A stretch of 39,693 bases of DNA from Thiomicrorhabdus marina. GTDB taxonomy: Bacteria; Pseudomonadota; Gammaproteobacteria; Thiomicrospirales; Thiomicrospiraceae. Below are positions 1 to 39,693 of this stretch, piece after piece. How positions within the stretch are numbered: position 1 is the first letter of the stretch; every line of letters begins with the position of its first letter. The position numbers and the translations under genes are program-made. The DNA is taken from assembly GCF_017571465.1 (NCBI RefSeq), contig NZ_JAGETV010000023.1:1-39693 (forward strand), written 5' to 3'. A model generated the notes under the pieces. The model was not told the origin of the DNA. It was given only the letters and a program-made list of their open reading frames with translations, and did no database searches.

Positions 1-96
1 ACCATAGCTAAGGCTATGCTTATCAAACGCTGCCTAGAATTTATCTCTTCAAACTCCTCGCTGAAGTCAATGGGGACTTATTCTGTGTTTCCTTAA
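1..96. repeat. Left copy of a terminal inverted repeat, IS5-like end
   Basis: The first 96 bases match the reverse complement of 39595-39690 without gaps at about 82 of 96 positions, including an identical block of about 30 bases (roughly 56-85). Read on the minus strand it begins TTAA then GGAAACACAGAATAAGTC, similar in style to the termini of IS5-group elements, which favour YTAR targets. At the outer edge is a short hairpin, CATAGC-loop-GCTATG, that is also kept in the other copy. The element continues off the window. I see no coding sequence in it, so whether it is an IS end, a MITE or another dispersed repeat is open. Confidence 0.8.
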
Positions 97-102
97 AGAA
101 AC

Positions 103-131
103 TTGAGGACGGTGCGGTTGATAAATTTAAT
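103..131 (+). promoter_or_regulatory. Candidate sigma-70 promoter of the gsp operon
   Basis: TTGAGG at 103-108 and TTTAAT at 126-131 are separated by 17 bases, matching the -35 and -10 consensus at 4/6 and 5/6. Transcription would start near 138 and leave a leader of about 105 bases before gspC. This is the best-spaced pair I found in 97-242, but in AT-rich DNA such a match can arise by chance. Confidence 0.35.
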
Positions 132-242
132 GGAATCTTCATTTAGTCGTCGCGCTATTGTGACGAAAAAGGTAATGCTTTAAGTTACAATTCATCTTTT
201 GTTATTAAAATAGAAAGTCATTGCTTTACTGTATCCTCTGGG

Positions 243-1103
243 GTGAATTTGAGTATTTCGTTAACCAATAAGAACATTTTTCCACTGATTGCCAAAACGC
301 TAACCGTATTGTTGTTGCTTGCTATCGTTTGGATCGTTGGAAAAGTGATTAATCAACTCCTCCAGCCCCCGCTTGACATTATTCAACCTGCCTTGCAGAA
401 AGAACAGGCTAATTCCTCTTTTGGCAGTTTACAGCCGGCTAAACCGTCCTTTATTTTGGGTGAGCCGCAAGCCTCTTCTGATGCAGAGAAGCAGGAAGAA
501 ATTCCGCTCAAAGAGTCGTTAGACGCGTTACAAGACACGAAACTGAATGTTCTTTTGACCGGTATTCTGTATACCCCGGAAGATTCGGTGGCGGTGATTG
601 AAGAAAATCGTAAAACGTTTGTGTTGCGCGTCGGCGAGGAGCTACGTCCTGACATTTCAATTGAAAATATCGAACCGAGTTTTGTGGTTTTGGATAACCG
701 CGGTAAATTAGAGAAACTTTCTTTAAAAGAGAGCGAGTTACCGGTTTCCAAGTCGCAGTCAAAACCGGCGGTGCAAGCCATATCCGAAGATGATAAAGCC
801 AAACTCGATAAGATCCGTAGCGATGTTCGTAAAACGCCGTTGGCAATGAACCGCTATGTGCGTTTCCGTAATCTGACTCGTGACGGAAAAGTTTATGCGT
901 TACAGGTTTGGCCGCGTAAGGAACGCGCGCTGTTTGAAAGTCTCGGCTTTAAAAGCGGCGATAAGATTTTATCGGTGGATGGAACGGCAATCAGTGAAAT
1001 GAACGAAAATCCACAGCAGCTGCAACAGTTAATGCAGAAAACCCAATTTAGCTTGCAGATCGAACGTCGCGGGCAGATCCAGAGTTTATCCGTTTCGCTG
1101 TAA
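243..1103 (+). CDS. gspC: Type II secretion protein GspC (inner-membrane, PDZ)
   Basis: GspC links the inner-membrane platform to the secretin and helps choose substrates in the type II secretion system (T2SS). The 286-residue protein has a short cytoplasmic N-terminus, one membrane segment at about residues 15-36, a periplasmic HR-type domain at about 98-165 (around NVLLTGILYTPEDSVAVI) and a C-terminal PDZ domain at about 215-286 (LGFKSGDKILSVDG). Length and domain order are those of the family. It is the first gene of a gsp block in canonical order. The start is uncertain: GTG at 243 lacks a clear ribosome binding site, while TTG at 249 follows GGGGTG at good spacing and would shorten the protein by two residues. 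Confidence 0.9.
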   Translation: MNLSISLTNKNIFPLIAKTLTVLLLLAIVWIVGKVINQLLQPPLDIIQPALQKEQANSSFGSLQPAKPSFILGEPQASSDAEKQEEIPLKESLDALQDTKLNVLLTGILYTPEDSVAVIEENRKTFVLRVGEELRPDISIENIEPSFVVLDNRGKLEKLSLKESELPVSKSQSKPAVQAISEDDKAKLDKIRSDVRKTPLAMNRYVRFRNLTRDGKVYALQVWPRKERALFESLGFKSGDKILSVDGTAISEMNENPQQLQQLMQKTQFSLQIERRGQIQSLSVSL

Positions 1104-1149
1104 CGGCGACGGACACACAAATTAGCATATGAGCGAAAAGGCATAATGC

Positions 1150-3348
1150 ATGAGACAGTTTTTAGGGCTTAAATCACAATCAAACCTACAGCGAGCGGTG
1201 CTTGGCGTTATGCTCGGCGGCGCACTGTTTTTCGGTGTGACACCGATTTCACAGGTGCAGGCGGCACCGGAAGAGATTTCCGAACAGAGTTTCGGTAATT
1301 TCCAGAATGTCGAAATCAGCACGGTGATTGAAGCGGTTGCCAAACTGTCCGGCCATAATTTCGTGATTGATCCGCGGGTAAAAGGCCGAGTTACCTTGAT
1401 TGCGCCGGAAGGCATGAAACCGGACGCGCTGTATGAAACTTTATTGTCGGTATTAAGCGTACACGGTTATGTCGCGGTGGATGCCGACGGCGTTACTAAA
1501 ATCGTCCCGGCCAATATGGCCAAAGACCAACTGCCGTACCGCAATTATCGCGAGACGCCGGAAGATTGGGTGACCGAAGTTCTGAATGTCAATAATGTTG
1601 AAGCGACTAAGCTGGTGGCGATTCTGCGGCCATTGGTGGCGCGTGAAGGGCATCTGGTCGGTCTGGCGGAAAGCAATCGTTTGATTATTACCGATACGGT
1701 TGCCAATATTCGCCGCATCAAAGACGTTTTACGCAAAGTCGATATCAATAATTACGGCCAGTTTGAGGTGATTCAAATTGAGCATGCACCAGCCGGCGAT
1801 TTAGCGAAAACCCTGAAAGGGTTGATTCCGAAAAACCAGGGCGGTACCAATGTCACCATCAGTTTTGATGAACGCTCTAATCGCATTATCCTGACCGGCG
1901 ATGAACAGAAACGCATGATGATGCGTGCTTTATTGGCCGAGCTGGATGTGCCGACGGCTTCCGACGGACGTGTACAAGTTATTTATCTACGTTATGCCAA
2001 AGCGGAAGATTTGGTTCCTGTGTTGCAGAAAATCGCTACTAATCAATCCTTAGCAAAATCCAATATTACCGAATCCAGTTCTACATCAACTGCTCCTGAG
2101 CCTGCGATAGCTGCCGAAACGAAAGCGACGAAAGAGGCAAACGAGCCGATCAGTAATGCCGCAAATAACTTGATGCTTAATGACAGTAAGCAGTTGAAAG
2201 AACAGGTTAGCATTGAAGCCGACGAACGCATGAATGCTTTAATAATTAGTGCGCCGACGCAAATTGTTACTGCTCTGAAAGAGGTCATAAGGCAGTTGGA
2301 TATTCGCCGTGCTCAGGTTTTGATTGAAGCAATTTTTGTCGAAGTCTCCGAAGACCGTGCCGCTAATTTGGGTGTTGAGTGGGGCGTACTTGGTGAACAA
2401 GGTGCCGGATTGATTAACTTTAGCGGTACGCTTCCTGCATTAATCAGTGGTGGCGCTGCAGCAGCGTCAACGGCATTGGGGACAGGAATGAACTTCGCTG
2501 CTGGTAACTACAGTAGCGATTCAAATACCGGTTGGGCAGCGTTTATTAAAGCGCTTAACAGTGATTCTGCATCTAATATTCTGGCAACGCCTTCGTTGTT
2601 AACGCTGGATAATGAAGAAGCGGAAATTCTGGTCGGGCGTGAAGTGCCTTTCCAAACCGGTAGCTATACTTCAACCACAACCAGTGTGACCAATCCGTTC
2701 AGTACCATTGAACGTAAAAATGTTGGTTTAAGCTTGAAAGTTAAACCGCAGATTAACGAAGGGGACGAGATTTATCTGGAAATCGATCAAGAAGTTTCCG
2801 ACGTCATTCCAAAGGGTGAAGCGGTCGATATTCAGACCACCAAGCGCCAAATCAAAACCCGCGTGATTGTTGGTGACGGAAATGTCGTCGTGCTTGGCGG
2901 TTTGATTGACGAAAAAGAAACCCAAGTGGATTCGAAAGTTCCAGGGCTTGGTGATCTTCCGGGAATTGGCGGTCTGTTCCGTTCAACCGATAGCAGTCGT
3001 CAAAAGACCAATTTAATGGTTTTCCTGCGTCCGGTTATTGTGCGCGACAATGCTAAGAGCGATTTTTATAGCCGTCAGAAATACAGCATGATTTATGACG
3101 AGCAACAACGCATTTTAGATTTACCGCAAAAATCTTGGATTAAGCCGGGATTACGTCCGAAATTGCCGGAGTATGAGCAGTGGCGTGAAAATAAACCGCA
3201 GCCAACGCCTCCAGCTTCAGCTCCGCTTGCTAAGCCGCAAGATGAAAAATCGGCAGAGAAAGTAATCGAAGAAACACCGAAAGCTGAAAAAGTAGAAGAG
3301 AGTGCTTCTTGGGTTAATGATAGTTACGATGACTTCTATGACTTTTAA
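1150..3348 (+). CDS. gspD: Type II secretion outer-membrane secretin GspD
   Basis: GspD forms the outer-membrane channel of the T2SS. The 732-residue protein has a cleavable Sec signal (about 1-38, ending SQVQA), N0 and N1-N3 periplasmic domains (about 45-390), and a C-terminal secretin domain carrying VPFQTGSYTS and the conserved VPGLGDLPGIGGLF near 600-615. Two low-complexity stretches stand out: an Ala/Thr/Glu-rich insertion in N3 (about residues 298-345) and, after the barrel, a Pro/Lys/Glu-rich tail from about 685 that ends acidic and aromatic (SYDDFYDF). ATG 1150 follows AAAAGG at a spacing of 8. No gspS pilotin is seen nearby. Confidence 0.97.
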   Translation: MRQFLGLKSQSNLQRAVLGVMLGGALFFGVTPISQVQAAPEEISEQSFGNFQNVEISTVIEAVAKLSGHNFVIDPRVKGRVTLIAPEGMKPDALYETLLSVLSVHGYVAVDADGVTKIVPANMAKDQLPYRNYRETPEDWVTEVLNVNNVEATKLVAILRPLVAREGHLVGLAESNRLIITDTVANIRRIKDVLRKVDINNYGQFEVIQIEHAPAGDLAKTLKGLIPKNQGGTNVTISFDERSNRIILTGDEQKRMMMRALLAELDVPTASDGRVQVIYLRYAKAEDLVPVLQKIATNQSLAKSNITESSSTSTAPEPAIAAETKATKEANEPISNAANNLMLNDSKQLKEQVSIEADERMNALIISAPTQIVTALKEVIRQLDIRRAQVLIEAIFVEVSEDRAANLGVEWGVLGEQGAGLINFSGTLPALISGGAAAASTALGTGMNFAAGNYSSDSNTGWAAFIKALNSDSASNILATPSLLTLDNEEAEILVGREVPFQTGSYTSTTTSVTNPFSTIERKNVGLSLKVKPQINEGDEIYLEIDQEVSDVIPKGEAVDIQTTKRQIKTRVIVGDGNVVVLGGLIDEKETQVDSKVPGLGDLPGIGGLFRSTDSSRQKTNLMVFLRPVIVRDNAKSDFYSRQKYSMIYDEQQRILDLPQKSWIKPGLRPKLPEYEQWRENKPQPTPPASAPLAKPQDEKSAEKVIEETPKAEKVEESASWVNDSYDDFYDF

Positions 3349-4801
3349 TCTGCCTTTTAGCTTTGCGCGCAAGAACCAATTAGTTCTGGAATTTGATAAC
3401 GGCTTGCAGGCATTTTTCACAGAAGAAACGCCTGTAGCTGCTATTCAAGACGTGCAGGCGCAACTGTTTATCCTGAATCCGCAACAGCAGATTGAGTGGC
3501 AACAGATTTCTGCCGAACAACTCGCGCAGAAAGTGCAGGTTGCTTATGCCGACAGCGGCAGTAATTCTCTGGATGTTGCGCACGCAATTGAAACCGATGA
3601 TTTGGCGTCGGTGGTCGCGGAAATCGGTGAGCCGGAAGATTTGCTTGATAGCGCCGATGATGCGCCGATTATCAAACTGTTGAATGCGGTGCTGACCGAA
3701 GCGATTCGCGCCGAGGCTTCCGATGTGCATATTGAACCTTATGAAAACCAACTACGGGTACGTTTCCGAGTCGACGGCGTTTTGAAAACCGTACTAAGCC
3801 CTAAACCGGCTTTAGCTTCGATGCTGGTGTCGCGTATTAAGGTTATGGCGCGTCTCGACATTGCCGAAAAACGTATTCCGCAAGACGGCCGGATTGCCTT
3901 GAAGCTAGGCGGCCGTGCAGTGGACTTGCGTGTATCGACCTTGCCGTCTAGTTTTGGTGAGCGTGTGGTATTGCGTCTGCTTGATAAAGGTGCTGAACGC
4001 CTGACTTTGAAAGATTTGGGGATGCCGGCGGAAATGGAAGCGGGTGTTGCTAAGGCCTTATCGAAGGCGCACGGTATTTTCTTAGTTACCGGGCCGACCG
4101 GTTCCGGTAAAACAACCACTCTGTATGCCGGTTTGATGCGTTTGAACGACACACAGCGCAATATCATGACCATTGAAGATCCGGTCGAATATAACATTGA
4201 CGGTATTAACCAGACACAAGTTAACAGTAAAGCCGATTTGACCTTTGCTCGCGGTTTACGCGCTTTGTTACGTCAAGATCCAGATGTGGTGATGATTGGT
4301 GAGATTCGTGATCCGGAAACCGCACAGATTGCGGTTCAGGCATCTCTAACCGGCCACTTAGTGTTATCGACGTTACACACCAATACCGCGGTCGGCGCGA
4401 TTACTCGTTTGCGCGATATGGGTACCGAAGCATTTTTATTGGCATCCAGCTTGAATGGCGTATTGGCGCAACGTCTGGTGCGTAAACTCTGTCCGCATTG
4501 TAAGCAAGCGCACCACGCCGATGAGGCGGAGTGCAATCTGCTTGGCGTGCAGACTGCAACGATCTATAACGCCAAAGGGTGTGAGGAATGTCAGCATACC
4601 GGTTATTCAGGTCGTATGGGATTATATGAGCTGCTGTTAGTTGACGAAAAAGTGCGTTCAATGATTCATTCGCACCAATCGGAAGCGGATATCGATGCTT
4701 ATCTAAGACAGTCGGCACCGTCGTTAAATCAGAGCGGTTTCCAAGCGGTTTTGGATGGCAAGACCAGTTTGGATGAAGTCTTGCGCGTGACGCAAAACTA
4801 G
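3338..4801 (+). CDS. gspE: Type II secretion ATPase GspE
   Basis: GspE is the cytoplasmic hexameric ATPase that powers pseudopilus assembly. Visible motifs are Walker A GPTGSGKTTT at about 252-261, the Walker B/Asp-box region with MIGEIRDPETAQ at about 319-330, the His-box region LVLSTLHTN, and a four-cysteine zinc module (CPHC from 385, then CEEC) typical of GspE. The N-terminus LPFSFARKN is the usual GspE opening. I place the start at ATG 3338, which gives 487 residues and an 11-base overlap with gspD. ATG 3329, ATG 3317 or GTG 3302 in the same frame are possible; none has a convincing ribosome binding site, so translation may be coupled to gspD. Confidence 0.95.
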   Translation: MTFNLPFSFARKNQLVLEFDNGLQAFFTEETPVAAIQDVQAQLFILNPQQQIEWQQISAEQLAQKVQVAYADSGSNSLDVAHAIETDDLASVVAEIGEPEDLLDSADDAPIIKLLNAVLTEAIRAEASDVHIEPYENQLRVRFRVDGVLKTVLSPKPALASMLVSRIKVMARLDIAEKRIPQDGRIALKLGGRAVDLRVSTLPSSFGERVVLRLLDKGAERLTLKDLGMPAEMEAGVAKALSKAHGIFLVTGPTGSGKTTTLYAGLMRLNDTQRNIMTIEDPVEYNIDGINQTQVNSKADLTFARGLRALLRQDPDVVMIGEIRDPETAQIAVQASLTGHLVLSTLHTNTAVGAITRLRDMGTEAFLLASSLNGVLAQRLVRKLCPHCKQAHHADEAECNLLGVQTATIYNAKGCEECQHTGYSGRMGLYELLLVDEKVRSMIHSHQSEADIDAYLRQSAPSLNQSGFQAVLDGKTSLDEVLRVTQN

Positions 4802-4812
4802 CGGAAATATCC

Positions 4813-6027
4813 ATGGCTGTATTTGAATACAAAGCGCTGACGCAACAGGGCAAAAACCAAAAAGGCATGCTGGAAAGCGATTCGGAACGCTTGGCTCGTC
4901 AACAATTGCGTGATCAAGGTCTGACCCCGATTGCTTTGCAGGAAGTCAAAGCGTCTAAACCGGCCAAGTCTTCCGGCGGTTGGTTACAAGCCAAGCTGGC
5001 GACTGAGGAATTGGCGCTGTTTACCCGTGAACTGCATACGCTGTTGGAAGCCGGAACGCCTTTGAATAATGCTTTAAAGGCGTTGACCGAGCAGGCGGAA
5101 AAGAAAACCGCGATGCGTTTTATTCGTAGCTTGCATTCCAAAGTCAGCGAAGGTTATTCGCTGACGCAAGCGTTGCAGAAAGCACCGTACCGGATTCCAG
5201 CCGACTATATTGCGATTATTCAAGCTGGCGAGCATAGCGGTCACCTGACCGAAGTGATGTCGCGTTTGGCGGATACCATTGAGCAGCGCGAGCAGATGAA
5301 TAAAAAACTGAAGACAGCGATGATCTACCCGATTTTGATGGTTGTGGTGGCGATTGCGATTGTCTTCTTTTTAATGGTTTATGTGGTGCCGAAAGTGGTT
5401 AGCGTGTTTGATAATATGCAACAGACGCTACCGCCGTTAACACAAGGTTTATTGAGCGCCAGCGATTTTGTACAAGCGCATTGGTTGGCAATGTTATTGA
5501 CGGTTGGCGGACTTTGGTTACTGTATCGTTGGTTACTGTCGCGCGAGAAAAGCCGTTTTAAAATTCATAGTCTTTGGCTACGACTGCCGGGGGCACGTAA
5601 GTTTTTATTGTATTCGGCGGCTGCTCGCTGGGCGCGTACCTTCGGCGTGTTATTGGCTTCGGGGGTGACGGTTCGTGATGCAATGACGATTTCCGCCGAA
5701 GTGATGACCATCGATCCTTTGAAGAAGTCGGTATTAGAAATGGTTGAACTGGTACGCCAAGGTAAAAGTGTGCATTTTGCAATGAAACAGTCGAAAGTGT
5801 TTCCGCCGTTATTATTGAATTTGGTCGGCACCGGTGAAGGTAAAGGGCAGTTGCATTCGATGTTACTGCGCGGTGCTCAGCATTATGAAAACGAAGTGGA
5901 AAATGCCGCTTCGACTTTAGTCAGTTTGATTGAACCGATTTTGATTATGGTGATGGGCGCCGTGGTTTTGACCATTGTGTTGGCTATCATGTTACCGATT
6001 TTTGAAATGAACCAAATGGTTGGTTAA
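4813..6027 (+). CDS. gspF: Type II secretion inner-membrane platform protein GspF
   Basis: GspF is the polytopic inner-membrane protein that couples GspE to the growing pseudopilus. The 404-residue sequence shows two tandem T2SSF domains (about 69-190 and 272-394). Hydrophobic segments lie at about 169-195 (MIYPILMVVVAIAIVFFLMV), 220-240 and 374-396 (LIEPILIMVMGAVVLTIVLA). Both length and the LIEPILI motif are typical of the family. It starts 11 bases after gspE and ends 22 bases before gspG. Confidence 0.97.
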   Translation: MAVFEYKALTQQGKNQKGMLESDSERLARQQLRDQGLTPIALQEVKASKPAKSSGGWLQAKLATEELALFTRELHTLLEAGTPLNNALKALTEQAEKKTAMRFIRSLHSKVSEGYSLTQALQKAPYRIPADYIAIIQAGEHSGHLTEVMSRLADTIEQREQMNKKLKTAMIYPILMVVVAIAIVFFLMVYVVPKVVSVFDNMQQTLPPLTQGLLSASDFVQAHWLAMLLTVGGLWLLYRWLLSREKSRFKIHSLWLRLPGARKFLLYSAAARWARTFGVLLASGVTVRDAMTISAEVMTIDPLKKSVLEMVELVRQGKSVHFAMKQSKVFPPLLLNLVGTGEGKGQLHSMLLRGAQHYENEVENAASTLVSLIEPILIMVMGAVVLTIVLAIMLPIFEMNQMVG

Positions 6028-6049
6028 GTCTTAAAAGAGAGTATTAAAA

Positions 6050-6481
6050 ATGCTAAAAGCAAGAAAACGTCAGCAAGGTTTTACTTTGATTGAATTAATG
6101 GTGGTCGTGGTTATCTTGGCGGTGTTGGCCGGTTTTGTGGTGCCAAAACTGATGGATCGCCCGGATGAAGCGCGCATTGTTAAAGCGAAGCAGGATATTG
6201 CGGCCATCGGTTCGGCTTTACAGCTGTATAAACTGGATAACTATAACTATCCGACCACCGACCAAGGTTTGGAAGCGCTAGTCACCCAGCCAAGCGATGA
6301 TCCGCAGCCAAAAAACTGGAAGAAATTGCTGGATACCTTGCCGATTGATCCTTGGGGAAACCCTTATCTATATTTAATGCCGGGGGAACATGGCGAGTTT
6401 GACCTATATACCTTGGGTGCAGACGGTATGGATGGCGGCGAAGACGTCAATGCAACCATTGGTAACTGGCAGCAGAAATAA
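6050..6481 (+). CDS. gspG: Major pseudopilin GspG
   Basis: GspG is the main subunit of the T2SS pseudopilus. The 143-residue precursor has a short basic leader ending in Gly10, a prepilin peptidase site QQG|FTLIE with Glu at mature position 5, and a hydrophobic helix (MVVVVILAVLAGFVVP). The C-terminal domain has the family's conserved stretch DPWGNPYLY, followed by the calcium-loop region ending GADGMDGGEDV. The ribosome binding site AGAGAG lies ahead of ATG 6050. Processing requires a prepilin peptidase (GspO/PilD), which is not encoded in this window. Confidence 0.97.
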   Translation: MLKARKRQQGFTLIELMVVVVILAVLAGFVVPKLMDRPDEARIVKAKQDIAAIGSALQLYKLDNYNYPTTDQGLEALVTQPSDDPQPKNWKKLLDTLPIDPWGNPYLYLMPGEHGEFDLYTLGADGMDGGEDVNATIGNWQQK

Positions 6482-6503
6482 CCGTCTTTCAGGTTTTTGG
6501 TTT

Positions 6504-7013
6504 ATGAAACAGCAGCGCGGCTTTACGCTGATTGAATTAATGGTCGTGCTGTTGATTATCGGCGTGATTTTGTCGGCCGGTATGCTCAGTTTGAATAATA
6601 GCGACTCTGCGCAAACTCGTGAACAGGCGGTCAAAATTGAAAGCTTGTTTAAGCAAGCGCAAGACCAAGCCACTTGGCGGCAGCGTGCTTTTCTTGTGGC
6701 CGTTGATGATAAAGGCTTGCAAGCCTATCAATGGCTGCAAGGTGTTTGGCAAGCCAGCGAACAATTGCAGTCTCTGCCGTGGCCGGAACATTTGGATGTG
6801 GAGTGGCAGTTACCCTTAAATCAGCCGCAGATGTTATTGAATGTCGGTGAGTCGAAACAGGTCGCGTTAAGTGGATGGCTGCTGTTGCCGAACGGTGAAG
6901 TGCAGCTAGGACAGATTTCATGGCAAGCGAAAAATAGCGGTTATGATGCGCCAATTACGGTTTTGCAGTGGAATCAGTGGCTTGATTTTGAACTCTTGAC
7001 GGATATTGATTAA
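6504..7013 (+). CDS. gspH: Minor pseudopilin GspH
   Basis: GspH is a minor pseudopilin at or near the tip of the T2SS pseudopilus. The precursor begins MKQQRG|FTLIELMVVLLIIGVILSAGM, with cleavage after Gly6 and Glu at mature position 5, followed by a weakly conserved GspH-type globular domain. The same frame is open upstream from 6390 inside gspG, but the leader peptide fixes the start at ATG 6504 and gives 169 residues. Assignment to GspH rests on the prepilin leader, size and position between gspG and gspI. Confidence 0.93.
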   Translation: MKQQRGFTLIELMVVLLIIGVILSAGMLSLNNSDSAQTREQAVKIESLFKQAQDQATWRQRAFLVAVDDKGLQAYQWLQGVWQASEQLQSLPWPEHLDVEWQLPLNQPQMLLNVGESKQVALSGWLLLPNGEVQLGQISWQAKNSGYDAPITVLQWNQWLDFELLTDID

Positions 7014-7022
7014 GGACTGCCG

Positions 7023-7394
7023 ATGCGTAAACAAGCCGGATTTACCTTGATTGAAGTGCTGATTGCGCTGGTAATTGCGGCCATCTCCTTGGCAGCCCTA
7101 AGCCGAACCATGGGCATGACCACCCACAATCAGGCGCTGTTGGAAGAGAAGGTGGTCGCGACTTGGGTTGCGCAGAATGCTTTGCTTCAGCAACAGATTA
7201 GCGGCCAACAGAACAGTGACCGCCAGCAAATTGAAATGTTGGGACGTGAGTGGCAGGTATCGCAGAAAATCGAGCCGACGCAGTTGCCGGAATTTAAGAA
7301 ACTCAGTATTGAAGTCCGCCAGATTGTAAATCGCGAAGTGCAGGATAAAACGAGCAGTCGTTTGGTCAGCGTGGTGGGTGCCGATGGTATCTAA
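7023..7394 (+). CDS. gspI: Minor pseudopilin GspI
   Basis: GspI is a minor pseudopilin that forms the tip complex with GspJ and GspK. The 123-residue precursor starts MRKQAG|FTLIEVLIALVIAAISLAAL, with cleavage after Gly6 and Glu5 present. The mature protein has the typical short GspI length and a motif near VVATWVAQNALLQQQ. AAGGACTGCC precedes the ATG. Its stop overlaps the start of gspJ by 11 bases. Confidence 0.95.
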   Translation: MRKQAGFTLIEVLIALVIAAISLAALSRTMGMTTHNQALLEEKVVATWVAQNALLQQQISGQQNSDRQQIEMLGREWQVSQKIEPTQLPEFKKLSIEVRQIVNREVQDKTSSRLVSVVGADGI

Positions 7395-8139
7395 GGTAAG
7401 GCAAAAGCAACAGGGTTTTACCTTGATCGAATTGTTGATTGCGATGAGTATTGCCGCAGTCATTAGTTTGTTGGCGTATCAAAGCATTGATAGTAGTGTG
7501 CGCACCAATCAAAGCCTGCAACAACATCAGCAGGATTTGCGACAGCTACAAAGTGCTTGGTGGTGGCTTGAACAAGACTTAACCCAGCTAGCACCGCGTG
7601 CGGTGAATGATGGTTTAGGCGGTACTTTACCGGCGTTGAATTACCGGATTGATATTCCGCTGGAGTTTAGCCGGTTTAGTGTGGCAGATAGCCCTTTAGC
7701 GATGTCCGGTCGTTATGGGGTGATTCGCATTGCGTACCTTCTGGAAGACCGACAACTGATTCGTCTACAGTGGCCTGTGTTGGATCACGCGCCGGATTCT
7801 CAGCCAAGCCGCCGAGTTTTGTTAGAGGATGTTGAGCAGTTTGCGGTCCGTTTCTTGGATGAAAACGGCCAATGGCAAGAGACTTGGCCGCCGGTTAATC
7901 AGCCAGTGGCGTCAGTTAATAACCGTCTGCCAAAAGCCGTGGAAGTCGCGCTGACAGCACAGCAAGGCGAAGTGAAACGCTTGTTTGCCGGTGTCGACTG
8001 GTTGGATTTCGAACCTTATAAAGTAGAGCAAACCGACACGACAACGGAAACCGGCGCAGATTCCGAAGCAACAACGTCAGATACGACTCAAGTGCCACAG
8101 TCGACAGAGACTTTGCAGGAGTTGATCGATGGTAACTAA
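7384..8139 (+). CDS. gspJ: Minor pseudopilin GspJ
   Basis: GspJ is the third tip-complex pseudopilin. The precursor reads MVSKVRQKQQG|FTLIELLIAMSIAAVISLLAY, with cleavage after Gly11 and Glu5 present. The conserved QSAWWWLEQDL region and the middle domain fit GspJ. The C-terminus (about 215-251) is a Thr/Glu-rich low-complexity tail. The frame opens at GTG 7378, but ATG 7384 is the better start and gives 251 residues. It overlaps gspI by 11 bases and gspK by 11 bases. Confidence 0.93.
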   Translation: MVSKVRQKQQGFTLIELLIAMSIAAVISLLAYQSIDSSVRTNQSLQQHQQDLRQLQSAWWWLEQDLTQLAPRAVNDGLGGTLPALNYRIDIPLEFSRFSVADSPLAMSGRYGVIRIAYLLEDRQLIRLQWPVLDHAPDSQPSRRVLLEDVEQFAVRFLDENGQWQETWPPVNQPVASVNNRLPKAVEVALTAQQGEVKRLFAGVDWLDFEPYKVEQTDTTTETGADSEATTSDTTQVPQSTETLQELIDGN

Positions 8140-9115
8140 ACAGCGCGGCTTTGCGTTGATTACGGTTTTACTGGTCGCGGCTTTGGTGGCGATTATCAGC
8201 GGCCAGTTGCTTGGGCAGCAGAATGCGCAGATTCAGCGTAGCGGTTATATGTTGCATCAGGCGCAGGCGATGAGTGTTGCCTGGGGGCTGGAATCTTGGG
8301 TTAAGCAGGGCTTAAAACTGGATGGTGAAAACAATAAAGTCGATCATCTGAATGAAGTTTGGGCGCAACCCTTGCCGCCGATTCCGTTTGAAGAGGGGGA
8401 GATCAGCGGTATTTTGCTCGATGCGCAGGCCAATTTGAATGTTAATAACCTGCTTTTGCCGTTGCCAGAACAGGAACAAGAAGGCGAAACCAGTTCGGCG
8501 AAAATGTGGTCTGCCGTGTTTGATCGTTATGCTCAGCAACAGGGATTTAATGTGCCTTTGGCGGATTTAATTGGCGACTGGGTTGACCAAGATTCCGAGC
8601 CGCGTTTGAGCGGTGCCGAGAGCGACCAGTATTTATTGAATCAGCCGGCTTATAGTGCAGCTAACTTGCCGATGGTCAGTACTCAAGAAGTGCTCAATTT
8701 GGCCGGTGTAAATGAGTTGAATTATCAGCAACGCCAGCTGTTACTAACGAATTTGAGTGCGCTACCGAAAGTAGTGCAGATTAATATCAATACCGCACCG
8801 CAAGCGGTTATTCAGGCTTTAAGCGATTGGGTGACGGTCGATATTGCTCAGGCTTGGATCAACGAACGTTTAGTGACGCCGGCAGAAAGTTTGCAGAATT
8901 TTCATGACTTTATGGTGCAGGCCAGTGGCTTGACCCAAGAAGAAGTTGCTAAGGCACTGCCGGATACGCTGATTAGCGTGCATAGTGAGTTTTTTATTTT
9001 AAATGGACGAGTCGATTTTGGCTTGGTGCAACAGCAGGTGTCCGCACTGTTTTATCGTGATGGCCAAAATCAAGTGAAGTTACTACAAAGGTGGTTAAGT
9101 GTCCCTGAATCCTAA
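8129..9115 (+). CDS. gspK: Minor pseudopilin GspK
   Basis: GspK is the large tip pseudopilin that caps the pseudopilus. Its leader MVTKQRG|FALITVLLVAALVAIISGQL lacks the Glu at mature position 5 that the other pseudopilins have, which is the family's hallmark. The 328-residue length reflects the extra helical domain. The sequence NLNVNNLLLPL and the later VVQINISTAPQAV-like stretch (here VVQININTAPQAV) are typical of the family. AGGAG precedes ATG 8129 at a spacing of 8. It overlaps gspL by 17 bases. Confidence 0.96.
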   Translation: MVTKQRGFALITVLLVAALVAIISGQLLGQQNAQIQRSGYMLHQAQAMSVAWGLESWVKQGLKLDGENNKVDHLNEVWAQPLPPIPFEEGEISGILLDAQANLNVNNLLLPLPEQEQEGETSSAKMWSAVFDRYAQQQGFNVPLADLIGDWVDQDSEPRLSGAESDQYLLNQPAYSAANLPMVSTQEVLNLAGVNELNYQQRQLLLTNLSALPKVVQININTAPQAVIQALSDWVTVDIAQAWINERLVTPAESLQNFHDFMVQASGLTQEEVAKALPDTLISVHSEFFILNGRVDFGLVQQQVSALFYRDGQNQVKLLQRWLSVPES

Positions 9116-10259
9116 CCCGATTACAGCGCAATCCGCATTACGCTTTCAGCGTGATGGCGAGTTGTATTGGCAAACGCAAACCGCAGATGGTCAATTGCAA
9201 TCAGAACCTGTTGCTAAGTTATTAGAGCAGGGGCATATTAGCCAAGCGCAGTTATTGGCATCCGGTGTGGTCTGGGTACCGACCGAACAGTTGGTGTTGA
9301 CCGATATTGCCTTGCCGGCAAAACGCCGTGCTGAAATTGATGCCGCCTTGCCGTATGCGATGGAAGAACAATTAACTCAGCCAGTGGAAAACTATCATTT
9401 CGCGATTCTACATAAGCAGAGTATGAATACCGGTTCGATTTTGCAAGTCGCAGTGGTCGCCGATAGTTTGATGCAAACTTGGAAAGTGTCACTGCAAGAA
9501 CACAAACTTGAGCCTCTACTATTGGTTGCCGATTGTTTTGCCTTGCCACACACAGAAGATGGCGCTTTCTGCTTGGCGATGAATACTGACGATGACCTGC
9601 AACTTTGCCGCACTGGCGCTTATGCAGGCGCGGCGCTTCCGGTAACTTTGCAAATTACGAAAGGTGTGGGTAACACGACAGAAATTTCATGGTTGCAAGC
9701 GCAATGGAATAAAGCGGCATATGACGCGGTACAGTGGCGTGAACTGGGTGCTTTGAATCTTGCGCAGGGCAAATTCTCGGCACATAAAGAGGCGAATTTC
9801 GGCAAGCTATGGTTATGGCCGAATTTGGCTGCGGGCATGTTGATGGCGACGCTATTGGTTTCAAGTTACTTGCAAACTGAGCAAATCAAACAAGATACAC
9901 AGGCTTATAACACTCAGAGCGAACAGCTGTTTCGCAATATGTTCCCGGACGTCAAACGTGTGGTGAATTTAAAGGCGCAGACCTTAAGCCGTCTGAAAAA
10001 CGCTTCTTCTTCAGAAGGGTTGCAGTTGATACCGTTGGTCTATCAATTGGAACCGCTGTTGGCGAAAAATTCGGCAGTACAAGTTGAGGAAGTTCGTTGG
10101 AACCAATCGGCAGCGCAATTGCAGTTACGCGTTAGTGCGCCACAGAGTCGACAACTGCAACAGTTAGGGCAACAGCTCGATGCTATTAACGGCAAACTGA
10201 CGATTAAAAATGTCACCCCAGAAGCGGCTTTAGGAGTTATCAATGTGGGCACAAATTGA
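9099..10259 (+). CDS. gspL: Type II secretion assembly protein GspL
   Basis: GspL recruits GspE to the membrane and pairs with GspM. The 386-residue protein has a cytoplasmic actin-fold-like domain (about 1-230), one membrane segment at about 236-258 (LAAGMLMATLLVSSYLQ) and a periplasmic ferredoxin-like domain (about 290-386) with VEEVRWNQSAAQLQLRV. It starts with GTG at 9099 inside the end of gspK and ends inside gspM, so translation of the three genes is probably coupled. Confidence 0.94.
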   Translation: MSLNPNPITAQSALRFQRDGELYWQTQTADGQLQSEPVAKLLEQGHISQAQLLASGVVWVPTEQLVLTDIALPAKRRAEIDAALPYAMEEQLTQPVENYHFAILHKQSMNTGSILQVAVVADSLMQTWKVSLQEHKLEPLLLVADCFALPHTEDGAFCLAMNTDDDLQLCRTGAYAGAALPVTLQITKGVGNTTEISWLQAQWNKAAYDAVQWRELGALNLAQGKFSAHKEANFGKLWLWPNLAAGMLMATLLVSSYLQTEQIKQDTQAYNTQSEQLFRNMFPDVKRVVNLKAQTLSRLKNASSSEGLQLIPLVYQLEPLLAKNSAVQVEEVRWNQSAAQLQLRVSAPQSRQLQQLGQQLDAINGKLTIKNVTPEAALGVINVGTN

Positions 10260-10773
10260 ACAACTGCTGGAACCGGTAAAACAGCGTTTTAATCAATTCT
10301 GGCAACCGTTGGCACAGCGTGAAAAGATGATGCTGGCCAGCATGGCGATTTTTCTGATTTGGGTGTTGTTATATGCGATTTTCTGGCTACCGATGCAGAA
10401 CGCACAGCAGCAGGCGCAGCAGCAATATGTTGCCGCACAGAATCAATGGCAGTGGCTGAATCAACAGATTCCCGCTTGGCAAAAACAGGATGGCAAACAA
10501 TTGGCCAGCCAAGTGACTGACCGTAATCAATTGATGAGCAAGGTGCAGGCAACTTTGCGGCAGATGAACTTGCATAAACAGATCAGTAAAATTGATTTAA
10601 CCAACAAGGGTGTCAAAGTGGTCTTTAAAGAAGTTGCCTCGGCACGTCTTTTCCAGTGGCTTGCGACCCTAGAACAGCAAGGTGTAGTCAGTGATAAAGT
10701 GCAGATTTCGCCTATTAGCGATGACGGCAAAAAAGGCTACTCCAGCGCGCAAATCGACTTTGTTGTCGACTGA
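10243..10773 (+). CDS. gspM: Type II secretion protein GspM
   Basis: GspM is a small bitopic inner-membrane protein that stabilises GspL. The 176-residue protein has a short N-terminus containing LAQREKMM, the usual sequence before the membrane helix, a membrane segment at about 29-50 (MLASMAIFLIWVLLYAIFWL), a coiled-coil-prone stretch rich in Gln, and a small periplasmic ferredoxin-like domain. AGGAG lies ahead of ATG 10243. It overlaps gspL by 17 bases. Confidence 0.94.
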   Translation: MWAQIEQLLEPVKQRFNQFWQPLAQREKMMLASMAIFLIWVLLYAIFWLPMQNAQQQAQQQYVAAQNQWQWLNQQIPAWQKQDGKQLASQVTDRNQLMSKVQATLRQMNLHKQISKIDLTNKGVKVVFKEVASARLFQWLATLEQQGVVSDKVQISPISDDGKKGYSSAQIDFVVD

Positions 10774-10814
10774 CATTCTCATTACTCTTGAGATAACTTT
10801 ACTCTTATAGCTGA

Positions 10815-11642
10815 ATGCCTATGCAAATCAAGAAACCCCGCCAATATTTGTTACTATTCGTCAGCGCATTATTGGTGTTGCTGATTTCGCTATTGAGTCA
10901 TTTGCAGATCGCTTTTATTGCTGATAAATGGATTGATAAAAAATCGGTTTCGCCTTTATTGTTTACTGAGTGGCAAGGTGGTTTAGGTAGTGGTAGCACG
11001 AATGTAGCACTACAGAGCAAGCAAGGAAACAGTCCGCTAGGCAGAGTTTACTGGCGTAATGATTTGTTGAATTGGTTGTTATTACAGCCGACGATGCACT
11101 CTTCAGTGCGCTCTACCGACAGTCGCTTGCAAATCGAAGGTAGTTACTCGATTCTTAATCAGTTACTGGTAATCAGCGTTCGTGATTCGGCGTTGAGTAG
11201 TGCGGATTTAAAAGCATTCTGGCAACTAAACCGCGAATATGGCCGCTGGCTAAATGGCATCGAAGGTAAGTTGCAGCAGTTGAATTTGCAGGTCGATTGG
11301 GATCAAACACAGCAGTGGTTAGCCGCTCTCACTGGTTCGGCGCAATTGGTTGGTTTGCAATTTATGGGTGAAACCTTTCCGGCGATTCAACTACAGCTTT
11401 CGCAACAGCAACAGAATATTGTCCTGAAAATACAGGCGCAAGAGAACTGGAAGCTGCAAGGCAGCATCACTTTACAACCGGTATTTTCCGACACAAGACA
11501 ACTTATTGCCCTGCAGTATGATGGCGAGATTGAAGTGCAGGCAGAAAGTGCCGAAGCCTTGCCAAATTGGGCAAGTTTAATGCGTGCTCAAGGTGATAAC
11601 GCTGCAATAACCAAAATTAACGGGCAGTTGAATTTACATTAA
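10815..11642 (+). CDS. gspN: Type II secretion protein GspN
   Basis: This 275-residue protein has one N-terminal membrane segment (about 11-33) and a periplasmic domain rich in beta strands and Gln. Length, topology and its place directly after gspM fit GspN, an accessory T2SS component found only in some operons. No strong motif confirms it, so the name rests on architecture and context. Two in-frame ATGs (10815 and 10821) are possible starts. It follows gspM after 41 bases in which I see nothing else. Confidence 0.78.
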   Translation: MPMQIKKPRQYLLLFVSALLVLLISLLSHLQIAFIADKWIDKKSVSPLLFTEWQGGLGSGSTNVALQSKQGNSPLGRVYWRNDLLNWLLLQPTMHSSVRSTDSRLQIEGSYSILNQLLVISVRDSALSSADLKAFWQLNREYGRWLNGIEGKLQQLNLQVDWDQTQQWLAALTGSAQLVGLQFMGETFPAIQLQLSQQQQNIVLKIQAQENWKLQGSITLQPVFSDTRQLIALQYDGEIEVQAESAEALPNWASLMRAQGDNAAITKINGQLNLH

Positions 11643-11661
11643 CTGCTCAGTGGAGTATTTA

Positions 11662-11685
11662 ATGAAAAGACTGTTTGCTCAATAA
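11662..11685 (+). other. Seven-codon in-frame upstream ORF before the protease
   Basis: GGAG at 11652-11655 is followed six bases later by ATG at 11662, encoding MKRLFAQ and then TAA at 11683. The frame is that of the downstream protease, whose ATG at 11701 lies 13 codons further on with only a weak ribosome binding site. It may be a leader ORF that couples translation, or the remnant of a longer N-terminus interrupted by a stop. Confidence 0.35.
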
Positions 11686-11700
11686 CAGAAATTCTTACCT

Positions 11701-13464
11701 ATGAACAAGCTTCTTATTACTTCAATGGTTTTATCTTTTAGCCTTGCCCTAACTGCTTGCGGCGGTGGGGGAGGAAGTGAAGCAACGCCTGCGCCTGTTC
11801 CAACCATTTTACCGGATGTCGAAATTTCCAGTTTTGATGATCCATTAATCGGCTATCAATGGTATTTGCAAAGTATCAAAGCAGTCAGTAATGGCGACTA
11901 TGTTCGTGATGGTAACGGCAATTTGATTACCGGCGATACCGTTCGCGTGGCGGTGATTGATACCGGTTTGGAACTCGGGCACGAAGATATAACGGAAAAT
12001 GCTACTGTTGGTGCTTCCTACAATTTTTTTGATGACAGTAATCAGCCGACTCCAGATACCTCTTTAGGTGATCACGGAACTGGCGTCTCAGGAATTGTGG
12101 CGGCGCGTGGCGGTAATACTCTTGGCGGTGTCGGAATTGCGCCAAGTGCCGAATTACGAGCTTTTAAATTACTTAATTCGGAAGGTGGCACTTCAATTTC
12201 GATTAGCGACCAACTGGCGGCAATTGGCTACGATCCATCCAATAATTATCCTGATTTAGTGGCCTCTGATGTTGATGTATTTAACCTAAGTTATGGTTTT
12301 GCTGTTACTTATGATCCTTCACTGGATAGTAATCTGTTTAATTACTATTCACAGTTCATTGATGGTTTGCAAATCGGTACTGAAAACCTTCGTGATGGAA
12401 AAGGGGCTTTGTATATCAAGGCAGCCGGCAATGAGTTTGCTGATATTGATGGTAATACAGGTACTTATGAATGTGTCGAAGCGAGTGACAACGGTGTGAC
12501 CTGTTTTAATGTTAATTTTGAACGAGACCAAACAACGCCCTACCTAATCCCTGTTGCAGCCTATGATGATAGCGAGAAAAAAGCCAGTTTTTCCAACACC
12601 GGCTCAGCGCTTTGGATTAGTGCTCCCGGCGTTGGTATTGTCACAATTGACCAGTCCGGTTGCGACCAAGGTTATAGCCGGGAAACACAGAATGGTATTC
12701 GAACCGATACTTTGATTGCCGACGAAGATGCAAACTGTAACTACTTCAGTTATTTTGGCGGAACTTCTGCTGCGACGCCTATTGTCAGCGGCGTTATTAG
12801 TTTGATATTAGAGGCGAATCCGCAATTAACATGGCGTGATATCAAACACATCTTAGCAACAACAGCGCGTCAAATTGATGTTGGACTGACTGCTAAATAC
12901 CTTGCCAATAGCGCAATCAAAATCGAACAGGGATGGATTGAAAATAACGCCGGTTATCGCTTCTCCAACTATTACGGTTTTGGCGCGGTTGATGCGCAGG
13001 CTGCGGTGAATATGGCAACGGATAATTATAATTCACTCTCCGCTATGCAGACGATTGAGCAAACTGGCAATGTGACTGATAGCGGTAATATTCCTGATAA
13101 TAATGCTGCTGGGATTACCGAAACCATGACGGTTAACCGAGGTGTTAACCTGGTACTGGAAAGTGTCAGCTTAAAGGTTTCGATGTCTGAGCAGCTAGGA
13201 GCGGATGGTTTTGATTTTAGTGATTATGTGATCACCCTGGTTTCTCCAAATGGTACCGAAAGCTTAGTGATGACGCCGTTTACCGGCTTTGCTAAAAATA
13301 CCGATGTGACTGATTACCCGATGATTACTCACGCTTTTTACGGCGAAACCCTAAACGGTGATTGGAAATTGAAAATTCAGGATGTTGATTCGCAAACTGA
13401 TTTGGCCGGTGAAGGTGAATTAGTCGATTGGTCACTGACTTTTTACGGACATGAGGAGCAGTAA
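11701..13464 (+). CDS. Subtilisin/kexin-like lipoprotein protease with P domain (ASP-like)
   Basis: This is a predicted surface-exposed or secreted serine endopeptidase of family S8. The signal peptide ends in a lipobox, LTAC with Cys20, followed by five glycines. The catalytic triad is visible: Asp87 in VAVIDTG, His125 in DHGTG and Ser356 in GGTSAATP, with oxyanion Asn244 in AAGNE. A proprotein-convertase P domain fills about 476-584 (VITLVSPNGTES, LNGDWKLKIQD). The catalytic domain begins by about residue 40, so there is no room for an N-terminal propeptide. The next gene seems to supply one in trans, as in Aeromonas ASP/ORF2. Its position just after gspN suggests a T2SS cargo, possibly lipidated like pullulanase; that part is inference. 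Confidence 0.92.
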   Translation: MNKLLITSMVLSFSLALTACGGGGGSEATPAPVPTILPDVEISSFDDPLIGYQWYLQSIKAVSNGDYVRDGNGNLITGDTVRVAVIDTGLELGHEDITENATVGASYNFFDDSNQPTPDTSLGDHGTGVSGIVAARGGNTLGGVGIAPSAELRAFKLLNSEGGTSISISDQLAAIGYDPSNNYPDLVASDVDVFNLSYGFAVTYDPSLDSNLFNYYSQFIDGLQIGTENLRDGKGALYIKAAGNEFADIDGNTGTYECVEASDNGVTCFNVNFERDQTTPYLIPVAAYDDSEKKASFSNTGSALWISAPGVGIVTIDQSGCDQGYSRETQNGIRTDTLIADEDANCNYFSYFGGTSAATPIVSGVISLILEANPQLTWRDIKHILATTARQIDVGLTAKYLANSAIKIEQGWIENNAGYRFSNYYGFGAVDAQAAVNMATDNYNSLSAMQTIEQTGNVTDSGNIPDNNAAGITETMTVNRGVNLVLESVSLKVSMSEQLGADGFDFSDYVITLVSPNGTESLVMTPFTGFAKNTDVTDYPMITHAFYGETLNGDWKLKIQDVDSQTDLAGEGELVDWSLTFYGHEEQ

Positions 13465-14036
13465 TGAAATTGTTTTTTAAAGGCTTTATTCAAGCTGCAG
13501 CCACCAGTTCGCTATTATTCGCCAGTTCGGCGCAAGCCTATCTATTGCCGTGTCAGTTGGTGACGCAGATGGCTGGTAGCAAAGTCTATGAAGCAAAACT
13601 GCAACGTATTGCCAGTATGACCGCACCGCAGGATATGCCGAGCGAATTGAATCTGGAGTTATTAGAGCGCCACGGCGGTTGGTATATCTATTACACACCA
13701 ATTTCGTGGTTTGAGCGGCAAACCTGCGGCCCGCAGATAAAGACCATTGAAGACAAACAGTTTCAGTTTATGCCGGTGTTATTGAATAAGATGACCGGTA
13801 TGAACGCGGTGCTAACCGGCACTTTTATTCTAAAAACCTATCGTCCTGAGCATCTTGAGGAAGTGATTAAGCGCTACGGCTTTAAGATGGTGACGCGTTT
13901 GCCGAAACCGAATACGGCAATTATCGACGTTAAACCGATTACCTCGTACGACGATATGATTGAAGAATTGGATAAAGACCGCGATGTCGATTTAGTTGCA
14001 CCGATTATGAGCGAGCCGCGTTTTAAGCCGCGCTAG
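13464..14036 (+). CDS. Exported propeptide-like chaperone/inhibitor of the adjacent protease (ORF2-like)
   Basis: This 190-residue protein has a Sec signal (about 1-25, ending SSAQA) and no lipobox. Residues 119-190 read as a subtilase propeptide (inhibitor I9-like) fold: strand GTFILKTY (119-126), helix EHLEEVIKRYG (129-139), strands across LPKPNTAIIDV (146-156), helix YDDMIEELDKD (162-172) and strand VDLVAPIM (175-182), then a basic tail EPRFKPR at the C-terminus. In ASP/ORF2 of Aeromonas sobria a separate downstream gene encodes the external chaperone that folds and blocks a P-domain subtilase lacking a propeptide. Here the start ATG overlaps the protease stop (TAATG) after GAGGAG, so the two are translationally coupled. 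Function is inferred from fold and context. Confidence 0.75.
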   Translation: MKLFFKGFIQAAATSSLLFASSAQAYLLPCQLVTQMAGSKVYEAKLQRIASMTAPQDMPSELNLELLERHGGWYIYYTPISWFERQTCGPQIKTIEDKQFQFMPVLLNKMTGMNAVLTGTFILKTYRPEHLEEVIKRYGFKMVTRLPKPNTAIIDVKPITSYDDMIEELDKDRDVDLVAPIMSEPRFKPR

Positions 14037-14056
14037 AGGTCTGATTTTTTCCAATA

Positions 14057-14094
14057 AAAAAGGGTTGGCAGTCATTAGATTGCCAACCCTTTTT
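14057..14094. terminator. Bidirectional rho-independent terminator
   Basis: A perfect 14-base stem runs from AAAAAGGGTTGGCA (14057-14070) to TGCCAACCCTTTTT (14081-14094) with a 10-base loop. The A and T tracts allow it to work in both directions. It lies between the convergent protease/chaperone unit (+) and the thioredoxin-like gene (-). Confidence 0.93.
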
Positions 14095-14111
14095 ATGTGT
14101 AGACGAGAATA

Positions 14112-14678
14112 TTACTGCGGTTGATAATCGACTTTGCTCTCTTCAACCATTTTGTAGATATCGACGCGTTTATCATTACCAAGGTTTTTTAGTGCTTGGT
14201 TTAGCGCTTTTTCCAGATTGCCAGGATAGAATTCTTCCAAAGTCAGGCCGATAATCGGGTCAGCGATTTGATTGCCTTTGCTGTCGAAAATTAGGGTTGT
14301 CGGTGCTACGATAACGCCCATTTTCGGGCCTAAGGTTTTCATTTCGATTTCTGTACCATCGAAATTTTTCATCATCCAATGCGATTTATCCAAAACCAGT
14401 TGGCTGAAGTGACCATAGTCCTCCAAGTCAGTGGTTTGCAACAGCGGATAAAGGATATTCTGTTCTAACTTTTTGCAGTAGTTACACCAAGTCGCGGTTG
14501 CGAAAATGACGACAGGTACATTGTTTTTGGCAGCGATTTCACCGGCTTTTTGCAAATCAACCGCTAGAGGTAAAACATCGCCGGCATCGGCTTGAACATT
14601 GACGCTCAGACTACTTAAGCCAAGCGCCAAACCGGCAATAAAGGTTTTAAAAGGGGATAAGGTTGTCGGCCATTGCAT
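14112..14678 (-). CDS. Periplasmic thioredoxin-fold protein
   Basis: A thioredoxin-like exported protein. It has a signal peptide (about 1-30, ending NVQA), a redox motif WCNYC (Cys65 and Cys68) and a cis-Pro region VAPTTLIFD. The residues between the cysteines (Asn-Tyr) differ from classical thioredoxin and are nearer to SoxW/DsbD-gamma-like or thioredoxin_7-type periplasmic proteins. GAGGAG lies six bases ahead of ATG 14678, and the TTG at 14693 would place that site inside the gene, so I use 14678 (188 residues). It is the last gene of the minus-strand run. The redox partner is unknown. Confidence 0.85.
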   Translation of the reverse strand: MQWPTTLSPFKTFIAGLALGLSSLSVNVQADAGDVLPLAVDLQKAGEIAAKNNVPVVIFATATWCNYCKKLEQNILYPLLQTTDLEDYGHFSQLVLDKSHWMMKNFDGTEIEMKTLGPKMGVIVAPTTLIFDSKGNQIADPIIGLTLEEFYPGNLEKALNQALKNLGNDKRVDIYKMVEESKVDYQPQ

Positions 14679-14710
14679 AATTGTTCTCCTCAACTAAGTT
14701 ACCGGCGCAA

Positions 14711-15367
14711 TTATCTATATTGTTTTCGTTTGCGCAGTTTGCAATACATCGGTTTTGCACCAAGTTCTTCTATATAGACTTTTAGGTGAATTTTATCTTG
14801 TTTGTTCAAGATGATTTGTTGGCTATAGTCACTGCCACAGTCCCATTGGCCGTCGCTGATAAAACGAATTTGATCACTGCTGTCACGGCGATATAGATGT
14901 AATTCTACTCCGGTCCCTTCCTCGCGATAGTGAAGATAAGCTGGCAGAATTTCAATGCGACCTGTTTGCTGATCTCGAAATTGTAGCTCTACGCGTTGTG
15001 TTTCCGAGCGTGCAATTGAAAAACTCTCAGGTAGAATTTTCCAAGAATTCTTGACACCTTTTTTAGAGCCTTCCAGAAGATTGATACGCACCACATTGCC
15101 CTGCATCGGGTTTTTATATAGGCGTTGTAGGCGTTTCTGTTCTTCCAACTCGGCTTGCAGACGCAGCTCACGGGCGCGGTTGTCAGCATCTTGCTGGATG
15201 AGGTCACGTTCGGCATTAATCTGTTGCTGTTTTATCAGTAACTCTTCTTGAGCCTGCGGGCTAAGCTTTTTCCATTGTTCATCGTCCATTCCGACAGGAT
15301 TGGATGAACAACCAATCAATAAAAGCGGTGCGGTTAATAAAGCGCCAAGCGCCAGTTTTTTTAACAT
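14711..15367 (-). CDS. Hypothetical coiled-coil lipoprotein
   Basis: I do not recognise the family. The 218-residue protein has a lipoprotein signal (LLIGC, Cys20), a charged alpha-helical, coiled-coil-prone segment at about 40-85 rich in Glu, Gln and Arg, and a C-terminal beta-rich domain with two cysteines (in WDCGSDY and YCKLRK) that could form a disulfide once exported. This lies beside a thioredoxin-like gene, with 17 bases between them. CGGAG precedes the ATG. It sits 42 bases downstream of ubiB and is probably in the same transcript. Confidence 0.8.
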   Translation of the reverse strand: MLKKLALGALLTAPLLLIGCSSNPVGMDDEQWKKLSPQAQEELLIKQQQINAERDLIQQDADNRARELRLQAELEEQKRLQRLYKNPMQGNVVRINLLEGSKKGVKNSWKILPESFSIARSETQRVELQFRDQQTGRIEILPAYLHYREEGTGVELHLYRRDSSDQIRFISDGQWDCGSDYSQQIILNKQDKIHLKVYIEELGAKPMYCKLRKRKQYR

Positions 15368-15409
15368 GTAACAATCTCCGTTTAGCTTGCCCGCTTTTGA
15401 AAATTTGTT

Positions 15410-17026
15410 TTATTTTTTTACCACAAACCAAGCGGCCAGTGCCCAAATGGCAATGACAAATGCTTCTTCCACTTCAAAGCCTAGGCTGTGTGCGAGGAAA
15501 GGTGCGACAGCCAAAGCGACAGCAATGGTGCGATTACGGTTGTGACGATTCTGTTGTGCCAGCTCTTTTTCGATGCGCTCTAACTGTTCGGACTGCATGC
15601 CAACACCGTTATGCGCCATTTTATCCAGAGCGCTGTGCAATAAGCCCGGTAGGGTTGGTGCTTGTTCAATCCAGAAAGGTAGGTTGGATTTGATGTTTTT
15701 CACTAAACCTTTCGGACCGACGCGTTCCTGCATCCAGTCTTCTAAGAAGGGTTTGGCGGTATCCCATAAATCCAGTTCGTCATCTAATTGGCGACCTAGA
15801 CCTTCGATATTCAATAAGGTTTTTTGTAACAGCACCAACTGCGGTTGGATTTCCATGCCGAAACGACGCGCGGTTTGAAATAGGCGCATTAGCACCAAGC
15901 CGAAAGAGATCTCTTTAAGAGGGCGATCCCAAATCGGCTCACAGACCGACCGAATCGCGGATTCCAGTTCATTAACACGGGTATCACGCGGCACCCATTC
16001 CGATTCGATATGCAGTTCCGAAACACGCAGGTAATCGCGGTTAAAGAACGCCAAGAAGTTCTCCGCCAGATAACGTTGGTCTTCCGGTGTCAGGGTTCCC
16101 ATAATCCCGAAGTCAATGGCCGCATAACGGCCGTCCGGCAAGACAAAGATATTCCCCGGGTGCATATCGGCATGGAAGAAGTTGTGTTTGAAAACCTGCG
16201 TGAAGAAGATAATCACGCCTTTGGCGGACAGGTCTTTTAAATCGACACCGGCTTCAATCAGCTTTTCGGTTTCCGAGATACGGATGCCGTAGATGCGTTC
16301 CATAGTCATGACGTTCTCAGCCGTGTGTGACCAGTAGATTTCCGGTACATACAATAAGTCCGAGCCATCGAAATTGCGTTTCAACTGGGCGGCATTCGAG
16401 GCTTCACGAATCATGTCCAATTCGTCGAGAATGGTTTTTTCGAATTCGGCAACGACTTCGACCGGATGCAAGCGTTTGGCGATTTTAACGGCCTTTTCAA
16501 ATAGGCTTGCCAACATAAACATAATTGCCACGTCTTGTTCGATAACCGGTTTGATATCCGGGCGAACCACCTTAACCACCACTTCTTGACCGTCTGGTAA
16601 TTTTGCCGCATGCACTTGTGCAATCGATGCCGATGCCATCGGCATAGGATCAAATTCGGCAAAGGCTTCACCGACCGGTTTTCCGAGCGCGGCTTCAATC
16701 AATTCCAGAGAGTGTTGTTCATCGAACGGTGGGCAGTCGTCTTGCAATTTCGCTAACTCAATGGCGATGTCGTACGGTAATAAATCCTTTCGCGTTGAAA
16801 GCGCTTGCCCAAGCTTAATGAAAATCGGCCCTAATTCTTCCAGTGCCAGACGAATGCGCTCGGCGCGACTTAGTTGTGAACGTTTTTTCCAGTTCCACGG
16901 CAAAATGGCGTTGAACCATACCAGCCATGCGAATTTAGAACCGCCAAGTACCATTTTGTCGATTTCATAATGGCTGAGAACACGGTTGATTTTGATAAGG
17001 CGGCGAAGTTGTCGGATGGCTTTCAT
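15410..17026 (-). CDS. ubiB: Ubiquinone biosynthesis atypical kinase UbiB
   Basis: UbiB is a membrane-bound ABC1/COQ8-type ATPase needed for ubiquinone synthesis. The 538-residue sequence has the family's KxGQ motif (KLGQ, 71-74), an Ala-rich nucleotide loop (ASASIAQVHAAKL), the catalytic-loop region HADMHPGNIFV and the metal-binding AIDFGIMG. Two hydrophobic C-terminal helices span about 499-538. The ubiE-ubiJ-ubiB order matches that of Escherichia coli. No clear ribosome binding site is seen before ATG 17026, so expression probably depends on readthrough from ubiJ. Confidence 0.97.
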   Translation of the reverse strand: MKAIRQLRRLIKINRVLSHYEIDKMVLGGSKFAWLVWFNAILPWNWKKRSQLSRAERIRLALEELGPIFIKLGQALSTRKDLLPYDIAIELAKLQDDCPPFDEQHSLELIEAALGKPVGEAFAEFDPMPMASASIAQVHAAKLPDGQEVVVKVVRPDIKPVIEQDVAIMFMLASLFEKAVKIAKRLHPVEVVAEFEKTILDELDMIREASNAAQLKRNFDGSDLLYVPEIYWSHTAENVMTMERIYGIRISETEKLIEAGVDLKDLSAKGVIIFFTQVFKHNFFHADMHPGNIFVLPDGRYAAIDFGIMGTLTPEDQRYLAENFLAFFNRDYLRVSELHIESEWVPRDTRVNELESAIRSVCEPIWDRPLKEISFGLVLMRLFQTARRFGMEIQPQLVLLQKTLLNIEGLGRQLDDELDLWDTAKPFLEDWMQERVGPKGLVKNIKSNLPFWIEQAPTLPGLLHSALDKMAHNGVGMQSEQLERIEKELAQQNRHNRNRTIAVALAVAPFLAHSLGFEVEEAFVIAIWALAAWFVVKK

Positions 17027-17040
17027 AAAGGAGTGTGTCG

Positions 17041-17640
17041 TTAGTTAAGTTGATTGATGCGGGCTTCCAGCGCGTCAAGCTGTTGGCTGAGTTCCTGCAC
17101 GTCTTGATTGAAATGCTGCACTTGCGATTTAGTCGGTACGGCTTCGATTTCGAATTGCAGATATTCTTTGATAGTCTGCTCGATATAGTCGCGCTGACGA
17201 CGTTTTAGGCCAAGATAAGAACGTACGCCATGGCCGATTTTAAAGGCGATTAAATCTCCTGTTAGGCTGGCGAGATGTTCTTCCCAATCGATTTCAATGG
17301 CCGCAAGGGCTTTTAGAAAACGTTGCGCCAAGTCGGTATCACCGGAAAACTCGAAAACGTCTACATTCGGATGGTCTTGTCCAAGTGCTAACCAATCGCT
17401 GATTCCTCCTTGAATGCTCGCATCGGCAGAACCATTAAGATGGCTTTGCACGCTGATTTGCTGCTCATTCAATAGACAATAAAAAGGCGTTTTTAGCGGG
17501 TCAATTTGCAATGCGATGACCGAGGTAGGTAAGGCTTTTAGCGCTTGGCCCTCTTCCAGGTCAAGATGCATTGCCTGGTTTAAAGCCGCTTCTAAGGCTT
17601 GCGCCAAGACGATTGAAACACGAGAGAAATCAGCAGACAT
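17041..17640 (-). CDS. ubiJ: Ubiquinone biosynthesis accessory factor UbiJ (SCP2 domain)
   Basis: UbiJ is a lipid-binding accessory factor of the soluble ubiquinone-synthesis complex. The 199-residue protein has an N-terminal SCP2-like domain (about 10-115) and a C-terminal coiled coil (about 165-199, VQELSQQLDALEARINQL), which is the UbiJ layout. CGGAG precedes the start. It lies 11 bases after ubiE and 14 bases before ubiB. Sequence divergence is typical for the family, and context supports the name strongly. Confidence 0.92.
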   Translation of the reverse strand: MSADFSRVSIVLAQALEAALNQAMHLDLEEGQALKALPTSVIALQIDPLKTPFYCLLNEQQISVQSHLNGSADASIQGGISDWLALGQDHPNVDVFEFSGDTDLAQRFLKALAAIEIDWEEHLASLTGDLIAFKIGHGVRSYLGLKRRQRDYIEQTIKEYLQFEIEAVPTKSQVQHFNQDVQELSQQLDALEARINQLN

Positions 17641-17651
17641 AGAGACTCCGG

Positions 17652-18404
17652 TTAGTATTTCCAGCCGCGGTGTAGAGCAACAATACCTTGGGTCATATTG
17701 ATGTATTCCGCCTTGTCGAAACCGGCATTCAGCATCATCTGTTTCAAGGTTTCTTGGTCAGGATGCATCCGAATCGATTCCGCTAGATATTGATAACTGG
17801 CTTCGTCATCGGCAATCACTTTGCCCATTTTCGGCAGGATATTGAACGAGTAGAAATCATACAACTTGGCAAAAGCCGGATTGGTGACTTTAGAAAATTC
17901 CAGAATCATCAATTGGCCGCCCGGTTTCAACACGCGATACAGTTCTTCCAACGCTTTATCTTTATTAGTGACATTACGCAGGCCGAAAGCGATGGTACAC
18001 AAATCAAAAGTGTTGTCCGGGAAAGCCAAAGCTTCGGCATTAGTGATGCTGTAATCGACATTGCCGCTGATGCCTTCGTTAATCAGGCGGTCGCGCCCAA
18101 CGCGCACCATGCTTTCGTTGATATCCGCCAGTACCACTTGACCGGTTTTACCGACACGCTTGGCGAACGCTTTGGTCAAATCACCGGTTCCGCCGGCCAA
18201 ATCCAGCACTTTATGCCCCGGACGGACGCCACTTAAATCGATGGTTTGACGCTTCCAGATACGGTGTACGCCCATCGACATGACGTCGTTCATAATGTCG
18301 TAATTGCCGGCAACCGAGTCAAACACGCCTTTAACGCGTTTTACCTTTTCATCCAGCGGTACTTCGCTGAAACCAAAGTCGATGGTGGATTTGTTGTTGC
18401 TCAT
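17652..18404 (-). CDS. ubiE: Ubiquinone/menaquinone C-methyltransferase UbiE
   Basis: UbiE is the SAM-dependent methyltransferase that C-methylates the benzoquinol (or naphthoquinol) ring. The 250-residue protein shows the SAM-binding [14 protein letters not shown] (67-80), the family signature [13 protein letters not shown] near the N-terminus and the typical ending [16 protein letters not shown] is placed 5 bases before ATG 18404. Confidence 0.98.
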
Positions 18405-18419
18405 AGTGTCCTCGTTTGC

Positions 18420-18803
18420 CTAATGAGTTTGACCGGATTTTAAAGCATCCAGTTCCGGATGCGAATGACCTTCGCGCATCAGTTTACGAAGGTAGTCCAT
18501 CCAGTATTTTTTCTGGTTTTTACCCAAATCGTACAGCCGTTCCCAAGTATAAAGCCCTGTGTCGTGGCCGTCATCAAAATGCAGTTTGACCGCGTAGTTG
18601 CCAACCGGGGTAATGGCTTCGATATTGACATTCTGCTTGCCGACTTGCAAGGTTTCTTGTCCCGGAGCATGGCCGGTGACTTCGGCCGATTGCGAATAGA
18701 CGCGCAAATATTCGCAACTCAGCTCAAAGGTCTCGTCGCTATCGAAAGTGATTTCCAGTTTACGCGATTTTTGATGCAGTTTGATTTCGGTCGGATGTGG
18801 CAC
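18420..18803 (-). CDS. DUF971 (GBBH-like N-terminal domain) protein
   Basis: A 127-residue DUF971 protein, matching the N-terminal domain of gamma-butyrobetaine hydroxylase without the catalytic part. Typical features are SCEYLRVYSQSAEV, the central GNYAVKLHFDDGHDTGLYTW and the aromatic KYWMDYLRKL. Its molecular role is not established. It sits between hslU and ubiE, a common gammaproteobacterial neighbourhood. The start is GTG, and its TAGGAG ribosome binding site overlaps the hslU stop codon, indicating coupling. Confidence 0.92.
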   Translation of the reverse strand: MPHPTEIKLHQKSRKLEITFDSDETFELSCEYLRVYSQSAEVTGHAPGQETLQVGKQNVNIEAITPVGNYAVKLHFDDGHDTGLYTWERLYDLGKNQKKYWMDYLRKLMREGHSHPELDALKSGQTH

Positions 18804-18812
18804 AGACAGCTC

Positions 18813-20132
18813 CTACAAAATGTATTGCGACAGGTCTTGGTCAACCGACAATTCACCTAGACGCTCTTCAACCATCGCCGCATTGATTTCGATACGTGCG
18901 CCGCGCATATCGGATGCTTCAAAAGAGATATCTTCCAACAGACGTTCCAAAACGGTGTGGAGGCGACGTGCCCCGATGTTTTCGGTATTTTCATTGACTT
19001 GGAAGGCAATTTCCGCCAAACGCTGAATGCCGCTTTCGACGAATTCTAGTTCCACGCCTTCGGTTGCCAATAGCGCTTTTGCTTGTGTAGTCAGCGCCGC
19101 TTTCGGCTCGGTCAGGATACGCACGAAATCATCCACGCTTAGGGATTTCATTTCAACACGAATCGGCAGACGGCCTTGCAGTTCTGGAATCAAATCAGAA
19201 GGTTTCGCCAAGTGGAAAGCTCCGGAAGCGATAAACAGAATGTGGTCGGTTTTAATCATGCCGTATTTGGTCGATACCGAGCTACCTTCGATAAGCGGAA
19301 GCAAGTCACGCTGTACGCCTTCGCGCGACACCGAACCGCTGGAGTTGTCTTGGTTTTTAGCGACCTTGTCGATTTCGTCAATAAAGACGATACCGTTGTT
19401 TTCGACATTCTCAATCGCTTGCGCCTTGATTTGTTCTTCGTTTACCAGGCCGGCCGCTTCTTCGTCAATCAGTGCTTTCATCGCCTGTTTAATTGGCATT
19501 TTGCGTTTTTCTTTTTTGCCTTTACCGAAACCTTCAAACAGACCCTGTAGCTGCTGGGTCATCTCTTCCATACCCGGAGCGCCCATGATTTCTACTTGCG
19601 CCGGCATTGCGCTTAGATCAACTTCAATCTCTTTATTGTCCAAATCGCCTTCACGCAGTCGTTTACGGAATTTCTGACGTGTGTCAGCCATATTGTTATA
19701 GCTGTCTTCTTCGCGGCCGCGTGCCGGTGGCAATAGAATATCTAAAATACGCTCTTCGGCTTTGTCTTCCGCTTGGCGTTGAACATCCTGCATTGCCAAT
19801 TCACGCTGCATTTTTACTGCGGTTTCCGAAAGGTCACGGATAATGGAGTCAACATCGCGACCGACATAACCGACTTCGGTGAACTTGGTCGCTTCGATTT
19901 TCAAGAAAGGGGCATTAGTCAGTTTTGCCAGACGACGTGCGATTTCGGTTTTACCAACCCCGGTCGGTCCAATCATAAGAATGTTTTTAGGGGTGACTTC
20001 CGGCTTTAATTCATCCGATAACTGACTACGACGCCAGCGATTACGTAACGCAATCGCCACTGCGCGTTTTGCATCCGCTTGTCCAACAATGTGGGCATCT
20101 AGACTGTGAACAATCTCTTTAGGCGTCATCAT
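18813..20132 (-). CDS. hslU: HslUV protease ATPase subunit HslU
   Basis: HslU (ClpY) is the hexameric AAA+ unfoldase that feeds proteins to the HslV peptidase. Seen are the N-terminal MTPKEIV and IVGQADAK, Walker A GPTGVGKT (55-62), Walker B VFIDEID (249-255), an inserted I domain (about 110-240) and the conserved C-terminal DLSQYIL that docks into HslV. The start is ATG 20132 (439 residues), eight bases after AAGGAT; the frame extends to 20150 but lacks support there. Its usual operon partner hslV is not next to it but at 22985 on the other strand. Confidence 0.98.
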
Positions 20133-20174
20133 CTGTGTAAATCCTTGCAATCTTTATTTTATTGAATGGTTTTT

Positions 20175-20211
20175 ATGGGAGCATTATAAGGGGAATCAAG
20201 AGTGCTTTCAG
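20175..20211 (-). promoter_or_regulatory. Candidate sigma-70 and overlapping sigma-32 promoters of hslU
   Basis: On the minus strand CTGAAA (20211-20206) and a perfect TATAAT (20188-20183) are 17 bases apart, a good sigma-70 promoter. Interleaved with it, CTTGATT (20200-20194) and TCCCAT (20180-20175) are 13 bases apart and resemble the heat-shock consensus CTTGAAA / CCCCAT. A dual promoter would fit hslU, which is heat-induced in other bacteria. The sigma-32 part is the less certain. Confidence 0.55.
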
Positions 20212-20296
20212 GGTAAGTTGGTTTGCGCGATGGCACGGAGTCTGCTAAATTCAGCAAAATTAACCGCAAAAAATTTAATAAAGATAACGAAATTCG

Positions 20297-21136
20297 ATGA
20301 ACACTCTGAAATTTAGCAAAATGCACGGTCTTGGTAATGACTTTATGGTGATTGACGCCATTAACCAGCGAGTTGAGTTTACAACCGCAAAGGTTCAGCG
20401 TTGGGCGGACCGTAATTTCGGCATCGGCTTTGACCAATTGTTAGTGGTCGAATCGGCACAACAAGCAGGTGTCGATTTTCGATATCGTATCTTTAATGCC
20501 GATGGTTCGGAAGTACAACAATGCGGTAATGGCGCACGTTGTTTTGCGAAGTTTGTGTATGACAAAGGGCTGACCGATAAAACCGAAATTACGGTAGAAA
20601 CTGCCTCCGGCATTATTGTTTTATATGTGCAGGATAACGGCTGGATTAAGGTCAATATGGGCGTGCCGAATTTTGCTCCTGAGAGTTTGCCTTTTACCGT
20701 ACCTAAGCAACAAGAAAAATATACGCTAGAAGCCGCCGGGCAAAAGGTTCAAGTCGGTGCGGTATCAATGGGTAACCCGCACGCGGTTATGCAGGTAATT
20801 GACATTGCTGCCGCGCCGGTTGAAAAGCTTGGTGCCGCTCTGGAATCGCATTCGCAGTTTCCGGAACGCGTCAATGTCGGCTTTGCACAAGTCATCGATA
20901 ATGCAAATGTGAAATTACGTGTCTATGAACGCGGTGCGGCGGAAACCTTGGCGTGCGGTACCGGCGCTTGCGCGGCGATGGTGGTATTGAGTCGTTGGGG
21001 CAAGGTTGGTAATGACGTGCAGATTTCCCTGCCGGGTGGTGACTTACGTGTACAGTGGGAAGGCCAGCTGGATTCGGTGGTGTGGATGACCGGGCCTGCG
21101 GAGATGGTATTTGAAGGAATCATTGCCGATGACTAA
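20297..21136 (+). CDS. dapF: Diaminopimelate epimerase DapF
   Basis: DapF converts LL- to meso-diaminopimelate for lysine and peptidoglycan synthesis. The two catalytic cysteines are visible: Cys76 in QQCGNGARCF and Cys220 in LACGTGACAA. The N-terminal FSKMHGLGNDFMVID is diagnostic, and 279 residues is the usual length. It is the first gene of a plus-strand unit diverging from hslU. The ribosome binding site is weak. Confidence 0.98.
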   Translation: MNTLKFSKMHGLGNDFMVIDAINQRVEFTTAKVQRWADRNFGIGFDQLLVVESAQQAGVDFRYRIFNADGSEVQQCGNGARCFAKFVYDKGLTDKTEITVETASGIIVLYVQDNGWIKVNMGVPNFAPESLPFTVPKQQEKYTLEAAGQKVQVGAVSMGNPHAVMQVIDIAAAPVEKLGAALESHSQFPERVNVGFAQVIDNANVKLRVYERGAAETLACGTGACAAMVVLSRWGKVGNDVQISLPGGDLRVQWEGQLDSVVWMTGPAEMVFEGIIADD

Positions 21137-21929
21137 GGATTCTATTCTCGATAAAGCGCAAGTTGTGGTTGAGTTCCTTCAGGAAAACCCGGATTTTTTT
21201 GCGCGTCACCCACATCTTTTGGATGATTTGCAGTTGCCGCATCTGCACGGTGGTTCGGTCTCGCTTGTGGAACGTCAGTTACAACAGTTTCGTCAGCAGC
21301 GCGATTTATTGAAAAACGAATTCACCAATATGTTGGATATTGCCGGCGAAAACAGTTCGCTATTTGAAAAGGTGATGCAGTTTAATCTGACGTTGATGGC
21401 GACTCAGAATGAGGAGCAGGCGTTGCAGCAGATTGAAAAACAGCTACAAAAACTGTTCGATGTCGATTGCGTCAAACTGTATTCTTTTGAAATGCCGAAA
21501 CGTTCGGTGGCAGGCATTCAACAGCTTGGTATGTCGAACCGTTGGAGCAATATGCTTAAGACTCTGCTACAACCGCAAACACCGTTTTGCGGTGCTTTAG
21601 AAAAAGACTGGCGTGAAGGGCTGTTTGCCGATAACGGTCAAGTCTCTTCGGCTTGCATGTTGCCGCTAGGCGAGAAACGTTTATGGGGTGTTTTGGCGTT
21701 AGGGCGTTATGATTTGGGTTATGAAAACGATTTCGGCCACTTTTTCTTAAAACTGATTGCGCAAGTGGTGACTGCCAAGTTGGCGGGTATTTTTGAAGAA
21801 GACTATCAGCCGAAGCTAACGCAGCGAGAGCAGCAAGTTAATTCAGAAGCGCAGCCGAACAGCAAGTTAGAGGACGTGCAGAGTGAAAAGGTGGTTTCAA
21901 TTTCTCGCGCTGCTACTAAGGCAGATTAA
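21129..21929 (+). CDS. DUF484 family protein
   Basis: A 266-residue DUF484 protein with a GAF-like domain (about 95-235). The N-terminus VVEFLQENPDFFARHPHLL is characteristic of the family, followed by a helical segment, the GAF-like part and a variable Gln/Ser-rich tail. Its role is unknown, but it is commonly found between dapF and xerC. AAGGA before ATG 21129 fixes the start; the frame opens at TTG 21111. It overlaps dapF by 8 bases and ends 2 bases before xerC. Confidence 0.93.
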   Translation: MTKDSILDKAQVVVEFLQENPDFFARHPHLLDDLQLPHLHGGSVSLVERQLQQFRQQRDLLKNEFTNMLDIAGENSSLFEKVMQFNLTLMATQNEEQALQQIEKQLQKLFDVDCVKLYSFEMPKRSVAGIQQLGMSNRWSNMLKTLLQPQTPFCGALEKDWREGLFADNGQVSSACMLPLGEKRLWGVLALGRYDLGYENDFGHFFLKLIAQVVTAKLAGIFEEDYQPKLTQREQQVNSEAQPNSKLEDVQSEKVVSISRAATKAD

Positions 21930-21931
21930 CG

Positions 21932-22858
21932 ATGACAATCGAGGACGCATTACTGCAAAAGTTCGCGGATGCGATGCGCGCCAGAAATCGTTCTGCCCAC
22001 ACCATCAAAAATTATCTGGCAGATCTGCAAGATTTCACTGAATATCTTCTGCATCTGGATGCATCGAAAATTCGCAAAGGTCAGGTCAATTGGTTGTCGA
22101 TTGATGCCGAATTGATTCAAGAGTACATGAGCGTGCGCTACCAGCACGGCTTAAGCGCGCGTTCGATTGCTCGTAAGCTTTCCAGTCTGCGTGGCTTCTT
22201 TAATTTCCTACTGGAAAGAAAAGTTTTGCAGCTGAATCCGGCGAGCGGCCTAAAAGCGCCAAAACTTCCGAAGCCATTACCGAAAAGTCTGGATGTCGAT
22301 TTGACCGCGCAGTTACTCGATCAACCGCAATACACTTGGCAAGACGTGCGTGACCAAGCGATTTTCGAGTTGTTGTATTCTGCCGGTTTACGTGTCAGCG
22401 AATGTGCAGGGTTGGATCTGTCCCCAGGGCTGGATAATATCAACAGTGGTTGGGTGCATGTTTTGGGTAAAGGAGCCAAAGAACGTTTGGCTCCGATTGG
22501 ATCTAAATCTTTGCAAGCCTTAAATACGTGGCTGAAGATCCGTTCCGAGTATGCACTTCAAGGTGAACAAGCGGTATTTGTCAATCGTTTCGGCAAACGC
22601 TTGAGTGTGCGTTCCATTCAAAATCGTCTCGATAAGCGTGCTAATGAAGCCGGTCTGCCGACTAAGATGTCGCCACACCGTTTACGGCATGCTTGCGCGA
22701 CGCATGTTCTGGAATCCAGTGGCGATTTGCGCGCCGTGCAAGAGATGCTCGGACATGAAAATCTGTCGACCACGCAGATTTATACCAAACTTGATATGCA
22801 ACATCTGGCGAAGGTTTATGACTCAGCCCATCCGCGCGCGAAAAAACGCCGCTCGTAA
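21932..22858 (+). CDS. xerC: Tyrosine recombinase XerC
   Basis: XerC acts with XerD at the dif site to resolve chromosome dimers. The catalytic set is complete: Arg154 (SAGLRVSE), Lys180 (GKGAKERL), His249 and Arg252 (HRLRHACATH), His275 (LGHENLSTTQ) and Tyr284 (IYTKL). A SAM-like N-terminal core-binding domain covers about 5-95. The size of 308 residues and the dapF-DUF484-xerC order identify the housekeeping enzyme rather than a phage integrase. Confidence 0.96.
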   Translation: MTIEDALLQKFADAMRARNRSAHTIKNYLADLQDFTEYLLHLDASKIRKGQVNWLSIDAELIQEYMSVRYQHGLSARSIARKLSSLRGFFNFLLERKVLQLNPASGLKAPKLPKPLPKSLDVDLTAQLLDQPQYTWQDVRDQAIFELLYSAGLRVSECAGLDLSPGLDNINSGWVHVLGKGAKERLAPIGSKSLQALNTWLKIRSEYALQGEQAVFVNRFGKRLSVRSIQNRLDKRANEAGLPTKMSPHRLRHACATHVLESSGDLRAVQEMLGHENLSTTQIYTKLDMQHLAKVYDSAHPRAKKRRS

Positions 22859-22984
22859 ATTCTCCGCCAATGGCTTGATTCGTTTATTCTGCTAATTTCC
22901 TTTAGAATAGGCGCAGTTTTTACAGTAAAGACGCAAAAAATAATAATGACAACAACACAACAAAATACAGAAAAGGGAGAGCAG

Positions 22985-23527
22985 ATGTCCTTCAGAGGTA
23001 CTACGATTTTATGCGCTAAACGCGAAGGCGAAATGGTAATCGGCGGTGACGGTCAGGTGACTTTAGGTCATGTCGTAATGAAGGGCAATGCGCGTAAGGT
23101 TCGCCGTCTGTATAACGGTAAAGTACTGGCGGGGTTTGCCGGCGCAACCGCCGATGCTTTCACGCTATTCGAGCGTTTTGAAGCGCGTCTGCAAACGCAT
23201 AACGGTCAGCTAATGCGAGCTGCGGTGGAAATGGCGAAAGACTGGCGAACCGACCGTGCGTTACGTAAGCTGGAAGCGATGATGTTGGTTGCCGACCAAG
23301 ATAATATGTTGCTGATTTCCGGTACCGGTGATGTTATTGAGCCGCAAGACGACTTTATCGCCATTGGTTCTGGCGGCAACTATGCTTATTCAGCCGCGGC
23401 AGCACTGATGGCGAACACCGATTTAAGCGCGCGCGATGTAGTTGAAAAATCTCTAACCATCGCCGGTGATCTTTGTATTTATACCAACCATAATCTAACC
23501 ATCGAAAGCTTGAAAGCGGACGATTAA
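22985..23527 (+). CDS. hslV: HslUV protease catalytic subunit HslV (with short propeptide)
   Basis: HslV (ClpQ) is the N-terminal threonine peptidase of the HslUV complex. AGGGAG ahead of ATG 22985 sets the start and gives [13 protein letters not shown], so the catalytic Thr is residue 6 and five residues must be removed. Many relatives, including Escherichia coli, begin directly MTT. The body is canonical: [25 protein letters not shown], and [14 protein letters not shown] near the end. An in-frame ATG at 22946 lacks a ribosome binding site. The gene is separated from hslU by the xerC-DUF484-dapF block. Confidence 0.96.
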
Positions 23528-23550
23528 CGTACTGATTGTAGGAGACGCAG

Positions 23551-24147
23551 ATGGATGAGTCAGTAAAACAAAATCAAGCAGATGCTCAAGCACAAGCCTC
23601 AGAAGAAATGGTCTGTATGCCTAAGCATCGAGGGGTGATTGAGCGTTCCGTCGAGTTTACTCTGTGGAATAGCCGTTTTGTGGTGATGGTGGCAGTGGTC
23701 GCTAGTTTATTGACTGCGTTTGCGATTTTTTACACCACCTCGATTGATGTCTTCTACACCATTGCCCACTTGACTCATTATCATGAATTAGATGATGCCG
23801 GGCGTATGGAAATGAAGGCGCAGACGGTGGCACACGTGGTCGCGTCGGTAGATGGTTTTTTGTTGGGAGCGATTATGTTGATCTTCTCGCTCGGTTTGTA
23901 TGAACTGTTTATCTCCAAGATTGATGTGGCACAGGGCAATGGCACCAGCAAAATTCTGATTATCAATTCGTTGGATGATTTGAAAGACAAACTTGCTAAA
24001 GTGATTCTGATGATTTTGGTGGTTATGTTTTTCGAACAAGCGATTTTCTTGAAGCCGACCGGTCCTTTAGAGCTTCTTTATTACGCCTTGGCAATTATGC
24101 TAGTGGCCTTGGCACTGTTCCTTTCGCACAAAGCCTACAAGCATTAG
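23551..24147 (+). CDS. YqhA/UPF0114 family membrane protein
   Basis: A 198-residue integral membrane protein with about four hydrophobic segments (about 43-65, 98-118, 147-168 and 176-194). The stretch SLDDLKDKLAKVILMILVV and the early ERSVEFTLWNSRF match the UPF0114/YqhA family, whose function is unknown. The N-terminus is a hydrophilic Gln/Ala-rich extension of about 30 residues. TAGGAG precedes ATG 23551, 23 bases after hslV. A terminator follows, so it ends the dapF unit. Confidence 0.85.
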   Translation: MDESVKQNQADAQAQASEEMVCMPKHRGVIERSVEFTLWNSRFVVMVAVVASLLTAFAIFYTTSIDVFYTIAHLTHYHELDDAGRMEMKAQTVAHVVASVDGFLLGAIMLIFSLGLYELFISKIDVAQGNGTSKILIINSLDDLKDKLAKVILMILVVMFFEQAIFLKPTGPLELLYYALAIMLVALALFLSHKAYKH

Positions 24148-24170
24148 TCACTGAGTCAACCTCAACAAAG

Positions 24171-24208
24171 AAAGCCCGTCCGGAAAATTTTCTCGATGGG
24201 CTTTTTTT
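24171..24208 (+). terminator. Rho-independent terminator after the dapF-yqhA unit
   Basis: AAAGCCCGTC (24171-24180) pairs with GATGGGCTTT (24195-24204) with one G-U pair and a 14-base loop, followed directly by a T run (24202-24208). Confidence 0.9.
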
Positions 24209-24242
24209 ACGCCTTAATGAAATTGTCATCTTTTCGTTATCA

Positions 24243-24258
24243 AGCTGTTACAACAGCT
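24243..24258. promoter_or_regulatory. Perfect palindrome upstream of the repeat lipoprotein
   Basis: AGCTGTT-AC-AACAGCT is a perfect inverted repeat with a 2-base centre, 53 bases before ATG 24311. Its spacing suits a dimeric repressor site. A second imperfect hairpin, TGCGGCATA / TATGCGCA (24268-24290, one bulge), follows in the probable leader. I could not identify a convincing promoter pair nearby. Confidence 0.4.
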
Positions 24259-24310
24259 CGCTAGGATTGCGGCATATTTTTTTATGCGCATTAGCTATGA
24301 GGTTTTAACG

Positions 24311-25429
24311 ATGCAATTTTCGAAAGTGGTTCTAGGTTCGGCACTTGCTGCCGCTGTTCTATCTGGTTGTCAGGTTGTTGATCCAGATTCTAAAAAAGTG
24401 ATTAAGAGCAATGACATCACGGTAGTCGATCCGGATAGCAAAGAAGTGATTGTTGGTAGCAAGAAAGCCATCAAGCAGATCTTTGAAGTAGACCACGATG
24501 GTCGTATGTACCAGTTTTATGATTTCGCGACTTATCAGTCCTTCTTGGATGTGGGTGAAACCGCTTACCGTTTGACGCGTATCGGTGGTGGTCCAAAGGG
24601 TGAAACCCTAGTATTTGGTCTAGCGAAAGCAGATAAGAAGAAAGGTGCTAAAACGCCTGCGGCAATGCTTTGGGATGGCAAGGTAGAAGCGAGTAAAGAT
24701 TTCTACGGTGAGATTCGTAAGCACGGCCGAATCTATGTATTCAACAATAAGGCAGATATGGATGCGGTGCGCCAAGTGGGCGAACCTTCTTACATGTTTA
24801 CCGAAATTGGTGGTGGTCCGAAAGGTGAAACGGTTGTTTATGTGCTAAACAAGAGCAATAAGAAAAAACGTCCGGATGCGCTAATCGCTAAGTTCAAAAC
24901 ACTTAATCCAGTCGTACAAATGGCAGTAGCAGAGCCGGTTGCTGAAGCAGCACCAGAAGTTGCAGAGCCTGTGATTGTTAAAACCACGGAAATTTTTGAT
25001 GTAATTCATGATGGTCGCTACTACAGCTTCTACGACTATGCGACTTACCAGTCATTCCTAAGCGTAGGTGAAACCGCTTATCGTTTGACTCGTATCGGCG
25101 GTGGTCCAAAGGGTGAAACTTTGGTATTCGGTCTAGCGAAAGCAGATAAGAAGAAAGGTGACAATACGCCGGCAGCATTGTTGTGGGACGGTAAATCAGA
25201 AGTAGAAGGTAATTTCTACGCTGAACTAAGAAAGCATGGTCGTATCTATGTGTTTAACAAGAAAGCTGATTTAGATGCTGTTCGCCAAGTAGGTGAGCCA
25301 TCTTATATGTATACGCAAATCGGTGCCGGTGCGAACGGCGAAACTTTGGTGTTTGTGCTAAACAAAGACAATAAAAAGAAAAAGCCGGTTGAACTAATGG
25401 AAAAATACCAAGCGGTTAACGCTAAGTAA
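24311..25429 (+). CDS. Lipoprotein with fourfold internal repeat, family not recognised
   Basis: I do not recognise this family. The 372-residue precursor has a lipobox LSGC (Cys20). The start is ATG 24311 after GAGG; the frame opens at 24284. It consists of two long copies (from Ile57 and from Ile228, offset 171 residues with no gaps, roughly three quarters identical). Each long copy holds two related halves, for example at His62 and His138, with the pattern HxGRxYxF then VGExxY then IGGGPKGET then VFxL. They are joined by an Ala/Glu/Val-rich linker. The halves vaguely recall YHS-like domains but lack cysteines. It is flanked by terminators on both sides, so it is probably monocistronic. Confidence 0.85.
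   Translation: MQFSKVVLGSALAAAVLSGCQVVDPDSKKVIKSNDITVVDPDSKEVIVGSKKAIKQIFEVDHDGRMYQFYDFATYQSFLDVGETAYRLTRIGGGPKGETLVFGLAKADKKKGAKTPAAMLWDGKVEASKDFYGEIRKHGRIYVFNNKADMDAVRQVGEPSYMFTEIGGGPKGETVVYVLNKSNKKKRPDALIAKFKTLNPVVQMAVAEPVAEAAPEVAEPVIVKTTEIFDVIHDGRYYSFYDYATYQSFLSVGETAYRLTRIGGGPKGETLVFGLAKADKKKGDNTPAALLWDGKSEVEGNFYAELRKHGRIYVFNKKADLDAVRQVGEPSYMYTQIGAGANGETLVFVLNKDNKKKKPVELMEKYQAVNAK
24479..25406 (+). repeat. Tandem direct repeat within the lipoprotein gene (513-base period)
   Basis: DNA from about 24479 recurs at 24992 with a constant offset of 513 bases. Conservation is highest around 24554-24645 and 25067-25158, where whole stretches such as GTCTAGCGAAAGCAGATAAG are identical. This points to a fairly recent internal duplication, or to gene conversion between the halves. 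Confidence 0.85.
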
Positions 25430-25459
25430 TTTTCGATTCCAAGTTTGGATGCTGGAAAG

Positions 25460-25491
25460 CCGCGGGTGAGTTAATCGCCTGCGGTTTTTTT
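25460..25491 (+). terminator. Rho-independent terminator after the repeat lipoprotein
   Basis: CCGCGGGTG (25460-25468) pairs with CGCCTGCGG (25476-25484), including two G-U pairs, and is followed by seven T (25485-25491). The end of waaA on the other strand lies 13 bases further on. Confidence 0.85.
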
Positions 25492-25503
25492 GGTTTTAAG
25501 ATT

Positions 25504-26775
25504 CTATAAAAACGGTTTTAAATCATCTAAAAGCCGTTGCAGGGCACCGCTGTGTTGTTGAAAGGCGTGAAAACCTTGTTCAGCTTGCTTGCTACGCAGA
25601 ACCTCATCGTCGGCCAACTGCTGTAAGTGCTCCCCGAGTTGTTCTGCTGAATCGACGATAAGCACACCGTTTTCGTTAGCCATTGCATCATACAGCGCTT
25701 GTAAGTTGTGATGCCACTTTCCAGAAATGACTGCGGTTTTGACGGCAGCAGGCTCAAGAATATTGTGACCGCCGAAAGGCACTAAACTGCCTCCGACAAA
25801 AGCGACATCGGAGATTTCAAACCAGAGCATCATTTCACCAACTGTATCGGCCAGATAGACTTGCGTGTCTTCTTCGATGGGTTTTCCGCTAGAGCGAGTT
25901 ATATAGTGAATGCCTTGTGTTTGTAATTGCTTTTCGACCTCGTGAAAGCGATCCGCTTGGCGTGGCACTAAAATTAATAGGCTCGGCTGTTGCAGTTGTG
26001 CATGGGCGGCCTGCATTAATTCTTCTTCGCCCTCATGCGTGCTTGCTGCTACCCAGATAAATTTTTCTGAAACTTGTGGGTTTGCTTGTTTCCACTGCTT
26101 GGCTTGTTGCGGTATGTCGGATGGAATTTCTAGGTCGAACTTCAAATTGCCGTGCAGTTTGAGTTTGTCGGCTTTCACGCCGAGTTCGAGGAAGTGATGC
26201 AAGTCTGCCGGAAACTGGCAGCCAATCCATTGAAAGTTATTCAGCGTATCCTTGAGCCAGTCACCGCCCCATTTTTGATAAGACTGCATTGAACTCTGCT
26301 TAAGTCGGGCATTAATCATCATTAACGGCACTTGCTGTTTGGCGCAAGCGTTAATTAGATTCGGCCAGATTTCGGTCTCTACCACCAGCATTAATTTTGG
26401 TTGTAATGCGCTAAGGAAGGCATTGACGGCAAACGGGTAATCTAAAGCTAAGAAATGATGCTCAACTCCCTCTGGTAAGGTTCCGGCAAGTTGCTTGGCG
26501 CCGCGAACCGAGCCGTTGGTGACGGTAATTGGCCGTTGTGGATACTGTTTTTGCAGAGCGGAAATCAGGGGTAATATGGAGCGGGTTTCACCAAGCGAAA
26601 CGGCATGAATAACGATGCCGTTTTGTTGTTGCGGATGAATGTGGCCGAATTTCTCGTTAAAGCAATCCGGCAGTTGCGGGTTTTGTTGTTTGGCTTGTTT
26701 GCACTTGCGCCAACTAATAACGCTTACCAAGGGTAATGCTAGATGAATAAGTGTTTGGTAGACGAGTCGGCGCAT
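25504..26775 (-). CDS. waaA: 3-deoxy-D-manno-octulosonic acid (Kdo) transferase WaaA
   Basis: WaaA (KdtA) adds Kdo from CMP-Kdo to the lipid A precursor at the inner face of the cytoplasmic membrane. The 423-residue GT30 enzyme has an N-terminal hydrophobic anchor (about 5-22), the motif HAVSLGETRS with the predicted catalytic base Glu63, and the C-terminal GGSLVPFGGHNILEPA typical of the family. It follows kdsD after 13 bases, which pairs Kdo synthesis with Kdo transfer. The ribosome binding site is weak. Confidence 0.96.
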   Translation of the reverse strand: MRRLVYQTLIHLALPLVSVISWRKCKQAKQQNPQLPDCFNEKFGHIHPQQQNGIVIHAVSLGETRSILPLISALQKQYPQRPITVTNGSVRGAKQLAGTLPEGVEHHFLALDYPFAVNAFLSALQPKLMLVVETEIWPNLINACAKQQVPLMMINARLKQSSMQSYQKWGGDWLKDTLNNFQWIGCQFPADLHHFLELGVKADKLKLHGNLKFDLEIPSDIPQQAKQWKQANPQVSEKFIWVAASTHEGEEELMQAAHAQLQQPSLLILVPRQADRFHEVEKQLQTQGIHYITRSSGKPIEEDTQVYLADTVGEMMLWFEISDVAFVGGSLVPFGGHNILEPAAVKTAVISGKWHHNLQALYDAMANENGVLIVDSAEQLGEHLQQLADDEVLRSKQAEQGFHAFQQHSGALQRLLDDLKPFL

Positions 26776-26788
26776 CTTTAGGCAAGCG

Positions 26789-27733
26789 TTAGTTTACGTC
26801 GTAAATTTGAATAATGCCGACAATCTGCTCTGCTTCTACAACCAATAGCGCAGTGATTTTTAGTTCGTTCATTAATTCTTCCGCTTCACTTAAGCGGGCT
26901 TCGGCAGAGATTGTTTTCGGCGCTGGGCTCATAATTTCTGCTGCGGTTTTGTTCATTAGGTTAGCGGCGTCTTGCTCCATATGACGGCGCAAGTCGCCAT
27001 CAGTGATAATGCCAGCGCCATTCTCGACCACGCACAATCCAAGACGGCCGACGCTAATGCTATGGATGACTTCTTTCATCGGCGCATCTTTACTAACCAT
27101 CGGCACGCTTTCGCTCATTTCATGTTTGACGCGAGTCAACAGTTTGCGGCCTAAACTTCCTCCTGGATGAAAGCGAGCAAATTGGTGCGGCTGGAAATTT
27201 CTGGCTTCCATCAGAGCAACGGCTAGGGCATCACCCATTGCCAAGGTTGCGGTGGTTGAGGAGGTCGGTGCCAATTGGTGCGGACAGGCTTCTTGCGGTA
27301 CGTCGATATTTAAATGATAGTCAGCGTTAGTGGCAAGGGTTGATTGTGGACGGCCGGTCATTGAAATCAGGATATTGCCATTGTCTTTCAGGAACGGCAA
27401 TAAGCGAATCACTTCTTCGGTTTCGCCGGAATTCGACAAAGCCAAGAAGACATCGTCCGGTGCAACCATACCTAAATCGCCGTGGAAAGCTTCGCCGGGA
27501 TGCATAAAGAAACACGGCGTGCCGGTACTGGCGAAGGTCGCCATGATTTTCTTGCCAATTAGGCCGGATTTCCCCATTCCGCAAATTACCACTCGACCTT
27601 TGGTTTGTAGTATGGCTTCCACTGCTTGGCTAAAGTCGTTATCTAGTTGATTGCTTAGATTGGCAATGGCTTCTGCTTCGATTTCAAAAACGCGCTTTGC
27701 GGCTTGTAGATATTGCTTGTTTAGGTCGGTCAT
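26789..27733 (-). CDS. kdsD: Arabinose-5-phosphate isomerase KdsD
   Basis: KdsD converts ribulose 5-phosphate to arabinose 5-phosphate, the first step of Kdo synthesis. The 314-residue protein has a SIS domain (about 40-175) with GMGKSGLIG (52-60), FFMHPGEAFHGDLGM and LSNSGETEE, followed by two CBS domains (about 205-314). The second CBS ends abruptly at IIQIYDVN, a little shorter than in Escherichia coli KdsD. AAGGA precedes the ATG. Confidence 0.96.
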   Translation of the reverse strand: MTDLNKQYLQAAKRVFEIEAEAIANLSNQLDNDFSQAVEAILQTKGRVVICGMGKSGLIGKKIMATFASTGTPCFFMHPGEAFHGDLGMVAPDDVFLALSNSGETEEVIRLLPFLKDNGNILISMTGRPQSTLATNADYHLNIDVPQEACPHQLAPTSSTTATLAMGDALAVALMEARNFQPHQFARFHPGGSLGRKLLTRVKHEMSESVPMVSKDAPMKEVIHSISVGRLGLCVVENGAGIITDGDLRRHMEQDAANLMNKTAAEIMSPAPKTISAEARLSEAEELMNELKITALLVVEAEQIVGIIQIYDVN

Positions 27734-28341
27734 TTATCATCCTTGATCTAAGCGGAAAATAGCCAAATTGGTGCGGCAAATTATAACGTGAATTTCAGGA
27801 TTATGCTGAAAAGCCGGTGTTTGGATTAGAGGCTTATTTGGGGGCATTCTGTTTGCGAATTGATAAAAAATTTGCGTACTGTCAATTTCGTAGTCATTCA
27901 TCAATATTCATTACATAAATAATAGAGATTTTAGCAAGGGCTTTGCTATTCTAGAGCTTCTCGCCGATAAAAAATCGGTCGATGTGTTCTTCATAAAAAC
28001 TTAAAAAATTTTGCGATGAAAAGCACAAATAATGAACTTGGTTTATTTTTTGCAATGGTATTTCAATAAGCGCGTTGTATCCGCTTCAATTGCCCCAAAA
28101 GCATCTGCTGCCATTTCTGAAAACGAATCGATTTATTACAGTAGGTTGCCTTTTTAAGGCTAAGTTATTGATTTTAAAAAGAGTTGTTTTGAAGGTTTAA
28201 AAATTAACGAAATTGACTCTTTTTGGTGCAAGGCACCAGTTTAAAGCGGGTGAGAAAATTCCCGCCGTTAGCGAATAGACAATTTTAGCTTGATAGCTCT
28301 GCTGTCGGAGGAGACAGCACAACCGAAGAGGATGCATAAGA
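27734..28341. other. AT-rich intergenic region between kdsD and glgC
   Basis: This 608-base stretch separates divergent genes. Near kdsD there is a minus-strand TATAAT at 27785-27780, about 47 bases before its start, as a likely -10 box. Towards glgC lie a series of short hairpins: CCGAT/ATCGG (27964-27978), GCCTT/AAGGC (about 28149-28160), TGGTGC/GCACCA with a 3-base loop (28224-28238), GCGGG/CCCGC (28246-28265) and TGCTGTC/GACAGCA (28300-28319). I find no credible gene. A 17-codon ORF at 28016-28069 has no ribosome binding site. A structured 5' leader of glgC is the most likely content of the right half. Confidence 0.6.
28300..28334 (+). promoter_or_regulatory. Candidate CsrA/RsmA binding region in the glgC leader
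   Basis: A 7-base-pair stem TGCTGTC/GACAGCA (28300-28306 and 28313-28319) presents GGAGGA alone in its loop. Just downstream, the glgC ribosome binding site reads AGAGGATG (28327-28334), which contains AGGATG as in the CsrA consensus. CsrA binds GGA in hairpin loops and is known to repress glgC in Escherichia coli through leader sites that include the Shine-Dalgarno. Here the hairpin is too far upstream (about 29 bases before the ATG) to serve as the ribosome binding site. Confidence 0.6.
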
Positions 28342-29610
28342 ATGAAATATTACACTGAGACCAAAAGCAGTTCGGATTTAACCCGTAAGACCTTGGCTTT
28401 GGTATTAGCCGGTGGTGAAGGTAGCCGGTTGAAGGAACTGACTCGTTGGCGGGCTAAGCCGGCGGTGCCTTTTGGCGGTAAATATCGCATTATTGACTTT
28501 GTGCTCTCTAACTGTGTTAACTCCGGTATTCGCAAGATTGGTGTGCTTACGCAATATAAGTCACACTCGTTGATTCGTCATATTCAACGTGCGTGGAGCT
28601 TTATGCGTTACGAGGTTGGTGAGTTTGTCGAATTACTTCCTGCACAACAGCGTATCGATAAAGATTGGTATAAAGGCACGGCAGACGCTCTGTACCAAAA
28701 CTTGGATATTATGCGTCGTCACTCGCCGGAGTACGTGATGGTGTTGGGCGGAGACCATATTTATTCGATGGATTACAGCAAAATGCTGTTGGATCACGCT
28801 AACTCGGGTGCGGACGTCACTATCGGCTGTATTGAGGTGCCGCGTGAAGAGGCTAAAGGTTTTGGTGTTATGTCGGTCGATGAACAGCTGCGTATTACCA
28901 AATTCACCGAAAAACCGGCTAATCCAGAACCTATGCCGGGTAAAGCGGATATGGCATTGGCTTCAATGGGGATTTACATTTTCTCCACCGAATTTTTATA
29001 TCAGAAGTTAATTGAAGACAGTGATAATCCTGACTCAAGTCGCGATTTCGGCAAGGATATTATTCCTTCGGTGATTGATGATCAATATGTTCGTGCCTAT
29101 CCGTTCGTCGATCATAATGAAGATCCTTTGTACTGGCGTGATGTGGGAACCGTTGAATCTTTTTGGAAAGCAAATCTTGATCTTTGTTCGGTTGAACCGG
29201 AACTGAATTTATATAACCGTGATTGGCCTATTTGGACTTATCAAGCGCAGTACCCGCCAGCAAAATTTGTTTTTGATGATGAAGGTCGCCGTGGTGAGGC
29301 AATCGATTCACTGGTTTCTGGAGGTTGCATTATTTCCGGTGCGCGAATTAAACGTTCGGTTATCTCTACCGGTTGTCAGATTCACAGTTTTAATTTGATT
29401 AAAGATTCGGTGTTACTTCCGCGAGTAGAAGTAGGGCGTAATTGCCGTATTCAGAATGCAGTCATTGATAAAGGCACAATCATTCCGCCGAATACGATTA
29501 TCGGCGAAGATCCTGTAGCTGATGCGGAACGTTTCTATGTCGAACCGTCGTCTGGAATTGTACTAGTGACGCCTGATATGTTCGGGCAGCGATTGCACGT
29601 TGTTCGTTAG
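28342..29610 (+). CDS. glgC: Glucose-1-phosphate adenylyltransferase GlgC
   Basis: GlgC makes ADP-glucose, the committed step of glycogen synthesis. The 422-residue protein has the nucleotidyltransferase signature [13 protein letters not shown] (about 23-35) with [15 protein letters not shown], the catalytic-domain stretches [12 protein letters not shown] and [10 protein letters not shown], and a C-terminal left-handed beta-helix domain (about 300-422). AGAGGA precedes ATG 28342 at a spacing of nine. It is the first gene of the glycogen cluster and probably its main control point. Confidence 0.98.
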
Positions 29611-29616
29611 TTTTAA

Positions 29617-29704
29617 GTAAGGAAATACGGAATAAGTTTTAAATGGCTTGAGTCTTAGAAAGATTTCGTTGGAGTTAATTTAGACTTGTTTCCGTGTTTC
29701 TCTA
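29617..29704. repeat. Degenerate palindromic remnant related to the window-end repeat
   Basis: The glgC-GH57 gap holds an imperfect inverted repeat. AAGGAAATACGGAATAAG (29619-29636) faces, on the other strand, AGAGAAACACGGAAACAAG near 29703-29685. The left arm closely resembles the end of the repeat at both window borders (GGAAACGCAGAATAAG). It looks like a decayed miniature element; the arms differ by several bases and one indel. Confidence 0.45.
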
Positions 29705-29718
29705 ATTGAGGTAAGAGT

Positions 29719-31452
29719 ATGCAGCATCAACCCGATTTGGAAAATAAGTTAAAAGTTGTCCTTTGTTGGCATATGCACCAGCCGCATTATCGTGATGGCG
29801 AAGATGGTGTTTATCAACTGCCGTGGGTATATCTGCATGCACTTAAAGACTATACCGATATGGTGTGGCACTTGGAAAAAGAACCGAATGCCAAAGCAGT
29901 CGTCAATTTTGCGCCGGTGTTACTTGAACAATTGGATGAGTACCAACAGCAGATTCATCAATGGTTAAGTGACGGCACGGTCATGTCAGATCCGTTACTG
30001 AATTGGGTATCCGGTGCGGAGTCGATTCCTGATGATATTGAAGAACGTGTAAAGATTGCCGAAGCTTGTCAGAAAGCCAATGCTGCAACCATTATTAATA
30101 TTTTTCCGGCGTTTCGCGAAATGGTTGACCTGTTAAACGACAGTAAACTGTTGGATGATCATAGTCACACTTTAATGGGCTACCTGACGGAACAATTTTT
30201 TGTCGACCTTTTAGTTTGGTATCACTTGGCATGGATGGGCATTAGCTTACGCCAAGATGATTCTCGCATTCAAACCTTGATGTCGAAAAAACGGGCTTTT
30301 GATGAAGAAGATCGCCGTCTATTGATGTTGATTATTGCTGAAGCGGTCGGCGGTATTATTCCTCGCTACAAGGCTTTGCAGGATAGCGGTCAGATTGAGA
30401 TTTCAATGACACCTTACGGCCATCCAATCGTGCCGTTATTATTGGACTTTCAAAGTTTGCATGAGGCGATGCCGCACGCGCCTATGCCGTCTTATGATCA
30501 GTATCCGGGCGGTTTAGAACGTGCTCATTGGCATATGAAAAAAGGCATTCAGGTTACTGAGCATTATTTTGGTAAAAAGCCGAAAGGTGTTTGGTTGTCT
30601 GAAGGTGCAGTTAGTGATGCGGCAATCGATTTTCTGGATCAATACGATATTGCTTGGAGCGCGTCCGGAGAAGGTGTTTGGCGTCATTCCTGTGAAAAGT
30701 CACATATCGATCAACATGATTTGAACAGCAAGCGAGCTTTGTACCGCCCAATGCGTCCGACAGGGAATAAATGTTCGCTTTTTTTCCGTGATGACGGCTT
30801 ATCTGATTTAATCGGTTTTCAGTACAAAGACTGGCGTGCCGAAGATGCGGTTAACGATTTTGCGAATCACTTGACTAATATTGCCAATTTCGTCTGTAAA
30901 GATGGCGAACAGCATGTCGTCAGTGTGATTTTGGATGGCGAAAATGCTTGGGAATATTATCCGGATAATGCCTACCATTTTTTGATGGCGCTGTATTCCA
31001 AGTTGAGCGATCATCCGCGTGTCGAACTGTCGACTTTTTCGGAAGTGTTGCAACAAGGTGTTAAACCACGAGATTTACCCTCAATTCAAGCGGGTAGCTG
31101 GGTGTATGGTTCCTTCTCAACTTGGATGGGCGAACCAGATAAAAACAAAGGTTGGGATTTGTTGGTTGAAGCAAAACAGGCTTACGACAAGAAGGTTGCT
31201 GATGGTGATATGACTGCGGTGCAGCAGAAACAGGCAACCGAGCAGTTAGCAATTTGTGAGGGGTCAGACTGGTTCTGGTGGTTTGGCGGCTATAACCCTT
31301 CGGACAGTGTGCGTGATTTCGATCATCTGTATCGCTCGCACCTGCGCAAACTGTATCAGCTGTTATCGCTGGAGTCGCCAAGCAGCTTGGATCAGCCAAT
31401 TTCATTTGGTGGTGGCGAAATGGAAAATTCAGGAACCATGCGGCGCAACTAA
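29719..31452 (+). CDS. Glycoside hydrolase family 57 protein
   Basis: A GH57 alpha-glucan-active enzyme. The N-terminal CWHMHQPHYRD (from Cys16), the nucleophile region WLSEGAVSD with Glu295, and VILDGENAWEYYP with the probable acid/base Asp406 are the family's conserved regions. GH57 includes alpha-amylases, amylopullulanases, 4-alpha-glucanotransferases and branching enzymes. Specificity cannot be read from the sequence, but malQ and glgB are present separately, so a hydrolytic or debranching activity on glycogen or maltodextrins is more likely. There is no signal peptide, so it is cytoplasmic. GAGGTAAGAGT leads into ATG 29719. Confidence 0.92.
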   Translation: MQHQPDLENKLKVVLCWHMHQPHYRDGEDGVYQLPWVYLHALKDYTDMVWHLEKEPNAKAVVNFAPVLLEQLDEYQQQIHQWLSDGTVMSDPLLNWVSGAESIPDDIEERVKIAEACQKANAATIINIFPAFREMVDLLNDSKLLDDHSHTLMGYLTEQFFVDLLVWYHLAWMGISLRQDDSRIQTLMSKKRAFDEEDRRLLMLIIAEAVGGIIPRYKALQDSGQIEISMTPYGHPIVPLLLDFQSLHEAMPHAPMPSYDQYPGGLERAHWHMKKGIQVTEHYFGKKPKGVWLSEGAVSDAAIDFLDQYDIAWSASGEGVWRHSCEKSHIDQHDLNSKRALYRPMRPTGNKCSLFFRDDGLSDLIGFQYKDWRAEDAVNDFANHLTNIANFVCKDGEQHVVSVILDGENAWEYYPDNAYHFLMALYSKLSDHPRVELSTFSEVLQQGVKPRDLPSIQAGSWVYGSFSTWMGEPDKNKGWDLLVEAKQAYDKKVADGDMTAVQQKQATEQLAICEGSDWFWWFGGYNPSDSVRDFDHLYRSHLRKLYQLLSLESPSSLDQPISFGGGEMENSGTMRRN

Positions 31453-31467
31453 ATGTCATCCTTGTTC

Positions 31468-31487
31468 CCGCCGGCAAGGGTCGGCGG
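31468..31487 (+). other. Intercistronic hairpin between the GH57 gene and malQ
   Basis: CCGCCG (31468-31473) pairs with CGGCGG (31482-31487). An overlapping pair, CCTTG/CAAGG (31460-31464 and 31475-31479), could form instead. There is no T run, so it is not a terminator. It may affect mRNA processing or stability between the two genes. Confidence 0.4.
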
Positions 31488-31519
31488 TGACTCAAAACCA
31501 ACGGCAAAGAGGACGGGTA

Positions 31520-32977
31520 ATGAAACAGGAAACGGAGAGGGGTATCCCTTCTGTAGAATCTAAGAAACCTAGCGCAGCACGACAAGCGGGCGTTTTATTG
31601 CATATCACCTCTTTACCAAACGAAGAAGGTAAACTCGGGTGTTTGGATAAAAATGCTTGGCGTTTCCTTGACTGGCTGCAGCAGTCCAGTTTGAGTATCT
31701 GGCAAACATTGCCCTTAAATCACACTCATGTCGACCTTTCTCCTTATTCGGCTATGTCTGCTTTTGCATTGAATCCAGCCTTTTTACCAGACGATTGGCA
31801 AAGTTATCTGACCGAGCCGCGCTGGCAAAGTTTCACAGGACATGAACCGCACTGGCTGCATGATTATGCGATGTTTGTGGTGATTCGCGAGCAGTATCAA
31901 GGAAGGAGCTGGTTGGATTGGCCGCAGCCGTTGAAATATCGCGAACCGGAAGCTTTGGATAAATTTTATCGAACTCATCAGGCTGAAGTTGATTTGTTAA
32001 AACAGCAACAGTGTGTACTGGATTATCTATGGCAGAAACTTAAGTGTGATGCTAATCAGCGCGGCATTCAGCTGTTTGGCGATATGCCGATATTTGTGGC
32101 TTTAGATAGCGCCGATGTTTGGTCGAATGCCGAACAGTTTTTATTGGATGAGAATCTGCTGCCGGAAGTGGTTGCCGGTGTACCGCCCGATTATTTTTCG
32201 GAAACCGGACAGCGCTGGGGTAATCCGCATTACGATTGGGAGAAGATGCAGCAGCTAGGCTTTAGTTGGTGGCAGGAGCGTATTGAGCATGCTCTTGAGC
32301 AGTTTGATTTGCTACGAATCGATCATTTTCGTGGTTTGCAGGCTTGTTGGCATATCAATGCTGAAGAAGAGACCGCGATAAATGGCACTTGGCAAGAAGT
32401 ACCGGGTGACAAGCTGTTGCAAACGTTACAGGAAGAATTTCCTGATTTACCGTTGATTGCTGAAGATTTGGGGGTGATTACCCCAGAAGTGGTTGCTTTA
32501 AAAGAAGCTTTTGATTTGCCGGGTATGTCGGTGTTGCAATTCGGTTTTAATGGCCTGCCGGATAATCCGCATGCTCTGGAAGAACAGATTGAAAACTCGG
32601 TCGCTTACACCGGCACGCATGACAATGATACTTCGGTTGGCTGGTTTACCGATTTGGATGAAGATGCCAAAGCGTGGATTTGGGAACAGTTGATAAAACG
32701 CACTGAGTCGCTCTTACAGAAAGCAGAGTTGCCGCGGGAAATGCCGTGGCCTTTGATTGCGGCAGCGATGCAATCGGTGGCACAGCGTGTGGTCGTGCCG
32801 ATGCAGGACTTTCTGATGCTTGATTCAGAACACCGGATGAATGTACCAGGTGTAGCAGAAGGCAATTGGCGGTGGCAGATGGAATGGTCGCAAATATCGG
32901 AAGACCTGCCGCCAAAGATACAACAATTATTGACGCTGACCGAACGCTCTGTGGCGTTTGGTAATAAGCAAAGCTAA
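31520..32977 (+). CDS. malQ: 4-alpha-glucanotransferase (amylomaltase) MalQ
   Basis: MalQ (GH77) transfers maltosyl units between alpha-1,4-glucans and recycles the short chains left by glycogen phosphorylase. Catalytic residues are visible: Asp268 (LLRIDHFRG), Glu315 (LIAEDLGVI) and Asp368 (YTGTHDNDT), with the N-terminal GVLLHITSLPN. The frame is open back to 31256 inside the GH57 gene, but GAGGACGGGTA before ATG 31520 fixes the start and gives 485 residues, close to the family norm. A Ser/Lys-rich N-terminal extension of about 25 residues precedes the core. Confidence 0.96.
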   Translation: MKQETERGIPSVESKKPSAARQAGVLLHITSLPNEEGKLGCLDKNAWRFLDWLQQSSLSIWQTLPLNHTHVDLSPYSAMSAFALNPAFLPDDWQSYLTEPRWQSFTGHEPHWLHDYAMFVVIREQYQGRSWLDWPQPLKYREPEALDKFYRTHQAEVDLLKQQQCVLDYLWQKLKCDANQRGIQLFGDMPIFVALDSADVWSNAEQFLLDENLLPEVVAGVPPDYFSETGQRWGNPHYDWEKMQQLGFSWWQERIEHALEQFDLLRIDHFRGLQACWHINAEEETAINGTWQEVPGDKLLQTLQEEFPDLPLIAEDLGVITPEVVALKEAFDLPGMSVLQFGFNGLPDNPHALEEQIENSVAYTGTHDNDTSVGWFTDLDEDAKAWIWEQLIKRTESLLQKAELPREMPWPLIAAAMQSVAQRVVVPMQDFLMLDSEHRMNVPGVAEGNWRWQMEWSQISEDLPPKIQQLLTLTERSVAFGNKQS

Positions 32978-32986
32978 GGAACAGAT

Positions 32987-35242
32987 ATGGTAGATACCGC
33001 TAAAGGTACGAATAAAAAAGATACTTCTTTTGATGCGCTGAAAAGTCTAGAAGAGCCGATTGGTCGCTTGGCGCACGGTAAGCACCATGACCCATTTGAG
33101 TTTCTAGGCATTCATGAGTGTCCGTTAGACATTAGCGGTCAGCGGACTGATTGGATGATTCGCGAGTGGCTGCCGACGGCGGAAAAAGCGCGAGTTAAAT
33201 TGAGCAATGGCGACTATATCGAATTGCAACGTTATCCGGATAGTGACCTTTTTTATGCAACCTTAACGGAAATTTCATACCAGAACTTACCGCAGCACTA
33301 TAGTGTGAGTTGGTGCGAGGGAAATGGCCTCTGGCATGAACTTATTTCGCCTTATAGTTTTCTGCCGATTATTGGTGAATTGGATTTGCATCTGTTTTCT
33401 GAAGGCCGTCATTGGCACCTATATGAAATATTGGGTGCTCATCAGCAAGAAGTGGACGGCGTCAGCGGCGTGCGTTTTGCGGTCTGGGCTCCGGCGGCGG
33501 AACGCGTGTCAGTTGTCGGTGACTTCAACGGTTGGCATGGTCTACGTCATCCGATGCGAGTGATTGGCGGTTCCGGTGTGTGGGAAATCTTTATTCCTGG
33601 TTTAAGCCAGAACGACCTGTATAAATTTGAAATCCGCCATCGCGATAGTGGCAATGTGGTGGTCAAAACCGACCCTTACGCGCAAGCGATGGAAATGCGT
33701 CCGGCGAATGCTTGTAAAGTCTATCAATCTAGCTATGAGTGGCAAGATCAAGCGTGGTTGCAGCAGCGCGAACATTTCTCGTGGCAGGAAGCTCCGATTA
33801 ATGTTTATGAAGTGCATCTTGGTTCGTGGCAAAGAGACGATGCAGGTAATTTTTTGAATTACCGTGAAATCGCCCATCGCTTGGTCGGTTACGTGCAGTG
33901 GATGGGCTACACCCATATCGAATTGTTGCCGGTTTCTGAGCACCCGTTGGATCAATCGTGGGGTTATCAGACCACGGGCTATTTTGCGCCGACAAGCCGT
34001 TTCGGGACACCGGATGATTTCCGTTATTTTGTTGATTACTGTCACCGTCACGGTATCGGAGTGTTCTTGGATTGGGTTCCGGCGCATTTTCCTAAAGACA
34101 GTTTTGCCTTGGGGCGATTCGACGGCTCGGCGCTGTATGAACATGAAGACCCGCGTTTGGGCGAGCATCAAGATTGGGGAACTTATATCTTCAATTTCGG
34201 GCGCAATGAGGTGCGTAATTTCCTAATCGCCAATGCGCTGTATTGGGTCAAAGAACTGCATATCGATGGACTGCGTGTTGATGCGGTGGCATCGATGTTA
34301 TATCTGAACTATTCGCGCGAGGATGGTCAGTGGGTACCGAATAAGCACGGTGGCTGTGAAAACTTGGAAGCGATTGAATTCTTGCAGACCTTGAACTACG
34401 AAATCCATTCGCAAGCGCCAGGGGTAATGATGATGGCGGAGGAGTCGACGTCATGGCCGATGGTATCGCGCCCGACGTGGATGGGCGGGTTAGGTTTTTC
34501 AATGAAATGGAATATGGGCTGGATGAACGATACCCTGTCGTATATGGAAAAAGAGCCCGTCTTCCGTTCTTATCACCATAATGAACTGACCTTCAGCCAG
34601 ATGTACGCATACACCGAAAACTTTATTTTGCCGTTGTCGCATGATGAAGTGGTGCATATGAAGAATTCATTGATTGGCAAAATGCCAGGCGATGATTGGC
34701 AGAAAGCGGCTAATTTACGATTGTTGCTTGGCTATCAGATGTTGAATCCGGGTAAAAAATTGCTGTTTATGGGCAGTGAATTTGCCCAATGGACTGAATG
34801 GAATGAGTCGCAATCTTTACCTTGGGAACTTTGTGATGTATCACTGAATCGTGGCGTGCAATTATATAGTCGTGAGTTGAATCATCTTTACAAACAGAAC
34901 AGCGCTTTGCATCAGCGTGATTTTAATAGTGAAGGTTTCGAGTGGATTGATTGTCACGATTATCAGCAATCGATTTTGAGTTTTATGCGTCACAGCAACG
35001 AGCAAACCATTCTCTGTATCTTTAACTTTACGCCTGTGGTTCGTGAAAATTATCGAATTGGTGTGCCGCAAGCCGGTACTTATCGGGAGATGCTTAATTC
35101 TGATGCCGAGTGTTTCGGTGGCAGTAATGCAGGTAATGGCGGCGAGTTGTATGCGCAAGATGGTGGTTGGATGAATCAAGGTTTTCATCTGGATTTAACC
35201 TTGCCGCCATTAGGCGTTTTAGTATTGGTTAAACAAGATTAG
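32987..35242 (+). CDS. glgB: 1,4-alpha-glucan branching enzyme GlgB
   Basis: GlgB introduces alpha-1,6 branches into glycogen. The 751-residue GH13 enzyme carries an N-terminal extension domain and CBM48 (about 30-250, including [20 protein letters not shown]), then [11 protein letters not shown], nucleophile Asp432 ([10 protein letters not shown]), acid/base Glu485 (MAEESTSWP) and Asp553 ([10 protein letters not shown]). The spacing of the three matches Escherichia coli GlgB. AAGGAACAGAT precedes the ATG. Its TAG stop is shared with the left edge of the downstream MITE-like element. Confidence 0.98.
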
Positions 35243-35508
35243 GGCTTGTTGGAAATTCATATTTGATTCTGTTGTCGCTTAAAAATTCGACAATCAAGGC
35301 ATTCTGAGCGCAGTTTGGTTATTCCAAATAAGGGATGAGTAACGCAGAGTGTCGGATTTTTAAGCACAACCCAAAGGGCCATTGCCATTTTCACGCCAAC
35401 TGTGTTGAAAATGCGTTCAAATAGAATGACTATTTCACACGATTTCCGCCTTGTTGGACGCAAAAATGGCAGTGGCAGAACCTAATTATGAATTTTCAAC
35501 AGACCCTA
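35240..35508. mobile_element. MITE-like element of 265 bases between glgB and glgA
   Basis: Terminal inverted repeats of 20 bases, GGGCTTGTTGGAAATTCATA (35242-35261) and the reverse of 35487-35506, match at 17 of 20 positions. They are flanked on each side by TA (35240-35241 and 35507-35508), a likely target duplication. A second internal inverted repeat of 17 bases (35277-35293 against 35349-35365, 15 matches) suggests a strongly folded element. No transposase gene is present, so it would need one in trans. The termini recall IS5- or IS630-type elements; the family is not certain. Removing the element with one TA leaves GATTAA, so glgB would keep a stop codon. Confidence 0.8.
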
Positions 35509-35545
35509 AAAGCGATAACAGAATAATCATTGGTAAAGAATCTTT

Positions 35546-37060
35546 ATGAAAATTTTATATGCTACTTCAGAGGCGCATCCTTTAATTAAAACCGGCGGTT
35601 TAGCTGATGTCAGTGGTAGTTTGCCAAATGCTTTGAAGCTGTTAAAGAACCATGTAAGGCTGGTACTTCCGGCTTATCACGATGTAATGATTAAGCTACC
35701 GAAAAAGTCTTTCCGTAAGGTCGCTGATTTGCAAGTGAGTGGTTGCGGGCAGGTGTATGAGGTACGGATTTTGCAATTGAAGGCCGGCGCCTTCGAGGGC
35801 TTGGATGTGCCGGTTTGGTTAGTGGATATTCCTGCTTTGTTTGGTCGATCAGGTAACCCTTATCTGGCGGAAGATGGAACTGACTGGTGGGATAACGGCG
35901 AACGCTTTGGTGTTTTCTCGAAGGTGATTACTGAATTAGCGATGGATCGAGCCGGTTTGAATTGGCAACCGGATGTGGTGCATTTGAACGATTGGCAAAC
36001 CGGTCTGGCAACGGCCTTAATTAGTTTGGAGGCACCGCGTCCGAAAACGGTTTTTACTATTCATAATATGGCCTATCCAGGCAATTTTCCGCAGCAGCTT
36101 TTTGATGGATTGGGTTTGCCGCATTATTTGTGGTCGATGCAAGGTGTGGAGTTTTGGGGACATTTCTCGATGCTGAAGGCGGGGGTCGCGTTTGCCGATT
36201 GGGTGACTACGGTCAGCCCGACCTATGCGAAACAGATTTGCACTTATGAATTTGCTTACGGCTTTGAAGGTGTTTTGCAAGAGCGAGCCGCTGAAGAGCG
36301 CTTAGTCGGTATTTTGAATGGCATTGACCATAATACTTGGAACCCGGAGAGCGATAAGCTGATTCCACATAACTATTCGGCAGATAAGGGACGGGTGTCG
36401 GCCAAACGCAAAAATAAGATCGCGTTGTTAAAAGCCTTCTGTCGTATGCATACCGAGAAGAGTCTACCAAAAGAAGACTGTTTTGATCAGTGGTTGGAAA
36501 AACCGCTGATTGGTTTTGTCGGTCGTTTGGTGCCGCAAAAAGGCGTTGATTTGGTGATGGAAGTGTTGCCGGATATTTTAGAAAACAGCGAAGCCAATAT
36601 CGCCTTTGTCGGGTCAGGAGACAGAAATATTGAAGAGGCAATTTGCGAGCTAGCCAGAATTTATCCGCAGCGAGTGTGGTGTCATATTGGATACTCTGAA
36701 GAGTTGGCGCATCTGGTTGAAGCCGGTTCGGACATGTTTCTGATGCCGTCGCGCTTTGAGCCTTGCGGTTTAAATCAAATGTACAGTCTGGCGTACGGCA
36801 CGCCACCGATTGTGAATAATACCGGCGGGTTGGCGGATACAGTCGTCAATGCCACCGAAGAAAATCTTAAAGCGGGCACGGCAACCGGGTTTGTGTTTTA
36901 TGACATGTCAAAACACGCCCTTTTATCGACGATCATGCACGCCCTGTTCCTTTTCAGCAAAAAACGCCAATGGCAGAAGCTGCAAAAAAATGGCATGCAA
37001 CAGGTTTTTGATTGGAAGAACAGCGCTAAGGCGTATCAATCCCTCTATAAGGAGTCATAG
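35546..37060 (+). CDS. glgA: Glycogen synthase GlgA
   Basis: GlgA (GT5) extends alpha-1,4-glucan chains from ADP-glucose. The 504-residue protein has the ADP-glucose-binding KTGGLADVSGSLP (from Lys15), HLNDWQTGLA and TIHNMAYPG in the N-terminal Rossmann domain. The C-terminal domain has the linker GFVGRLVPQKGVDL and SRFEPCGLNQMYSL with catalytic-site Glu405. The mid-protein segment before GFVGR is slightly longer than in Escherichia coli. The gene follows the MITE-like element by about 37 bases, so its expression may depend on readthrough. Confidence 0.98.
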   Translation: MKILYATSEAHPLIKTGGLADVSGSLPNALKLLKNHVRLVLPAYHDVMIKLPKKSFRKVADLQVSGCGQVYEVRILQLKAGAFEGLDVPVWLVDIPALFGRSGNPYLAEDGTDWWDNGERFGVFSKVITELAMDRAGLNWQPDVVHLNDWQTGLATALISLEAPRPKTVFTIHNMAYPGNFPQQLFDGLGLPHYLWSMQGVEFWGHFSMLKAGVAFADWVTTVSPTYAKQICTYEFAYGFEGVLQERAAEERLVGILNGIDHNTWNPESDKLIPHNYSADKGRVSAKRKNKIALLKAFCRMHTEKSLPKEDCFDQWLEKPLIGFVGRLVPQKGVDLVMEVLPDILENSEANIAFVGSGDRNIEEAICELARIYPQRVWCHIGYSEELAHLVEAGSDMFLMPSRFEPCGLNQMYSLAYGTPPIVNNTGGLADTVVNATEENLKAGTATGFVFYDMSKHALLSTIMHALFLFSKKRQWQKLQKNGMQQVFDWKNSAKAYQSLYKES

Positions 37061-37062
37061 TG

Positions 37063-39570
37063 ATGCCATCGCAAACCGGAGCGAATCGTATCGGAGTAGT
37101 CAGTAAAAAGCTGCAAAATATCGGTATGGATCAGGAAGCCATCGAAGCGGATTTTCTTAAGTATCTGTGCCACACTCTGGGGCGGGAAATCAGCTCGGAA
37201 GACTATTATCTTTTTCGAGCACTTTCCTATACCACTCGTGATCGCTTGATGACGCATTGGAAGCGTACTTGGACCGCCTATAATCAAGGTAAGTTGAAGA
37301 AAGCCTATTACCTATCGATGGAATTCTTGATTGGGCGCTCGCTCACCAATAATCTACTGAATCTTGGTATTGAAGATGAGACCAAACAAGCGTTATATGC
37401 TTTAGGTTTGGATTTAGAGCAGATTGAAGAGAGCGAGCGTGATGCCGGATTAGGCAATGGTGGGTTGGGTCGTTTGGCCGCTTGTTTTATGGATAGTTGT
37501 GCAACCTTGCAGCTACCGGTTATGGGCTACGGACTTCGTTACGAGTATGGAATGTTCCGCCAGCAAATTCAGAATGGTTATCAGGTTGAAGAGCCGGATC
37601 ACTGGCTTGGTTTTGGCCCTTATCCATGGGAAGTGCAGCGCGGCGAATACACGCAAGTAGTCAAGTTTGGCGGTCAATCGCGCCAATATGTCGATCCGGT
37701 TGATGGCCATTTGATTGCTCACTGGGAGCATGCTGAAGTGGTGTTGGCTGTCCCTTACGATGTGCCGATTCCAGGTTATAAGAATGGTACTGTGAATACT
37801 TTACGTCTCTGGTGGGCGATGGCTAAAGAAGGTTTTGACTTGTCAGAGTTTAATGCCGGCTCTTATCATCAGGCGGTATCGGAAAAGTCGCAGGCAGAAA
37901 ATATTACTCGTGTACTTTATCCAAATGATAGCAGCGAGAATGGTAAGGAATTGCGCCTAAAACAGCAGTACTTCTTAGTGTCTGCTTCGTTACAGGATGT
38001 GGTTCAGCAGTGGAGTGATAGACATAGTAGTTTTGATGATTTTGCTGAGTACAACGCCTTTCAGTTAAATGATACCCATCCTAGTTTGGCGGTTGCGGAA
38101 TTAATGCGTTTATTGGTAGATAAAGAGGGGTTAGATTGGGATAAAGCGTGGCAAATCACTACCCAGACCATGGCTTATACCAACCATACTTTATTGCCGG
38201 AAGCCTTGGAAAAGTGGCCGAAGGATTTATTCTTGCGTTTATTGCCTCGTCCTCTGGAAATTATTTATGAAATTAATCGTCGTTTTCTGACTGAAGTGGC
38301 AATGCGTTGGCCGGCAGATACCGAACGACAACGCCGTATGTCGATTGTCGATGAGCATGACAATATCTGTATGGCGTATTTGGCAATTGTTGGCAGTCAT
38401 TCGGTGAATGGTGTCGCGGAGTTGCATTCGACTTTGCTGAAGGATGGTCTGTTTAATGATTTCTATCAGCTTTGGCCGGAGAAGTTCAATAATAAAACCA
38501 ATGGTGTTACTCAGCGTCGCTGGCTGGCCGGCTGTAATCCAGAATTACGCGCATTACTAAAACAGCAAATTGGTGAAGAGTGGATTACCCGCTTGACTGA
38601 TTTAAAGCAGATTGAACCATTAGCGGACAATCAAGACTTTCGTGAGCAGTGGTATCAGGTTAAGCAGCATAATAAAAAGCGTTTAGCAGATTTAGTTTTA
38701 CATGAAACCGGTGTGATATTGCCGCTGAATTCGATGTTTGATGTGCAGGTGAAACGTATTCACGAATACAAGCGTCAACTATTGAATGTTTTGCATGTGA
38801 TTCATCTGTACTCTCGTATTAAGCGTGGTGATGCCGATAACTGGACCAACCGAGCCGTATTGTTTGGCGGTAAGGCTGCCCCGGGTTATGCGATGGCCAA
38901 ACAGATCATCAAGCTTATCAATAACGTTGCGCAGGTAGTAAACAATGACCCGCAAGTCGGTGATCGGCTTAAAGTCGTTTTTATTCCTAATTATCGGGTC
39001 TCGGCAATGGAAGTTATTTGTCCGGGAACGGATTTGTCGGAACAGATTTCTACTGCCGGTAAAGAAGCATCTGGAACCGGAAATATGAAGTTTATGATGA
39101 ACGGTGCTTTGACTATCGGTACGCTAGATGGGGCTAATGTTGAGATTCTTGATGCAGTCGGTAAAGATAATTTCTTTTTATTTGGTTTGAAAACGCCGGA
39201 AGTTGAAGAGCTACGTCAGCATTACAACCCGCAAAGTTATATCGATCAGAGTTATGATTTACAAGCGGTGATGGGACTATTGAATTCCGGGCATTTTAAT
39301 CAGTTTGAGCCGGGAATTTTTGACGAGATTATCCATTCTATTCAATCGCCGAATGATCCTTGGATGACTTTAGCTGACTTCCAAAGTTATGTTGAGGTGC
39401 AGGCGCAAGCAGCACAGGCTTATCAAAATCGCGATGATTGGGTTCGTAAAAGCATTATCAATACCGCTCGTAGCGGCATCTTTTCAACGGATCGAACCAT
39501 GGCGCAATATAACGAAGATATCTGGAAGCTGAAACCGATTGAATTGGATGGTGTCGAGATCCAGTGTTAA
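37063..39570 (+). CDS. glgP: Glycogen phosphorylase GlgP
   Basis: GlgP (GT35) releases glucose 1-phosphate from glycogen chain ends using pyridoxal phosphate. The N-terminal YLSMEFLIGRSLTNNLLNL, GLGNGGLGRLAACF and the PLP-binding EASGTGNMKFMMNGA with Lys676 are diagnostic, and 835 residues is the expected length. AAGGAG at 37049-37054 serves ATG 37063, two bases after the glgA stop. A GTG at 37060 is possible but less well placed. It is the last gene of the cluster; no clear terminator is seen before the window-end repeat. Confidence 0.98.
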   Translation: MPSQTGANRIGVVSKKLQNIGMDQEAIEADFLKYLCHTLGREISSEDYYLFRALSYTTRDRLMTHWKRTWTAYNQGKLKKAYYLSMEFLIGRSLTNNLLNLGIEDETKQALYALGLDLEQIEESERDAGLGNGGLGRLAACFMDSCATLQLPVMGYGLRYEYGMFRQQIQNGYQVEEPDHWLGFGPYPWEVQRGEYTQVVKFGGQSRQYVDPVDGHLIAHWEHAEVVLAVPYDVPIPGYKNGTVNTLRLWWAMAKEGFDLSEFNAGSYHQAVSEKSQAENITRVLYPNDSSENGKELRLKQQYFLVSASLQDVVQQWSDRHSSFDDFAEYNAFQLNDTHPSLAVAELMRLLVDKEGLDWDKAWQITTQTMAYTNHTLLPEALEKWPKDLFLRLLPRPLEIIYEINRRFLTEVAMRWPADTERQRRMSIVDEHDNICMAYLAIVGSHSVNGVAELHSTLLKDGLFNDFYQLWPEKFNNKTNGVTQRRWLAGCNPELRALLKQQIGEEWITRLTDLKQIEPLADNQDFREQWYQVKQHNKKRLADLVLHETGVILPLNSMFDVQVKRIHEYKRQLLNVLHVIHLYSRIKRGDADNWTNRAVLFGGKAAPGYAMAKQIIKLINNVAQVVNNDPQVGDRLKVVFIPNYRVSAMEVICPGTDLSEQISTAGKEASGTGNMKFMMNGALTIGTLDGANVEILDAVGKDNFFLFGLKTPEVEELRQHYNPQSYIDQSYDLQAVMGLLNSGHFNQFEPGIFDEIIHSIQSPNDPWMTLADFQSYVEVQAQAAQAYQNRDDWVRKSIINTARSGIFSTDRTMAQYNEDIWKLKPIELDGVEIQC

Positions 39571-39594
39571 TCACAACAACGTTAAAGTAAGTAT

Positions 39595-39693
39595 CTAAGG
39601 AAACGCAGAATAAGTCCCCATTGACTTCAGCGAGGTGTTTGAAGCAGTCAATTCTAGGCAGGTTTCGCAAAGCATAGCCATCGCTATGGTTAA
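39595..39693. repeat. Right copy of the terminal inverted repeat, IS5-like end
   Basis: From CTAA at 39595, GGAAACGCAGAATAAGTC and the following bases match the reverse complement of the first 96 bases of the window. The CATAGC-loop-GCTATG hairpin is kept, with changes confined to the loop. CTAA agrees with a YTAR target as used by IS5-group elements. The copy runs off the window end, so its full length and any transposase are not visible. It begins 24 bases after the glgP stop. Confidence 0.8.

Follow-up and report, generated by a model that had tools for sequence, protein, structure and literature searches.

A predicted surface lipoprotein subtilase of Thiomicrorhabdus marina and its separately encoded, probable ORF2-like propeptide partner behind a type II secretion operon

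In kexin/furin-type proprotein convertases, which combine a catalytic domain with a P-domain, the prodomain is made in cis and then cleaved off, and the fervidolysin prodomain (PF22148) also belongs to the protease chain itself. The closest described system to the locus analysed here is ASP/ORF2 of Aeromonas sobria (3wqb, 2mk4; PF18492), in which a P-domain subtilase has no cis propeptide and the chaperone, encoded immediately downstream, has a propeptide-type fold and a basic C-terminal tail ending in -Q-P-K. The asp and orf2 genes are described as one operon in PMC2613230, and PMC5638518 places the C-terminal Lys of ORF2 near the catalytic serine of ASP and reports that PSI-BLAST detected asp/orf2 operons in Vibrio, Shewanella, Chromobacterium, and Pseudoalteromonas. 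ASP is presented as the exception to cis-acting propeptides in a 2022 subtilase survey (PMC9549277). Plasmodium also has a free-standing propeptide-like protein, SUB1-ProM, whose gene lies near those of subtilases, although according to PMC6993865 it is an extra inhibitor of SUB1, which has its own propeptide. With respect to export, a study in Acinetobacter found that lipoproteins secreted by the type II secretion system (T2SS) need GspN for surface localisation and described two sorting motifs, one of them GGG at P2'-P4'; no subtilase is among the GspN-dependent lipoproteins, such as InvL and pullulanase, named in the excerpts considered (PMC12802150).

The window examined here is the whole stretch of 39,693 nucleotides of T. 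marina contig NZ_JAGETV010000023.1. It contains a gene for a P-domain subtilase of 587 aa (11701-13464, + strand), identified by Pfam and by its best PDB matches, which has a Peptidase_S8 domain at residues 78-428 (148 bits) and a P-domain (P_proprotein, PF01483) at residues 508-581 (13222-13443, + strand; E 2.7e-12). The catalytic triad and the oxyanion residue are all present, with the codons of Asp87 (11959-11961), His125 (12073-12075), Asn244 (12430-12432), and Ser356 (12766-12768), all on the + strand, located by motif; the active-site serine is thus the one named by the sequence-only reading of this DNA. The nearest solved relative was ASP (3hjr, E 7.1e-55; 3wqb, E 1.7e-54), with kexin (1.3e-31) and furin ranking below it. 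The protein begins with a signal peptide, recognized by eye, and a lipobox, LTAC (residues 17-20; 11749-11760, + strand), with a predicted acylated Cys20 that is followed by GGGGGS, in agreement with the earlier prediction of a lipoprotein. The site that a propeptide usually occupies holds a linker of about 25 residues (11761-11835, + strand), and the catalytic domain begins near residue 46 (DDPLIGYQW), so that the protease does run almost straight from its lipobox into the catalytic domain, as had been claimed. For scale, the prosegment of subtilisin BPN' comprises 77 residues according to its PDB title. Because the gap between Cys20 and the catalytic domain is so short, no cis propeptide fits in the protease, which is predicted to be a surface lipoprotein without one. 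The linker is very variable in length between species, and Ig/cadherin-type sequence was seen by eye between the lipobox and the catalytic domain in four of the related proteases (L032, L043, L044, and L045). The same genome (2.83 Mb) has four S8 places; inspection by eye suggests that the subtilase on another contig (C21) carries a propeptide-like region within its own chain, and both designs thus seem to coexist in one genome. The label "toxin-like" given earlier to the protease is unsupported: no sign of host-directed action was found among the data viewed, and the nearest named relatives of the locus are Thiomicrorhabdus, Thiomicrospira, and Thiotrichales MAGs.

The pair is located directly behind a T2SS operon, in line with the sequence-only reading. 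The operon was recognized by gspD and gspE (1150-4801, + strand; Pfam Secretin and T2SSE), the remaining gsp names being assigned by gene order only, and 58 bases separate the protease gene from a probable gspN, the final gene of the operon (10815-11642, + strand). The gspN assignment is based on a PF01203 match under the cut-off (E 8.8e-4; 19.8 bits against 29.6) and on the position after the gsp genes, where relatives have an orthologue. As in InvL and pullulanase, the protease has a gspN-like gene nearby and GGG at P2'-P4' after its lipobox, matching the T2SS lipoprotein motif given in PMC12802150, and it is a candidate for export by this route. The CGGG sequence was also found in 16 of the 21 relatives checked (20 proteases beside a partner and one separate from it). 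Among the others, L118 and L121 have the lipobox with a different S-, G-, or D-rich sequence beyond it, the proteases of L040 and L120 are cut by contig ends, and L106 gave no lipobox match. ASP is presumably a non-lipoprotein, so that the predicted lipoprotein with its CGGGGGS lipobox behind a T2SS operon is a difference from an otherwise ASP/ORF2-like arrangement. Downstream of the pair, a terminator-like hairpin closes the unit (14056-14094; MFE -27.1 kcal/mol, z -7.6), although it is absent from the list of a terminator pattern scan. Elsewhere in the window, hslU (TIGR00390; 18813-20150, - strand) and an hslV-like proteasome-subunit gene (22946-23527, + strand) are about 2.8 kb apart on opposite strands, and a gene at 24284-25429 (+ strand) encodes a predicted lipoprotein of 381 aa with an apparently duplicated block of about 150 residues, for which Pfam at 1e-5 gave no match.

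The partner, of 190 aa, is encoded by a separate gene directly downstream (13464-14036, + strand), the two genes overlapping by exactly the one base proposed earlier (TAATG; TAA at 13462-13464, ATG at 13464-13466). It consists of a signal peptide judged by eye (residues 1-25, ...AQA before Y26; 13464-13538), an N-terminal domain modelled as a helix and five strands (residues 26-113; 13539-13802), an I9-like propeptide domain (residues 114-183; 13803-14012), and a C-terminal tail, E-PRFKPR (14013-14033), all on the + strand. The N-terminal domain contains Cys30 and Cys88, which are invariant in all 23 own-genus rows, and is larger than that of ORF2. The predicted structure (pLDDT 93.6) consists, over the propeptide domain, of a strand (114-125), helix (128-138), strand (141-145), strand (151-155), helix (162-170), and strand (175-183) in full-length numbering, reproducing the order of elements that had been read from the letters. 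The best PDB match of this model was ORF2, the chaperone of ASP (3wqb_B), in two comparisons, and the PC1/3 prodomain was next best by VIA; the partner alone is thus predicted to have a propeptide fold and not an unrelated one. The basic tail noted earlier is present and is a flexible stretch in the model, the last residue block having a mean pLDDT of 60. By analogy with the -Q-P-K end of ORF2, the tail, which ends in -K-P-R, is predicted to reach into the active-site cleft and place Arg190 at S1.

The fervidolysin prodomain profile (PF22148) matched residues 127-180 barely above its cut-off (22.8 bits against 21), whereas the ORF2 family profile (PF18492, ORF_2_N) had no match in the window partner; it matched below the cut-off in three members of the partner family (L107, L118, and L119) and was unmatched in four (L115, L117, L120, and L121). 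The sequence distance was not bridged by phmmer with the window partner or that of L118, nor by profiles of window-type partners (A1) or of the second partner family described below (A4), none of which gave anything relevant linking them to the solved ORF2 sequence. A search with PF18492 over 369 genomes of the class gave no match, and it was uninformative because the control genomes were silent too. A first scan of genome contigs with the protease alone as the query found no relative, and a partner match was absent from the plasmid collection searched.

We determined the distribution of both genes in 62 genomes of the order Thiomicrospirales, which represent one family and seven genera. The partner was found in 36 of them. 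The protease profile matched 25 at 1e-10; 22 of these have the window-type protease (best E below 1e-90) and the other three (G018, G023, and G025) a more distant type. The partner accompanies the window-type protease in 22 of 22 genomes and is present without it in 14. This conservation of the pair in the order and the PF22148 match above the cut-off confirm a pairing beyond chance. The total number of partners was 39, with two apiece in G042, G043, and G058, and the protease is directly upstream in 22 and not in 17, the adjacent set including L119, with its protease in pieces, and the contig-end loci L120 and L040. Assembly gaps are an unlikely reason for the absent proteases in 10 of the 14 orphan genomes, which consist of one or two contigs each; the other four have 100 (G028), 6 (G040), 70 (G045), and 240 (G057) contigs. 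In G061, the protease gene is some 10 kb away from gspD and on the same 2.65-Mb contig as the partner (L182 and L107), at a distance of 1.6 Mb, or 1.0 Mb the other way if the contig is circular, whereas the partner is near ubiB with its tail intact; as the pair is unlinked and yet the tail is kept, the partner there would act in trans. All 22 genomes with the window-type protease have GspD, compared with 23 of the 40 others (Fisher p 1.9e-4, with kinship ignored). Some loci have unusual arrangements: G042 and G043 have a tail-less orphan (L112 and L113) together with a strongly diverged protease-paired copy (L120 and L121, the latter behind a T2SS); L119 (G058:C129) is a second copy of the pair in which the protease is in separate open pieces and the partner gene is intact; and L183 (G025:C251) has a tandem of two distant-type proteases, each accompanied by a separate partner gene.

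The tail was found to vary with the presence of the protease. In all 22 adjacent partners, exactly six residues follow a conserved Glu and the end is x-x-[FYH]-x-x-R, whereas 15 of the 17 partners without an adjacent protease fail the tail motif, E[PQK].[FYH]..R, which was defined after the alignment had been seen. The 15 comprise 13 in protease-less genomes plus the non-adjacent copies in G042 and G043; they have 1 to 11 residues after the Glu, and in eight the last residue is still R or K, though at a different spacing, while the L038 orphan has six residues but Asn at the C-terminus. The two non-adjacent partners that keep the tail are those of G061 and of G045, in which no protease was found. 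As a control, neighbouring genes were examined, and 27 of their 298 copies encode a terminal Arg; the 298 represent 18 gene types and are not independent. On the partner tree, built with the tail columns excluded, five changes are required for adjacency and six for the tail; four independent pairs on well-supported branches differ in adjacency, and the tail agrees in three or four and opposes in none, numbers too small for significance in the paired-branch test (median p 0.25). When protease anywhere in the genome replaces adjacency, some pairings include one opposite pair. A tail that is fixed with the protease and drifts without it is as docking of the tail in the active site predicts. Covariation at S1 was also considered and dropped, as acidity at the position of Glu274, taken to be that of furin D306, does not cleanly track the C-terminal residue of the partner in other taxa: acidic residues there occur alongside terminal H, Q, N, M, or E in the partner, and terminal K or R alongside Ser, Gly, or Asn.

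The strongest competing explanation is that the partner is a standing periplasmic inhibitor that guards the cell from leaked protease and is dispensable for folding, like SUB1-ProM or fungal POIA1. It would account for the same kind of fold with a tail and for the persistence of orphan partners, and it is in keeping with the inhibitor documented for Plasmodium (PMC6993865) and with POIA1 being among the fold matches of the second partner family; however, the protease itself carries no propeptide, and its nearest relative, ASP, requires ORF2 to mature, as stated in PMC5638518, and we regard this explanation as unlikely. Still less probable is that the main job of the partner is separate, for example chaperoning or inhibiting some other envelope protein by means of its two-Cys N-terminal domain, and that the protease was recruited to it. 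This would fit the orphans, since the tail-less ones look constrained by their sequences, with dN/dS of 0.08-0.21 in six of seven pairs (the seventh saturated), compared with 0.05-0.16 in five of seven pairs of protease-paired copies (two saturated), the pairs being hand-picked and some sharing a sequence. It would also fit the co-occurrence of orphan and paired copies in G042 and G043 and the fact that all eight own-genus orphans hold the same place beside ubiB and a gene for an exported thioredoxin-like protein, which in the window is convergent with the partner (14112-14693, - strand) and is its neighbour in 10 of the 11 own-genus loci that were mapped, those eight included. Against it are the presence of the partner in every genome with the window-type protease, the link between tail register and protease, and a fold closest to that of a protease chaperone. 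A chance ORF as the origin of the partner is ruled out by its conservation and dN/dS.

Taken together, we consider it quite probable that the locus encodes an ASP/ORF2-type pair, a kexin/ASP-like lipoprotein protease and its propeptide in trans; this reading, put forward from the letters, is now supported by ASP as the nearest relative, by ORF2 as the best fold match, and by the gene layout. From the bicistronic tail of the T2SS operon, protease and propeptide would each be made and exported as a protein in its own right. The partner would fold by itself, and in the periplasm its I9-like domain would template the folding of the lipoprotein protease. The fixed-length tail would then lie in the active-site cleft like a cleaved propeptide and keep the enzyme silent; its terminal Arg would occupy the S1 pocket, in the position that the C-terminal Lys of ORF2 has near the catalytic serine of ASP. 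The acylated protease, as a complex or as the silenced enzyme, may be passed by the T2SS to the outer surface, with GspN probably handling its lipid anchor, and loss or degradation of the partner there would leave the protease active. The partner as a mere folding aid of this protease would be incomplete, given the orphans. Since these are constrained without the tail, a second role is suggested, and the rest of the partner may serve something else too, such as inhibition of another subtilase or another envelope client; tail-less orphans are also a difference from ASP/ORF2.

A putative second, diverged partner family, ending in ..PNWWxExxxR, was found downstream of such proteases in other Proteobacteria. 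All 16 members in its profile (A4) end in Arg by construction, as the loci were chosen from their C-terminal octets. Partners with other endings were left out (L167, L168, L192, L193, L197, L198, L199, L206, L211, L213, and L218), as were several in which a terminal K or R was of another type, and no start motif could be located in L230 and L250, which were likewise excluded. We tentatively propose a wider reading, held with less confidence than the pair itself, in which the partner is a bifunctional envelope protein whose detachable tail silences one surface protease and erodes on its loss while the remainder retains an older function independent of the protease, and in which trans propeptides are common for lipoprotein P-domain subtilases, with the second partner family as a further case. 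Among the matches listed in open-licence literature, judged by titles and abstract openings and with subscription papers mostly outside the scope, there was no such Thiomicrorhabdus pair, no T2SS lipoprotein subtilase of this kind, and no tail-less orphan chaperone. Recurrence of this layout across diverse Proteobacteria points to trans propeptides as a standard means of dealing with a surface-anchored protease in transit through the T2SS, and the protease of T. marina adds a subtilase to the candidate substrates of the GspN lipoprotein route, which was described only recently. The order also represents a natural experiment, in which the protease is missing in several lineages, the chaperone is kept, and the tail is mostly changed; it separates the job of the tail, the silencing of the protease, from that of the rest of the partner and makes both testable.
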